A DNA stretch of 64,000 bases from Chaetoceros tenuissimus (taxonomy: Eukaryota; Bacillariophyta; Thalassiosirophyceae; Chaetocerotales; Chaetocerotaceae). Where the stretch lies: assembly GCA_021927905.1 (NCBI GenBank), contig BLLK01000047.1:1426001-1490000 (forward strand), given 5' to 3'. A program made the translations under genes and the position numbers. The notes beneath the pieces were generated by a model. The model was not told the DNA's origin. It made no database searches and saw nothing but the letters and a program-made list of their open reading frames with translations. Shown one piece after another: positions 1 to 64,000 of the stretch. Every line of letters starts with the position of its first letter. Positions within the stretch are counted from its first letter, which is position 1.

Positions 1-1178
1 CTAAGAAGGGAGCTATCACTGCAATTGGTGAAATTGGAGCACACTGTGGCAAAGACTTCGTTAAGTTTCTTGAGAAGACAATTCCATTGCTACAGAAGGC
101 TGCTACAAACTGGCATCCACTCATTAAGGCTGAAGTTGCAGAGGCTCTTCCTTCTATGTTAACTCCAGCAGTTGTAGCTGAGCACGGTGGAGAGATCAAA
201 TGGGAAAAAGGTGCGATTGATGGACAAAGTCCTATATCAGCATCGACTACTGCTGTTGTGAACGTAGTCATGACTGAATTAATGGGTCTGATGAAGGACG
301 ACGACAAGGAGACTGTTGGAAAGGCATGTGAAGCTGTTCAAAGCGTGATCGAAACTTGCGGCCCTCATGCTCTTGTTCCAGTTGCGAACGAATGCCTTGA
401 AACTGTACATGCTTTGTTGACGAAGACCGCTCCTTGCCAAATTGCAGAGGATGGAGAAGATTACTATGACGATGAAGACGATGATCATGATTCATTCATG
501 ACCAGCGTATGTGACCTTGTTGGTGCATTTTGTCGTGTCATGGGACAACATTTTAACCAGTTCCTTCCACAATTTTTGCCTGCTATTTGTAATTACGCCA
601 AATCTTCACGCCCAACAAGTGATCGTGCCATGGCAATGGGATGTCTTGGAGAAATTGCTCAAGAGCTCGGAGAAGGAGTTAAGGACTACTGGAAGTCTGT
701 CTTCTTACCAGCAATTTTGGCTGGATTAAATGATCCAGAAGACAACGTTAAGCGTAACGCAGCATTTTGTGCTGGTGTTAGTTGCGAAGGCCTTGGAGAT
801 TTTGTTACAAGTGATTATCCTCAAATCTTTCAAGCAGTTGCACCTCTGTTCAGCATTGATGTCAATATTAGTGACGCCTCTGCAGCAGCAGTTGATAATG
901 CTTGTGCATGCGCTTCACGTATGATCATGGCCTCTCCTACCAATGTACCAATACCAGATTTACTGAAGGCAATTATACACAATCTTCCTCTCAAGAATGA
1001 CATGACTGAGAACGAAACTGTTTATAAGTGTATCTTGGGATTATTGCAAATGAACAATGCGGAAATTACACCTTTCAAAGCTGATTTAAAGAGAGTATTT
1101 TCTGACGCTGTAGCTGAGGGAAGTAGAGTTGACGATGAGACTAAGCAAAAGATCAGTCTCGCTTTCTCTGCTCTCTAA
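1..1178 (+). CDS. Importin-beta family karyopherin (importin-4/Kap123-like), C-terminal part
   Basis: The reading frame is open to the left edge (codons begin at base 3), so only about the last 390 residues of a protein of roughly 1,000-1,100 residues are present. The protein is a chain of alpha-helical HEAT repeats, for example AMGCLGEIAQELGEG and NAAFCAGVSCEGLGDF, which resemble the C-terminal repeats of importin-4/Kap123 and importin-5. An acidic loop (DGEDYYDDEDDDHD, around base 450-490) sits where these karyopherins carry an acidic insertion. Family role: RanGTP-dependent nuclear import of cargo such as histones and ribosomal proteins. The stop codon is at 1176-1178, and the gene converges on the cyclin gene that ends at 1475. 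Assignment to importin-4 rather than importin-5 is a judgement from repeat texture only. Confidence 0.8.
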   Translation, partial: KKGAITAIGEIGAHCGKDFVKFLEKTIPLLQKAATNWHPLIKAEVAEALPSMLTPAVVAEHGGEIKWEKGAIDGQSPISASTTAVVNVVMTELMGLMKDDDKETVGKACEAVQSVIETCGPHALVPVANECLETVHALLTKTAPCQIAEDGEDYYDDEDDDHDSFMTSVCDLVGAFCRVMGQHFNQFLPQFLPAICNYAKSSRPTSDRAMAMGCLGEIAQELGEGVKDYWKSVFLPAILAGLNDPEDNVKRNAAFCAGVSCEGLGDFVTSDYPQIFQAVAPLFSIDVNISDASAAAVDNACACASRMIMASPTNVPIPDLLKAIIHNLPLKNDMTENETVYKCILGLLQMNNAEITPFKADLKRVFSDAVAEGSRVDDETKQKISLAFSAL

Positions 1179-1474
1179 GGTGGTTACTTTAAAATTATAG
1201 ACTATATTTATTCCTTCCACTACCTTCGTACATGCTCCGACAAAAGACCAGTTTAACGTTCTTAACCATCTGAAGTGGTTTAATAATTTAAACAAAGCAA
1301 TTCCTTCTGTTTAGTTAGGCTTTACAGAAATTTTACATACTCCTGCGAAAAGAAGCATTTAATTAGCAAAATCATTGTTTATCTTATTATACTATTATTA
1401 TTAGAACTTTAGTAGTAGCGGGTGGTTTTGTGATCAATTGTAGTTGTTTCCACAACGATCGTTTTTATGGTTTT

Positions 1475-2638
1475 CTATATCATTGCACGTTCGTGTTCCT
1501 CAATAGGGGAGATAGGAGATGGTGGCTGAATATCATCTCCTGAATGCTGCGAGAAACACGCACTGAACATTCCTGCAGCGTGTGCTACTTTGAAAGGATG
1601 AAAGCCTGCATTTGTTTGAAATGTATCACCTCCAGAAGGAGGCTCAAGAACGAGGGAAGGGTTAAAACTCCTGTGGATTACTTTCTTCAGTTTCAGAATT
1701 TCAATATTGTTTGGGACAAAACGCATGTATATTTGTTCATAGTGAGTAAACAAAGCTTCTCTAGCAACCATTACAGCCTGAGCTTTCTCCAGTCTTTCTT
1801 GGAAAACTTCTCTGGTACGTTCTGTAATGGCTGATACGGTCATCATATCCATGGCTAGCAAAACACCAGCATACGCAATTGTACTAGGTGCCAGGCTATT
1901 TACAAAATATCCTGAGCGGTTAGTTTCGAAGTATGGTGTTATTCCATCTATACAGATCGCAAGCTCAACGAGGTATCGAGCTAGATCATGAAGAACGGTA
2001 TGACCAAGCCGTAATCTCTTAAGGTCTCGTTCTTCCATCTGCGGATACAAGTGTCCAGGCGCTGGTACTAGCCTCATAAATGCATCTACGCAACACATTA
2101 CAGTGACAGGATTCATTTTCCACTTCAAATTTTTCAAAAGTAGAATTTCCATACGGAAAATATCTTCACAGCCAAATTCTCCACGACTTAATTTCACAAA
2201 CTCCTTAATGTCAAAAGTTTTTCGTTTAATCTCCCACGGCGATGTTTCATTTCCATGGTCATTACCTCCGTGTAGTTTAACTGCTACATACAAGGAGGTC
2301 ATGGCTATTAATTGGTACTGATGAGCAGTCATTGCTTCTTGGTTTGGCTCGGACTCTTGTGCCTCCAGGTATCTATCGACATAATCCATAGCAATGGCAA
2401 CAATACCTCTTTCTAGCAGAAAATTATCTACAATCTTATAGAACCATTCAAAAATTCTTGGTCTCCAGTGTCTATGTACATGTGGGAGACTCGGTAATTT
2501 TCTAATATTGGTACCGGTGGCACAACTACCTTGCGATATTTTGTCGACCCCTGCCACATACGAAAACTCTCGTTGCAGCAGTCCACTCACAAGGTCTAAC
2601 GAAGAGTAATGAGTGAATCCTAATGAATATTCATTCAT
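1475..2638 (-). CDS. Cyclin (diatom-type, N-terminal cyclin box)
   Basis: About 387 residues. The segment PHVHRHWRPRIFEWFYKIVD matches the start of a cyclin box, with RPRIFEWFYKIVD in the place of the MRAILVDWL motif. It is followed by helices typical of the fold (AMDYVDRYL, AMTSLYVAVKLH, MEILLLKNLKWKMNPVT). Diatoms carry a large expanded family of such cyclins, which regulate CDKs in response to light and nutrients. I start at the ATG at 2638, because the open frame further upstream has no ATG at its beginning and contains a good intron pattern (GTATGTAATTTC to TTTTTCATAG, about 2690-2775). A 5' exon or 5'UTR intron is therefore likely. The gene is divergent from COQ6. Confidence 0.75.
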   Translation of the reverse strand: MNEYSLGFTHYSSLDLVSGLLQREFSYVAGVDKISQGSCATGTNIRKLPSLPHVHRHWRPRIFEWFYKIVDNFLLERGIVAIAMDYVDRYLEAQESEPNQEAMTAHQYQLIAMTSLYVAVKLHGGNDHGNETSPWEIKRKTFDIKEFVKLSRGEFGCEDIFRMEILLLKNLKWKMNPVTVMCCVDAFMRLVPAPGHLYPQMEERDLKRLRLGHTVLHDLARYLVELAICIDGITPYFETNRSGYFVNSLAPSTIAYAGVLLAMDMMTVSAITERTREVFQERLEKAQAVMVAREALFTHYEQIYMRFVPNNIEILKLKKVIHRSFNPSLVLEPPSGGDTFQTNAGFHPFKVAHAAGMFSACFSQHSGDDIQPPSPISPIEEHERAMI

Positions 2639-3467
2639 GATATATTCAATGTTTAAAAATATGGCTTCTGGAATATCAATTGCTATGAAAAAGTTGAAAA
2701 TAAAGCTATGGTGAAAAAGTGTCCAAAAATGGCCTATGAAACAGGAATTCATTGCAAGTGAAATTACATACCTGTGATCCCTAAACCTTTTAGCAGTGTA
2801 GCAGAGTAGAATTCTATATGTCACTCTCTCTCATCAAAATTGAAATTTGAGTATTTCTAGCACAGGATTTCTTTGTCCTTTTAAACTACCGCGTAGTAGG
2901 TTAGCTCCGTTGTTGAGAGGACCTTGATATGAATATTGAAGCGATTTGGAACTCTAACTTCACGCAGTCTTTGCCAAACCTATTAAACAGTAATTGTTTG
3001 CGAATAGAATCCTAGCAGATGTTGGTGTAATACATAAACCAGGCTGATTATTTGTCACCTTAACCTAGCTGTAAGGATCAATGATCACAAAGAATTTTTG
3101 CTTTTTGCTCATTTTTGCTTTGGCTCGTCAGGAAGAAGAAATCCCAATAGAACGCAATGTTATGACGTAAAAAAGAAAAAGAATAAAAAGGAGAAGGACA
3201 AAAGAAGTAATTAAAATAAGAATCTAAATGAATCTACCTATCCTTCGAGGATAAAAATATATATCATAACCTATCTAGCGAATAGGGTTCACTTTTCTTT
3301 GTCAGTCATCAGTCATCCTTCCGATCTCTCTTCTTCTTCTTTCTCATCGCATTACTTCATTTATTGTAACATAATATTACTTGCTAGTGTATAAGTGATC
3401 ATTTTAACGTGCTTATATATTGCATCTGCAAGTTCGCAACCTAGAACCGAAAGAGGATTCCGTGGAA
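2639..3467. promoter_or_regulatory. Divergent promoter region between cyclin and COQ6
   Basis: This stretch separates two divergently transcribed genes. It contains an apparent 5'UTR intron of the cyclin on the minus strand (about 2690-2775), an A-rich purine tract at 3169-3200 and a TA-rich block at 3252-3270. A TGACGT half-site lies near 3162. No additional ORF with coding character is visible. Confidence 0.35.
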
Positions 3468-5063
3468 ATGAAAATGATTGCATCACTTTCACGAAAAGTA
3501 AATGGCAATGTCCAAACAAATTTTGCAGTTTCGAAATACAGCCGATTCTTCTCCTCAAGCAATAAGCTTGAAAAACACTTTGATGTAACCATAGTCGGTG
3601 GAGGGGCAGTAGGATCAGCACTGGCAAACCTCATATCAGAAAATATTCCTTCATTGTCAGTTGCCTTGATGGATGCAAGGACACCGAAATCTCCAAATGA
3701 TGCATTCAATATTGACTCATCGTCAAAAACTTGTTTTCCAAGTCCAAGAGCATATGCATTGTCTCCAAAAAGTTTAAGTTTACTCGGAGATGATATTGTT
3801 TCAAAACTCGATGAGAAAGGTAGACTCGCATATTATGACACCATGCAAGTATGGGAAAGCGATGGTCCAGCAGTATTACAATTTAATCATCAAGACATTG
3901 ATGATACTGATAAATTGAATGGTGATATCTTGGGGGCTGTCGTCGAAGACGAGCCAATGGTTTCTTGTCTTTGGGATAAAATGAAGAACAATAGTCATGT
4001 TGAACTTATTTCACCGACAATTATTGAAAAGATTAATGCTCCATCAGCATCTGACGATGAATCAAAAGTAGAAGTCATGTATAAAAAAGCAGGAAATGAC
4101 AATGCCGAACCAAGCAACCTCACCACAAATCTCTTGGTTGCAGCAGATGGGGCAAATTCTTTTGTGCGTAAATCAGATGGAACATTCCATACAGTTTCAT
4201 ATTCTTACGGTCGAACTGCTGTCACATGCACAGTAGAGATTGATAGTAGCATTCATAAAACTGCGTTTCAAAGATTTCAAAAGAACGGTCCAATAGCATT
4301 ATTGCCAGTTTGGAATGAAGATTCATCAAAACGACAAGGAAATTGTGGAGACAAGACTTATGCCAACATTGTATGGAGCACAACTCCTGAAGAAGCAAAA
4401 TATCTCAAGAGTCTACCTGAAAAGGATTTTGTGATGGCAATGAATGATTTACTACAAAGTGGTCCTACAAATACACCACCTCTATTTCCTACAGAATTAA
4501 AGAATTCCTTACCAAGACCGTTTCAAAGTGCAATGAATGGAATCGAAATGCTTTCCCAAAGCGCAAACACTGGTCTGACAATGTCAGGTATGACAGAACG
4601 AAGACAGGGTTTTCGAGTTGCACCAATGATCACAAATGTGGTTGGAAGAGTATTTTCGTTTGACCTGAATTTGATGCATGCCAAGAATTATATCTCTAAC
4701 AGAATCTGCTTAGTTGGAGATGCTGCGCATACAATCCATCCCATGGCAGGTCAAGGTCTTAACCTGGGAATGGGAGATGCAGCATGTTTGACAAAGAATA
4801 TAAAGCATGTCGTCGAAAGTGGAATGGGAATTGACACCAATGCTGGTCTAGATTATGCTCTAAAACAATATGAATCATCGAGACAACGCGAGGTTGTAGC
4901 AACAATGGGAGGAATTCAATTCTTACACGGAGCTTTTGGTACAACATTTTCACCTGCAGTTCATGTCAGAAGTGTCGGTATGAACATGATTAACTCAATA
5001 GGTCCTGTTCGACGAAAATTAGTCAAGGTTGCTACTGGGATTGAGGATGTAGTTTCTATTTAA
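3468..5063 (+). CDS. COQ6: FAD-dependent ubiquinone biosynthesis monooxygenase COQ6
   Basis: Single-exon gene of 531 residues in the UbiH/UbiF/Coq6 family of flavin hydroxylases. The N-terminal dinucleotide-binding motif is DVTIVGGGAVGSALANL (GxGxxG). The C-terminal FAD motif is LVGDAAHTIHPMAGQGLNLG, the diagnostic GD-AH-HP-GQG-N block. The N-terminus MKMIASLSRKVNG followed by KYSRFFSSS is basic, serine-rich and lacks acidic residues, as in a mitochondrial presequence. Known family role: ring hydroxylation of the coenzyme Q precursor on the matrix side of the inner mitochondrial membrane. I chose the ATG at 3468 because the frame upstream of it has no other ATG. The gene is convergent with O-fucosyltransferase A, with only about 20 bp between stop codons. 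Confidence 0.9.
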   Translation: MKMIASLSRKVNGNVQTNFAVSKYSRFFSSSNKLEKHFDVTIVGGGAVGSALANLISENIPSLSVALMDARTPKSPNDAFNIDSSSKTCFPSPRAYALSPKSLSLLGDDIVSKLDEKGRLAYYDTMQVWESDGPAVLQFNHQDIDDTDKLNGDILGAVVEDEPMVSCLWDKMKNNSHVELISPTIIEKINAPSASDDESKVEVMYKKAGNDNAEPSNLTTNLLVAADGANSFVRKSDGTFHTVSYSYGRTAVTCTVEIDSSIHKTAFQRFQKNGPIALLPVWNEDSSKRQGNCGDKTYANIVWSTTPEEAKYLKSLPEKDFVMAMNDLLQSGPTNTPPLFPTELKNSLPRPFQSAMNGIEMLSQSANTGLTMSGMTERRQGFRVAPMITNVVGRVFSFDLNLMHAKNYISNRICLVGDAAHTIHPMAGQGLNLGMGDAACLTKNIKHVVESGMGIDTNAGLDYALKQYESSRQREVVATMGGIQFLHGAFGTTFSPAVHVRSVGMNMINSIGPVRRKLVKVATGIEDVVSI

Positions 5064-5083
5064 GAATTACTAAATTTCAATTT

Positions 5084-7130
5084 CTAGAACTTGTCTCTTG
5101 ACGGCTCAACATCTCCATCGATACCAACCCAGCCATCAGGCCATTCCCAAGAATACTTGATTCCATCATAATGTTTTTCCCATGTATGGGTTATATTTTT
5201 TCTATCCAGCCAACTATGATATGAATCCTTCATTGACATTCCATGATAGCCTCTCATTCTATTGATGTATCCAGAAAAAGTGGAGAAGAAAGTACCACCA
5301 AAGGTACGACCTCTACTTGCTATGATTGTATCAATCATCCCCATGTAGTTTCCATCCAACTCTCCAAGTTTAGCATAATCCCAGTAATCGTCGAGAAATT
5401 TGACAGTGTGTTTTTCGGCAATAGGATCAAAGAATGTTTTGTTTCTCTCATCTGTGGCAATGTAAATTATTTCATTTGGCTTCCATGTTTCATTCAAGTT
5501 ATCATGCCATTCTTGTCCTGAAATCTTAACTTGAGGAAATTGGAGGTCCCCTCTTCTGACATGTAAAGATGCATATCCTCCACCGCCTTCATCGTCGATT
5601 GAAAATCCAAGCTTTTTACCTTCTTCTTGCAGTGCAAGGACAATCTTTCCAGCAGCACAATAAATGGAATCGTGATATCTCAAGTAATCTCGAACAAATC
5701 TTTTGGCATAGTTATAGATGGATGGATTTGTGAAGTATAAATAACCATAGAAGTGAGCAAACATTCGCCATGGTAGACCACTTCTGAAATGTATGAGATC
5801 TGCACTCTCAAATTCTTTGTCAATATAAATCATGTTCTTCTCCTAATAAAATCTGTAAGGATATGGAAATCTATTGAATGAACACGAAGGGAAAGTGTAT
5901 CCTACTTACCAATCTAGGATGACAAAACTCTCTCACTTTCGCATCATTTGAAGGTGAAACTTTGCCAGTTGTAAACTTTTCTTCATCAAAAACAATGCAA
6001 TGGGTTTGATTGAATTGAGGAAGGAAAGCAGCCCCTCTAAGATACCAGTAGACGTGATCACAGGCTACATCGCTTTTTGCTCTACGCTCACACTCCTTAG
6101 AACTGTTGATGACATCTTCTCTAGTGATGTTCGCGTAGCTTCTATCCACAACTTCCGTGTCAATCAACATTTCTGGAATAGGAAATCGCCCACCTTCTCC
6201 ACCTTCCCTTTTGATGAATTCTTCTGTAGTAATCCAAGGTATTCTTTTTTTGAATTCTGGTGTATTAAACGGGTAGAAATCTGCAAATCCTCTACTTGGA
6301 TTTGATTTGTCCACATCCAATAGGTAGACATTGTTGGAGGGTGGCATAACCAATGTTCTTCCAGTAACTAGCGCATATACAAATACTATTTCCAAATTCA
6401 TACGAATATTATTCCACCCACCTACATCGGGCTCAAACGAAAGGTATTTGGTCTTTCTAGACGATGATGGAGTGACAAAAGGTGATTTGAAGTTCAAATC
6501 ACGATCTCCCTGTGGGCTATTCCAATATGCTAATTCATCTACATCTACATCACATTCAATATGTCCCCTTTTAGCACCCAAGAGAGCAGGTGTCTGATCC
6601 ATTGGCAGCCCACTTACTCCTCTGCCCAATGGTCTATTAGACCGCGGAGGTAACTTTCTTGCTCTACCACTGTTTGTAGTCATAGATTCAACAACTGGAA
6701 TATCCATTTCATTAGATTTTGCAACATTATCATCTATTCTCACTTTTGACTTTTCGCTCGTTTCACCTTTGAGTCCCTTATGTTTTGATTTATCAACATT
6801 GCTGTCTCCTCTCTTCTTTACTTCTACAACTCGTTTGATGGGCTTTCCCACAGAAACAGATTCTTGTGGAGTTTTTCGTAGAGAAGAAACCTCAGCTTTT
6901 TTCTTTGCAACATTAGCACGATGTTCCTCCACCTTTTCCTCCACTTTTTCACTGAAGGAAGGAAAGCACATTCCAAACAAAAATCCCAATGAAAAGATAA
7001 ATAATACTTTCAGCAATGTAAATTTTGATCGAGGAACTCTTCTACGCAAAGGTCGCTTGTTTCTATTCGGCCCTGTGATGGGGTTCGCGATGGTTCCCCC
7101 TGAAGACACCTTTGCTCGAGATCTTATCAT
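5084..7130 (-). CDS. Type II membrane O-fucosyltransferase-like protein, copy A
   Basis: Two exons, 7130-5910 and 5842-5084, with a 67-bp intron (5843-5909). The acceptor that keeps the frame aligned with copy B is the second AG, after ATTTTATTAG. The product has 659 residues. A basic N-terminus is followed by one membrane anchor (about residues 35-56, KFTLLKVLFIFSLGFLFGM), then a charged stem and a lumenal catalytic domain. The motifs GGWNNIRMNLE (about 237-247) and HVRRGDLQF (about 501-509) are the two hallmarks of GDP-fucose protein O-fucosyltransferases (PF10250-like), and YIATDERN and FFSTFSGYINRMRGY follow as in that superfamily. The expected location is the Golgi or ER; the acceptor is unknown. 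Copy B at 15523 is a close paralogue that has one extra intron. Confidence 0.8.
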
Positions 7131-7324
7131 ATGAGTTTGGTGAATGTATGTAAGCGAAGTAGTTCAGTGTGTGTGATGAAAAAATTGAATAGATTGACTC
7201 GGTTGTTAGTTTATTATTAGAACAATAGTAAGATACTCAAGAGAAAGGGTTTTGCTACTTGATGCTAGATGCTAGATGATGAAGATGCAAGGATAGGTGC
7301 ACTTTTAAAGAATGAGAGTATTCA

Positions 7325-7332
7325 TGACGTCA
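7325..7332. promoter_or_regulatory. Palindromic CRE-like site TGACGTCA
   Basis: A perfect TGACGTCA octamer lies about 195 bp upstream of the start of O-fucosyltransferase A. CRE-type bZIP sites are known in diatoms as CO2/cAMP-responsive elements. A role here is inferred from position only. Confidence 0.35.
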
Positions 7333-7546
7333 TTTTATCGTCATCGAAAATGACCCTAGCTTTTTGATGATCCTTTTGAATCAAAAAGATGAATAGATGG
7401 AATACTTTGAATAGAGAGCATATTTAAACTCTCTCTTGGGATTTCTACTTTGTTTACGCAGCAAGTAAGAGTGGTATAAAAATTATTTGCATTTTTGAGT
7501 ACCTAGGTCATTCGCTGATGTAGTAAAACAATACCATAGCTTTCAG

Positions 7547-8025
7547 TCATTTTCAATCAAAGGAAAGAGAGTTAAGGTACAGTAATATGGATATTAAAAA
7601 CGAAACAGGCATGAAAAACTGAGTATAATAGAGTACCATAACATGTAGGTTCTACTTGGTGTTGAAAACATGAAAATTCGAAAAATGGGATCAACAAAAA
7701 AAGATCATAAGGTACTGGAATTGTTTGCAAAGAAGTATTTCTTCCGTGGAAAGTAAAAGAAAAATATATGAACATAATGTTGTACGTAGGCTTGAAAGTA
7801 TGCGTGGATCAAACCGCGACGTTAAAAGTAAAAGCATCATATCTCAAGAAGTATAATGCTGCTAGATTGTGTTTGGCTCTCATTTTCAACCAAAGAAAAG
7901 AGAGATACAGTAAAACGGATATTAGAAATGAAGTCAGCGTGAAAAACTGGGTAGAATAGAGTACCATAAAGTGTTGTTTAGACTTGCTTTCAGAAACTTT
8001 AAAAAATGACCGGAGGAGTCACAAG
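7547..8025. repeat. Diverged direct repeat (two units, about 335 bp apart)
   Basis: Unit 1 (about 7547-7720) and unit 2 (about 7880-8025) share a series of blocks in the same order: CATTTTCAAYCAAAG, AAAGAGAG, GGATATTA, TGAAAAACTG, ATAGAGTACCATAA, ACTTG and CACAAGGT/CATAAGGT. The units are diverged by substitutions and small indels, so this is an old tandem duplication. The rest of the 7131-8058 interval contains no convincing gene; a 63-codon ORF at 7768 overlaps unit 2 and has no recognisable features. Confidence 0.6.
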
Positions 8026-8058
8026 GTGCATTCAAGAGCCTCTACGGTGTAGCTTGGG

Positions 8059-8793
8059 TCACGATATCATCGCAGATGAAAATTGACCTGACTTGAGATC
8101 ATAATCACCCTCTCTCATTCCATCACCATTTACACCAGCCTTGATAACATAGATGTTTCCTTTTGCATCAATAAATACAATCACATAAATACCAACTTTC
8201 GAATAGTTTTCCTTCATCTCATTGTCTTCGCAAGGAATCCTTGGAATTTTGATTTGAGAATCACCTTTGGAATAGGCTTCTTGGGCAGTTTGGGAGATAT
8301 TATTCATTTTGTAAAAGTCATCCATTGGTATACCCTTTCCATCCTCTTCCAAAATATCAAATGCTTGCTCGCCCAATTTAATATTCTCTCGGAGTACATT
8401 TTGTTCGAGGTATTCTTTCTTGTGCATGTAATCTTTGAGCATTTCAAACATCACTACTTTTGGTGGGAACTTTGATTGATACTTTGAAGTGAATAGTGCG
8501 TCTCTGTCCTCTTCTACAGCTTCCTCCGTAGCCAATGTAGCATGTTCCGTAGTTGGAGTAATAGCTCTTCCTGACTCTACTGTACTAGTAGTGGCATGAT
8601 CCGATGTTCCAATGACTTCCGCTGCACTCACATTTGGAGAGCTATTATAATGAAAAGTTTGTATATATTGAAATGTATATAATTGTATAGTCATCCAATT
8701 CACTTACATATTCTCTTTTCTAGTATTGTCATTGGAAATTTCATCATAGGTCCAAGCGATGGCCGACGTCTCAATTCTGTTCTTGGATCTCAT
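8059..8793 (-). CDS. Hypothetical protein, two exons
   Basis: Exon 1 is 8793-8708 (start MRSKNRIETSAIAWTYDE) and exon 2 is 8641-8059. They are joined across a 66-bp intron (8642-8707, GTAAGT to TAATAG), giving 222 residues. The protein is hydrophilic, with a Thr/Glu-rich middle and a C-terminal segment GIYVIVFIDAKGNIYVIKAG that looks like a small beta unit. I do not recognise a family. Just upstream on the same strand (8929-8771) is a 52-codon ORF starting MNSNAMEENGRRRYPRRK that looks protein-like but is one base out of frame with exon 1. The true N-terminus may therefore lie there, with a frameshift, or it may be a separate upstream ORF. Confidence 0.45.
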
Positions 8794-8929
8794 CAACCAA
8801 ATTAGCTTTTAAAAGACTTTTCCGACGCTTGTTGTCTATTGAGTTTGTATCAAGAAATCTCAATGGCGTTGATGCCTTTCTACGAGGATAACGCCTTCTA
8901 CCATTCTCTTCCATGGCATTGGAATTCAT

Positions 8930-9666
8930 AATGGATGGATGGAATGAGATTGGAATTTGAATTTGTAGTAGCGACGAGTTTTCTTGGAAAAATCAAGTCG
9001 AACGAAAGGAAAGCACTTGAAATCACTACAATTGAGAAAGCTGCAGAGACTAGCGAATCAATGAATGCTCTTTTGATGATTTGAATAAGAAATGTCTGTA
9101 TTCAAAAAGGTGGCTGCAGGTGAGGGATTGTATTGAATTCGAAAAGATGATTTGAAATGAAGAAATCGTGAGTTTACCTTTTTCCACTGTAACTTTTTCT
9201 AAAGTGCTCAAACCACCAAGCGGTCTTTTCGAATTAGATTCAAATCTATCAATGCAGCAATGACTCAAGTATCAGCTTCTATCAATAGTCAGAATGAAAT
9301 GATTCGAAAAGGAGTGCTGCAATGGAAAAGTGATGGTGTGTGGTTTTCCTTTTGTGTCTGAACAGACGGTCCTACGTCCTTCGTTCATCGTCCTACGTCC
9401 TACTCATCCGACATCGGTCATAAGCTAAAATGGCTTTCTGGTTGGGTAAAATTTTTTCTCAGAATCTGGACTGTAATACTCGTAAAGAAGGAGCTACAAA
9501 CTTCCTTTTATTTCTTCGACGATACGTTTATGACGTTGAAAATTGTGCTGAAATGTTTGATGATTTTTTGAATACTGTGAAAGTACTTACGGCATATTCA
9601 CAAAGTGTGGATTTCATTAGTTTTCATGTTTTTACTTGTTTGCGGCTCACCAAAAGCAAAAAAAAT
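8930..9666. other. Intergenic, no gene recognised
   Basis: No coherent reading frame. The run 9365-9400 has short direct repeats of GTCCTACGTCCT. A 96-codon plus-strand ORF (9430-9720) runs through the tRNA gene and is not credible as a protein gene. Confidence 0.3.
9656..9664 (-). terminator. Pol III oligo-T terminator of tRNA-Glu
   Basis: The plus strand reads an A-run directly downstream of the minus-strand tRNA, so the transcript would end in about eight U residues, the standard RNA polymerase III stop. Confidence 0.6.
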
Positions 9667-9739
9667 TTCCGGATCGGGGACTCGAACCCCGGGATCCTGC
9701 GTGAAAGGCAAGTATGTTAACCACCTACATCAATCCGGA
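9667..9739 (-). tRNA. trnE-UUC: tRNA-Glu (anticodon TTC)
   Basis: On the minus strand a 72-nt cloverleaf plus discriminator base can be drawn. The acceptor stem TCCGGAT/ATCCGGA has 7 pairs, the D-stem is ATGT/ACAT, the anticodon stem CTTGC/GCAGG has a 7-nt loop CTTTCAC with anticodon TTC, and the T-stem CGGGG/CCCCG has loop TTCGAGT. There is no intron and no encoded CCA. A run of eight T residues follows within a few bases on the transcribed strand and fits a Pol III terminator. The internal A and B boxes are intact, so this is a nuclear tRNA gene. Confidence 0.92.
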
Positions 9740-11048
9740 TTGTTGACGTTAAAGCCAAGGAAGTAGTATACAATGTCTGTGTATGAAGGTTTTTTCATCT
9801 TTAATAACTTTGATGGTATGTCATACATCTTTACAATCGTCATGATTCATTGTTTCTTTATAACATACTTGTAGAAAAACAATCAATGATTGCCCATAGA
9901 ATATCACTTGGTGATATGTTGGGTAATACATTGTAAAATTCTATCGTAGTTGTTGTATGTTCTATGTTCTCCATTGTATACCACTCATAGTCATCATCAT
10001 TTCTTGGTGTTGATGCTTTTGCAGCCTTCTTTTTTATTCTTTGTATAATTAAAAAGTATGCTCATTCAATCCTTTCATCTAGTAATTTATTTTTACAAAA
10101 GCCCTCAATACTAGATAACATGTCACAGGAACAATGACGTAGCCATCTTGAGGTAAAAGCATTGTACATGAATTATTTCTAAGGAGCATTTCTCGCGGCA
10201 TAAGTTCTATTTGCTGCCAACATTGAATAGCACTATCGGCTATCCTGTGTCAAAGGCAAGTACTGTATGTTAAACATCTACATCATACTAGATTTTGTTA
10301 CTCCAGATGCTGAAATATTGTACGCGTACGTATGTATTCATTCTAAACATTCGTTTCTTCTCCACGGCACATTTTTCTCATGAGATAGTTCTAAAATGCA
10401 ACTTTTTTGTCTGGCTTTAGAGCTGCAGTACTGCTGGCCATACATATTTTTCATCTACAATATCAATTTGGATAGGATCGCAAGCAAGCACCTTACCTGC
10501 TGGCCATGCCTAGCTTCGTTTATGGTGTCAATGGTTTTCATACGAGCTCAAGAAATCTATCACATCTAGAGACTAACTTTTATAAGAAATTTGATCTCAT
10601 TTTGAAAGAATATACTAATGTGGTAAATTTCAAGGATATTAGGTACATTATAATACATATACGTAGGTTGTAAAATAAAAGTAACCCAAGTAGCCAGCAA
10701 GTATAAACTATACTCCTTTATAACGTCATAGCTTTTGCGCTTGTAGGGACAAGAATCATTGTAATAAGGCTAAGCTTCATATATAAGTAGCATGCAGAAT
10801 CCTACCTATTCCCCGTACACTGGTCTATCGTCATTGTGATTTTGCAAGTGTACTTTATTACCCCTTCCCCTTTCTTACATTTTTGTTTACACCTACGCAG
10901 TATTTTTTTTCTTCTTCAACAAGAAGCGCAACGTTTTGTTTCTACCATCATCATCATTCATTACTCATTACAATTACACTCATTACAAAGCACGTAAACG
11001 CTTACTATCGACTTTGAATTGTGACATCCTCCTTAATAAAGCTTAAAG
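9740..11048. other. Intergenic region and promoter of the VKOR gene
   Basis: Apart from the decayed tRNA copy, no gene is visible. A TATA-like stretch (CATATATAAG, 10778-10787) lies about 260 bp before the VKOR start, and a pyrimidine-rich leader (10855-10925) precedes the ATG. Short inverted and AT-rich patches are present but none is convincing. Confidence 0.35.
10242..10292 (-). pseudogene. Degenerate tRNA-Glu fragment
   Basis: This stretch aligns with the tRNA-Glu gene at 9667-9739 over the anticodon arm through the 5' end: ATCCTG-GTGTCAAAGGCAAGTA, then TGTTAA, then CATCTACATCA. It has a 5-bp insertion and substitutions in the acceptor stem and lacks a T-arm. It is too broken to fold as a tRNA. 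Confidence 0.6.
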
Positions 11049-12203
11049 ATGAGAATATCATCTTTTCTTTCCCTAGCTTCTATTTTATCACTCGGACAGA
11101 GTTTCCAGGTGACAAGTCCAGTCAATCGCATCACAACAAGTGCACTTAATTTACAACAACAAACTGCTTCAAGCTCTACATCTCTTTTTTCCTCCATTGA
11201 TGACGAACCTGAAAGGTTAGTGAATACTGATGTATGGAGTCCATCGATAAGAAACGCGATTACAGCACTGTCAGTAGTTGGGGCAGCAGAGACTTTCTAT
11301 CTTTCCTATTTGAAATTATTCACGTCGGATGGAATACAAAAGATTTGTGGGGACGCATCAAGTGGAGCTTCATCATGCAGCTCTGTATTGAATAGTCCAT
11401 ATGCAAATATTCAATTAGGAGAATTATCTATTCCATTGACACTATTGGGATTCTTAGCATATAGTACCGTTGCAGTTTTATCTGTCGCCCCAAAATTGTC
11501 AAATAATGAATCGGAGAAAAATGAAAACAATCGCATTGCTTTACTAGGAATTACAACTGCAATGGCTACTTTCTCATCATTTCTACTCTCTCTTCTATTC
11601 AATATTATCCATCAAAACTGTCCATATTGTTTGCTCTCGGCTGGATTATCCATTTCAATGGGATTTTTATGTTGGACCAGTGGTGCACTTCCTGACACCC
11701 GCAGGTCAGAAGGAGTTAAACTTGGATTAGGATCATTTTTCACAACGACACTTGCATCGCTTGCGTTATTTTTGAGTGTGGATGAAGTTGCAATGCAAGC
11801 ATATTCAAATGATATCATGGCAGCCAATGGTTTGACAAGTGGTGTTGTTGCTAATGCAGAACAACCAAAGAAAGATATTCCACCTCCACCAATCACTGCG
11901 ACTTCGTCTGAACGTTCATTGAAAATAGGTGAAGATTTGAAGCAACTTGATGCAAAAATGTTTGGAGCTTACTGGTGTTCGCACTGTTACGAACAGAAGC
12001 AAAGATTAGGAAAGGAAGCTTATAGAAATGTGCAATACTTTGAATGTTCCAAAGAAGGTTTGAATAGCAAGGCTGATATGTGTAAAGAAAAGAAGATTCC
12101 AGGTTATCCAACTTGGGAAATCAATGGAAACCTTTACCCTGGTGACATGTATCTTGATGAGTTAGAAGATATCATTAAGAATGAGAATGCAAAGAGGATT
12201 TAA
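11049..12203 (+). CDS. Plastid VKOR-thioredoxin fusion (LTO1-like thiol oxidoreductase)
   Basis: 384 residues in a single exon. A signal peptide (MRISSFLSLASILSLGQS) is followed by F at the predicted cleavage point and a Ser/Thr-rich, acid-poor stretch, the diatom bipartite plastid signal. Residues about 65-245 form a multi-helix VKOR domain with loop cysteines C100 and C110 and the active-site CPYC at 191-194. The C-terminal residues about 290-384 form a thioredoxin-like domain with WCSHC (C310, C313). In plants the homologue LTO1 sits in thylakoids and makes disulfides in lumenal proteins for photosystem II assembly, with electrons passing to quinone. The fold order and all key cysteines agree with that family. 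Confidence 0.9.
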   Translation: MRISSFLSLASILSLGQSFQVTSPVNRITTSALNLQQQTASSSTSLFSSIDDEPERLVNTDVWSPSIRNAITALSVVGAAETFYLSYLKLFTSDGIQKICGDASSGASSCSSVLNSPYANIQLGELSIPLTLLGFLAYSTVAVLSVAPKLSNNESEKNENNRIALLGITTAMATFSSFLLSLLFNIIHQNCPYCLLSAGLSISMGFLCWTSGALPDTRRSEGVKLGLGSFFTTTLASLALFLSVDEVAMQAYSNDIMAANGLTSGVVANAEQPKKDIPPPPITATSSERSLKIGEDLKQLDAKMFGAYWCSHCYEQKQRLGKEAYRNVQYFECSKEGLNSKADMCKEKKIPGYPTWEINGNLYPGDMYLDELEDIIKNENAKRI

Positions 12204-13009
12204 CTATTCCACTAGTGTTCTAGCTAAAGCACATCGATGTGTTTCATAATATAGAGCAATAAGTAAAGACTAAGCTTTTGGCTTCAAAACTAATGCTTCT
12301 TTGATATATCATGTCGACATTTGTAGGAATGTAACAAGAAGTCCTCTTTTTTGTTTTTTGTAGGTTCCAGAAATTTCATCTGTATAACATAACACAGACT
12401 CTTACTCCATTAATCATTAATGCAACAAATACAAACTTGAGTAGCGAAGAAGTGGAGAGAGATAATATAAGAACCAGGGAATGAATCGAATCCAATCTCC
12501 AATCGTTCCGAGGCTCGATTCATTTAGTGATAACTTTGGGTTCTGATCGGATTCATCTGTAGTATTCTTGCAACTGGCTATTCATGATAGGAGATCTATT
12601 TGCACAGCCAAATAATATGACTTTCTGGATGCTTGTTCCAGACACACAAAAGCATCACAAAAATAGAGAGGTATCCTTTTTCCTCAAATGTTGCTTTTAC
12701 GTCTACGTTCAGATTTTTTCCGAAAGGGAAACATAAGTCATCTTTTATTGTTCAAATGACCTTCTCAATCTATCATATCCGAAAAAGAAAGATTTATCAC
12801 TATTTCTTTTCATGCCTTCTCTCTTCCGAATAATAAGTCGTAATGACACCTTGTTCCCTTTCGGCTAATCTGAGAAGGCATATTAAAAATCTATGAAAAG
12901 TACTAAAATACAATGATTTCCATCCATATCTTTATAAAAAGTCGTACTTTAATGTGCCTTCTTACCCTTCTCACAAAATGATATTTCAGTCAAATATATC
13001 AGAGGAATG
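12204..13009. other. Intergenic, short inverted repeats only
   Basis: No gene is supported. Three short inverted pairs are visible: AATGAATCGA/TCGATTCATT (12480-12489 and 12515-12524), CCGAAAGGGAA/TTCCCTTTCGG (about 12719 and 12855) and ATGCCTTCTC/GAGAAGGCAT (about 12808 and 12871). They could form hairpins in a 3'UTR or a degraded element. Confidence 0.3.
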
Positions 13010-13156
13010 GAATACCAGCAAGAAGAATAACTCCATTCAATTCCGTTGCTTTCATAAAGAATACCAGCAAGAAGAATAACTCCCTTCCATTCCGTTGCTT
13101 TCATAAAGAATACCAGCAAGAAGAATAACTCCCTTCCATTCCGCTGCTTTCAAAAT
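13010..13156. repeat. Three-copy 49-bp minisatellite
   Basis: Units start at 13010, 13059 and 13108 and are nearly identical (GAATACCAGCAAGAAGAATA, then a C/T-rich half ending in GCTTTCA). The first unit differs by a few bases in the middle, and the last ends just before the ATG at 13163, so the array occupies the 5'UTR or core promoter of the glycosyltransferase gene. Confidence 0.85.
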
Positions 13157-13162
13157 CTGATA

Positions 13163-15148
13163 ATGATGAAGGTCGATCAAAGAATGTCTTCTAAGAAGAA
13201 GACTCTCCTCAAGTATATTGTAGGTGCTGCAGCCATTACTTGCCTAGCTAATGTTGTGAATGACCATGCTATGTTCAAGCACACCCTTCGCAAACTTTGT
13301 GAAACGAACGAAGATGAAGCAAACGATCTCATCGAGCAGCCGCGTGGTCTTGCTTCGTCAATCGTCCAGTACATCGATGAAGCCCTCAATGGTGAAGAAC
13401 TCACCTGTGACATGTTAGCTCCTCCAATCATAAATCCGTCTGAAGCGTATCCAGCTTTGACATATTGTAAGTTATTGATTCTGTATAAATCTGCATCCTC
13501 ACTAAGATCACGCAATAAAGAAGCAATCAAGACATCTAATACCATTCCCACACAGTCGGCGGTCCGATCCCAAACAGACCAGAAGGAACCATTGCCTTCG
13601 TCAACACCATTATCGGATGCCCAGAGTGGTACAATCCAGATGTGGTTGGAACCCCAGATCCAGGTGATGAACTCTATGAAGCTACTGCAGTATTGAAAAC
13701 AGAGTTGTGTGATGTTGTTGACTTGCATGAGATGATGGAAACTGATACCGATGGAAAGACTTTGTACAGTATTGTTAATCCAAACGGAGTAACTTGTCCA
13801 GTGAGTCATTATCATTTTTTTCATTTTCTACTCATCAATGTTATGGGTACTGGTAATTGTCTAACGTTCAAAACTACCATAGGTTCCTGGTAAACAAGAT
13901 GAGTTGTACGATAGGGTAGCAATGTTGAAAGAGATGGGATTCCGTGTTGAGATTGTGGGGCAGCCTATCACAAACCTCATGTTGCAGGAAGCTGGTCAGG
14001 ATTACATCTCCGAGATGCTCGAGACCGATGTTGGTATCAGAGATTCTACTAGACTTCACGCATTCAGATTGGTTGAGCATCCAGTTGCAGTCATGTATGA
14101 TTACGACATGATTTTTCAATACAAAATCTTTGACGCAATCGATGCTCTCCAGGCTGATCCTAACGTGAAGGGATACTACGTCCGTACTCCTGATTGTGGT
14201 GGTGGAAACACCCTTGTTGATACTAGTCTCATGATCATCAAACCTTCTATGGATGAGTTTAACAAGATCATTGATGCATACCTCAACACTCCTTATGACC
14301 CAGCAACTGGATGGAATGGAGAGGGACACAATCAGTGTGACGGAAAGCTAGGCCTACCAGGATTTTTGTCCTATTACTTTTCCAAGGACCCAGCTTATGT
14401 CGAACTTGATCGTTGTAAATATGCCTTCACAGTTGATGACACCTGTCTCAACAAGATTGTACAAGACGATGCATTGATTGCTGAGGAACTTGGACGTACT
14501 CTTCTTTCCAACGGAACAGATACCGACATTACTACCGACGAGGCCATCGCGTTGGCAGAGGCGATCAAGAATACTGATCTCGAACCTGTTCAGGTTAATA
14601 TCCTTCCAACAAGCCCTGATCATCCAAAAGTTGAAGCTGTAGTTGAAGTTGTAGATGGAGTTGCTACTGTTCAGCTTTATGTACAAGTCAAATTTTCAGT
14701 AGAGTACATGGTTATGATGTGGGTCAATGGAGAAATGATTATTAATATGCATACATTTAATCAATGGATAACTACAATCGACGCGTATCACACAATGTAT
14801 ATCTCTCCACAAGATATCAACAACCCTGAGCTGGTCAACATACTTTTAGCTGAAGCAATGGTAAGATCTGGAATGTCAAGTACAGCAGTCCTTGGCAGAA
14901 ACGAAGACATTTGCGGAAAGGCATCCGCGTGCCCTACAGAGGATCCTTCCTGGACTCTTTCCCAGAGACTTGCTTGTGATACTCTACACCATGCTTACTT
15001 TGAGGCAAGGAAGAAGACCGATTTGGCTACTGGCGTAGTTACCGAAGCCGATCTTTCTGGAGCATACAAACCAGAGGTTTTCCTAGGATACTGTAATGGT
15101 AACGGATCTGGAGGTTTCACTGGAACAAAATACCTTGCATCTCAGTAA
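13163..15148 (+). CDS. Type II membrane glycosyltransferase, GT8/glycogenin-like
   Basis: Three exons (13163-13466, 13556-13800, 13883-15148) with introns of 89 and 82 bp; both junctions keep frame and give 604 residues. The N-terminus has one membrane anchor (KYIVGAAAITCLANVV). The catalytic part begins after intron 1 (RPEGTIAFVNTIIG), then LYDRVAMLKEMGFRVEIVGQ, the putative metal-binding YDYDMIF, and NTLVDTSLMIIKPS followed by a W-GEG segment, a layout typical of GT-A enzymes related to glycogenin and GT8. The C-terminal 250 residues are cysteine-containing and unrecognised. The substrate cannot be read from the sequence. The first ATG follows the minisatellite directly. Confidence 0.65.
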
Positions 15149-15522
15149 AAACGTTAGCGTCTGCATTTATCATAACATTTAAACTTTAATATTCGTATTT
15201 TCACGTGTTGGAGTACATGAAATACACGAATTTATCTTTGTTGTAAAAAAGTATACTGCAGATACAATAGAGGTAGTAAAGTTATCTTTTACATGAAGTG
15301 TATCCAGAAGTCAGAAATTATTTCCGGAAAAATGAGAGCACAACACGAAGATTCCATGTCAAAAAGAAGAATATAGCTCTCCGATCTCTAACGGTCATTT
15401 CCTCACAGTTTTCCATCACCTGATCCAACATAAAAAACGACCATCATTACAGTACCCATTACCTTACAAGTTGCACAGGATACTCTTGTATCTATCAATC
15501 CCTTTGACGAATTCATAGAGAC
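15149..15522. other. Intergenic spacer and promoter of O-fucosyltransferase B
   Basis: 374 bp of AT-rich DNA between tandem genes. I see no ORF, no tRNA and no clear motif. Confidence 0.3.
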
Positions 15523-17429
15523 ATGATAAGACCAAGAGCAAAAAATTCGCGGGGAGTAGGGACACTTCAGTACAGAGGATCATCTAGGGCAGTCCCCCCA
15601 AGACGGCATAAAAATGGATTTTCACGTTCGAAATGGAATGTAATCAAAGTCATCCTTTTAGTTGGAGGAACAGCACTTTTCCTTGGCTTATTTTTACCTC
15701 ACAAACCTGAAGAAACAACTTCATCAACATCTGCTACTGATCATGTTGATCATAATGTTCCAAAAGAAGACGAAGTGAAATCACCAGATCTTGATACTAT
15801 CAAACATACAGGCGAAGAACATATCAGCACTGCTCGAACATTAGCTAGAGGAGTAAGTGGGCTACCTATGGAACAGACTCCCGCCCTCGTTGGAGCATCT
15901 AGAGGACACATTGAATGCGATGTTAATGTTGATGAACTTGTTTATTGGAACGATCCACAAGGTGAAGCCGACAGAAATTTTCATTCACCTTTTGCTACAC
16001 AGTCAACATCTGGAAAGACCAAATATATTACTTTTGAACCAGATAGAGGTGGATGGAATAACATCCGTATGAATTTGGAAAACATTTTCGTGTTTGCACT
16101 TGCTACTGGAAGAACTTTGGTCTTGCCTCCTGCTGCTCCTCTTTATCTCTTGAATGTAAGTATCGTCAAGTATTTTCCACATGCTTTGACTACAACATAA
16201 ATATATTCTTACATGTCATTGGCTGTATCCAAAATGTAGAAGGACAGCAAGGAAAAGCATAAAGGTTTCGGGGACTTTTTCCCGCTTGGAACAGATGAAT
16301 TCAGAAAGAGAGTACCTATCCTAACCATGGAAGAGTTCATAGTAAAAGAAGGAGGTGCAGATGGACAATTCCCTATTCCAGAAGAGGATGTGAAGAAAGT
16401 TATTGCAAGTTCGAAAGAGTGCGACAAAAGAGCAAAAAGTGACATGGCGTGTGATAATATTTGGGATTGGTTGGAAAAGTCTGCATTCGTTCCACAGTTT
16501 AATTCGTCAACCTGTATTGTTTTCGATGAAGAGAAGTTTACCTCGGGTGAAATATCTACCGAGAATGAAAAGAATAGCAAGGACTTTTGTGCACCAAGAG
16601 AGGTAAGCTTCAATAGATGCATTTCATATTGCATCTGCAATGCTACATATCTCTAACAAACTTATTTTTAAAGGATGGAATTTTCTACGTTGATAGCAAC
16701 TTTGAAGAAAATCAAATGATCCACTTTAAGAATGCCAAGGGATGGAGAATCATGTCTCACTATTATGGATATATGTACTTCACAAATCCCAAAATTTTCA
16801 ATTATTTCAAACGCTTTGTCAGAGACTTTTTGCACTACCACGATGAAATATATTGTGCTGCTGGAAAGATTGTCCTGGCATTGCAAGAAGAAGGTAAAAA
16901 GCTTGGATTTTCAACTGATGGTGAAGGTGGTGGAGGATTTGCCTCTATGCATGTTCGACGTGGAGACTTACAATATAAAAAGGTTAAGATTCCTGCTGAA
17001 GAATGGTATGAAAATCTCAAAGATACTTGGCAACCGAATGAAATTATCTATATTGCTACGGATGAGAGAAACAAAACATTCTTTGATCCTATCGCCAAAG
17101 AACATACAGTCAAATTCCTCGATGACTACTGGGATTATGCTAAACTTGGAGAGTTGGATGGAAACTACATGGGAATGATTGATACAATCGTAGCGAGTAG
17201 AGGCCGTGCCTTTGGTGGTACTTTCTTCTCCACTTTTTCTGGATACATCAATAGAATGAGAGGCTATCATGGAATGTCAATGAAGGATTCATACTATGGG
17301 TATCTTCCAAAGAAAGATATCACTCACGAATGGAAGGATCATTACAGTGGAACAACATTTTCCTATGAGTGGCCTGATGGCTGGGTTGGTATCGATGGTG
17401 ATTCAGAACCATCTAAAGACAAATTTTAA
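15523..17429 (+). CDS. Type II membrane O-fucosyltransferase-like protein, copy B
   Basis: Three exons (15523-16155, 16240-16602, 16674-17429), with introns of 84 and 71 bp, encode 583 residues. The N-terminus MIRPRAKNSRG, the anchor (VIKVILLVGGTALFLGLF), GGWNNIRMNLE, the MHVRRGDLQY motif and the C-terminal FFSTFSGYINRMRGY match copy A closely, including the long nearly identical block YIATDERNKTFFDPI. The second intron lies at the position of copy A's only intron; the first intron, after PLYLLN, is absent from copy A. The stem region is shorter than in copy A. Same expected role: lumenal O-fucosyl transfer to an unknown acceptor. Confidence 0.82.
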
Positions 17430-17649
17430 TGAGTAATAAGAATAAAAAGTTTTAGCAGAACAATTTACTTGTTTAAAGAAAGTGGTCGTCATTGGGCGAT
17501 TTTAGCTCATAATCTTTCCCTTTGCTTCCCATTTCTATCTCTTAGGCCTACTCTTTCCTTCCCTTCCCTTTTCCTTACTTTTTTATAATCGCTCATTCCC
17601 TCTTTCTACTGAACCTTCCGACGGTGAAACCATCTATCCTATCTAATCA

Positions 17650-18208
17650 ATGAAGACTCGCTTGATTGAAGATTACTTGGTAAATCCGATGGTGACAGTG
17701 AAGACTCCCTACACAGAAGATCTTTCTCTCGACGGCTCACAGCTCTCTCACTCAGTCGTAGTAAGGTGAAGGTATTCATATCTAAGATAGGTATTACGCA
17801 ATTGGAGATCAAGTATGTGTTGTCAGTGAAGTCACTACTGCGTGAATTACTCAAAGAACTATCGAAAGATTCTAAGGAACCTTTCACTGATGATAATTGG
17901 AAGGAAAAGGATTTGGTGAACTTCATGATGCGCTTCTTGCTTTCAATCCTATGAATGGTCATCACGTCGAGACTGTAAATAAAGCAGAAGCTGAATTTTG
18001 GAAACAAAGCGAAGGTTATCAAATTCTTCCCAGCGACGAATTGCTGCAATATGATTGTGGTGGACAGCAATGGGTGTTTGAAGTGTGCTTCCCTACTGGG
18101 ACATATGAATCTAATGCTAGTAATGATATGAATATCAAGGAGAAAGCAATGCTCAAAAAGGTTAGGCTATGCACAAGATGCAAGAAGCGAGCGAGAGTGA
18201 TAGCATGA
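17650..18208 (+). pseudogene. Frameshifted ORF of unknown family
   Basis: Three consecutive frames read as one protein if two single-base shifts are ignored: MKTRLIEDYLVNPMVTVK from 17650, then VFISKIGITQLEIKYVLSVK from about 17769, then ELHDALLAFNPMNGHHVETV from about 17912 to the stop at 18208. The amino-acid texture is protein-like throughout, and short introns do not explain the shifts. I do not recognise the family. It is either a pseudogene or a gene with sequence errors. Confidence 0.45.
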
Positions 18209-18445
18209 TATCATGACTGCGGAAGCCATGGAAGAAGAAAATGAAGAAGAAAATGAAGAGCATGGATGTCGAAGCGGTGGAAAAGTCATGTGAATATCAA
18301 CCAGAAAGCAGTTCTCTAGGAAGAAAAGGCTATACACAAGATGTTGACTGCAGAAGCGATGGAAGAAGAAAACGATTTTCGAGTTACTAGAGGGAATCCA
18401 AGTCATGGATGTCGAAGCAGAGGAAGAAGCAAATGATGAAGGCAA
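18165..18445. repeat. Diverged tandem duplication at the end of the broken ORF
   Basis: The block GGCTATGCACAAGATG (18165), GAAGCCATGGAAGAAGAAAA (18222) and CATGGATGTCGAAGCGG (18260) recurs in order as GGCTATACACAAGATG (18328), GAAGCGATGGAAGAAGAAAA (18354) and CATGGATGTCGAAGCAG (18403). The copies differ by indels, so spacing is not constant. The interval 18209-18584 holds nothing else recognisable. Confidence 0.65.
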
Positions 18446-18584
18446 TCTACATACAAGACAATTGAATAAACATAAGAAATATGTAACTTTTCCCATTTTT
18501 AAAAACATATATTTAGATTTAGATTAATTTTCATTATTAAAAAAGACAAGAGACAAGCGATACGCCTCTTCAATTTCACTGTCG

Positions 18585-19784
18585 TCAGTTGAATGAAGTA
18601 ATCAAACCATTCACCGAATGAGGAACCTTGCTTCCTTTTAAAAATAAAACATCGCCATTTTTATATTCAGCGAAAAATCCAAACTTGCGAAGAAACAATT
18701 CTCCTCCCCCACAATTTTTAATGCAAGTCATGATGCACGGATATTTTGTGTAAGGATCAGAATGATCCTTATATTTACATGCACCACTGTGCATGAAATT
18801 CAAGCACATTTTAATGTGAATGTTGAAAAAATCTTCAACATTCACATCATCATCAATCATCAAGGGAGCATACTTTAGATATAAAGATTCAATTTCAACC
18901 AAAAGGCTCATCATGTCATTCTTCATTTCACCAGAGAATATTCCAGGGCAAAATTCAGAATAACGCCACTCGATCTCGTCTACGAAGTCTTTATATTCTT
19001 GATTTTTTTTTGCAAGATGAAACACATGGCGGCATAGCTTTGCCCCAAATTGATAAGTACATTCACGATTGTACTTATTTCTATAAAATACTTTTGCGCT
19101 TTTCCCAGTAATTTTCACTGCTGTAACTTTTACAGCAGATTTGGTGCCAATGCACTCAAATCTGTGTAAAGCTTCAATGATGTCGCTTGTAGATGGAGTA
19201 CCATCAGCTCCTCCTGTGGCCCCATTGACCACAAACGCAGTTGGATCGTTCTCCATGATCTTTCTCAAGATCTGGAGAGAGGATTGATGTCGTGGATTAT
19301 TCAATTTTCCACGAAGGAAAATCATCTCCACTTCTCCACCTGTTGTAAAAGCAAAATCATTGTTAGATAGTAAAGCATTATGTGAAGTACGCGCAGAAGA
19401 ATATTTTTCAAACTTTGGACAAATCTCGCTTCTTTTAAAATATACACCTTCAAGAAGAGAAGCACTCATCCACTCCTTTTGGGGAATAGAAGGAAAATCA
19501 AAATACAAAATACCATCCGATTGTTTCGGCATTGGGAGAGAATCATTAGCAATGAAACTCTTCATAGCTCCAAAAAATTTCTTCAAAGCATTTGTCTTTT
19601 TTTCTTTAACTTTTTCTCCATTGTCTGTATGAATGATTTCTACATCCTTCAGACCAACTCGATGTTCCTTTTCTCCAAAAACTTTTTCCCATTTTTCAAA
19701 CTTATTCTTCTTTTTTGCCTTCTTTCCCTTCCGCTCATTCTTTCTCTTTTCCCTTGCTTCCTTTCTCTTGTTACACTTTCGCAT
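18585..19784 (-). CDS. Lysine-rich protein with 2OG-Fe(II) oxygenase-like C-terminus
   Basis: 399 residues from an ATG at 19784. The first 30 residues are almost all Lys/Arg/Glu (RKNERKGKKAKKKNKFEKWE), likely a nuclear or nucleolar signal. The C-terminus contains KDHSDPYTKYPC (an H-x-D pair), GGELFLRKFGFFAEYKNGDV and then GSKVPHSVNG with a distal histidine, the spacing seen in double-stranded beta-helix 2-oxoglutarate/Fe(II) oxygenases. The middle has no recognisable domain. The oxygenase call rests on three metal-ligand candidates and the GD-V strand, so it is tentative; the substrate is unknown. Confidence 0.5.
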   Translation of the reverse strand: MRKCNKRKEAREKRKNERKGKKAKKKNKFEKWEKVFGEKEHRVGLKDVEIIHTDNGEKVKEKKTNALKKFFGAMKSFIANDSLPMPKQSDGILYFDFPSIPQKEWMSASLLEGVYFKRSEICPKFEKYSSARTSHNALLSNNDFAFTTGGEVEMIFLRGKLNNPRHQSSLQILRKIMENDPTAFVVNGATGGADGTPSTSDIIEALHRFECIGTKSAVKVTAVKITGKSAKVFYRNKYNRECTYQFGAKLCRHVFHLAKKNQEYKDFVDEIEWRYSEFCPGIFSGEMKNDMMSLLVEIESLYLKYAPLMIDDDVNVEDFFNIHIKMCLNFMHSGACKYKDHSDPYTKYPCIMTCIKNCGGGELFLRKFGFFAEYKNGDVLFLKGSKVPHSVNGLITSFN

Positions 19785-20219
19785 TGTTTTATACTTTATA
19801 TGAAGATACAGTTGCAGTGTTTTTTCAGTAGATAAGCTTTGAATTGGTGTAGATCCTTAGAAATATGTGGTGGGAGGTGCTCGCTACTTTCCAAAAATGT
19901 CCTAATCCCATTTTATTTTACATCAATATTGGCTATTTCATATTAATTTAAATGAAAAAATGCCGTTCTGAAAATAAAATGTAAAAAATTGAATCTGTTG
20001 AATGGATTTCAACTCTTTACAAGTCTAGAAAAACAGTAAACAATTAGTGAGTGGATGGAACTCAGTCTTGTTGATGTAAAAAAATTAACTATTTTGGTAC
20101 TAACACTGGCGGGCCCTACACTTTTTTCTTAATCCAAAATCCCTCCCTCTCGTCATCTACCAAAGTCTCTCTGCAGAGCTCTATGACTGCGAGAAAACAA
20201 ATATTCTGTTTTTAATTGC
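19785..20219. other. Intergenic, no gene recognised
   Basis: AT-rich spacer upstream of the 18585-19784 gene and before the 153-bp tandem duplication. Nothing recognisable. Confidence 0.3.
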
Positions 20220-20521
20220 ATGAAATCCAGAGGACTAGCTAGGTAATTTTACTCAGGGGGGGCAATTTTCATCTGTTTGGTAAAGTGGCCAAACATGGAG
20301 GGGCTTAAGTAAAAAGATCACCACTGTGACATTTCTTGACAGCCCTGCCTTTCTGTGCACCATCATGTGCACATGAAATCCAGAGGACTAGCTAGGTAAT
20401 TTTACTCAGGGGGGCAATTTTCATCTGTTTGGTAAAGTGGCCAAACATGGAGGGGCTTAAGTAAAAAGATCACCACTGTGACATTTCTTGACAGCCCTGC
20501 CTTTCTGTGCACCATGTGCAC
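20220..20521. repeat. Recent tandem duplication, 153-bp unit
   Basis: Copy 1 (20220-20372) and copy 2 (20373-20521) are identical apart from a G-run length difference (7 against 6) and a 3-bp indel near the GTGCACCAT end. The near-identity shows a recent event. The unit contains no ORF, but its ends carry the palindrome GTGCAC. Confidence 0.92.
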
Positions 20522-20635
20522 CGCTCATGTTCTGCTGCTTCTTGATGCAATCGCAAAAACACAAGAGAGAAGCAGAAGCAAACGATGAAAAGAATAGAGG
20601 CATGGTACAGTGGATGGTATTAAAACACTGATAGT

Positions 20636-21262
20636 TTGTATGATTTCATTAAATACAATGACAGAAATAGAGAGTCATATGATAATGAGGTCAACGATGA
20701 AAATATGTTGGATACTCACAAGGGTATTAGTGAAACACAATTGAAATTGCTACAATGTATAGAGCAATGTAAATACAACAACGTAGAGCCATTGATGAAG
20801 AAATGTCTATCCAGATACTTTGACCATAATGAAGCTTCTTGCTGGATTGTATGGTCATCAAGATAAATACGCAACAAGGTAGAGCCATTGTATGAAGAAT
20901 GTCTAGCAAAGCGTGAGATGACACTAGGATCTGATCATCCAGATACTTTGACCTGGATGAAGATTATTGTTGGATTGTATGGTCGTCAAGGTAAATACAA
21001 CAAGGCAGAGAAATTGTACAAGGAATGCCTAATAAAGCGTGAGATGACACTAGGATCCAATCATCCAAAAGATTTGATATTAATAAAGCGTGAGATGACA
21101 CTAGGATCCAATCATCCAAAAGATTTGATATAAATGAACAATCACAAATCTTGCTTTATTTTATCAAAATCAAGGTCAATATAGCAGAGCCATTGTACAA
21201 GGAATGCCTAGTAAAGTGTGAGACTATACTTGGGACAGATCATCCAACTTGGTACAATAAAG
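20636..21262 (+). pseudogene. TPR (kinesin-light-chain-like) repeat protein remnant
   Basis: Repeated units of the type VEPLYEECLAKREMTLGSDH, PDTLTWMKIIVGLYGRQGKY and NKAEKLYKECLIKREMTLGS are the 42-residue TPR_10/TPR_12 repeats of kinesin-light-chain-like proteins. The frame is broken by stops and shifts at about 20864, 21131 and elsewhere, and unit ends are missing, so no full protein is possible. A perfect 51-bp (17-codon) tandem duplication lies inside. The last unit (LGTDHP) overlaps, antisense, the final codons of the USP gene. Confidence 0.75.
21030..21131. repeat. 51-bp in-frame tandem duplication inside the TPR remnant
   Basis: AATAAAGCGTGAGATGACAC through AAAAGATTTGATAT occurs twice (about 21030-21080 and 21081-21131) without differences over the shared bases. 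It adds 17 codons in frame. Confidence 0.85.
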
Positions 21263-23281
21263 CAGCAAGTAATTACTTCGTTGAGAGGGTTCGCTATTCA
21301 CATCCTCAAAAGAGCTTGTGGCTGTTTCAGAATCATTGAATTTCATCCACACTCTCTCCTCAGAGTTCATACTTCTGCGAAGAGCGGTAGCAGTGTAATG
21401 TCCAGAATCAGGAGTTCTACCTAGGTGAGAAACGACGCCTGTTAGACCGTACGTGAACAATGATCTTGTCCCTTCCACAAGATTCTCATCTACAAATTTT
21501 TCCAGCGAAATTTCCCTAGTTGGAGCTACCTTTTCGGATCTCTTCTGCATTTGGTTATTATTATAGGCAAATCTTTTCAATTGTACAACAATTGCTTTAG
21601 GCCTTGAAACCATTGTTTTACACATAGTGCATGAGGTTTTATTACTGCACTCATCACACTGGAAATGTTCAATCTTTTCGTCACTGAAATACTTGTTCAA
21701 ACCCTTACTCACACTCCATTCGTTATCAGACATGTCATGATCATGAACTTCAAGTGCTAGACGGGTAAATGTTTCGTGACTAGATCGAGATGATCCACAA
21801 CTATCACATTTTCTTGACAACTGAATGACAATTTGAAAGAATGTAGATGTAGGGAGACTCTTTTCATCAATTCCAATATTCTGAGTTGCATCTTTTAGCT
21901 CTTCATGAAGGATAGCAATGAGACAAGACATGAATTCTTCTGCATCCTGTTGTTGGCCAACACGGAAGTCAGGAAGTTTCTTTTCAATTTCATTCCTTAG
22001 GATGGATGGATCGGCGAATGTTGTAGATTCAATACCTGGTAAATACGAAATGAGACCAAGATCTTTTCCAATCGAGAGCATTGCAGAACATATAGGGATT
22101 GAAGACTCTGCTGAGGCATCCATACTCCTAGATTTGATATCAGAGCATAATTTATCAAGATCTTGTAAAAAATCAGGTAAACTAAACAAGACTTGCAGGG
22201 ATGCGTTCAAATAACAGGTATTTCCAAGATTCTGTAGCCCCTTGGCTACTATGCCTTGTCGAAGATTACATTGAGGGATGGGAGTATGAATTGGCGACAA
22301 TGGCAAATTCCCTGTTTGAAGAGTAGGGATATCCTCTTCCATCTCATCATGCTCTTCTACTTCATCTTTGTTCTCTATGCTCATTTGCAAAATTTGTGTA
22401 TTCTCTTCTTCATAGTCAAATTCATCCATTTCATCCAGCTCAATTGTATAAGAATCATCCTCCTCAATTTCAAAATCTGAGTGTAAGTCAAATTCAGATG
22501 ACAATACTAATTCATCATTGGATCTATCCCATTCTCCAAAGCACACAAAATTACCATTATCATCATATCCCCATAGCATTGGCTTGGCGTCACATAGCCA
22601 GGTATAGCCAGCGCATGCAATTTTTGATTTAAAACTGACAATTTTTCCTTTCTTTGTTTTCAAAAACACCACCCCTGGATCTCGTACTGGATGTAGTGGA
22701 ATAATAATGAAATGTGGGAGAAACTCCATAAGTGCACATACCTTGCGGAGAATACCCCTAATGTATGATATCCATGTACCATTTCTTGATAATTCATACT
22801 TTGCATCAAAGAATTCAATAACATAGACATTTCTACTTTCATCCAAATACATGTCTTTACAAACAAAGACGCCAGCCTTTTCATATTTCATTTGATTGAT
22901 ATTATAGTCAACCTCATCTGACTTTTCCATTTCTCCACGTTCTATACATTGATCTCGATAAAAGCCAAAGATTTCTTCTCTAGATCCAGTAAATCCATCA
23001 CATTCTTCATAGAGCCAGTCAATCTTTTCCGCCATGCACCCCATAATGTTTGTTCCAACACGCATCAAAAGAACATGCTCAAGGTCCCAATCTTCAGGCC
23101 AATACTCAAGTAAGCAAGCTCCTTGCCCTTTACACAATGCAGTTGAGTAGTTCCCTTTCACAGTCTGGGACTTTTTCCTTTTGGGTCGAGAATGTGTTTC
23201 CCGGAGTTTCAAGTTCTTGACATTTCCATCAAACTCCTTTCTCGGGGTACCTATACCAATAAGTTGAAATTCACTACTCAC
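21224..23281 (-). CDS. Ubiquitin-specific protease (USP/UBP deubiquitinase)
   Basis: The catalytic domain spans about residues 346-680 of this open frame. The Cys box is KGLQNLGNTCYLNASLQVL with C356. A zinc-ribbon-like CxxC pair follows (CDSCGSS, CDECSNKTSCTMC), then RPKAIVVQLKRFAY and the His box VSHLGRTPDSGHYTATAL, ending in the usual SNYLLLY strand. The enzyme would remove ubiquitin from proteins. The N-terminal 340 residues are unrecognised and acidic. The frame has no ATG at its start: it continues upstream, in the same frame, through a single TAA (23293-23291) into the 23291-23608 ORF. The first internal ATG is at 23065, leaving the whole USP domain intact. The last roughly ten codons lie antisense to the TPR remnant. 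Confidence 0.8.
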   Translation of the reverse strand: MSSEFQLIGIGTPRKEFDGNVKNLKLRETHSRPKRKKSQTVKGNYSTALCKGQGACLLEYWPEDWDLEHVLLMRVGTNIMGCMAEKIDWLYEECDGFTGSREEIFGFYRDQCIERGEMEKSDEVDYNINQMKYEKAGVFVCKDMYLDESRNVYVIEFFDAKYELSRNGTWISYIRGILRKVCALMEFLPHFIIIPLHPVRDPGVVFLKTKKGKIVSFKSKIACAGYTWLCDAKPMLWGYDDNGNFVCFGEWDRSNDELVLSSEFDLHSDFEIEEDDSYTIELDEMDEFDYEEENTQILQMSIENKDEVEEHDEMEEDIPTLQTGNLPLSPIHTPIPQCNLRQGIVAKGLQNLGNTCYLNASLQVLFSLPDFLQDLDKLCSDIKSRSMDASAESSIPICSAMLSIGKDLGLISYLPGIESTTFADPSILRNEIEKKLPDFRVGQQQDAEEFMSCLIAILHEELKDATQNIGIDEKSLPTSTFFQIVIQLSRKCDSCGSSRSSHETFTRLALEVHDHDMSDNEWSVSKGLNKYFSDEKIEHFQCDECSNKTSCTMCKTMVSRPKAIVVQLKRFAYNNNQMQKRSEKVAPTREISLEKFVDENLVEGTRSLFTYGLTGVVSHLGRTPDSGHYTATALRRSMNSEERVWMKFNDSETATSSFEDVNSEPSQRSNYLLLYCTKLDDLSQV

Positions 23282-23290
23282 TATCTCTTG

Positions 23291-23608
23291 TTATTCATCT
23301 TCTCTGTAATTCCCGACAATGACAGTTTCAAGTGATGATGGGTCTGGAGAATGGAATGCTTTGAGGAATTCAGATTGTTGCTCTTTCACTCTAGGTTCAG
23401 ATATACAAATAAATGATTGTTCATCAGAAATAGATACAATTGCTTTTTGTAGTTTGTATGGATGGCAGTCCTGGGGAAGATTTCCTCCATTCCCATTGAG
23501 ATGATCAGCATTGCTTTTAGATACAAGGTAGGCATCATCATTATCGAAATCACGGTCCCCTAGATCCACTCCAAATCCTTTGTCTAATATATTTTGAATA
23601 GCGCTCAT
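23291..23608 (-). CDS. N-terminal part of the USP gene, ended by an in-frame TAA
   Basis: 105 residues (MSAIQNILDKGFGVDLGDRD onward), low complexity and hydrophilic. Its TAA at 23293-23291 is followed directly, in the same frame, by CAA GAG ATA and then the long USP frame. No plausible intron removes the stop. The two parts were probably one protein; either a nonsense mutation, readthrough or a sequencing error separates them. Confidence 0.5.
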   Translation of the reverse strand: MSAIQNILDKGFGVDLGDRDFDNDDAYLVSKSNADHLNGNGGNLPQDCHPYKLQKAIVSISDEQSFICISEPRVKEQQSEFLKAFHSPDPSSLETVIVGNYREDE

Positions 23609-23909
23609 TCTGTATATAGTGTGTATAGTGTATCATATATTTCACATACAGTAATCATGCAACAAAGTAATGGTATGATGGAGGTATGTTTGAATATACA
23701 TTAGGATAGGTTGGAGAAATTGAGAAAAATGAGATGCCATTGATTTCATTCTGGAAAAGTCACAACTCAATCCAACAGGGTTATCATGTCACCTACCGCA
23801 ACTGATTTTTAACGGTTCTTGAGCAGAACTTCTTTTTTAAAATTTTGATGCCATGCTGCTACCATGCTTGAATACGCTCCAAGTAACCTACCTCATTATT
23901 CAAAGAACA
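23609..23909. other. Divergent promoter between USP and AP2/Myb genes
   Basis: About 300 bp of AT-rich DNA separating divergent genes. No clear motif. Confidence 0.3.
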
Positions 23910-24054
23910 ATGTCGCCTCCTAAAATCAACGCTATTATTATTGGAAGAAATCCATCTACTCCTCTAGTATCCACGTAAGTTCATTTGACCCGGAAACTTG
24001 AATCGTGAATTGTACTTGTTTCCGTGTGTCTAGGTCTGCGAGGTCTTAGGAGCG

Positions 24055-25290
24055 ATGCTAACTCTCATTCGAATCAATCACAGCTATGTTTTAACACAGA
24101 AGGAAAAGAGACTTTCTGAGAAAAGGAAGAAAGAGCGTCAAGAGATTCTTTTGGATAGACAACAAGAGAAGGAATTTCATCGCCGACGTTTAGCAAAGGC
24201 TGTTTCTCTACCAGTTCGACCAAATGCTACTGTCATTGGAAGGAATCCATCTACACCTTCTGTTACTTCCACACTGTATGCTAACCCACCCAAAGACCGA
24301 GCAACAAAGTACGAGGGTGTCTATTTGATTAGCTCGCACACTCCAAAATGTGGCGGTATCTATGCAGCGAAAATAAAAGACTGGAATGGAAAGGAAATCT
24401 TCATTGGAACTTTTACACTGGCATGCGATGCTGCATACAATTATGATCGTTCTCATCGTTTTTTCGACATGGGGAAATGCAATTTTCAATCTTTAGAAGA
24501 ATATTTGGATGCATATCGAAGAGAGGTTACTGCTCGTGTTGATGAGTATTATGGAACCTTTTCCGAAGAAGAGAAAAAGATATTGAGTAAACAGCAACTC
24601 AGAGAGAAGATTGTAGAAATACACAAGGGAAATCGTTTGTCAAAAGAATATCTTATTTCCAAATTGAAAGGAACCAACAATGTAGGCCGTACTAGATCAA
24701 TCCACCTTGATACTGTTCTGGCAAATTTGCTAGGCAAACAAGTAACTGGTCCTTGGCGTAAGGATGAGGTAACAAAGCTATTGGAACTTGAGAAGAATTA
24801 TGAGAAAAGTATCAACAAATGGGAACTCATCTCAAAAGGAATGGGAAATAGATCAGCATCGCAATGTCGTAATAAGTTTCTTGATATAAATAAGTTTCGT
24901 GATATAAAGGGAAAGAAATCAAAGCACCATAATATACAGACCAAGAGAAAGCAACCGACAAGCACTAGTGGTAATGTATCAACACAGAGAAAGCAACCAA
25001 AAATGAGTCTTCCAATATCAATGGATGTACAATTACTTTTGAAAGCTACGAACTTGGCACAACAGGTTGTGAATATTCAAAAGGTTAGGGGAGAATATAA
25101 GTCGATTCTTCAATTGACTCATCGACAACTTGAGGCCTATAGTCGAAAACAGTCGATGAAAGTCTTAGAAAAGGAAATAGAGGCAAGCAGTATGTCACCT
25201 TATATGGAAAACAAAATTAAAATTCAGACAAATGCCTTTGTCACCGCGCATATTCTGGCAAGACGCGAGAATGGTATGTCTGTAAACTAA
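24055..25290 (+). CDS. AP2-like and Myb/SANT-like putative transcription factor
   Basis: 411 residues from the ATG at 24055. An AP2/ERF-like beta unit spans about residues 83-150 (TKYEGVYLI, YAAKIKDWNGKEIFIGTFTL, ACDAAYNYDRSHRFF), with the GTF and AA-YD signature of that fold. A Myb/SANT-like helix unit spans about residues 233-283 (PWRKDEVTKLLELEK, NKWELISKGMGNRSASQCRN). A basic stretch follows. A possible first exon begins at 23910 (MSPPKINAIIIGRNPSTP); its peptide IGRNPSTP recurs inside the main exon, and a GTATCC donor joined to the TAG at 24033 would keep frame. Role: sequence-specific DNA binding, inferred. Confidence 0.65.
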   Translation: MLTLIRINHSYVLTQKEKRLSEKRKKERQEILLDRQQEKEFHRRRLAKAVSLPVRPNATVIGRNPSTPSVTSTLYANPPKDRATKYEGVYLISSHTPKCGGIYAAKIKDWNGKEIFIGTFTLACDAAYNYDRSHRFFDMGKCNFQSLEEYLDAYRREVTARVDEYYGTFSEEEKKILSKQQLREKIVEIHKGNRLSKEYLISKLKGTNNVGRTRSIHLDTVLANLLGKQVTGPWRKDEVTKLLELEKNYEKSINKWELISKGMGNRSASQCRNKFLDINKFRDIKGKKSKHHNIQTKRKQPTSTSGNVSTQRKQPKMSLPISMDVQLLLKATNLAQQVVNIQKVRGEYKSILQLTHRQLEAYSRKQSMKVLEKEIEASSMSPYMENKIKIQTNAFVTAHILARRENGMSVN

Positions 25291-25507
25291 TTATAAATCT
25301 ATTCTATTCTTGTCATTAGAAGCAATTCAGTTTTCAAACTATTTCTTACTTAAAAGCATTTGAGTTGAAGTGCCTTCAACTGTATTGATCCTAGTTGCAA
25401 TGATCAATACATCACTCATTGCACAGTAATTGACTTCAACTTGGTAAAAGTTGATGAATTTGCTTTTCTCTCGAAGAAGTATAACCTCGACTTAGGAAGA
25501 AGTACTT

Positions 25508-26175
25508 CTAAGTAGTTGCTTCTGAAAACATATTAGTATCAATTTTTGTTATAAACTCAGTGGTAAGTATTATTACCAAAGTAGTAGCCCCAGACTGTAC
25601 CATTACGTAGCAAGGTACGTTGGCAGACTTGTTGAACGATGTTCGAATTCTCCACTGATTTACATACAGTGCTGGCACAAAGTTGCCTTTGTCAGTAGAT
25701 TGTTGAGAGTTTGGTTTGTTGTTGATTTTGTTCTTATCATAATTGTCAACCTCACTTTTTTGGTCCTCCCTCTGCATCTCTTGAACTAATTCTTTTGTTG
25801 CATCATGTATTTCATTTCGTATGTCTTCAAGTAGTTGACCGACAGGAACAATGCCTACAACTTTGTTTGTCATGACATTTGTATAGATTCCGCTTTGCAG
25901 CTCCATCTCATCTACTAATAATTGCACATATTCTGTTTCTTTGGTATTTTTCATGTTAAGTCTTTCTTGTAGTCGACCATATATTGATGGATCGACCCCT
26001 TCTTCAACCGCTGACTTCTTACGCCATCCTTTGATTTGGGTCTCTGAGGGATATATACAAAGCGAGGAATCTCTCAGATCTTTGTATGCAGCTGGATTCA
26101 TGTTGTATAAAGACAGCGCAAGTCGAATTTCTCTTGCTGTGTATCGCACTCTGCTTTTCTTTCCTTCATGAACTA
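25508..26175 (-). pseudogene. P-element/THAP-type transposase fragment (HTH region)
   Basis: The frame reads HEGKKSRVRYTAREIRLALS, then LYNMNPAAYKDLRDSSLCIY and PSETQIKGWRK. This pattern of RYT-E-R-ALSLY, a P-AY-LR segment, then PS-T-I--W is the helix-turn-helix region of P-element/THAP9-like transposases. The frame has no ATG at its start and overlaps the end of the 26166-27527 ORF in a different frame, which suggests one longer gene broken by a frameshift. The remaining residues up to the stop at 25508 include an IVPVG--LEDIRNEIH segment. No RNase H-like catalytic block is recognisable, so the element is at least truncated. Confidence 0.45.
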
Positions 26176-27527
26176 GCCGAATCTATGAACTCTGTGATTG
26201 ATTGTTTGTTATCCATTGCTGAATCTTCTTCCTTTTGCTTTGTTTGAATATTTTCTGATAGCGATTCTATCATCATTGCTCGGAATTTTTGATATTCATC
26301 GCTGCTGACCCGACTTGCGCCTTCTATGAGTTTCATTAGTTGTTCATCGTTGGTATTCTCACCATCTAGTTCAATTAGAGGTTGAGTGGCCATTGCAGAT
26401 TTTAATTTACTCTGCAAATTGTATTTAATGTAGCGATTCTGTCGAAGGCGCTTCTTTCTGGATCCTGGTGACAAGATGGTTATATTCACTTTGCTGTCGT
26501 GTTCGGTCCATGCAGCACCTGCTTTCCTCTTTCTTGAATTTCGTTTCAAATCATTAATTCTCAACTTTCTACATTCCATGCAAAGAGGTGTAGTACCTTC
26601 CTTCAATTTTTTATAAAACACGGTTTTCTTACAATTTGATTCGTCAACGTCTCCACGACAAAAATATACAGCCTTCTCCTTCTTCACGAATAAGGAATCA
26701 TCAGTGCATCCGTGAAAATATTTGAGCAGTTTTGAAATGTTGCAGTAGTGCATATTTGCATGAAGAGCATTATTGAATTTGCAAAAGTCGTATGGATTGT
26801 CTGTGGAAATATCTGATAAGTGAGAATCGACAATAAATTCCAACATCTTCATGAGATCGGAAACAGATGATATATAATCTTCAATCGATGATACTTTCAT
26901 TTCATCTGCTTGTGGAGTTTCCATATTTTGATCATTCTCTACAATAGTGTTCTTTCCCGGTGTTACCATCCGACTTTGAAGCCTAGCTGCCCGATCATTC
27001 GTAATTCCATCAGATAACTCGTCGGCTAACTCCTTCACTGCTTTCTTGGTAACATTTGGCACTAGAAAGTATTTACGCTCTTTCTCATTTTCAATTGCGA
27101 TATTTAGACTGTCATGAGGAAGTACACCTATATTGTACTTCTTGGCTTCATCCTCTGAAATTGGATTTCGTAAAAATCGCTTGTTGTCATCTATAATTGC
27201 ATTCCGTGGAAAGTGATGTTTAGCTATCCAAATATGTTTTTTATCAGAAAGATACCTGCGAGAAATCTTGAAATGAACGCATAAAACCTTCGTATAATCC
27301 TGAAATATGTCGTTCTTCTCTTTACTATTCTTGCTTCGAGAATCAAGCTTGATACAAGCTACTTCACCTAGTTTCTCATACTTAGTTAGTTGACTGTTTG
27401 AAAACTTCGGTCCAGCCAGCACACTCCTTCCAGTTGCAGGCACACACACCGGTATTTGTCGTCGATGATTTATGTGGCATATGGTTAATATTTTTTCAGT
27501 TTTGTATAAGATGTGGTTGGGTGTCAA
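26166..27527 (-). CDS. Transposon-derived protein with Cys-rich and basic region
   Basis: About 450 codons, but no ATG occurs in the first roughly 185 codons, so a 5' exon or a lost start is needed. A cysteine motif (VYFCRGDVDESNCKK, TTPLCMECRKL) is followed by a basic segment and HDSKVNITILSPGSRKKRLR, a layout seen just before the HTH domain in THAP/P-element-like proteins. The ORF ends 16-17 bp into the frame of the 25508-26175 fragment on the same strand, so the two probably were one transposase-like gene. Function as an active transposase is unlikely; a domesticated or decaying copy is the better reading. Confidence 0.45.
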   Translation of the reverse strand: MTPNHILYKTEKILTICHINHRRQIPVCVPATGRSVLAGPKFSNSQLTKYEKLGEVACIKLDSRSKNSKEKNDIFQDYTKVLCVHFKISRRYLSDKKHIWIAKHHFPRNAIIDDNKRFLRNPISEDEAKKYNIGVLPHDSLNIAIENEKERKYFLVPNVTKKAVKELADELSDGITNDRAARLQSRMVTPGKNTIVENDQNMETPQADEMKVSSIEDYISSVSDLMKMLEFIVDSHLSDISTDNPYDFCKFNNALHANMHYCNISKLLKYFHGCTDDSLFVKKEKAVYFCRGDVDESNCKKTVFYKKLKEGTTPLCMECRKLRINDLKRNSRKRKAGAAWTEHDSKVNITILSPGSRKKRLRQNRYIKYNLQSKLKSAMATQPLIELDGENTNDEQLMKLIEGASRVSSDEYQKFRAMMIESLSENIQTKQKEEDSAMDNKQSITEFIDSASS

Positions 27528-27836
27528 GTCAATATATCTATGTGTGTGTAGTGTGTTTTGTTGAGAGAAACCGAGGGTTTCCTGTGACTCGTTTTGCCTT
27601 CAGGTGCCACGCATGTTTTTGGCGCGAAACGGCTGCTGTACTACCTGTCTCTATTTATCTACCATGATCATTTTGTGGCTCAACAATGAAGTGCATTGGT
27701 GTTTTGTGATGATGATGAAGATGAAAGAGGATGAGGGTGCCTATGTTTGGCACATAAATAGTGTCAAAGATACTTTTTACCATCGCATTTCACTTCCATA
27801 AATTCATGTGCAAGAGACTGACTGACTTCTTCAAAG
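27528..27836. promoter_or_regulatory. Divergent intergenic region upstream of the RGRG protein
   Basis: About 300 bp between divergent genes. A T-rich and GTGT-rich patch (27535-27560) is present. Nothing else is recognisable. Confidence 0.3.
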
Positions 27837-30115
27837 ATGAATAATTCGAACTCTGCGGCATCATTGATTCTAGGTGACTTGGACAACTCTATGCTAAAAG
27901 TTGCAACCAAGGAGACTTGCTATTCCAGGCTAAACATGACAAAGGCAATCCAGGATCTTGCACCGTATCTCACGCCTACCCCTTCTTCAAATGATGCAGA
28001 GCTCGTCGACTACACAAAGTATAGCATCGACGATTCCAACAAAGACACAGTAGCAAGCTTTATTTCAAAGGAAGTGTATCAAGAAAATATAACTTCTTAT
28101 GAAAAAATATTGCTCTGTATCGAGTGCACCATACGCTCTTCTGATGCTGTCAAGAAGACTCTTCTTCGGCTTGCCCAAGACGGCACAGGTAGAAGTGGAG
28201 GACAATTTTGTTTTATCAGATGGCTAAGTATGGCTATTGATAGAATCGAGGATAGATACAAAAATGGCGACAAGCCAAGTGAACACGAACCAGAGTCGCG
28301 TGTTGAAGAGATGATTGTGGAAAGCATTATGGAATTGATTTGTTCCTTTGGTGTCATCAAAAAAGAAAAACAGCTCGTGACACTAAAGACTAAGTTCGGG
28401 TTGGATTGGCATAACCTTTGCTTTCAGGTAAATGGAAACATTCTTTCCTCTTCATATTCTATTGTAACATGCACTAACCACAACCCTAAAAATAGACAAG
28501 CATATTCGCAACATCTCATAAGTTGCAAGCAATTATGAAAGCATGCGAAAAAGCAGAAGAGAAACTAAATTGTGTCAAAGATGAAAAAGCATTCCTACAT
28601 GCACCCAAACCAATGCCAAAAATTATGATTCCAGTCATGAGAAGAAAGATCCCAGCGAAAACAGCTAAACCTGCACTGGATACAACTGTTTCAAATGACA
28701 AACCAGCTACAGTACCAGATGTACAGGGCGAAACTACTTCGTCAAATAATCAAAGAAGTAGCACATTCACGAGCAGATCATATTCTCCGCAAAAATCGTC
28801 GAGTAGACCTAATCAAGCTGAGGTGATCAATATTGAACAAGATGAACCAAACAGAAGTAATGGAAGTAATTCATTTAAGGTACAAGATGATCCCCGAGCC
28901 AAATTTTCTGGTAGCGGATGGGATAATTTTGACCCTGAAAAATATAAGAGACCTAATCCTGGCAGATTTAAGAAAAGATTTCATAATGGTTCTAGAACTG
29001 AGAGCACTGCTCCCAGAAAGAATTACTCCAATCAAGATCATTCATCGTATGGGTCCAACACAAGTAGACACTCAAATGAACAAAATTCTACAAACAGGCC
29101 AAATTTTAATGATTCTTCTCGTGGGAGTAGAAATGAACCTGATGAAAACATCAGTCGTAACGCTCCAAGAGAAAATAATCAAGGTCCATATGGTCGATCT
29201 GCCCATCACAGTAACAATGAAGGAGGCAGAGATCCATACAGTCGTAATAGAAATTACGACAAAAATCAAGATGCATATGGTCGATCTACCTCTCACAGTA
29301 GCAACGATCTAGGTAGAGATCCATATACTCGTAAACGAACAGAGAGGGATTATGACAACAATACACACCACAAAAAACCTCGATACGATCATCAAGCTTC
29401 ATATGGTTCGTCGGGGAGCGGTGGAAGAGATGAAGATAAGAATGGTGGTCGTGGTAGAGGACGTGGTAGAACTTTACCTGCGTGGCAGACTCAGGGCAAG
29501 CAAGTCGCCTCAGAAGATGTCATTGCCCGCGATAGCTACAGTAGCTCTGCACCATCAAATATGAATAGAGTTGTTTCGGATAACAGTCAAAGTAATGGAC
29601 AAGAGTCGCGAGGACGAGGCAGGGGACGCACTTTACCTAGTTGGATGACTAATAAGGAATCCTCTAATACTCCCCCTCCAGTTGATCTTGATGCACTTGC
29701 TGCAAAAGCTGAAGAAGCGATCGCACAAGTGAATTCGCCCGCTCCAGTAGCACCTACTATTAATGCAGAGAATTCTCAAGCAGATGATTTCAAAGCATAT
29801 AAAGCAGCAATGAGAAATCAAGGAAAGAACAATCAGCAGAGGAACTACAATAATACTGGGAGAGGGAGAGGGAGATCTAATAACAGGTACAGCAATCCAC
29901 AAAATTCAAGTTCATATGGACCAAATACATCATCTGAACCTTCTCGAGGCCGTGGACGAGGTATGGATATGACCAAACCTAGTTGGATGACTCGAGGAGG
30001 AAATAGTGGACAGGAAGTAGCACCTTCACGCCAAGTTTCACATCAAGAGGCATCAGAATCACAAGGAAGGGGGAGAGGTAGAACACTGCCTGCCTGGATG
30101 ACTAAACCAAATTAA
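27837..30115 (+). CDS. RGRG-repeat protein with LPAWMT motifs, probably RNA-associated
   Basis: Two exons (27837-28427 and 28496-30115) joined across a 68-bp intron give 736 residues. The first 200 residues are a helical, ordered domain (ITSYEKILLCIECTIRSSDA). The rest is disordered and rich in S, N, R and G. It carries four copies of an RGRGRG unit followed by a Trp motif: TLPAWQT, TLPSWMT, KPSWMT and TLPAWMT, with the last almost at the C-terminus. Two internal tandem units (GRSAHHSNNEGGRDPYSRNR and a near copy) are also present. RGRG tracts bind RNA and are methylated by PRMTs; the LPAWMT motif occurs next to such tracts in splicing-related proteins. The exact family is not recognised. Confidence 0.65.
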
Positions 30116-30249
30116 TAAATCTAATCTATGATGGAAAAAAAATTACGGAAAATATACTAATTAGTATCAAATTTGATGAAGCATCATGTTCATGTGCAAT
30201 CTTTATATTTCAATTACTCGTTATAAATGACTAGGAACAATTTATATGA

Positions 30250-33111
30250 TTAATATGATCGTCCCCAAAGAACCCAACAAGTTGCTGGAAGTCCACTCGC
30301 GAAACATTTTGTACCTTCAGGCAATTCAGGCTGCTTGAATGGGATACACAGAGTCTTCGCCGCAACAGAAGTTGCAGTCTTAGCATCCTCTCCATCCTGT
30401 CCACGGGCAGCTAAACTTTCTTCTCTACTCTTTTCCTTTACCCATTCTTCCCAGTCTTGGTGTTCTCCTCCACACCATGGAGTAAGGACAAGATTGTTAT
30501 TTTCAAGACTAGGAACAAAATCCTTCCACTCAGTAACTTGCACAAGATGTTCATCTCTTGCCTTCTTCGCCTTTTCAAACATTGCCTGCTGAATGGAGTC
30601 AAGTTTATCCTTCATTGCTGCTCCTAGTCCCTCTACAGCAAAGTCCTCCTTCTCTCCGTTATGTCTTGTTACAACACGCGCTTGGTTATTTTCCATATCA
30701 CGTGGGCCAACCTCGATACGAATTGGAACTCCCTTCTGCTCCCAATGGTTGTACTTCCATCCTGGGTTGTACATTTCTCTATCATCATATTTGGCGCGGA
30801 TCTGTAGTGCACAAAGTTAGAGGCTAAACAATATTTTAGTGAAAAGATTTCATGCAATGGTAACTTACTCCCTGTGCTTTCAAATCTGCCAAGATAGCTT
30901 CACAATATGGTTTCACAACCTCGTAAGTCATCTTCTTGCTAATAATTGGAACAATAATTGCCTGAAGAGGTGCAATGCGTGGTGGCAAAACAAGTCCAGT
31001 GTCATCTCCATGAACCATGACCATAACACCAATGGATCTTGTTGTGAATCCCCAAGATGTTTGCCATGCGATTTGCGTCTCCCCATTCTTATCTTGGAAG
31101 TTGATATCGAACATTTTTCCGAAATTCTGTCCGAGATTGTGTGATGTTGCACCCTGAATAGCACGACCGGATCCAGCAATGTATGCCTCAACAGTAGTAG
31201 TTTGGTGTCCACCTGCAAACTTCTCCTTCTCGGTCTTGTAACCAGGAACTACTGGGACAGCTAATACTTCCTCATATGCTCTACGATAAAGTTCCAGAGC
31301 TTGCATTACCATAACATTAGATTCCTCATAAGTTGCATGCGCAGTGTGGCCTTCTTGCCACAAAAATTCTCTACTACGCAAGAAAGGAGTTGGATCTTTA
31401 AATTCCCATCTGACAACATTACTCCACTGATTGACTTTAAGTGGAAGATCTCTGTGCGATCTGATCCAATCAGAAAATGCTGGATACATGATAGTTTCAC
31501 TTGTCGGACGAACAGCGATTGGTTTTGCTAGTTCTCCATCTCCAGATTTCGTTACCCAAGCTACCTCTGGTGCGAACCCTTCAACGTGATCTTTCTCTTT
31601 CTCTAAACGATCTTGAGATACAAAAAGAGGGAAATAAGTATTTTCTACATCGAGCTGCTCAATCTCTCCATTGAACCAAACCTGGAACAAGTCCCACATC
31701 TTGTAAGACCATGGGCGAAGAATGTAGCATCCAGAAATATCGTAATACGAGATCATCTCAGAAAGCACAATGACATCAGAATACCACATTGCAAAGTTCT
31801 CTTCTTTTTTCCACTGCAAAGCCAAAAGAGTTTGTCCTTTTTCTGCAGTCTTTTTATTGTTCTTTGACTTTGGCTGCTGTCCCTTTCCTTGCCCCTTTTG
31901 TTCTTTGGACGCTCGTGGGCGATTCGCAGGCGCTTTCCCTGGCAAGGCTTCACCCTTAACTCCAAACTCAATAATGTTTGGCTCAACTCCAGCATTTGCA
32001 AGGTACTTTTTCAAATCTGCAGGAGTAATTGCAGTGCTTGCATCATTGGTCAATGGGTGTGAGTGGATCAACTTTACATCATCTGCAAACAAAGCTTCGT
32101 CCAAAACAAGTGTCACATCCTTTTCTGCGTTGTTTACAATAGATAGAGGACCAACACATCCAGTCTTTACTCCTAATTTCTCCATAAGAAGATCTTCAGA
32201 AGCAAGACGAAGGTTAACTTTTCCTGTAAGACCAAGTGCCTTTCCAAGTGCTTTAGTGTTCACATCAGATTCTGGCTTAACACTAACCAAAAACAATCCA
32301 TGCTTCTTGTCCTTGAAAAACACATTTTTAGTGTGTGTCTCCCCTGCAGGAAGTGGTACATTCTCCAAAAGATCTTCAACTTTCATGGAAAGGGTATGAG
32401 CATATGTTTTGTGAGAAATAGACATTTCATTAAGTTTCTTGACAATGTCATTCATGGAAAAATCATCACTGCCTGATTCAGCTGGTGCGCTTGTGGATGC
32501 AGCAGAAGGAACATCAATTTTTCCAGCCGCTTCTACAATGGAAGAATTTCCAAGTACCAAATCCATGCACTTCAATGTTGCCTCTGAAAGTGAAGTTCCT
32601 GAACGTGTTGCTGCAATAGCAAGGATGATAGAAACAACAATATCTGCTGCAGATACTGAGTCTCCTACAAGGCATCCACTTCCCAATGCTGATTCTACAC
32701 TTGCTGCAAATTCTTCAACTAAAAATATTGCATAAAATTATGTGAATTGAATTCTTCGGAAAGGTTTTAGTATTTTTCAAGATTCTATTACTTACCCTTG
32801 TCATCTGAAGCAATCACTGCAGATGCAGACTCAACCCACTTTTCAACAGCAGCCTCATCAGGACCCCAGAAACTGCACTCTGGAACAGCCTTGCAAATAG
32901 CTTTTGCACAAGCAGTGAATCCAGCTACAGTTGAAGTAGAATCAGTGTTGGTGAAAGAATTTTTTGCTGTAACTTTCATCTCAACTCCAGATGCGACATC
33001 ATCAGAATTAAAGGTGATGCTGTCGGAAATTCCAACAACTCCAGCCAATGCTTTCAGAGCAGCAGTTGCTGACTCTTGAGAGGTGCTTACTACCCTATTC
33101 ACAATAGCCAT
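30250..33111 (-). CDS. PRS: Cytosolic prolyl-tRNA synthetase
   Basis: Three exons (33111-32796, 32718-30869, 30801-30250), with introns of 77 and 67 bp, all frame-keeping, encode 905 residues. Order: an N-terminal GST-C-like segment (to about 150), a YbaK/ProX-type editing-like domain (about 175-300, [14 protein letters not shown] and [19 protein letters not shown]), a lysine-rich linker, then the eukaryote-type class II catalytic core. Motif 2 reads [20 protein letters not shown] and motif 3 is near [18 protein letters not shown]. The C-terminus ends FGRSY-like (LWGRSY), as in eukaryotic and archaeal ProRS. It charges tRNA-Pro in the cytosol. The start is the ATG at 33111; the open frame upstream of it has none. 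Confidence 0.92.
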
Positions 33112-33323
33112 TGTTGCTATTTTTGTTGTCACTTTAACGATAAACAAGTAGTATGCAGTTCAAGTCCTTTTGTTCTTCTCTTGTTCGTTTACTCGTTTGT
33201 GGAAAGATTTGAGGTCGAAGACGAGCGTTGATGTATCAAATTTTAGAGGAAAAAAGGGGGAGGGAAGAGGGAGTTTTCCAATTGAAATTGTTTTTTTTTC
33301 AAAAATACAGCATTGGATTTAGG

Positions 33324-34658
33324 TTATTTCGACTCAAGCATAAAATGCCATTGCCTCCAGTAGTTCAAAACATCCATCAAGTACTGAGCTAGAGGTTTGC
33401 CTATAATTGGAATATAATTTCCAACGATTGCAACCTTTTCAGCCACTGGTTGCGTAGCTATGTTCCAACATGGTGCTCGTAATAGATATAAAACAAGCTT
33501 CATTTTTCTATGGTACAATTCGTTTTTTGTTGAGTGTGATGATACATCCACTATATCATGTCCAACAAGCATTGTTTTCGATATTTTGGTACATTGATGT
33601 GAGAGAATGTCGATGCACAAGGATCTCAGCCACAATTTCAACATTTTCTGCTTAGAATTTTCTTTGTAGTCGCCTTCTATTTGCAACGAAGAACTGACGT
33701 AATAGTAGGGTCTATAAATGTGAAGAATCTCTCCCATTGTCAGGAGAAGGAACCTCATTTTACTGGAGTTCAATGTTGATATGTTGGATATCAACTGATA
33801 TGTTGGACTCTGTTGATGTTTTCTCTGTAATGGAGCTCTCATCTTTCTCCCAGTGCGTTTACCAACGTACAGTAGCTTTTTTATTCGATCGTTTTCCTCT
33901 TTTGTTTTTGTTATGCATTCGTCTGGAACTAATATGCCTCCTTCTTCTAGGATACCAGTGCTTCCTACTTCTAAAATACGCGCAGATTCATCAAGATCTT
34001 GCATTCGTTTCCGTCGCTTCAAGTAATGTAGACCTAATAAACCCATTCGACATACAAACTTAATCTTTTCAACTTTCGCAGAAACTGATAGTGCATTCAT
34101 ATGCCTTTGATGACTTTTCATCTGAGTAGAGGTTTGCTGAAAAGAGCTCCGCGATGGAGGTGAAACAGTTCTGTAATATGCAGATACTTCCAATGAGGGT
34201 TCTATACATTCCATCATTGACAAAATGAAACGTAATCCAACCATACTTTTGTACCGATTTTGTTCATCTTCATTGCTACAATTCTCCAATATACCCCCTA
34301 CAGTGAAGCCATTTCCATCTCCAAATCCATGATAAACAATCTCATTGAAAAGACTCCAAACATGTATGCATGCATAAAGAGTTTCAGGTAACACCTTTTT
34401 CTTTGAGCCATGTAAGGCATCATCCTCATCGTGCTGCACAAATCTAGATGGAGTATAAATCACCATACGACATAGACCATCTTCAATCAGCTTCATGAAA
34501 AATCTATTCTTTCGTATGAATGTACGATATCGATCAAGGTAGGATTCTTCTTTTGTGATGACAGATGGTTCATTTTCATTATTTCTATCGGAACTTCCTC
34601 TCGTATTCTTTCTCCAGTTATTATTACTACACTCGCTCCAACGTACATCTGTTGACAT
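33324..34658 (-). CDS. PEX16: Peroxisome membrane biogenesis protein PEX16
   Basis: 444 residues from the ATG at 34658. The sequence has the PEX16 layout: an N-terminal helical segment (YRTFIRKNRFFMKLIEDGLC), ETLYACIHVWSLFNEIVYHG, KVEKIKFVCRMGLLGLHYLK, then MGEILHIYRPYYYVSSSLQ and LVLYLLRAPCWNIATQPVAE, with a C-terminal PIIGKPLAQYLMDVLNYWRQ matching the conserved PEX16 tail. PEX16 recruits peroxisomal membrane proteins at the ER or peroxisome. Length and motif order are ordinary for the family. Confidence 0.85.
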   Translation of the reverse strand: MSTDVRWSECSNNNWRKNTRGSSDRNNENEPSVITKEESYLDRYRTFIRKNRFFMKLIEDGLCRMVIYTPSRFVQHDEDDALHGSKKKVLPETLYACIHVWSLFNEIVYHGFGDGNGFTVGGILENCSNEDEQNRYKSMVGLRFILSMMECIEPSLEVSAYYRTVSPPSRSSFQQTSTQMKSHQRHMNALSVSAKVEKIKFVCRMGLLGLHYLKRRKRMQDLDESARILEVGSTGILEEGGILVPDECITKTKEENDRIKKLLYVGKRTGRKMRAPLQRKHQQSPTYQLISNISTLNSSKMRFLLLTMGEILHIYRPYYYVSSSLQIEGDYKENSKQKMLKLWLRSLCIDILSHQCTKISKTMLVGHDIVDVSSHSTKNELYHRKMKLVLYLLRAPCWNIATQPVAEKVAIVGNYIPIIGKPLAQYLMDVLNYWRQWHFMLESK

Positions 34659-35132
34659 TTTCACTCAGTAATGAGCTCTGTGGCCAACTTTACAATGAAT
34701 TGAATTGAAATAGGCTCATTATTACTGGGAGATGCGAGAAGCTACACTACAGCATCACAGCATCACCCACATTTAGCTGTTAGTTACAGTTAAGAAAAGG
34801 CCCTTTCGTGCCAGGTTATGAGTTAGAGGATAACTGAAAGACGACAAGGTCGTCTGCTTGTTTATTGTTGATGCTGATGAAAGTATTCAAATCAGTTTAT
34901 TATCGGTTTGTCAGGGAACCGATTCCTTACCCCGTTTATTTTTCCGTTCGTGCGTGCGTGCGTTCGTTCGTGTCACACTACTAACAGATGACCCCAACGG
35001 GGTGAAATGATTCGCTCCGTTCTATTGTTCGCGTCGCACTACTAACTGTTGACTCTAAATGGTGATTCGTTCATTCTCATGACGGATAGAAGGTCAGACT
35101 GTCTGCAAGTAAAAGACACTCTACCTAGGACC
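34659..35132. other. Intergenic with degenerate tandem unit
   Basis: Contains a GTGC/GTTC microsatellite (34950-34970) and two diverged units (about 34966-35015 and 35027-35075) sharing CGTGTCACACTACTAAC/CGCGTCGCACTACTAAC and GGTGAAATGATTCG/GGTGATTCG. No gene. Confidence 0.45.
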
Positions 35133-35141
35133 ATTCTATTG

Positions 35142-35598
35142 CCATGAGGGGCGTTTCATACAAATTTGTACAAAAGACCCTTCTTTTCCCTTTCTTTTCT
35201 CTATGTTTTTGAAAAAATCAATCTAAGAGTAGTGTTTCTCATTCTCACACTTTGATAATTGAGTATAATACTTTCATTATAAGCTTAGTTACACCATAGA
35301 CACATCCTTTAATTAATAAAGCATTATAAGAAAATAATGCAAAGAAATCTTACGAATTCATATGTATGAAATATATGTCACGAAAGAGGTAGACTTGAAT
35401 GTTGCTGGTAATTAAATAATATTTTTATTGTCCGAAAGGCTTACATAATTAAGAAAGTCTGTAATTGAAGAGTTAAAGTGGATATGTTTAAAGCTAATTA
35501 TTTTGCAAAACAAATGACGTACTCGTACGTATAAGCTTAGTATGACGATTTTTTGTATGGAACGGCTCATAATCCTTTGTATGAAACGACCCACATTG
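35142..35598 (+). mobile_element. Non-autonomous DNA transposon (Mutator-like MITE), copy 1
   Basis: A 457-bp element with terminal inverted repeats of about 23 bp (three mismatches) that share CGTTTCATACAAA at both ends. It contains only 60-66 codon ORFs and no transposase. It is the exact reverse complement of 35659-36115. The flanks are 9 bp: ATTCTATTG on the left and GGTACAGCA on the right. These match the flanks of copy 2 crosswise rather than each other. A 9-bp duplication is typical of Mutator-like elements; the superfamily call is inferred from that length. Confidence 0.8.
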
Positions 35599-35658
35599 GG
35601 TACAGCACGCACTTACCTCGTCACTGTGTTAGAATGTCTGTACAATAGACAATAGAAT
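35599..35658. other. 60-bp spacer of the palindrome, apparently inverted
   Basis: Starts with GGTACAGCA and ends with CAATAGAAT. If this spacer is flipped, both transposon copies become flanked by perfect 9-bp direct repeats. Confidence 0.65.
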
Positions 35659-36115
35659 CAATGTGGGTCGTTTCATACAAAGGATTATGAGCCGTTCCAT
35701 ACAAAAAATCGTCATACTAAGCTTATACGTACGAGTACGTCATTTGTTTTGCAAAATAATTAGCTTTAAACATATCCACTTTAACTCTTCAATTACAGAC
35801 TTTCTTAATTATGTAAGCCTTTCGGACAATAAAAATATTATTTAATTACCAGCAACATTCAAGTCTACCTCTTTCGTGACATATATTTCATACATATGAA
35901 TTCGTAAGATTTCTTTGCATTATTTTCTTATAATGCTTTATTAATTAAAGGATGTGTCTATGGTGTAACTAAGCTTATAATGAAAGTATTATACTCAATT
36001 ATCAAAGTGTGAGAATGAGAAACACTACTCTTAGATTGATTTTTTCAAAAACATAGAGAAAAGAAAGGGAAAAGAAGGGTCTTTTGTACAAATTTGTATG
36101 AAACGCCCCTCATGG
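35659..36115 (-). mobile_element. Non-autonomous DNA transposon (Mutator-like MITE), copy 2, inverted
   Basis: Identical to copy 1 in reverse orientation over all 457 bp. The left flank CAATAGAAT is the reverse complement of copy 1's left flank, and the right flank TGCTGTACC is the reverse complement of copy 1's right flank. Identity between copies shows recent origin or gene conversion. Confidence 0.8.
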
Positions 36116-36232
36116 TGCTGTACCGTTTTACTTCTTCCAAAATAGGGTGAACCTACTATGTACTATCATTTACTTTTAGTTTCGATAAGAAAAAACAAAC
36201 AAACCGATTTCAACCTGACTTGTTGAAAGACC

Positions 36233-36421
36233 ATGGAAAGTTATGAGATAAGCACAACAACAAAAACCTCCTTTCCAGGAAAATCAAATAGCGAGCTTAG
36301 TCAAGAAGAGAGGGATGCCAAAAGAATCTTCAAGAAGAAAGTAAAATTGCAATCGAGGCTAAAGATAATGAACGTGCAGATAGGCTGGTCTGGATGGGCT
36401 AGAAGGTTGGTATGGACTTGA
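36233..36421 (+). pseudogene. Detached N-terminal piece of a methyltransferase-like gene
   Basis: The peptide SFPGKSNSELSQEERDAKRI, then FKKKVKLQSRLK, matches the N-terminus of the intact paralogue at 44571-45905 (SFAGKPNTELSQEEKEAKRQ, LKKKIKLQSKIK). Similarity ends at about 36364, exactly before the part of the protein with which the 39794-40945 ORF begins. The downstream 57 bp to the stop are unrelated. Confidence 0.7.
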
Positions 36422-36828
36422 AGGCAAAAGATAGACTAGTAGGGTACCTGTGACAAAGCGATATCATGGAAGCGGAATCTATACAAAAAGAATATGAAGA
36501 GCACGTTACTGGAATTCAGGTCTTTGGATTAGTTATTTGAAACAAGAAAAATTCAAATAAAAATTATCCAGAAAGGGATAATCAAGAATGAAAAGCAGTC
36601 AACGGGCAATTATTCTTCTAGATAGAGTAATTGGTAATGTTGGATAGAAGAGCGTTTTGGATACAAAGCCTGATAGATTGCGTGGAAGCATATGCTGCTG
36701 ATAGAGGATGTAAAGCGCGACGATTGGAAAAAAGTAGTAAATGTGTGATCCCTACGTTGAATATCATTTACTTTAATCATATCTCAATCGAAACATGAGT
36801 CTAAATAGATGTATTTATTATTGTGATT
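36422..36828. other. Intergenic, no gene recognised
   Basis: About 400 bp between the truncated N-terminal piece and the minus-strand oxygenase-like gene. Reading frames are short and broken; no clear similarity to the paralogue's next exon region. Confidence 0.3.
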
Positions 36829-37665
36829 TTACAAGTTACCGTATTTAAAATTAACACCAGGTTTTTTTACAAAACAAGGTGCTTCTTTCGAACACAAATA
36901 TTTTGCAAATTGTGGGATTGTTAATTCCTTGAACTTTGAATCAGATGGCAAAATGATGTCTGCACAAATCGAAATGGAATTTCGTTGATAAATCGATGGC
37001 TGATGCTCAATATCCGAAAATTTTCCAGAAGATTTGCGACCAAGAAAAATAACATCTCCGTCTTCGATTTCAACCGTAACTCTATCAAAATTATCAGTAC
37101 CATCGACCCGTCTCCTCCATCCAAATTTTTTGTCAACAAGCTCGGGATCGTCATCTATTTTAATTTGAGCGAATCTTGTCAATAACATACGTAGAAATGG
37201 CTCAACACCATTGTGATGTTTTGCCGATGATAGGTCCCTGTGCCATCGCATTTTTGCAGCTGCATCACATCCCTCTTCTCTTGCATCCAGAACATAAACC
37301 TGGAGGAATGGAAGAATTGTAATGTTATGGTGAGAACAAAATTCAATAAATAACTGAAGTTCCGGACAAAATTCCTCAAGCTGCTTCACAGTAATTCTTT
37401 CTCCTTTGAATCCTTCTGCATCAATTTCATTGATAGAGGTCGTGAATTTATATGTTGTTTTGTTGCCAGTGTCTACAACATTATTCATTACATGTCTTGT
37501 GAATGCGTTGGACTTTTTGTTCCCTGCTTGCAATGCATCAGGGAACACTTGCACAACTGCAAAATCTCCAAGGATTTCAGTCCAAAGATCTCTGTCGCCT
37601 GGAGTACCTTCATCAGATGGTATTTCTCCCGTAACTTTCTGCTTCTTCGCAGTTGGAGGATTCAT
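36829..37665 (-). CDS. Putative 2OG-Fe(II) oxygenase (AlkB-like)
   Basis: 278 residues from an ATG. A candidate metal motif WHRDLS (H-x-D, about residue 145) is followed by VTVEIEDGDVIFLGRK, a distal histidine in DIEHQP and an RNSISIC segment in which R and S could bind the 2OG carboxylate. This order matches double-stranded beta-helix dioxygenases such as AlkB homologues. The N-terminus is short and polar. Substrate unknown; the call is tentative. The gene lies between the two halves of the split methyltransferase-like gene. Confidence 0.45.
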   Translation of the reverse strand: MNPPTAKKQKVTGEIPSDEGTPGDRDLWTEILGDFAVVQVFPDALQAGNKKSNAFTRHVMNNVVDTGNKTTYKFTTSINEIDAEGFKGERITVKQLEEFCPELQLFIEFCSHHNITILPFLQVYVLDAREEGCDAAAKMRWHRDLSSAKHHNGVEPFLRMLLTRFAQIKIDDDPELVDKKFGWRRRVDGTDNFDRVTVEIEDGDVIFLGRKSSGKFSDIEHQPSIYQRNSISICADIILPSDSKFKELTIPQFAKYLCSKEAPCFVKKPGVNFKYGNL

Positions 37666-38084
37666 GGTGACTAGTTCGTCTAGTGAAAGAATGAATACAA
37701 CAATCTGCTCTGAAATGAGAGGTTAGCTAGTTGCCAAAACAACTGGTGACATGCCGGTTGAAGGACAGGGAAACGAGAGGTGATGGAGTTGCCAAAATCG
37801 GAGTAACAAAACGGTGGAAGGACAGGCCGTCAATTAGTCTGTTTCATTGATTTCTAAATACAAAAAAAATAGCTAAAGTAAGACAGAACATGTTCAGCGA
37901 CAAGATCTACTTGATCACGTAATGAGTAAACAAGAGTTACTAAATTACATCTAATTAGACCAGACATGAAACTTTTGACTTATTAAAAAAAAATTAAATT
38001 GAATTTTTAGCAATAGAAATTCGAATTCGAAAAAATGAAGATAAATCAAATTTTGAAAACACAATCGCTCCATAAATTAGAGCA
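37666..38084. promoter_or_regulatory. Divergent promoter between the two nested genes
   Basis: About 420 bp, AT-rich with a poly-A patch at 37984-37995. No specific motif recognised. Confidence 0.3.
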
Positions 38085-39476
38085 ATGGTGAAACCTCAGA
38101 GAAAAGATTTCAAGCAATACACTTTTGATGATGTTGAACTACCTCAATCTCTCGATTCACCTATCGAAAGTGCGGTTATGTTGGCAGAATTCGAAAAGAT
38201 CAAAGCAGGTTGGCCTCAGGATGAAGATAAAGGATACTCACTTGTAGTCTCACAGGAACGTATTCAAGAGATCTTTGATAATAACCAATTCATCATTAGA
38301 AATCCAACGAGAGAGAAGTACTCTACTATAATGAATAGCGCTGGCAAAGTTTTACTTATCCGTATTGTGGAAGACTTTACCGGGGCGAAACTAAAGTGGG
38401 TGCAGTATGATTCCAGCCACAATTGGATGTCATTCGATTCGATGTTAGATGCACTTAGTCAACTTGGGTTTGATGCAATCACAAATGATCAACAGTGGCA
38501 TTATTTTAGAGATAAACTCTGTCGAAGTCAACCAATCGCCTTGACCCACGCCACTCCTTATCCAATCATTAAACATCCAGATGGACGTAAATATGCTGTC
38601 AAAGTTGCAAACTGTGTCAAAGTTGCAGGTATTGAAACTGTCACCCTTCCAATTATTACAGAGGAACTTGTTGAGATTGTTCAGATTCGCGACTTGAACA
38701 ACAAGCTGCTCAAAATTGCAAAGACGAGATGGGAAGCAGTCAATTTCATGAATGAAATGTCTGGTAATGCGTATAATCCAAAGGATTTAAAGCAGAAATT
38801 GATGCAAAAATGGATTGACGCGAGAAGACCTGGTAGAGAAGGATCTGACATGGAGAAACCTTTTCCGTCATCCAGATCTGCAAAAGGTAATATGCAATTC
38901 ATTTTGATCAAGCTTCCACACCCTAACTTTGATTTGAATCCAAGTCCAAAGAAGGCGACTGCAAAGAAGGCGACTGCAAAGAAGGCGACTGCAAAGAAGG
39001 TGACTGCGAAGAAGGCGACTGGGAAGAAGGCAACTGCAAAGAAGGCGACTGCAAAGAAGGTGACTGCGAAGAAGGCGACTGCAAAGAAGGCAAAGCCTGA
39101 CCCTGTTGTGCTTGATTCGAAGCCAAGTCCAAAGAAGGCGACTGCAAAGAAGGCAAAGCCTGACCCTGTTGTGCTTGATTCGAAGCCAAGTCCAAAGAAG
39201 GCGACTGCAAAGAAGGCAAAGCCTGACCCTGTTGTGCTTGATTCGAAGCCAAGTCCAAAGAAGGCGACTGCAAAGAAGGCAACTGCGAAGACTGCAAATC
39301 CAAGTCCACAGCCTCTAGCTGAATCGAACGTCAATACCTCAACTACAAAATTCCATCCAATTTTTGGAAAGGTAAAACCTGATGCAAAGGATGTGTCTAA
39401 AATGAAGCCAACTGCAAAGAAGGCGAAGAAGGAACCTAAAGATCTCCTTCATTTTTTTGGTGTTAAGAAACCATAA
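38085..39476 (+). CDS. Histone-H1-tail-like lysine repeat protein with possible PCNA-binding end
   Basis: 463 residues. The first 280 residues are ordered and unrecognised (DKGYSLVVSQERIQEIFDNN; LKWVQYDSSHNWMSFDSMLD). Then come at least nine KKATA or KKVTA pentads and three exact 21-residue units (KPDPVVLDSKPSPKKATAKK), resembling histone H1 tails and suggesting DNA or chromatin binding. The C-terminus KDLLHFFGVKKP has the L-x-x-FF pattern of a PCNA-interacting peptide, though the usual leading Gln is absent. FHPIFGKV earlier is a second FF-like motif. The gene is intact and nested in the split paralogue. Confidence 0.6.
   Translation: MVKPQRKDFKQYTFDDVELPQSLDSPIESAVMLAEFEKIKAGWPQDEDKGYSLVVSQERIQEIFDNNQFIIRNPTREKYSTIMNSAGKVLLIRIVEDFTGAKLKWVQYDSSHNWMSFDSMLDALSQLGFDAITNDQQWHYFRDKLCRSQPIALTHATPYPIIKHPDGRKYAVKVANCVKVAGIETVTLPIITEELVEIVQIRDLNNKLLKIAKTRWEAVNFMNEMSGNAYNPKDLKQKLMQKWIDARRPGREGSDMEKPFPSSRSAKGNMQFILIKLPHPNFDLNPSPKKATAKKATAKKATAKKVTAKKATGKKATAKKATAKKVTAKKATAKKAKPDPVVLDSKPSPKKATAKKAKPDPVVLDSKPSPKKATAKKAKPDPVVLDSKPSPKKATAKKATAKTANPSPQPLAESNVNTSTTKFHPIFGKVKPDAKDVSKMKPTAKKAKKEPKDLLHFFGVKKP
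38943..39295. repeat. Coding minisatellite: 15-bp KKATA array and three 63-bp units
   Basis: A run of GCGACTGCAAAGAAG-type 15-bp units (38943-39091) is followed by three almost identical 63-bp units starting near 39092, 39155 and 39218 and encoding KPDPVVLDSKPSPKKATAKK. The array length is a multiple of three, so copy number can change without breaking the frame. Confidence 0.85.
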
Positions 39477-39793
39477 ATTTCGCAACCTCGACTTTGATAC
39501 CCAAATTCACGTTACAGTACTCTGTGGTTAGATGGTCTCAAGATTCAAATTGCGATGGTAACTTGTTGTATATTCTAAAATGATTGAATATTTGTGTATG
39601 TATGAAATGACCTTGATTCACGGGCATCTTGTATACACTGATGAACCAAATTGTAATAATACGTAATCGATTTGTGAAAGATATAGTTTGTGAATGTTTA
39701 GTTGATTATAATAATTAGTAAGAATTACAAAAAGCTTTGAGTATACCTCTTTTATCTTGTACGACACTTTTCACAGGGTCAAAGCGTTATGGC
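39477..39793. other. Intergenic, no gene recognised
   Basis: About 317 bp, AT-rich. The open frame that leads into the methyltransferase fragment begins at 39737 without an ATG. Confidence 0.3.
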
Positions 39794-40945
39794 ATGCAAA
39801 CAAGTACATTGATGACCAAGCTCCGGGAAACCACGATAAGACATGCAATCTTTAGGAAAGATGAGGCTACAGAGCTCAAAGCACGTCGAAAATTGGACGA
39901 TTTACTCATAAAAGAAAGCATAATGGTGAAAGAATTGAATTATGTTTCAGAGTTTTCTTCAAATCAAAATCCATCACAGAAGAAGTCATCAATCAGACAG
40001 AATTCATTTTCGAATGAAGAAGTAAGAAAAAGAGCAAGACCATATGTAGTGGAAATTACAAATGCTCTACTACACTGTGCAGCTGCAGAATTAGAATTAA
40101 ATGGGGGCACTCGTAATGGCAATTCAACTAGAGATTTGCAAATTCAACGGGCATTTGAGCTATTGCAACACATGTCCAAAGGATCTCAGACATTGGAGAT
40201 GTTTCAAGATTCATTCGCCCTATGGGGATATGCAAGGATAAGGTTCAGTGAGAGGTCATTGCTTTTGTGCTCGTCCTTGGGACGACTTGAAATACCGCAA
40301 TTAGGTCGCGAAACTTTGCCAGTGGCCTTTGACCCTTTCATTGAAAGTCAGAGACATACTAGACAAAAGATATGGAATATTTTCATCAACAATGGTGTAA
40401 GAAAGGCCTGTTCCATTGGTTCGGGACCAGGAAACGATATCGCAGGCTTTGTATCTTTTTTACAAATGATCCTTTACAACAATTCTGACTTTCTTCTAGA
40501 TAAAATTGTATTAATGGATTGGTCAGTCCACTGGCAAAAGATTACAGTTCCTCTATGTGAAGTCCTTATAGAGAGGAAGCTTGTGAAGACAGGCATCAAT
40601 GGTTGCTGCGATATTACGAAACACTTAAACACTGTTGAAAACGAAGCTGCTTATCACGAGTTATTTCCAAAGAATGTAGCAGATATTGATTTCTATTCGA
40701 TAAGTTATTTGTTATCAGAGACAAGTTGTAGATGGACGTCGTTCTTGGATACTCTTGTTACTAAGTCGAAGCCACACACAATATTCTATTTCGCAGAGCC
40801 AACTCCGTGGCAATTACACGAAGTTCAGCGACTTTTTTGTAATTATCTTGATTTTGTATGGCTTGATAGTTCAATGGATACACCTTCGTTCTGGGGCACA
40901 GGAAGACGGGCAGGTCCCGCTGTCATGGTGGGCTTGAAAAGATAA
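39794..40945 (+). CDS. 5'-truncated SAM-methyltransferase-like protein
   Basis: 383 residues from the first ATG. It aligns with the intact paralogue (44571-45905) from TTIRHAIFRKDEA to the C-terminus, including the nucleotide-binding motif RKACSIGSGPGND (a class I SAM-methyltransferase motif I), LLDKIVLMDWSVHW, SISYLLSETSCRWTSFLDTL, PHTIFYFAEPTPWQLHEVQR and FVWLDSSMDT. It lacks the 55-60 residue N-terminal coiled region, which lies detached at 36233-36364. The frame is otherwise intact, so it may still make a protein. Confidence 0.65.
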   Translation: MQTSTLMTKLRETTIRHAIFRKDEATELKARRKLDDLLIKESIMVKELNYVSEFSSNQNPSQKKSSIRQNSFSNEEVRKRARPYVVEITNALLHCAAAELELNGGTRNGNSTRDLQIQRAFELLQHMSKGSQTLEMFQDSFALWGYARIRFSERSLLLCSSLGRLEIPQLGRETLPVAFDPFIESQRHTRQKIWNIFINNGVRKACSIGSGPGNDIAGFVSFLQMILYNNSDFLLDKIVLMDWSVHWQKITVPLCEVLIERKLVKTGINGCCDITKHLNTVENEAAYHELFPKNVADIDFYSISYLLSETSCRWTSFLDTLVTKSKPHTIFYFAEPTPWQLHEVQRLFCNYLDFVWLDSSMDTPSFWGTGRRAGPAVMVGLKR

Positions 40946-40993
40946 TAGCTTTTAATCGTTTGATTATGTAATTTGTATTACTCGGAAGTATTC

Positions 40994-43039
40994 TTAAGAT
41001 CTCATGTTGTACATTGCTGGTGAAGTCTTTCCAGAATTGTAAACATTTTGATATTCTCTAGACTGAGCATTTCCATCTTGTGGCATTGATTGCTGTCCAT
41101 TTTGAAATTGTTGATTGTGACTTTGCATGAAATTTGCTGATCCCATCATCCCATTATTCATGCCACTAAAACCGCTCATGTTATTCAAATTGGTATTCAT
41201 AAGTCCCATTGCATTCGCACCCCCCATATTAGCCATATTGTTGAACGCATTGAAGTTATTGGAGAACATATTGGAGCGATTAAGGGGTTGATTAGTATTC
41301 CCATAAAGTGCACCCATGTTCAAATCACTTGCTGCACCTGCAGAAGGTTGAGATTGTTGAAACATGTACTGTTGATCCCCAAAGCTATTCAGGTTATCCA
41401 ACTTTGGTTTCTTGAATGACTGTTGTTCAGGGCGTCCGTATTGGGATTGCTGTTGAGCAAACTGCTGCTGCCTCATCAACTGAAGTTGTTGCTGCTGCTG
41501 CTGCTGTTGTTGCAAGAGCAATGCTTGCATAAGCAGATTATTATTCATGTCTCCAGAGCCTTGGAGTTGGGCAGTAGGTTTCCAACCAAGCTGATTCATT
41601 TGATTTCTGTTCTGTTGTTGTTGTTGTTGTTGTAGAAGCATCTGGTACTGATTTTCATAAGAAGATTCATGTTGCTGGTTCACCATGGCCTTTTCTTCGG
41701 CTGCCTTCTTAGCGGCAGCTTTGAGGGCACTTTCCTCTGCATCAGCCTCTTGCTTCTTTGTAAGAAAGATTTCCATTTCGCGCTTGTATCTCTTCATATC
41801 TTCATTTGCCATATCCTTGTATTTTTTCAGATCTGGCTCTTCCAATTGAGACCATCTTTGACCAATAGTCTTTGCAAGAGTTTCAAAACCAATCTTTCCA
41901 TGACGCTGTTTCTTTGATTTTTCTTCCTCGTTTCCTTTTTCCTCTTTGTCTCCTTCTCGAGTTTCTTCCTCCGTCTGTTTCTTTGTTTCACCTTTTTTTG
42001 CTCCTTCCTGGCTCTTCTCTTCTGCTTCCTTCTTATCAGAGTCTTCGGAAATTTCTCCTTTTTCTTTCTTTGTCTCCTCTTCTACCTTCTTATTAGCATC
42101 ATCAACGGCCTTTTCGTCTTCGTTCTTTTCATTCCCTTCTGCGTCTTCTTTTTTTACAGCATTTTGGGCTTTAGCCTCGATCATATCAGCCTCGCGTTCC
42201 TTCTCTTCTTCAAGACTGGCAAGAATTCTCTTTCTTTCATGCTTAAAGAACAAGTTATAAGCACTTAGTGGTCTCTTTGGCTTTCCCTTGATCTTCTTCT
42301 TTTTTGTCAGAGGAAGAATAGACATCCCTGAAATTGAAGATGGAATAGAAATATCATTTCCAACTGTTGCACCTTTTGCAGCAAGAGTTGAAGCAGTAGC
42401 AGCCGAAAAGCCTCCCATACCGCCCATACCGGCACCTAGACCGGTAGGGAAACCAGCTTGACTTTGCTGACTTGATAAATATGGATTTCCAGCCGAGCCA
42501 TTCGACGCAGGACGAAGCAGGTTAGACGAGGAGGTTCTTCCATTATTGGAAGCTGCCATCATCATCATGGACGTGGGATTAATTGCTGCGCTAGCAGAGG
42601 GATTCATATCCATATTTCTAGTGAAAATATTGTTATTTGAAAAATTCTGATTGACAGAACCTTTAAGAGACCCGTTCATGAGATTAGTGCCTTCCTTGTC
42701 CTCAATTGGATTGTCTACGCCCAGTTGTCTCTCTTGAGGATTTTTTGCACCTAAGCTTTTCTCAGCCATAGCAGCTACCGCATAGGCGGCTTGCATTTGT
42801 TGGTCTGAATAGTTTGGCTGCACAAATGCCTGCTGTCCCTGTGGAGGCAAATTCTTTCCTGTTGCATTGTTATTCATAGATCCGTTGGACATCATGCTTT
42901 GCATGTTTGCGAGTGAGGATAGGTTCCCAGCACCGTTCATGTTCATAATACCGCTGGCACCAGGCGGATGTGATTGGTTTTGGGTCATAAAAGTGCTTGC
43001 GTTGTCGTTCACGCCTTCTCCACTATCTCCTGATGGCAT
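40994..43039 (-). CDS. HMG-box protein whose HMG domain is split by an acidic insert
   Basis: 681 residues. The N-terminal 245 residues are N/M/G-rich. The first part of an HMG box is at 252-275 (KGKPKRPLSAYNLFFKHERK). A roughly 100-residue Lys/Glu-rich insert follows (276-379), then the rest of the HMG box (380-427, GKIGFETLAKTIGQRWSQLE and KKYKDMANEDMKRYKREMEI). The C-terminus has polyQ runs (QQQQQQQQ) and M/N/G-rich sequence. HMG boxes bend DNA; Q/N-rich flanks are typical of transcriptional regulators. The insert lies after helix 1. Both halves are in one open frame, so no intron explains the gap. Confidence 0.85.
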   Translation of the reverse strand: MPSGDSGEGVNDNASTFMTQNQSHPPGASGIMNMNGAGNLSSLANMQSMMSNGSMNNNATGKNLPPQGQQAFVQPNYSDQQMQAAYAVAAMAEKSLGAKNPQERQLGVDNPIEDKEGTNLMNGSLKGSVNQNFSNNNIFTRNMDMNPSASAAINPTSMMMMAASNNGRTSSSNLLRPASNGSAGNPYLSSQQSQAGFPTGLGAGMGGMGGFSAATASTLAAKGATVGNDISIPSSISGMSILPLTKKKKIKGKPKRPLSAYNLFFKHERKRILASLEEEKEREADMIEAKAQNAVKKEDAEGNEKNEDEKAVDDANKKVEEETKKEKGEISEDSDKKEAEEKSQEGAKKGETKKQTEEETREGDKEEKGNEEEKSKKQRHGKIGFETLAKTIGQRWSQLEEPDLKKYKDMANEDMKRYKREMEIFLTKKQEADAEESALKAAAKKAAEEKAMVNQQHESSYENQYQMLLQQQQQQQNRNQMNQLGWKPTAQLQGSGDMNNNLLMQALLLQQQQQQQQQLQLMRQQQFAQQQSQYGRPEQQSFKKPKLDNLNSFGDQQYMFQQSQPSAGAASDLNMGALYGNTNQPLNRSNMFSNNFNAFNNMANMGGANAMGLMNTNLNNMSGFSGMNNGMMGSANFMQSHNQQFQNGQQSMPQDGNAQSREYQNVYNSGKTSPAMYNMRS

Positions 43040-43768
43040 TGTTTAGTAGAACAGTAGAACTAGCACAATAGATGGATTAGTGAGCAAAATTATGGGAAGT
43101 CGAAGTCTTGTTAATGATGACGATGCTTCCTAACAATATATGCAATAAGTGATATGGTGTGAAACAGCGTCAACAATAACTAGTCGTCGGCAATCCTTGT
43201 TAATTGCAAAGAGGGGAGAATGTCCTAAGGTTTTGACACTAATCAAATAGCTTTCTTTTACGACATTTCAGGCTTTCAAAAAACTGCATGAAAACTAAAA
43301 AGGCATCCTTTTGGAGAACAAGTGAGAACGTCCTTCTGATGCAAGATGACAATGAAAGAAAATGCAAGGAACCGTACATGTTTTTGTTTCTATTTGTTCG
43401 TTCTTCTCACTTACCAAGCACACCATTTATTTATAGTATGGAAGGGATGGAACCTGCGTATTCATCTACGTAGTATGTGTTGAAAAAGTAGAGTATATGT
43501 AAAGGTGAGTGAGTGAGTCTTGGGTTAGTGAAGTAGGAGTCTTTCTGCGAAAAGGAGAAAAAAATCAAAAGGATAACGCTATTTTGAATTTACAGATACC
43601 ATAAATTTCATCCATGACAAAAAGAAATACTACTTTTGCTATAAAAATAAATTTCTCATGGCCAACTCTTCATTTTTATTAAAATTACAATACCATTCTT
43701 AATGTCTTGTTTTCCATCTATCAGTTTCAATCTCTGCATTTTTTTCATGCATATCATCAACCATGTGG
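43040..43768. other. Intergenic, no gene recognised
   Basis: Promoter side of the HMG gene. A GTGAGTGAGTGAG microsatellite lies near 43505. A 61-codon ORF at 43288 has no coding features. Confidence 0.3.
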
Positions 43769-44284
43769 CTATGAATGATTACCATTTACTTTATCACCAT
43801 TCATCATATCATCCTTGACAAATAACCCGACAACTTTGTTTTTCGCACTTTTGCAAATTCTATATAAAAACAAGAGAGGGAAAACAACAATATCCGTCAA
43901 AAATTTTACTATCAGTACAACCATAAATTTTGCAAGAAGTGGTGGTCCAAGTATCAATGCTGTCACAAGTCCGCTTCTTTCTTTTTCTTTCTTGGCAACT
44001 TCAGTGCCTTTGTCTTCTGAGTCTTCTGCATCGGTTACTGTTTCTCCTTGATTTTCTTCTTCCGCTGCTTCCTCTGTCATTTTCATTATTGACCTAGGCA
44101 TTGAATTCACTTTGGATCTTCTAAATGGTTCACACGATGTTATAGGATGTAGGCTGAAAAGGTTTGAATATGCTGCATTTTTGTGTTGTACTTCTGCAGG
44201 TTTTGGAACCGTGAAGCCATGAACACTATTTAGCATACATATAACGCTTAGCAATAAGTGAAGTGTGGTTGCCTTTGCTTTCAT
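43769..44284 (-). CDS. Small plastid-targeted membrane protein
   Basis: 171 residues. A signal peptide (MKAKATTLHLLLSVICMLNS) is followed by VHG-FTVPKP, a phenylalanine at the expected cleavage point, which is the diatom plastid-import signature. An acidic stretch precedes two hydrophobic helices (TALILGPPLLAKFMVVLIVK and LTDIVVFPLLFLYRI). I do not recognise a family. Location in the plastid or its surrounding membranes is inferred from the leader. Confidence 0.6.
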   Translation of the reverse strand: MKAKATTLHLLLSVICMLNSVHGFTVPKPAEVQHKNAAYSNLFSLHPITSCEPFRRSKVNSMPRSIMKMTEEAAEEENQGETVTDAEDSEDKGTEVAKKEKERSGLVTALILGPPLLAKFMVVLIVKFLTDIVVFPLLFLYRICKSAKNKVVGLFVKDDMMNGDKVNGNHS

Positions 44285-44570
44285 TTTGAGGACTATCCAA
44301 GATCCTTTTCCACTTTGATATTATTTGAGTTTCTACTGTTGATATCTACGAAAATGAAAACAACTGAACATGAATTTAAGTAGAGTGGGGATGTCGTGTC
44401 ATCTTCATGCAGCTGTTGCTAAAAAGAGTTCCTTGTTGAAGATAGATGCTCCAAGCTCGATGGATATCTTCGTCAACCGCGTTCGGTTGGTATTCGCCAT
44501 CTATTTTTTCGGGAAAACTGAAATAAAAATCAAAAAACGTCAGAGAAATCCGTTTTTTTTCTAGTAGCCA

Positions 44571-45905
44571 TTACCCCTTCTTCATTGCTATCATAACAGC
44601 AGGACCTGCTCTTCTATCAGCTCCCCAAAGACTCGAAACATCCATTGAGCTATCAAGCCATACGAAATCAAGCTGTTCATTGAACAATTTCTGTACATCA
44701 TGTAATTGCCACGGAGTTGGCTCTGCAAAATAGAACAATGTCTGTGGCTTCGACTTTGTAACAAGAGTATCCAAGAATGATGTCCATTTACCTCTAGTTT
44801 CAGAAAGTAGATAGCTGATTGAATAAAAGTCTATATCTGACGCAGAAGTTTTCCCAAATAGCTCTTCATTGGCTTCCTTGTTATCCATATCGTTCAAATC
44901 CTTTGTCACGTCACAAAAAACACTTTTCATATCTACCCGAATTAGATTCTTTTCAAGCAGTATTTTACTCAGTGGAGCTGTAACTTCAATCCAATCCTGA
45001 CTCCAATCCATTAAAATGATATTGTCTAGAACAGGTTCAGACGATGAAAGGTGTTGTGGTTGATTTGTTTTTTGGGAGCGTACCATATGTAAGAAAGAAA
45101 TTAAACCTGAAGGATCGCATGCTGGTCCAGACCCTATAGAGCAAGCATTTCTTATCTTACCACTCGAAAAGATACTCCAAACTTTTTCACGAATCAATCT
45201 TTGCTTGTTCATTGCGGGATCTTTATCAAATGAAGATGAACATTGACTTTTTGGGATTTCGATTCTCGCGATTGATGTACATAGGAGCATGGATCTCTCA
45301 TAAAATTTTTGTCTACAGTAACCCCACAAGGCAGATGAATCTTCAAACATTTGCAATGTCTGACTACCTTTTGTCATACACTTTAGTAACTTTACAGCAT
45401 TTTGTATTTGAGTTGCTCTATTTGCATTTCCAGTTCGGGTCCCTTTTCCATTTCCTTCACCTCCATCTAATGCTTGTTCTGCTGCAGAACAATGAAATAA
45501 AGCGTCCGATATATTTAATATGTAAGGTTTGGCTTTCTTTTTCATTTCTTCAGTGGAGTATGAGTTCCGCACATTTGACGAATCTTGTGATTTATTTGAA
45601 TTTACTGAAAACTCTGAAACATAATTCATTTCAACCACAACATCGTTTTCTTTCAAAAGTAAATCTTCTAGTTTCTTTCTTGCACTTTTTTCAGTTTTAC
45701 TATCTTTACGCCCAATAGCATGTCGAATCGTATTCTCAATTGATTTGATCTTTGATTGCAATTTGATCTTTTTCTTAAGCTGGCGCTTTGCCTCTTTTTC
45801 TTCTTGACTTAGTTCAGTATTTGGTTTTCCAGCAAAAGAAGTAGTATGGTTGCACATGTCTGCGTCTGCTCTTTTTCGTTTTCCATTTCTTTCGTCACTA
45901 TTCAT
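44571..45905 (-). CDS. SAM-methyltransferase-like protein, intact paralogue
   Basis: 444 residues from the ATG at 45905. The N-terminus is basic (ERNGKRKRADAD), likely a nuclear signal, followed by a coiled region with SFAGKPNTELSQEEKEAKRQ. The core carries RNACSIGSGPACDPSGL (motif I), LDNIILMDWSQDWIEVTA, SISYLLSETRGKWTSFLDTL and PQTLFYFAEPTPWQLHDVQK. It is the full-length relative of the gene split between 36233-36421 and 39794-40945. The substrate is unknown. Note that motif I has SGPAC here but SGPGN in the truncated copy. Confidence 0.65.
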   Translation of the reverse strand: MNSDERNGKRKRADADMCNHTTSFAGKPNTELSQEEKEAKRQLKKKIKLQSKIKSIENTIRHAIGRKDSKTEKSARKKLEDLLLKENDVVVEMNYVSEFSVNSNKSQDSSNVRNSYSTEEMKKKAKPYILNISDALFHCSAAEQALDGGEGNGKGTRTGNANRATQIQNAVKLLKCMTKGSQTLQMFEDSSALWGYCRQKFYERSMLLCTSIARIEIPKSQCSSSFDKDPAMNKQRLIREKVWSIFSSGKIRNACSIGSGPACDPSGLISFLHMVRSQKTNQPQHLSSSEPVLDNIILMDWSQDWIEVTAPLSKILLEKNLIRVDMKSVFCDVTKDLNDMDNKEANEELFGKTSASDIDFYSISYLLSETRGKWTSFLDTLVTKSKPQTLFYFAEPTPWQLHDVQKLFNEQLDFVWLDSSMDVSSLWGADRRAGPAVMIAMKKG

Positions 45906-46245
45906 TTGTATACACACGCCGTATTTTAATTAGTGAGTAAGGTAAGGTAAGGTATGGTATGGTATAAGGAGTCGATGGATCTCGCTTGTTCATTAATTTG
46001 TTTGGAAAAATGAAGTTGTGTGTACGTACGTACTACACATACCCCAGACAATTTGAATGGCTGTGAAATACCGTTCCCCCCGTTCCACAATTACACAACA
46101 AAAATGAACATGAAAAGTAGTGGTAATAGAATACGAGTATAGCTATAAGAAGAAGAGCAAGGTGCCATACCATTTACTCCAACACCTAGATCACCACATA
46201 TAGCTTGTCAACTTTTTGCAGCGACATTGCAGAAATCTATGAGAA
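45906..46245. promoter_or_regulatory. Divergent promoter with simple repeats
   Basis: Includes a GGTAA/GGTAT run (about 45938-45967) and a GTACGTACGTAC palindrome near 46022. No gene. Confidence 0.35.
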
Positions 46246-47379
46246 ATGTTGAGTCTACAGAAACAGTTATTCAGAAAATCTGATTTGATGAGAAAATTTT
46301 CAAGTCTCAATTTTTACACAGATCCAAAACGATGCTTTACAATAACATCAAAAAGAAATGATGCAAACAAACAATCGAAGGCTGCTCACAATGAACCCAT
46401 TAGACTTTCAAAACTCATCGCTTCTCATGGTCTGAATATGCAAATGAGTAGGAAGAGTGCAGTGATGTTGATAGAAAATGGCTTAGTCACTTTTGGAGGA
46501 GAACAAATAATAGATCCTGGACATAAGTTAAGTATAAAAGAGGCTGTAAATGGAATCAAAGTAGCTGGAAGATTATTAAGACTGCCAGATCCCAAGAAAA
46601 ATGGACAATTAACGCAGGATCTTTTGGGAAATAGTACAGAAAGTAGTGAAACGAGGAAAACCATCGCTGACCCTTCCATGAAAACAAGAGTGTGGCTAGC
46701 TCATAAGTTACCTGGTGAATTAGTTTCGGAACACGATCCTGAAGGTAGACCAAGTCTAATTGAGCGTCTAGAGCGAGGGGGGGTTGGAAAACCAAAGAGA
46801 GCGAAGAAAGGGAAAAATATCCAGCCTATACATTTGAAGCCTATTGGTAGGCTAGATATGATCACAGAAGGTCTCATTTTGATCACCAATGATGGACAAT
46901 ACAAACGTGAATTGGAACTGCCTTCCAATCAGATTCATAGAACATATCGTGTGAGAGTACACGGTCTTGTTACTCCACAAAAACTGAAGGCTTTGAGAAG
47001 TGGAATGCAAATAAATGGGACTTACTACAAGGGTATGAAAGTTAACATAGAAACCAATAAAGGCAGAATGCCCAAGGGAGGTAACACAAATCAGTGGTTG
47101 AGAATAACATGTGTTGAAGGGAAAAACAGACAAATTCGCAGAACACTTGATCATTTAGGTTTGAAAGTCACCCGTTTGATAAGGATAAGTTTTGGTGACT
47201 ACGATCTTAATACCATACCTCCAGGATTATGTATCGAGGTCCCTTTGAAAAGGCTTGAAAATCAAAGGAAAAAAGGTCCAATAGTGAAGGGCGATAATAG
47301 AAATTCAAGGAACAAAGGCGCAAATCAGAAAAGACGCAACGACAGCAACGCATCAGTACAATGGATTCGTCACCAATAG
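46246..47379 (+). CDS. Organellar RsuA/RluB-type pseudouridine synthase
   Basis: 377 residues from a true ATG. An N-terminal basic leader (LMRKFSSLNFYTDPKRCFTI) suggests a mitochondrial or plastid destination. An S4 RNA-binding domain follows (about 51-98, IRLSKLIASHGLNMQMSRKS). The catalytic domain has PIGRLDMITEGLILITNDGQ with catalytic D204, then HRTYRVRVHG, EGKNRQIRRTLDHLGLKVTR and LIRISFGDYDL. These are the RsuA/RluB/RluE-type motifs. It would convert uridine to pseudouridine in organelle rRNA. The C-terminus is basic and low complexity. Confidence 0.85.
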   Translation: MLSLQKQLFRKSDLMRKFSSLNFYTDPKRCFTITSKRNDANKQSKAAHNEPIRLSKLIASHGLNMQMSRKSAVMLIENGLVTFGGEQIIDPGHKLSIKEAVNGIKVAGRLLRLPDPKKNGQLTQDLLGNSTESSETRKTIADPSMKTRVWLAHKLPGELVSEHDPEGRPSLIERLERGGVGKPKRAKKGKNIQPIHLKPIGRLDMITEGLILITNDGQYKRELELPSNQIHRTYRVRVHGLVTPQKLKALRSGMQINGTYYKGMKVNIETNKGRMPKGGNTNQWLRITCVEGKNRQIRRTLDHLGLKVTRLIRISFGDYDLNTIPPGLCIEVPLKRLENQRKKGPIVKGDNRNSRNKGANQKRRNDSNASVQWIRHQ

Positions 47380-47892
47380 AAATGTTTTATTCAGTAATAT
47401 AATGATTTCATATGAATTGTAGACGTTCGTATCGTTTTGGAAATTTAAATTTCATGACGAAGTATGTTGAACATGATTACATACGTAATACACAGATGGA
47501 TTATAAAAAAGAGGAAGGCATTCCATGTTTTTAAAAAAAAAATGGCGATACGACACTTTTCCTTCCTCTCTTTCTTCGTTTCCCAGGATCGATCCATGAC
47601 CGGTAAAAGAATGACCTTTAACACGTTCAAGAAACTCCTAAATTATACTTGTTCTGCTCGTGTTTATGGCTAAAAATATATAATTGTAAGAAGAGTTTGA
47701 TGCCGGTCCGGGGAAATATTCTCGAACCTGCATACACGTTTTCCTCCTTCTCTCATACGAGAACATAATAATACAATAAATAATTATTGAAAGTAAAATT
47801 TTCAACAAAGAAACTGTATAAGATAATAAAAAATATAGTTGAAGTGAGAGTTTTCAAGCGAAACCAAGTTTGGTAATAGATCATCTCGTACC
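47380..47892. other. Intergenic, no gene recognised
   Basis: About 510 bp, AT-rich; no feature beyond an A-run at 47531. Confidence 0.3.
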
Positions 47893-48435
47893 ATGTCGAA
47901 TATTTTAGGAAGCCAAATCAATCATACGACTTCAAACGGAGTCTTCATGCTAGAGGAGAGAACAGTCTCCATCGAACCACGTATCTCAGGATTAAGTCCA
48001 GAGGGAGGTGCCATTGCTGCACCGGATAAACATTTTCAATGCAATAGTAGTCATAAGACGGTTCGGTTCAGTAGTGTGAAGATCATTTCCTACAACGAGA
48101 AAATATTAGATATTCTTCAATCAGAGAATCACGAAGAGAACATGACAATAGAAGAGTTTGAAATTCAGAGAAGGAGAAATGATATTGATAAAATCTATGA
48201 GTCAAGTTGCATGAAATCACTCATTCTAAGAGCAAGATTAAAGTGTGGATCTATTCAGTCTAAAACTGAAGAATATGAGTTTGATGATGATAGCGACGAC
48301 GACGAATGCTATGATAGTGATGATGGATATGATATGGATGAGTATAGCAAGGAGTTACGGAAATGGGTTGCACTTTCAAATGCGCATGTGGATCAAAGAC
48401 TTCGACGAATGAATAACTTGACCAACTGTAACTAG
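47893..48435 (+). CDS. Small acidic hypothetical protein
   Basis: 180 residues. A short conserved-looking block (HKTVRFSSVKIISYNEKILD) resembles a motif that recurs in many diatom proteins of unknown function. A helical middle (TIEEFEIQRRRNDIDKIYES) is followed by an acidic stretch (EFDDDSDDDECYDSDDGYDM) and a basic end. It converges on the phosphatase gene. Function unknown. Confidence 0.55.
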   Translation: MSNILGSQINHTTSNGVFMLEERTVSIEPRISGLSPEGGAIAAPDKHFQCNSSHKTVRFSSVKIISYNEKILDILQSENHEENMTIEEFEIQRRRNDIDKIYESSCMKSLILRARLKCGSIQSKTEEYEFDDDSDDDECYDSDDGYDMDEYSKELRKWVALSNAHVDQRLRRMNNLTNCN

Positions 48436-48574
48436 CTGTATTATACTCCTCGAACAACAAGTCTCTTGTTGTAGTTGATGAACAATTTACTGCACATTCC
48501 AATTTTCAAAATTTTTGTATAATAGATAAGGATTTTAATGAATGACTTTTTTTCAATCACTTTTAATAACAAAG

Positions 48575-49366
48575 TTACCCTTCAAGAATAATGTCAAATG
48601 CTACACTTCTCAGTTCACAATTTAGGAATCCATCTTGCATGAGCTGTTTAACATCTGTATCCTCATAGCAGACGACACCTAACTCTGGACGAGTAAACAT
48701 GTGCATAAATATTGCAGAATGTGCAACGACAGCAATTGAATTCTCATCTGCCGGTCTTTCAGCTATGGTCTGCCATGCTTTTCTTGCTCGTTGACGCAGA
48801 TGTTCATCATCATTACTTTCTCTTATTTTCTGATATTCTTCAAACGAACCAAATTTTTCTTCATAATACTTCCATATTGGATCGCATTCATGTTTAATTC
48901 TGTTGAAGTCAACAAGAGGAAATGAGGTTTCCAATTGACTTTTTTCCAATCTCACATCGCAAATATAATTCACTGTTTCTCGCCAATGTTCGCAAGCGAG
49001 AAATGATACTGTCTCTCTCTTTACTTCACACTTCAAGACATGTTCAAAGGATTGATGTGCAGTTTGTAAAGCTCTTCTCATGGGTGACGAAATTATAGTA
49101 TCCACATGAATTTCTTCTTTTTGTATTTTCTTGGATAATTCCTTGCACTGTTCTATACCCTTTTCTGTAAGTTCTGCATCAAGATTTTTGGGATTGCGAT
49201 AATCGTTTCCTAAATTATGATATCCTTCTGCATGGCGAATGAGATGAAGTACAGGAAGGTTTTTGGCTTTTGCAATAGATGAATTGATAGAGTGTAGCCT
49301 CACTGCTGGGCTTGTCGATGAGATATCTGAAACTGCCATTAGAGTGCTTAGAAGTCTGATTGACAT
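48575..49366 (-). CDS. Histidine phosphatase (phosphoglycerate-mutase-like) family protein
   Basis: 263 residues. The catalytic motif is LIRHAEGYHN (R44, H45). A second arginine lies in SSPMRRALQTAHQS, an acid in ACEHWRE and the second histidine in AVVAHSAIFM. The motif order and length match eukaryotic PGAM-like phosphatases, which form a phosphohistidine intermediate. The RHAEGYHN wording is that of the broad-specificity group rather than of glycolytic mutases. The N-terminus could be a weak organelle leader. Confidence 0.8.
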   Translation of the reverse strand: MSIRLLSTLMAVSDISSTSPAVRLHSINSSIAKAKNLPVLHLIRHAEGYHNLGNDYRNPKNLDAELTEKGIEQCKELSKKIQKEEIHVDTIISSPMRRALQTAHQSFEHVLKCEVKRETVSFLACEHWRETVNYICDVRLEKSQLETSFPLVDFNRIKHECDPIWKYYEEKFGSFEEYQKIRESNDDEHLRQRARKAWQTIAERPADENSIAVVAHSAIFMHMFTRPELGVVCYEDTDVKQLMQDGFLNCELRSVAFDIILEG

Positions 49367-50046
49367 GATCTAGTTTGTTATTGATACGAAATGAACAAAG
49401 CTGATGTCGATGCTTGCTATGCTATTGCTCGTAATTTTCACTTTCTTGTGATGATGGCAGGTAGACTAATGAAAAGTAAGTTGGTACTATATGTAGTACC
49501 AAAAGGTACTACGAGCTACGAGTAAGTCGAGGAATGAGGAATATGAACAGGTTTAAAAATGACTACTGTCGTCATTGTTGGAAACATTAAAAGGGAGAGG
49601 AGAAGCAAAGAGAGAGAGTTTCCAAACTGTCATTGGTATCTAGTATATACAAGTACTCGACATTTAACTGATTGACCGTTTCCGGGAGGTTTTAATTCGT
49701 TTTCCGGCTTTCAGCCAATTTTTTCTTGCCCATTTTTTCCATCTCCACACGAATGCACTAGATTTTCTTGTGAACAAGCATGGCTTCCTCGCCCTGCAAC
49801 AAAATTCAATTCAAATCGCAACATATATACATATGGTAGCTTCTATTTACCAGATCCAATGCATGACAGTTCTTTCTTTTCTTTCATCCTTTCGAATTCC
49901 TAGTATTCATTTCTACAAGTTTGATTTGGTTGTCCCTTTCCGAGCAGTGAATTTTGCTCTTTAGGTACGTACGTTCATTTTTGAGTAATTGTTTTCTCTG
50001 CACAATTTTGAAGTACTCATCGGTTCATTTCTATATCAAATAGTTT
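49367..50046. other. Intergenic, no gene recognised
   Basis: About 680 bp of AT-rich sequence upstream of the phosphatase and before the IleRS relic. The N-terminal half of that synthetase, including its HIGH region, cannot be found here. Confidence 0.3.
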
Positions 50047-51175
50047 TCTTGGATTCTACAAATGCAAAAGGAAGGACGATTTCATAATTGGCTTGTAGAT
50101 GCAAAATATTGGGAGGTTCCCCGTGATTGTTTTTGAATCTGGGCTAACTGAGGCGATAGTTGTATGTGTATCAGATCCATTGAGGAATTGGCAGATTGTC
50201 AGTAGTAACTGGCTGTTGAAGATTTGCACAGAGAAGTTGTTGATAAGGTTGAAATTTCATCCAAAAAGACTCCAGGTGCTTTTCTTCATCGTTGTGTAGA
50301 TTGATGGTTTGAGTCTGGATCCATTTGATAAGAAGGAGAAAATCGAGAAGGGATTTGATTCCCACCAGCTTAGTTTATTGTTGAAGGTTTAGATGAGACT
50401 CGCTGATTATTCTTGCAACTTCATTTGTCTGATAAACCAGCATTCCAAAATTTGATCATCAATGATCTTCTACGAGTACGAGCTGGAAATGGAAAGAAAA
50501 TGTCTAAGCGTCTTAAGATCTACGTAGGTCTAAGTTCTTGTTCTCAAAAAGTATGGAGCTGATGTAGCTCATCAACTCTCATGTCTATGTGTAGAATCTT
50601 TGAAGTTCAAGTAGAAAGATGTACTTGGAATAGTTGAGTAGCAATCCATCCATGGTACAAGGCATTGCGTTTCATGATGCAAGATATCGAAAGATTTCAG
50701 TCGACGGGCGTAAATTTGTTGTTTGCGGATCCACTAACCCAACAGATATCTGGATCTCTGCTGCTACCCATAAATTGATCAAATTTTTACACGAAGAGAT
50801 TCAAGAATACAGATTTTAAAATATTTTCCCGGAGTCGGTTAGATTCATCGTTCAACTTACCAAGTGGTATTTATATCTTAACCGTGATTGTCTCAATGGC
50901 ACATCGGGAGATTATGTGAATACAGAGGACCGGTTATCACACCTGCTATGGCACCATTTACTTTGAAAAGAATGAGACAGATCTTCTCATCGAGGTTGCT
51001 GTATCTACCTGCATTGAGGTATTCAAGGTATCTGTTCCACTTTCGAAGAGATTTGCTCCTTCGTGGAGTTTTGAGAATATCTCCTTTGGTGAGATCTGGC
51101 TTAATAAGGGATATCTGGTCTATCTGAAACCATTCTATGCACTTGATTCTTTATTTCAGTAAATGAGTAATATTG
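50047..51175 (+). pseudogene. Isoleucyl-tRNA synthetase relic (cytosolic type)
   Basis: No single frame is open, but successive frames spell IleRS blocks in the right order. These are GRFHNWLVDAKYWEVPRD (50070-50125), SIEELA and VEDLHREVVDKVEI (about 50170-50255), WFESGSI (50307), FIVEGLDETR (about 50377), LSDKPAFQNLIINDLL and GKKMSKRLKIY (KMSKR at 50497-50511), KKYGADVA (about 50550), PWYKALRFMMQDIERF (about 50650), IWISAATHKLIKFLHEEIQE (about 50745) and RFIVQLTKWYLYLNRDCLNG (about 50842), then AMAPFT (about 50945). Stops and shifts separate the blocks. The 5' third and the true C-terminus are missing. This is a dead duplicate; a working copy should exist elsewhere. Confidence 0.85.
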
Positions 51176-54100
51176 CAACTTTATCACCAAACTTTACACA
51201 TTCTTCCTCCTTCGCATCAGAGAAACGGTATTAGTCTTTGATCAGTCTTCGGTCGAGTTGTCATGTCTAAAATCCACTGTTGTTTGGCAAGTTTTCTATG
51301 CATTTCAATGGAAGGAAGCATCATTAGTAAAGAATGTAACATTTGTTGCAAAGTCGAAGATTGAAACTTGATGAGTCTGTTGTCTGGAAAGTTATCTATT
51401 CACATGTAGCCTTTCATCGCATTTGTATAATCATATTGAAGCTATTTGTATGGTATAGGTCTCTCTTGGCAAGTATTTTCACTTTTAAATACACTTGAAT
51501 GTTGAAAATCTGCATGGCTTGGTAAATCTTTGAATGAAAACTGATTAAAGCAAAAGGTCTTCTGTACAGTCATTACTGATGGCGAACTTGTAGAGAAGGT
51601 ATCTAAAAACAAGTCCATAAATTCGAATGGAATAAGTATAAGATTGAAAGCAGATTTGCTAATTTAATACTATGTAAAAGATGAAGTAGCTATTGATGAT
51701 TCTGCATCTCTTTCTGATCTACTAGAGACTTTCTATTGATATACGATATGGAAAATCATTTGATCATCTTTAGGCATATATAAGGAAAGGTGAAAATCTT
51801 ACAAGAAGGATAGTGGCAAAGAGTCAAAGAACACACTAAATGCGATGAAGATGTTTCTATTTTATTTGAGAATTGCTGCTGTCAATGGTGCAGTAAAATC
51901 ATTTTTTTGTTGTTGCATGTTCATGTTAGCTTCATAATTCGAAACTGTGAGTATTCGTCAAAATCGAGAACAGAATTTGTCTGAGGAAGAACCGAACTCT
52001 TCTTTGAAGACTAAAGATTTGGCTCAGATATTAAATTGGAGAAACTCACTGAAGGAAGAACTGATTGTCTGGTTGCTAGGACCAGCAAAAAAAAGAAGCT
52101 GCAAACGGTATTTTTTGACGAAAATACAACACTCAATATGAATGATTTTTGAGTATCTTTCTTCCAAGGAATGTTTGATATTGTCATCAACTTTCCACAT
52201 TTCGATTTCATTCTTTTTTCTGAATCTTACAAATATGACTTTAGCAAAACTGTAAACTCTAAATTTCAGCGCAGATACATGTACACACACGGTGTAAAAT
52301 CCGAGTCGTCTCTTTCAGTCATGCCTGCGATTGCTTGAACATTATGAAATGTATCATTCTTGTTACAATTTCTCTATCCGATGGCTGAATACTTTGATAA
52401 AAAGAGGGAAGCAAATGTTCTCAAAAGTAGCAATGTGTAGACGGCAGTAGTGTTCCGTTGTTATGGATATGAAATTCGGTTGGGTTAGATTGTTCTTCAG
52501 GGAATAACCTATGCGGATGCTTTTTTCGTCTCTTCTAACGGTTTCGTGTACATCTGACTTGATTCAGATGATGCGTGAGGTGATAGTGAGTATAAGAGAT
52601 ACATGCTGGCTGAGTAAAGGGAATAACATACCTGCCTGATAATCTAATCTACTGTTGGCTGGATATGAAATTCGGTCACATGCCGACGCTCTTATTGTTT
52701 TGTACTAGTTTTTTTCCTCCTTGCTTTAGTAGAATTAAACATATGAATGATAGAAAACAAATGATGTTCTGTTCGTTTTCTCTCTTAAAGGATTCCCCTC
52801 AGTTTTACGCATCATATATTGCATTTGTTGTGTGTTGTGCTATTTTGAAAACGACATTTTGTTGCAACATTTTGTGTCGACATCCTGTGCTTTTTTATCT
52901 ATTGCTTTTACGTACTATACAAATATATGTTCTTGCATTACGTCATCAACACTATGTAGACATGACAAAAGTAGGTTTTTGACTTCATAATAGGCTATTG
53001 TTTCACTGACGTAAGACTGACGTAAGACGAACATCAACTCAAAACTACAGTACTCAAACATTACGGCAGACAACATCTTCACATATTTTCCATACAATTC
53101 AAAACAACCAACAGCACTTTGTTGCGAGTCAAGTTCTCAAAATGAAGCAGAGCAGTTCCTTTTAAAATATAATAGGGACATCCTGAAAAGATCTGCTTGT
53201 ATTCAACTGGTTTACACACAAACCAAAAGGCATTCTCAGTGGTCGACAGTAGTAGTAGAGACGTATTGACTGTGTATTGCTGAGTAGATATGCAGTTCAA
53301 ACAATGCCAAAAAGCCGCCTTGCTCGTGAATCTTGTGGTAGGTCTATCATGCATGAATGAAAATAAGGGCCAATCAAAGCTCTCATAGAAGAGATATTTG
53401 AGCAGCAAAACCAACAAGGTTTTCATCCCGAAACCAGTGAAAAATTGCCGGAAAAAAATTCAAATCAAAGGTGACGTCACGCTGACATGTCGAAAAGGTT
53501 AAATAACACTAAACTAAAATACGTTAAGAAACGAGTACTTGTACATACTAGGATCCATTTTTGGGGCAGCGCCCCGATATTCCTCCTCCGCGTCATATAC
53601 GTTAAAGAGCCAGTAATGCCCTATTGGAGACCTACATTTTTTTTTTGAATTTTGTCGCAGAAACGAAATTTCCAAACCTAATATCAACTCCATTTCAGAA
53701 TATGCTGTATTGATAGTAGCAACTAGAAATCTTCATATCTATATTAACTAGGGACAATATAGGGTTTTGGAATTGTGCTCTTGTGTATGGAGATATAAGA
53801 GCACAAACACATTTATCGTTTTTTGCAGACTGTCGCAGAAATTAATTCAAAACATATTCAAGCGAAATTATGCATATTGACAAGTCAATTCCTCGCTTTT
53901 TGTCACATTTAAGGTTTGAATCAATGGGATTGAAAATACATACCATACTATCTTACGTTACGTAGTTGCCCTGCCCTTAATTGCGACGGTGTGAGCGCTT
54001 CAGCGCGGGGGACACAACCGGCTTCTTGGAAGCTTGTTGCACAAATCAAACAGGTTTTGGCTTGCCAATCAAAGGGGTGAAAGGCGCGGCCCCACTTTGC

Positions 54101-54243
54101 ACCGCAACCTGATTATTTGAATTTTGCGTTCCTTTCAGTATGTTTGGTACTGTGTAAAATACCCATCTGAACAAAAAACAAAGTTGAAAGTGATGAAGGC
54201 TGAGCTACCTTTAATTCAACATAATATATCATAGCTTATCAAG
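51176..54243. other. Gene-poor 3-kb stretch
   Basis: Only short ORFs (under 120 codons) without recognisable motifs. Part of 51180-52300 may be the faded C-terminal end of the IleRS relic. Between 52480 and 52680 the motif GGATATGAAATTCGGT occurs twice. A perfect TGACGTCA site is at 53472-53479, a GGGGC-AGC-GCCCC hairpin at 53563-53575, and an island richer in G+C than its surroundings at about 53990-54105 includes GCGC-TTCA-GCGC. Confidence 0.4.
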
Positions 54244-57200
54244 ATGAAAGTATCTGTTTCAATTCTCGCCTTTTGGTTGTATTCCTTCAGTGCATGTACA
54301 AAAATACTTGCTGAAACACAGCAAGGTGAATGCGCAGTGGATTCGGAAACAGGGGAGTGCAAAGCATCATCAATTAAAGCTACGGCCTATGACGATGATG
54401 ACGACGATTATGAACCAATTGATGAATTCCCTGAATGTGCTGAGTGGGCAAAAGATGGTGAATGCACTGTGAATCCAAAGTAAGTGACAGTTTTGTGCAA
54501 TGCTGGCATTTTTATAACTCTTTGTTGCAAAATTTCTAATACTTACTTTTCAAAGTTTCATGAGTTCAAAATGCATCAAATCCTGTTCTCTTTACCGTAG
54601 ACGAGACTCTCCACCTCATCGAAGAGGTCCTTACAGAGCATTTATGCCTTCTGATACATGTCAGCTTTATATGGCAGAATCATCAATTCCAAATTCTGGT
54701 CTAGGAATGTACACTGCTGTACCCATCTCCCAAAATAGAATGATTTTTCATCCTGACATTGTGGTCAACTATTTTGATTTTCAATACCATAATAACATTG
54801 CAAATGAACATTTTCAAAACGTCAAATATGGTGCTGAGATCGAGAAGCTTGTTGAGGGAAAGAAGGATAATGATGCAAGCTGTAGAAAATGGGCTATAGA
54901 AGGCGAATGCGATGCTAATTCAAAATACATGTTGAATTCTTGCAGTAAATCTTGTGTGTTGATGGAAGCTGGAGTGTTGAAAGAAGTCGATGAAAAGTTC
55001 TGGGTACCTGATGATTACTATTGGGATGCAGGAAATACTGAATCAGATTATGAAGCTGATGTCGTATCAGCATTGGTTCCTGGTCTGGGTGCATTGGCAA
55101 ATTCTCATACTGGTTTGGTAAATGCTCACATGCAAAGAGGTAGAGTTGACGCTACCTCCTTTCATCGATCGAAAGATCCCGGTATAGGTGCATTCTCAAA
55201 CTTTCATAATCTTGGCTATATGGCAAAAGAAAACATTCCAGCTGGTATGGAACTATTTGTAGAATATGGAGACGAATGGTTCTCTGGGCGTGAGTGGAAG
55301 TTTGGACCAATCCCCCTAAGCTGGCATTTTGAGGAAGCTGATAGGATTGTGAATGAGTTCTGGAGTCATGCTGATGAAGTTAGTGTTGACGGCTTTGCTG
55401 AAGATTTGTTTCAAACTACAAAAGAACTAATAACGGATGTAAAGCTTTCCATGGCAATGCCTGCTTCACTGCAAAACGCTGAAACTGCAAGACATAATGG
55501 AACTGCAATTTTAAGTGTCCCTAATGCAATTCGATCTCAGGAATGGCTACAAGAAAATGGCATTTGTCTTGACAACATAGTATCTATTCAATCAGGGGTT
55601 CAACAAGCTGGGAGAGGGGCGGCAGCAACTAGGAACTTGAAGAAAGGAGAAGTCATTGCCCCATTGCCTGTTATTCATATGGACAGAAGGAGGTTGAGGA
55701 TGTTTGTACATGATGAAGATTCAGAGGACCCTCCTGTTGAAAAGGCAGAACAACTGATTGTTAATTACTCCTATGGTCATAAGGATTCCTCGCTCCTACT
55801 TTTCCCGTACTCTCCTGTTGTTAATTTTATCAATAACAACTTGGACAAGACTAAAGTCAATGCAAGAGTGCGCTGGTCTACAAGCCGATATCATGCCAAG
55901 GACTGGGAAGATCTTACTACCGATGAAGTACTTGATGAGAAACGCACTGGTCTCATGTTAGAAATTGTAGCGACCAAAGATATTGAGCAAAGCGATGAAA
56001 TTTTTTTGGACTACGGAGAGGATTGGGATCAAGCATGGAACGATTATCTCAAATCATGGAAACCTGTTGAAGACGATTACTTGCCACTCCACATGTTGAA
56101 TAGTCGAGAAAATATCTTGACAAAGTCGGAGCAAGCAAAGCATCCGCTCCCGTCTAATGCAATGACGATTTGTTTTATTCACGCAATAACTGAAATGCCC
56201 GGAGGAGGAAAGGTCAGTTATAGTGACCACGCATCAGCTTTGGATGCATTCAGGCATACCCAAGAATGCGAAATAGAACGAAGATATGAAGAGATTGACG
56301 AAAAGACAGGCAAACTAACAACTCTTTATGATGTGAAAGTCAAAATTGGAACTAAAGAAAACCGAAACTCAAATGCAGGAAAGGCTACAGTCACAGGAGT
56401 GCCTAGGAAGGCAATTGAGTATGTAGATACACCATACTCTTCAGATCAACATCTACCACATTTATTTCGACATCCTATTCACATACCCGATGAAATCTTC
56501 CCTCAAAAATGGAGAGACCTCGCAGATGGAAGCATAGATGATGGACAAGAATTTGTTCATGACACTGTAGAGGCAGCTTGGGAGAACGAACAAGGTGCGT
56601 TTGAACAATGTCAATTTTGGCTTGCAGAATCATCCATTCCGAACAGTGGAATGGGTTTGTATACTGGGGTGAAGCTTCGTCCAGGTGATTTCTCTCTGAA
56701 GGAAATTATCATTCCAATTCATGATCGTGAACAGAATACTAAACTCCGCTGTGATTTATCTCCTTTCACTTGTAAACAGATCAATAAATGGTTGATTGAA
56801 GATTATGAATGGAGTGATAGTTTGGGATGGGCTAGACATGAAGCAAAGGAGACATTCTTTGCAAATCCAGGTTTTGGAAGTATTCCGAACCATCACGTTG
56901 GAATGTCGTCTGCATGCCCGCAGATATCTTTGAAAAGCAATGGTAATCTACATAGATCAAGAGATGCTGCTTCTGGTTCGATTTCTCCCTACGATTCACT
57001 GTCATTTGAAATAACTCGACATGTTGAAGCAGGACAAGAGCTGTTCATAAACTATGGAGAAGGTGAGTTGTTTTAATTCTTTATCTCTCACTATTTTATT
57101 GCTTGTCTTCAATTCACATCCAAAATAAAATGCTGATTCAGGATATTTTGATGACAAACCTCAATATACCAACATGACAAAACGGTATGAGTTTCTTCAA

Positions 57201-58388
57201 GCAAACAAAATTGCAGAAAAATTTCTCCATCAAATGGATATCATGCAAATCACGAGTCAAACGGACATTCAAAAAGAATGGATATTTGAAAGAAAAGAAT
57301 TCATTTCCTCTAGAAAAATATTAGATCTGCTTCCGATAGATTCGAGGGAACTACAACGTCTCGTTTCGTTAGGATCAGCTCTATACAATTCTCCAACATC
57401 TTCAAGGTCGATTGACTGGCTGCAAGAGAATGGACGCTGCTTAGATAAGATCAAAGTGGGTAATTCTACTATTCATGGTGCAGGTAGAGGGGCTTTTGCT
57501 ACTAGATTTATAAAGAAGGGTGAAACTATTTCCACTAGTCCTGTTTTACAACACAAGCGTGATGCTATGGATATGTTTCAAAAAGTAAAGATTCCTAGTG
57601 GCTACGTGACAAAACAGGTGTCAAAACAACTCATTCTCAATTACATGATAGGACACAGGCAATCTTCTCTTTTATTATTCCCCATAGCTCCTTCTGTGAA
57701 CGCCATCAATCATGGAAAGGGGCAAGATGTGAACGCCATCGTCAGATGGTCGTCCTTCTGTCATCATAAGTCAGAATGGCTACATAAAAATGTTGACGAA
57801 ATCCTGTCAATAGAACAATCAGGCCTTTTCGTAGACTATATTGCAACTAGAGATATTCAACCTGGAGAGGAAATTTTGATTAACTATGGAGTTGACTTTG
57901 AAGATGCATGGCAGAGGCATGTATCTTCATACAAACCTTCTCCTGAATTTACTGCTTATCGTTCAGCCTTCGAGTTCAAGTCAAAGGATGGATACCTCCG
58001 AACAATTAGTGAAGAACCCTATCCAGATAATGTTGAAGTGCGTTGCACAGTTCCCCAAAAGAATTGGTATTTCAATGCAAAAAGGACTACTTTTCAGTCA
58101 CAAGAAGCATTGATCTGGGAGAAGAACGAACCAGATTTGCACATATTGGGCTTCGATATGGCTGAATCTTGTCAAATCCTAGAGCGCCATTATGATAGCG
58201 ACAAAGAATGTTTTGTTTATACAGTACAAGTATCAAAATCGCCATACGGATCTTTTATCATGACTCAAGTGCAAAATGTATACCTAGTTGATAAAAAGTA
58301 CACAACAGACGTTTTCCTTCCAGGTGCATTCCGTCATGAAATTCATGTCGATGATTTGTTTCCAGAACATTGGTTAGATATAAAGTAA
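54244..58388 (+). CDS. Secreted or ER protein with two ShKT units and four SET-like domains
   Basis: Three exons (54244-54479, 54556-57062, 57142-58388), introns of 76 and 79 bp, 1,329 residues. A signal peptide (MKVSVSILAFWLYSFSA) leads to an acidic stretch, then a ShKT motif with its cysteines at about 65-89 across intron 1 (CAEWAKDGECTVNPNFMSSK). SET-like domain A begins LYMAESSIPNSGLGMYTAV and ends LFVEYGDEW (316-320), with a second ShKT unit (188-212, CRKWAIEGECDANSKYM) inserted within it. Domain B has GRGAAATRNLKKGEVI and IFLDYGEDW. Domain C repeats WLAESSIPNSGMGLYTGV and LFINYGEG. Domain D has GRGAFATRFIKKGETI and ILINYGVDF. The A-B pair is thus duplicated as C-D. SET domains methylate lysines; lumenal location makes the target unclear. 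Confidence 0.75.
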
Positions 58389-58897
58389 ACACATGTACAA
58401 ATAATATTATATTGAAATGAAAATATGAATCTTGTGCAATGTACGTATCACGTCAACGACCAAAAATGAGACTCATTGAATCTTTTAGTTCAAGACGTAA
58501 CACGATTTACTCAGGAAAGTCCTTTTGTTTTTCCTTTTCTTTGCACCTAGTACTTTCCAGAATCATTAGTGATAGGGGGAGCACACAATGCTAACTCCTT
58601 ATAAATATTATGAGAATCAATCTTTATAGGAGGCAGTTTTCTGTCTTATACTTTTGAAACAAGTAAGGAAATCATTTACATGGTCAAAAAAGCTAAGTTT
58701 CGCGCAATACTTATCCACGACTGACTCCTCCGCATGAGCATGGAGCTCCTTAGTGCTCGTACTTGACAAAGGTACGATTTGTTCTCAACAAGACACATAC
58801 TCACTGTATTCTTAATGAAGGAATAGAAGATAACTATACCACATAATTGTCGACAACAAATCCTCACACTTACAAGCACATGGTAATAAGGAATAAA
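58389..58897. other. Intergenic, no gene recognised
   Basis: About 500 bp separating tandem genes. No motif recognised. Confidence 0.3.
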
Positions 58898-60562
58898 ATG
58901 AAGGGATCTAGTTTTCTTTTGAGCTGTTGTTTCATTTGGGTCAGCGGGGTTGAATCTCTCGACATGCAAAGGAGAATGACTTCGTCGTCTTCATCGATGA
59001 ACGAGAAAGATAATATCGCATACGGAACAAGAGTTTTGCAGAGCGAAGAATTGAAGGTTCAAAGAAGGAGAACAGATGAGTTATCGGTGGCATTCCCTTC
59101 CTTCACCATCACCATTGGACCAACGATGACTCCTCTATCTTCAGCTCAACAAAATGAGGTCAAATCAGTGATACAGTCTCTTGTACTCAATGAATTATCT
59201 CAGCAGGCTGTACTAGACATTCAAAGTGTTACTGTAGGGCCAATCTCTAGCATATTTCATACCCCAAGTATCCCAATAGATGAATGGAGAACAAAGATGT
59301 CAAAGACCGAAGTCATATTTGACGAAGGAATCATTACGTCCAACACTGCAAATGTATTGAAACCAGTGCAGATAGCGGAGTCAATCTCAAATGCTTTGGA
59401 TCAGCATTTGAAATCTGAAATTAGAGCAAACATTAGTAGTTTACAGTATACAACCATGGCAAACTTTTACATGGACATTCCAATCACAAAATCTCCTACA
59501 GCGAGCCCGAGTTTGAAGATAACTTCAGCTCCGACCTCATCTCCAAATGTACAAGCAACTGGTTTGCCAACAAAACAACCTACTCCTTTTCCAACGAAGA
59601 GTCCAACTTCCTCACCAACTTCTTTTCCTTCAAAACCTCCTGTGATACCTCCCACGGTATTAGTGACTTCCTCTCCAACAAATAATGATGATGAGACTGA
59701 TGCACCCACAAACAAATTTTCTCCTGTACCTGTAGATGATGATGACTATTATCAAGTAGAAGATGATGATAATGACATTGCTTCCACGAATAGATCTCAA
59801 AGATTCATTGCTCCAACTACAGCAGGAGCGGCAAGTGGATTGTTTATCATCGCTCTACTCATCATTATGCGAAAGAGGAAGAGACGAAATGGATCGTATT
59901 GTGGTAGTCCAGCTGGATTTGATGATGGAGATAGTACAGTCTCTCCTAGATCTGCATTTGCGCAGAATGATTACCAAGAATCATATGATATTTCCTCTTT
60001 GAGAAAGATTGATGAGTTTGTATTCCCAATGTGTCCGAGAAATTCAGAGCAAATATTGTTTGATCTAGAACAAAACAGTCCATCTGGAGATTCTTTCAAG
60101 GGTAAATATGCCCCTGTGAAAATCTCGCGTTTGGGTGCGTCGCCAAAAGAAGTTGACGATGCAACGAACAGTGTTTCTACCGGAACCATATCTGGAGAGT
60201 CTTTTGAGAATAAAGCGATGGGTATGAGCCCAGTCCGCAAGGGAGTTATGAATTCTTCGTCGGGGGGATCCGTAGCAACAGAAGTTTACGAGGATGACAA
60301 TGTAGATACTCGTAGAAGTTGTCTCGTGCCTACACCATTTTGTGTGTCAGAATATTTTGATCCTATTGATGAGGACGCTGTAGAGGAACCATTCTTGAAT
60401 AGACCTGAACCACTGAACAGGAACGAAGAATCAAGCATTTCTCGAGGAGGCTTCACTGTAGATTCAAATTGGAACCCAGATGATGTTGAAGCTGATTTCG
60501 ATCCTCCACAATTTCAGCCTTACTATGAACCTGATACCAATAGTGACACCCAAGAAATTTGA
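58898..60562 (+). CDS. Type I membrane protein with PT-rich stalk
   Basis: About 554 residues if the ATG at 58898 is used; an in-frame ATG at 58880 is an alternative. A signal peptide (MKGSSFLLSCCFIWVSGVES) is followed by an extracellular domain (about 60-185, FTITIGPTMTPLSSAQQNEV; VFDEG-type acid patch). A Pro/Thr/Ser-rich stalk comes next (PTKQPTPFPTKSPTSSPTSF), typical of diatom cell-wall or adhesive proteins, then an acidic stretch, one membrane span (AASGLFIIALLIIM) and a basic stop-transfer RKRKRR. The cytoplasmic tail of about 210 residues is Ser/Asp-rich with possible phosphosites. The family of the head domain is not known to me. Confidence 0.65.
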   Translation: MKGSSFLLSCCFIWVSGVESLDMQRRMTSSSSSMNEKDNIAYGTRVLQSEELKVQRRRTDELSVAFPSFTITIGPTMTPLSSAQQNEVKSVIQSLVLNELSQQAVLDIQSVTVGPISSIFHTPSIPIDEWRTKMSKTEVIFDEGIITSNTANVLKPVQIAESISNALDQHLKSEIRANISSLQYTTMANFYMDIPITKSPTASPSLKITSAPTSSPNVQATGLPTKQPTPFPTKSPTSSPTSFPSKPPVIPPTVLVTSSPTNNDDETDAPTNKFSPVPVDDDDYYQVEDDDNDIASTNRSQRFIAPTTAGAASGLFIIALLIIMRKRKRRNGSYCGSPAGFDDGDSTVSPRSAFAQNDYQESYDISSLRKIDEFVFPMCPRNSEQILFDLEQNSPSGDSFKGKYAPVKISRLGASPKEVDDATNSVSTGTISGESFENKAMGMSPVRKGVMNSSSGGSVATEVYEDDNVDTRRSCLVPTPFCVSEYFDPIDEDAVEEPFLNRPEPLNRNEESSISRGGFTVDSNWNPDDVEADFDPPQFQPYYEPDTNSDTQEI

Positions 60563-60714
60563 ATTTACTCTTTAGGAGAAAGAGCGGGATTATTTGTTGA
60601 ACATATTTTTTGTTATAGAATAAATAAAGATAGATCAATACCTTTATAATTAGAATACTTGTAAGAAAGCAAGTCAAATTCTAAAAGGATTGTAGCGAAG
60701 TAAACATTGTATTT

Positions 60715-63486
60715 TTATTTATGCTCATCTTCGTCTAAACGTTCAATGGTCACAGTTGACCTTTGACGTCTTGCTTTATTCGTTTCATCTCTTTTTGGTT
60801 TATTGTCCACTAAAGCAATTGCGCCGATCACTGTTCCAGTTATAGCAGCAGCTGCTGCAATCCATTTGAGTGCCTGATTGTCGTTTTGTATCCTTACCGA
60901 AGAATGTCTAGGATAAGTTTCTGATTGATTAGGTGAGAAGGTAGTGCTTTCGTGTGCTTCTTTTTCGGAATCGGCATTTTGGCGACTGCCTTCTTTAATT
61001 TCAGTCCAACTGTGAACACTCTCATTGTCGCCATCGCCTTGTTGATCTTCTCCTTCGAATTCAAGATCGTCGAAACCAATCGTAGTGCATTCCCCCGTCA
61101 CAGCTGTGGAACAAGTAGGTTCTGCTGTGGTGCTTTCGTCCTCGTTAAAAATATGAGACTCTCTTTCCTTGCCAATTTCTTTCTCCTTTTCAACTACTGT
61201 ACCTACATAACTTGAAGGATCAGGATGAGGAGTTTCAACTCTTTTCTGGAAGAAAGATAGGATTCGTGCTAGTACTTTGTTATTAGGAATGATTTCATAT
61301 TCCTCCATTAAATCACTAGAGTTTTTCATCAATTTTTGAAAACTCGTTGCGAGAGTCAAAGCTGTATGAGCAAATATTCCAGTTTTCCCTTGGTTTGGAT
61401 TTTGTCGGTTTGCATAAATTTGAACAATTTCAGTCAAGATTGCACCAAAACTTGAGTGGATTCCATTGCTGTGAATCTCTACACTCAGGCTTGCAAGTGA
61501 AACTACAGCAAATACTACGTCTGTTGCAAGCTGAACTGTATGTACACACTTCATGGCTACAAGACCTGATTCCAATGCCTGCACGCTCATTTGAATATTA
61601 CTCCATACTTGCAAAAGCGGTCCAGGATAATTTTTGGAAAATGTGTCTGGGCTCAGTAGAACCTCCATTGAAGACATTTGTGTTGGGAAAAGGGACAAAG
61701 GCCAGTCTTGATTGCTATCTCCTTCCATTTCTTCGTAGCAAAGTGCACATGAATTTAGCCATTTCGAAATTCTTACTACCTCAAGTAGAATCAAAGGTAT
61801 AAGAGGTGGTAGGCACCGAGTTGCATCATAGGGGAGAAATAAAAGAAGGTAGATGGAACACAAAACAGCTGGACATCGATAAGCCAGAGATAGTAACGAT
61901 GCGGTCAGACGAGAAGGTGGAATGTCTTCGATAGCTTTTCGATATGATGCTAGTGCTGGTTTTGCCCTTTCATTGCTGCTAAAAGTTGCAATAAATTGCT
62001 TGAAATTGAAAAATGAGTTATCTCGTCTTTTGCAAGCACCTATTGGTTCAGATCGATTGGATTCTTGGCACATTTGATATGTGGTGATTGAAAGCATTGT
62101 GGCCAGTTCGTCCCAACCAATGGTGGATGTTTTTGTCTCATGAGTCTTAAGACTACTGTCTGCCGAAGGTTTGGTTTGATTTGTATCTCTAGTAGATTGT
62201 ACATGAATTGACGTCGATTTTTGTACAGAAGCATTCGGTTTGTTGTCGTCCCAGTAATTAACTATCCAGCGCAAAATTGTGAGCTTCAATATTTCGTCTT
62301 CGACTACTTCATCTCCTATATCAACAATTATATCCCGCAATGTGTTACACAGTACTGCCCGCAATATGTTTGTCTCTCTGTTAACTTCATTGTCATTATT
62401 GCTAGAACACAGTACCAGGAAAGCACCAGTTGCTGATGTAAGTGGCCCTGCTAGTAAGATTGGTCTGAGAAAGCCGTTCACTTTTGCTTGAATGATTGTT
62501 GAAATCAATGCCATAATATAGAGTGCTATCCATGAATGTAATTTACATTCAAAAAGAGAAGAGGACGCTTTCTTGACTATGGTTATGTTGCATATATTGC
62601 AAACACCATCACCCCATTCTTTCCAATTGAACCTTTTTTCGGATTTGTCTTTACTTGGAGGCGAAGTCATGACATTAAAATGAAATGAAAAAAGGAAGAT
62701 CACTTCCATTACTACACAGCCCCAGCAAAATAGATTATTGTAAAGTCCAGAAATACCCTCCCCAAAAAGTCTGCTGAGAATCAAAAGTGCTGTTGCTTCT
62801 ATAAATAAAGGAACACAAATCAACAAGCTTATGGTGATATTCCTTGCCATTTTTCCATTTACATTCTCAAGTAAAGTCAATACTAGATCAAAAGCTGACT
62901 CAGGTATCTTGGAGGCTTTAGCGTTGATTCTAGTTTGCGGTTTAACGAAGTAATAACTAATCGCAATTACCATCATTGTAGAAAACAGTATTCGGTGTAA
63001 ATTCTGCATACTGAGATATGCAATCGAACATATTTGAAGGCAGACTCCAATAGCAAGGGAAAATGCTCCTACGTAATGGCGATGTCAGTCTAAAAAGTCC
63101 ATATAGTGATTGTGTTCTACTCTTGTTATCTTACCTAAGCGCATGGACAAATTGTAATGCCATAATTCTCGTACCAGATGAAATAGAAAAAGACCTGGGA
63201 AACGAGAAAGAGGTTGGTTCACATATTTGGACTTGAAGTGATGTTGTGTTTGATGTTTTTCTCTTATCTTGATGAGAGTTCTACAAGTATCTTCATTCTT
63301 CATAGAATTCGTAGAAGAACTCGAATATGTTTGCAAAGGCTTCAACCTCTCAGTTGGAGATGACATGTCTTCAAGCCTTGCATGTGTCGACGATGATGAA
63401 GAAGAAGAAGTCTCTCTTGCATTGCAATCTAGCGAAATCCAATTTTCATCTTCATCGTCAGGTTCAAAATCCTGTATGACTGTCAT
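60715..63486 (-). CDS. Multi-pass membrane protein of unknown function
   Basis: Two exons (63486-63135 and 63068-60715) with a 66-bp intron; the phase-1 junction restores MRLG-AFSLAIGVCL. 901 residues. A polar N-terminal region with a Ser-run (SSSSSSS) leads to several hydrophobic spans: ILFSTMMVIAISYYFV, ISLLICVPLFIEATALLIL, LFCWGCVVMEVIFLFSF, WIALYIMALISTIIQAK and LLAGPLTSATGAFLVLC, then a cytosolic loop and further spans (CSIYLLLFLPYDATRCLPPL). A large C-terminal acidic, Glu/Asp-rich region ends with one more hydrophobic helix (WIAAAAAITGTVIGAIALV). No family recognised. Confidence 0.65.
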
Positions 63487-63854
63487 AACTATAAAATATG
63501 TTTGGGATGGGACAAGTCGCTTATTGCTTTGTTAAATGGTTGAAATAGAGTAGAAGGAGAGAGGGAGATGTGAGATGTGAGCTATTCATTCTTCCAAGAA
63601 GATAACAGAGAAAACATCATACCAAACTAGTGGTATGCATGTAGAAATTGTCTTTCTGGGTCTGTCAACTTTTAAATTACACAAAAGTAGAACTTCAAAA
63701 AACAACAAATTCTCCGCTTTGTTTTGTTTTTGTGTTTTGTGTATTTTATTGTAATATTGGATTTCGGTTGCTTCTCGCTTCTCTGTGTGGTGTGTGTGTG
63801 TGTGTATTCCAATAATTTGAGGTGGAACAAAGACGATCCAGTGATCGCTGGACC
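63487..63854. other. Divergent spacer with GT microsatellite
   Basis: A GTGTGTGT run lies at about 63785-63804. There is no supported gene. Confidence 0.35.
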
Positions 63855-64000
63855 ATGTATGATCCAGCAAATTCAGAGTTGGCTGGTAATTTGCTGAGAA
63901 ATCTCAAAAATGGACGGCTTGGAAATAAATGTGAGGGAAGACTAGACTTGGACTCATTGAGGATTCATTCCATGAGAACAAACTTCTGTCCTCATGTACT
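63855..64000 (+). CDS. Possible gene start, cut by the right edge
   Basis: An ATG at 63855 opens a frame that stays open to the window end (MYDPANSELAGNLLRNLKNG onward, 48 codons). Too short to identify. Confidence 0.3.
   Translation, partial: MYDPANSELAGNLLRNLKNGRLGNKCEGRLDLDSLRIHSMRTNFCPHV

Follow-up and report, generated by a model that had tools for sequence, protein, structure and literature searches.

How did two identical transposable elements come to lie in opposite orientation around a short spacer, with the 9-bp sequences at their borders exchanged crosswise? The question is raised by a palindrome in the stretch of Chaetoceros tenuissimus DNA analyzed here (64,000 nucleotides; hereafter the window). 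A preliminary description had explained it by two independent insertions, followed by recombination between the inverted copies that flipped the spacer. We read the palindrome again and searched the 41.0-Mb assembly (68 contigs, including the window) for further copies of the element, E, and of the DNA on both sides of it, which proved to be a dispersed repeat, X. The features of the locus are as follows.

34897..36223, + strand: host repeat X with two E copies inside; about 430 bp when empty; ends TTATTATCGG... and ...CAACCTGACTTGT
35133..35141, + strand: outer copy of the 9-bp flank of site A, ATTCTATTG; sequence read directly
35142..35598, + strand: E copy 1, a 457-bp non-autonomous, MULE-like element, at site A
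35142..35164, + strand: left TIR of E copy 1, CCATGAGGGGCGTTTCATACAAA; inverted-repeat scan, extended by 2 bp by eye
35576..35598, - strand: right TIR of E copy 1; inverted-repeat scan, extended by 2 bp by eye
35599..35607, - strand: inner copy of the site B 9-mer, GGTACAGCA, displaced by the inversion
35608..35649, - strand: spacer core, 42 bp, inverted relative to 34/36 X copies
35650..35658, - strand: inner copy of the site A 9-mer, CAATAGAAT, displaced by the inversion
35659..36115, - strand: second copy of E, at site B, with the same sequence as copy 1
36116..36124, + strand: outer copy of the site B 9-mer, TGCTGTACC
33327-34664, - strand: neighboring frame with a Pex16 domain
36832-37665, - strand: neighboring frame, unassigned

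The arms (35142-35598 and 35659-36115) measure 457 nt each and are 100% complementary across a spacer of 60 nt, the sole case of complete identity among the five inverted pairs of at least 40 nt in the window. All four 9-mers are intact and correspond crosswise without a mismatch on either side; with equal base frequencies, both 9-mer matches would arise by chance with a probability of 4^-18 (~1.5e-11). Re-inversion of the spacer by script gives ATTCTATTG-E-ATTCTATTG ... TGCTGTACC-E'-TGCTGTACC. The arms, gap and flanks were re-read just as the preliminary description had given them, and its claim that undoing the flip restores two 9-bp direct duplications was reproduced. The TIR of E extends over 21 nt at 90% in the inverted-repeat scan and about 23 bp by eye, and no reading frame of at least 150 aa overlaps the palindrome.

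Element E and its long relatives

E has at least 37 matches in the genome. Ten copies outside X, counted where both ends are present in the stretch read (leaving out L060, L061 and L024), allow the flanks to be compared: six have a perfect 9-bp duplication (L001, CAATCAACG; L008, ATCGCTTTG; the composite on contig C32 described below, CTCCTCTGA; L018, GTGGCTGTG; L020, CCCTGTGGG; L023, CGCGGAGGA), two match at 8/9 (L019 and L062), one at 7/9 (L021), and one is unmatched (L022). Target duplications of 9 bp at other copies, which the preliminary description had proposed as a check, are thus carried by most of them. According to the part of PMC6446971 available, the duplications of MULEs measure 8-11 bp, and its table gives 9-10 bp together with a TIR of 22 bp for the fungal Mutyl; E resembles MULEs in its 9-bp duplications and in its TIRs, which are short like those of some fungal groups.

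Three long relatives of E (L021-L023, 4.7-7.7 kb) have both ends and the TIRs in common with it. A 571-aa frame is intact and the same in L022 and L023 and is broken in L021. Compared with in-genome relatives at 27-33% identity, the encoded protein has its D, D and CxxH positions in common with three and its NGLE with one; as this pattern marks MULE transposases, it is a putative further likeness to them. In contrast to MULEs proper, the long-copy transposase reaches only 14.6 bits (E value 0.046) against PF10551, and the piece from L021 14.9 bits, both below the cut-off of 27.6. A genome search with the same profile returned 14 places, 13 of them above the cut-off and none of them a long E-family copy, and no PF10551 match was found in the six frames of four in-genome relatives. 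Taken by its sequence, E is a non-autonomous member of a divergent, probably Mutator-like family. The Mutator-like origin proposed at the outset fits the 9-bp duplications and the divergent transposase of the long copies, although that protein remains under the Pfam cut-off for MULEs. No close named relative of the family was identified, and none of the titles or abstract openings among the literature matches listed names E, which is not proof of its absence from print.

Host repeat X and its insertion sites

Searches with both outer flanks identified 34897-35141 and 36116-36223 as the two halves of X, whose right end occurs 36 times in the genome (35 exact, one with one mismatch). We examined all 36: the window copy and those at 34 further loci, of which one holds two. 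The 40-bp flanks of 34 copies are unrelated to each other by eye, and a scan for a target duplication at the ends of X found none beyond constant bases; a helentron-like repeat was considered as one possible class for X. The idea that X is itself built from E was ruled out by E-free copies of X at many places with different flanks.

The sister copies of X provide a standard for the spacer. Its orientation is the same in 34 of the 36 and flipped in two, the window and L027 (C13:980510-982068); no other copy combines an E at A with an oppositely oriented E at B. The orientation count further took in the C32 composite, which has a standard spacer and is not an X copy. Among the uninverted relatives, both empty and single-E forms are seen, with the standard spacer. 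Given that only the window and C13 depart from the other 34 copies, the inversion claimed in the preliminary description is real, or it has been mis-assembled twice. The palindrome was thus described correctly there, and what had escaped notice was its nesting in X, the second flipped locus and the repeated use of site A. Where site A of an X copy is free of E, its 9-mer adjoins the spacer directly; the exact 9-mer without E is found in one subfamily of X only, the other reading ATTCT-TCTATTG. Both forms (ATTCTATTGTCTATTG versus ATTCT-TCTATTG) may have been left as scars by old insertions at ATTCTATTG, and no unscarred site A was seen among the X copies.

The alignment of C13 with the window covers X and E only and does not extend into the DNA outside. 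At C13, three of the four 9-mers are intact, and one arm lacks E positions 1-158 exactly up to its 9-bp flank. The inner copy of site A is mostly lost; at the other end of the cut arm, two bases of E are gone along with most of this 9-mer. These arm losses are perhaps the result of failed excision and repair.

In 11/36 X copies, E occupies site B, always in one orientation, and copy 2 of the window agrees with these in site and orientation. In three cases (L005/L028, L006/L029 and L007/L026), E stands alone at B with both GGTACAGCA duplications perfect. Because of this distribution, we regard the insertion at B as the older one, which has travelled inside X. In L053-L055, the empty site B reads TGCTGTA-GT-TGCTGTACC, which looks like an excision scar.

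Site A has several occupants. In the window and at C13 it is E; in the C32 composite, a 93% relative (E2) lies in the opposite orientation at exactly ATTCTATTG; L048 has a fragment of E there, and L049 a longer, related element. The fragment in L048 has the orientation seen in the window and an unflipped spacer, its left side being lost; the sites in L048 and L049 differ from the site A 9-mer by 2 and 1 bases, respectively. Site A is a hot spot, at which at least three other E-family elements have inserted. A second re-used insertion point is site C in the right half of X (ATCATTTAC / TATCATTTA), with a 73% relative of E in L053-L055 (C32, C54 and C19) and E itself in L056 (C17); these insertions lie within one base of each other in opposite orientations, and the duplication in L056 matches at 7/9. 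An apparent rule that four E pairs are spaced by 58-66 bp was ruled out as a property of E: the spacing derives from the sites in X, since it is the distance from A to B in three pairs and that from B to C in the C17 pair.

By our count, at least seven insertion events fall in X (four at A, one at B and two at C) and about 12 outside it, the latter drawn from 13 places of which two may be one element; such counts are a matter of judgment, and related copies may be missed. As X makes up ~0.04% of the genome, the binomial probability of 7 of 19 events falling in it is ~5e-20, a figure that shows strong enrichment only. The MULE Muta1 reinserts with 8-9 bp duplications and without apparent sequence preference, in the part of PMC5225508 available; the E family differs in re-using near-exact sites in X. 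The repeated insertions at A and C prompt the question of how such a transposase returns to an identical 9-bp target.

At L059 (C32:658800-660800), one 9-bp duplication, CTCCTCTGA, encloses E, an X spacer in the standard order and, in direct orientation to E, E2, as would be expected had they moved as a composite unit carrying a piece of X. Paired elements that move as a unit are the basis of the composite transposon or macrotransposon concept. The unit on C32 is like these in lying within one 9-bp duplication, and differs in consisting of two miniature elements in direct orientation.

E is not alone in X, which seems to accumulate insertions from several families. A 4-kb insertion in L058 (C27:948400-953156; ends CTCCAGCACG / CGTGCTGGAG) contains a frame of 1145 aa that matches no Pfam model above a curated cut-off. 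A near-identical full-length frame lies at C16:135233-138667, and weaker relatives are found elsewhere; as the C16 frame is accompanied by no listed match to X, the insert was ruled out as an autonomous form of X, and it resembles a transposon of no assigned class whose duplication may measure 3 bp. In L057 (C34:3436216-3438723), an element of ~1.7 kb (ends GTACTTGTCGAGTG / ACACTCGACAAATAC) lies in the right half of X.

Routes to the inverted spacer

What is observed at this locus comprises a spacer that, in this assembly, is inverted when compared with sister repeats, exchanged duplications, nesting in X and a second locus of the same form; from these we infer the enzyme chemistry, the order of the insertion at A and the flip, and the number of flips. 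Three routes, namely recombination, insertion of a hybrid element and replicative transposition, predict the same sequence. We favor recombination between two inverted E insertions as the best explanation and give it about an even chance of being correct. On this account, E would first have entered site B of X, after which a second, identical E would have entered site A, 42 bp away, in the opposite orientation. The inverted 457-bp copies would then have recombined, by crossover or by break repair between the arms, thereby inverting the spacer and swapping the inner target duplications between the two copies, and gene conversion between the arms would have kept the copies identical. For the flipped form to be present at two loci, either X would have moved with the pair inside or the flip would have happened twice.

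A precedent is offered by the Galileo inversions of Drosophila buzzatii (2z3 and others), where, in the sections of PMC2775673 available, an inverted pair of cut-and-paste transposons likewise bounds the inverted segment, the target duplications are exchanged crosswise, and uninverted relatives have single copies of the target. Exchanged duplications are regarded there as the mark of ectopic recombination between inverted transposons. The two systems differ in that Galileo belongs to the P superfamily, makes 7-bp duplications and bounds chromosomal inversions, whereas the E pair has 9-bp duplications and a 42-bp core; further, the comparison drawn here is with sister repeats rather than alleles, and the Galileo copies are chimeric whereas the arms here are identical (PMC2775673). 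According to the same source, recombination is expected to leave chimeric copies and hybrid-element insertion identical ones. As the arms are identical at both flipped loci, they hold no markers for such a test, and their identity, being unable to reveal chimerism, is weak evidence either way. In favor of recombination, the flipped spacer coincides with inverted E copies at A and B, ordinary insertion at A does occur, as seen in the unflipped L048 and in E2 of the C32 composite, and sites 227 and 400 of E are found in all four combinations, an outcome expected from conversion between copies or from repeated mutation; counting against it, the unflipped double form, A-E-A...B-E-B, was not found among the 36 X copies.

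The second route, which we consider possible if rather doubtful, is that, after replication, transposase joined the opposite ends of the two site B copies of E on sister chromatids, the resulting hybrid element then being inserted at the nearby site A. A single cut-and-paste event would then yield the identical inverted pair, the inverted spacer and the exchanged 9-bp flanks, with no need for a second donor or later conversion. By our own derivation and the legend of Fig. S1A in PMC2775673, it predicts the exact sequence of the window. The corresponding event with its target on another fragment was ruled out by our own reasoning, as it gives a deletion and a duplication or a dicentric rather than the observed structure.

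The identical copies predicted by hybrid-element insertion (PMC2775673, in the part available) are present at both loci, which differ from each other in haplotype. In the window, the arms agree at 457/457 positions and are identical also to the solo copy L001; the C13 arms are identical over the 297/297 bases that they share, and the full arm differs from the window as the solo L008 does. The differences between the window and C13 lie at E positions 227, 290 and 400: among 21 aligned copies, the window has its 290T in common only with L001, and C13 its 227A/290C/400C only with L008. Among eight other modern copies of E, only 3/28 pairs are identical, which speaks for the hybrid element, when positions 18-457 are compared (L013 lacks the first 17 bases) and, of the 21 aligned copies, the palindrome arms, E2 of the composite and eight older or E2-type copies (L011 twice, L014-L016, L018, L019 and L020) are left out. 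By the list of differences, however, E2 equals L018 and L014 equals L015 and L016 among these omitted copies, so that 3/28 understates how often copies at separate places are identical. Further, conversion between arms 60 bp apart can likewise give identity, a second insertion costs little given how often A and C have received ordinary ones, and the literature consulted, as far as available, holds no case of the hybrid route for a MULE.

The haplotypes also bear on the number of flips. Either the flip occurred once, with conversion between the arms renewing their identity at each locus, or it occurred twice from resident copies; alignment of the X copies, whose differences are mainly microsatellite length and private indels, does not decide between the two. 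The site B copy of L026 has 227A in common with C13 and not with the window, which leans toward two origins. This lean is weakened by the presence of all four combinations at sites 227 and 400, which calls for conversion between copies or for repeated mutation. It is conceivable, and in our estimate unlikely, that a MULE-like transposase re-uses X as a landing pad, coming back to identical 9-bp sites, and that aberrant transposition from B to A with inversion, of the hybrid-element or the replicative type, took place in one step, twice, each time copying the resident haplotype. Since such a one-step event starting from the site B copy gives the same product, and both arms of either flipped locus carry the same haplotype, the two independent insertions of the preliminary description are not established.

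The third route, in which E at B is copied into A by replicative, cointegrate-type intramolecular transposition in trans and the segment between is inverted, appears improbable to us. In the bacterial IS6/IS26 elements, transposition of this kind leaves the same final copies, flanks and inverted segment, the legend of Fig. 6 in the IS6 review describing an inverted segment, an inverted new copy and, around each copy, one flank from the original site and one from the target (PMC7986276); the process there is replicative, and evidence of such chemistry was not found for E. Against it, most solo E copies have ordinary duplications, the empty site B of L053-L055 bears an apparent excision scar, and the MULE Muta1, in the part of PMC5225508 available, excises in yeast with mostly precise repair.

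Also improbable, and the least likely of the four, is a true locus of the form A-E-A ... B-E-B in which the assembler turned the 60-bp spacer: lying between identical arms of 457 bp, the spacer is beyond orientation by short reads, and the assembly also raises doubt at C16:3089724-3096715, a long copy from the E family, whose flanks, TCTGTTTCG / GGTAAAATG, are unmatched while a copy ~4.3 kb from the start of C43 (L024, C43:3800-4557) has GGTAAAATG as its left flank, but the doubtful place is a 7-kb repeat, the C13 locus is flipped as well with one arm cut to 297 bp, and contigs of up to 4.5 Mb with no N in the window or the examined loci suggest, as we read them, that reads were longer than the 1-kb palindrome. 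The flank sharing between L022 (C16:3089524-3096915) and L024 is itself likely an assembly join, or else an exchange between the two copies. The four readings of the locus do not take up all of the probability, a small part of which we leave unassigned.

Since the target is a repeat with 36 copies, the states before and after a transposon-made inversion are both visible in one genome. A flip mediated by transposons is of an already known kind; the completeness of the record and the re-use of near-exact sites in X are unusual. The locus could serve to separate free flipping of close inverted MULE-like copies from one-step aberrant transposition.

Elsewhere in the window, the protein encoded at 54560-57073 has no match among solved structures. 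Two further sets of inverted repeats, 5085-5771 / 16742-17428 (80%) and 6340-6634 / 15836-16130 (74%), are arranged in nested order ~10 kb apart, and are perhaps the diverged remains of an old inverted duplication.
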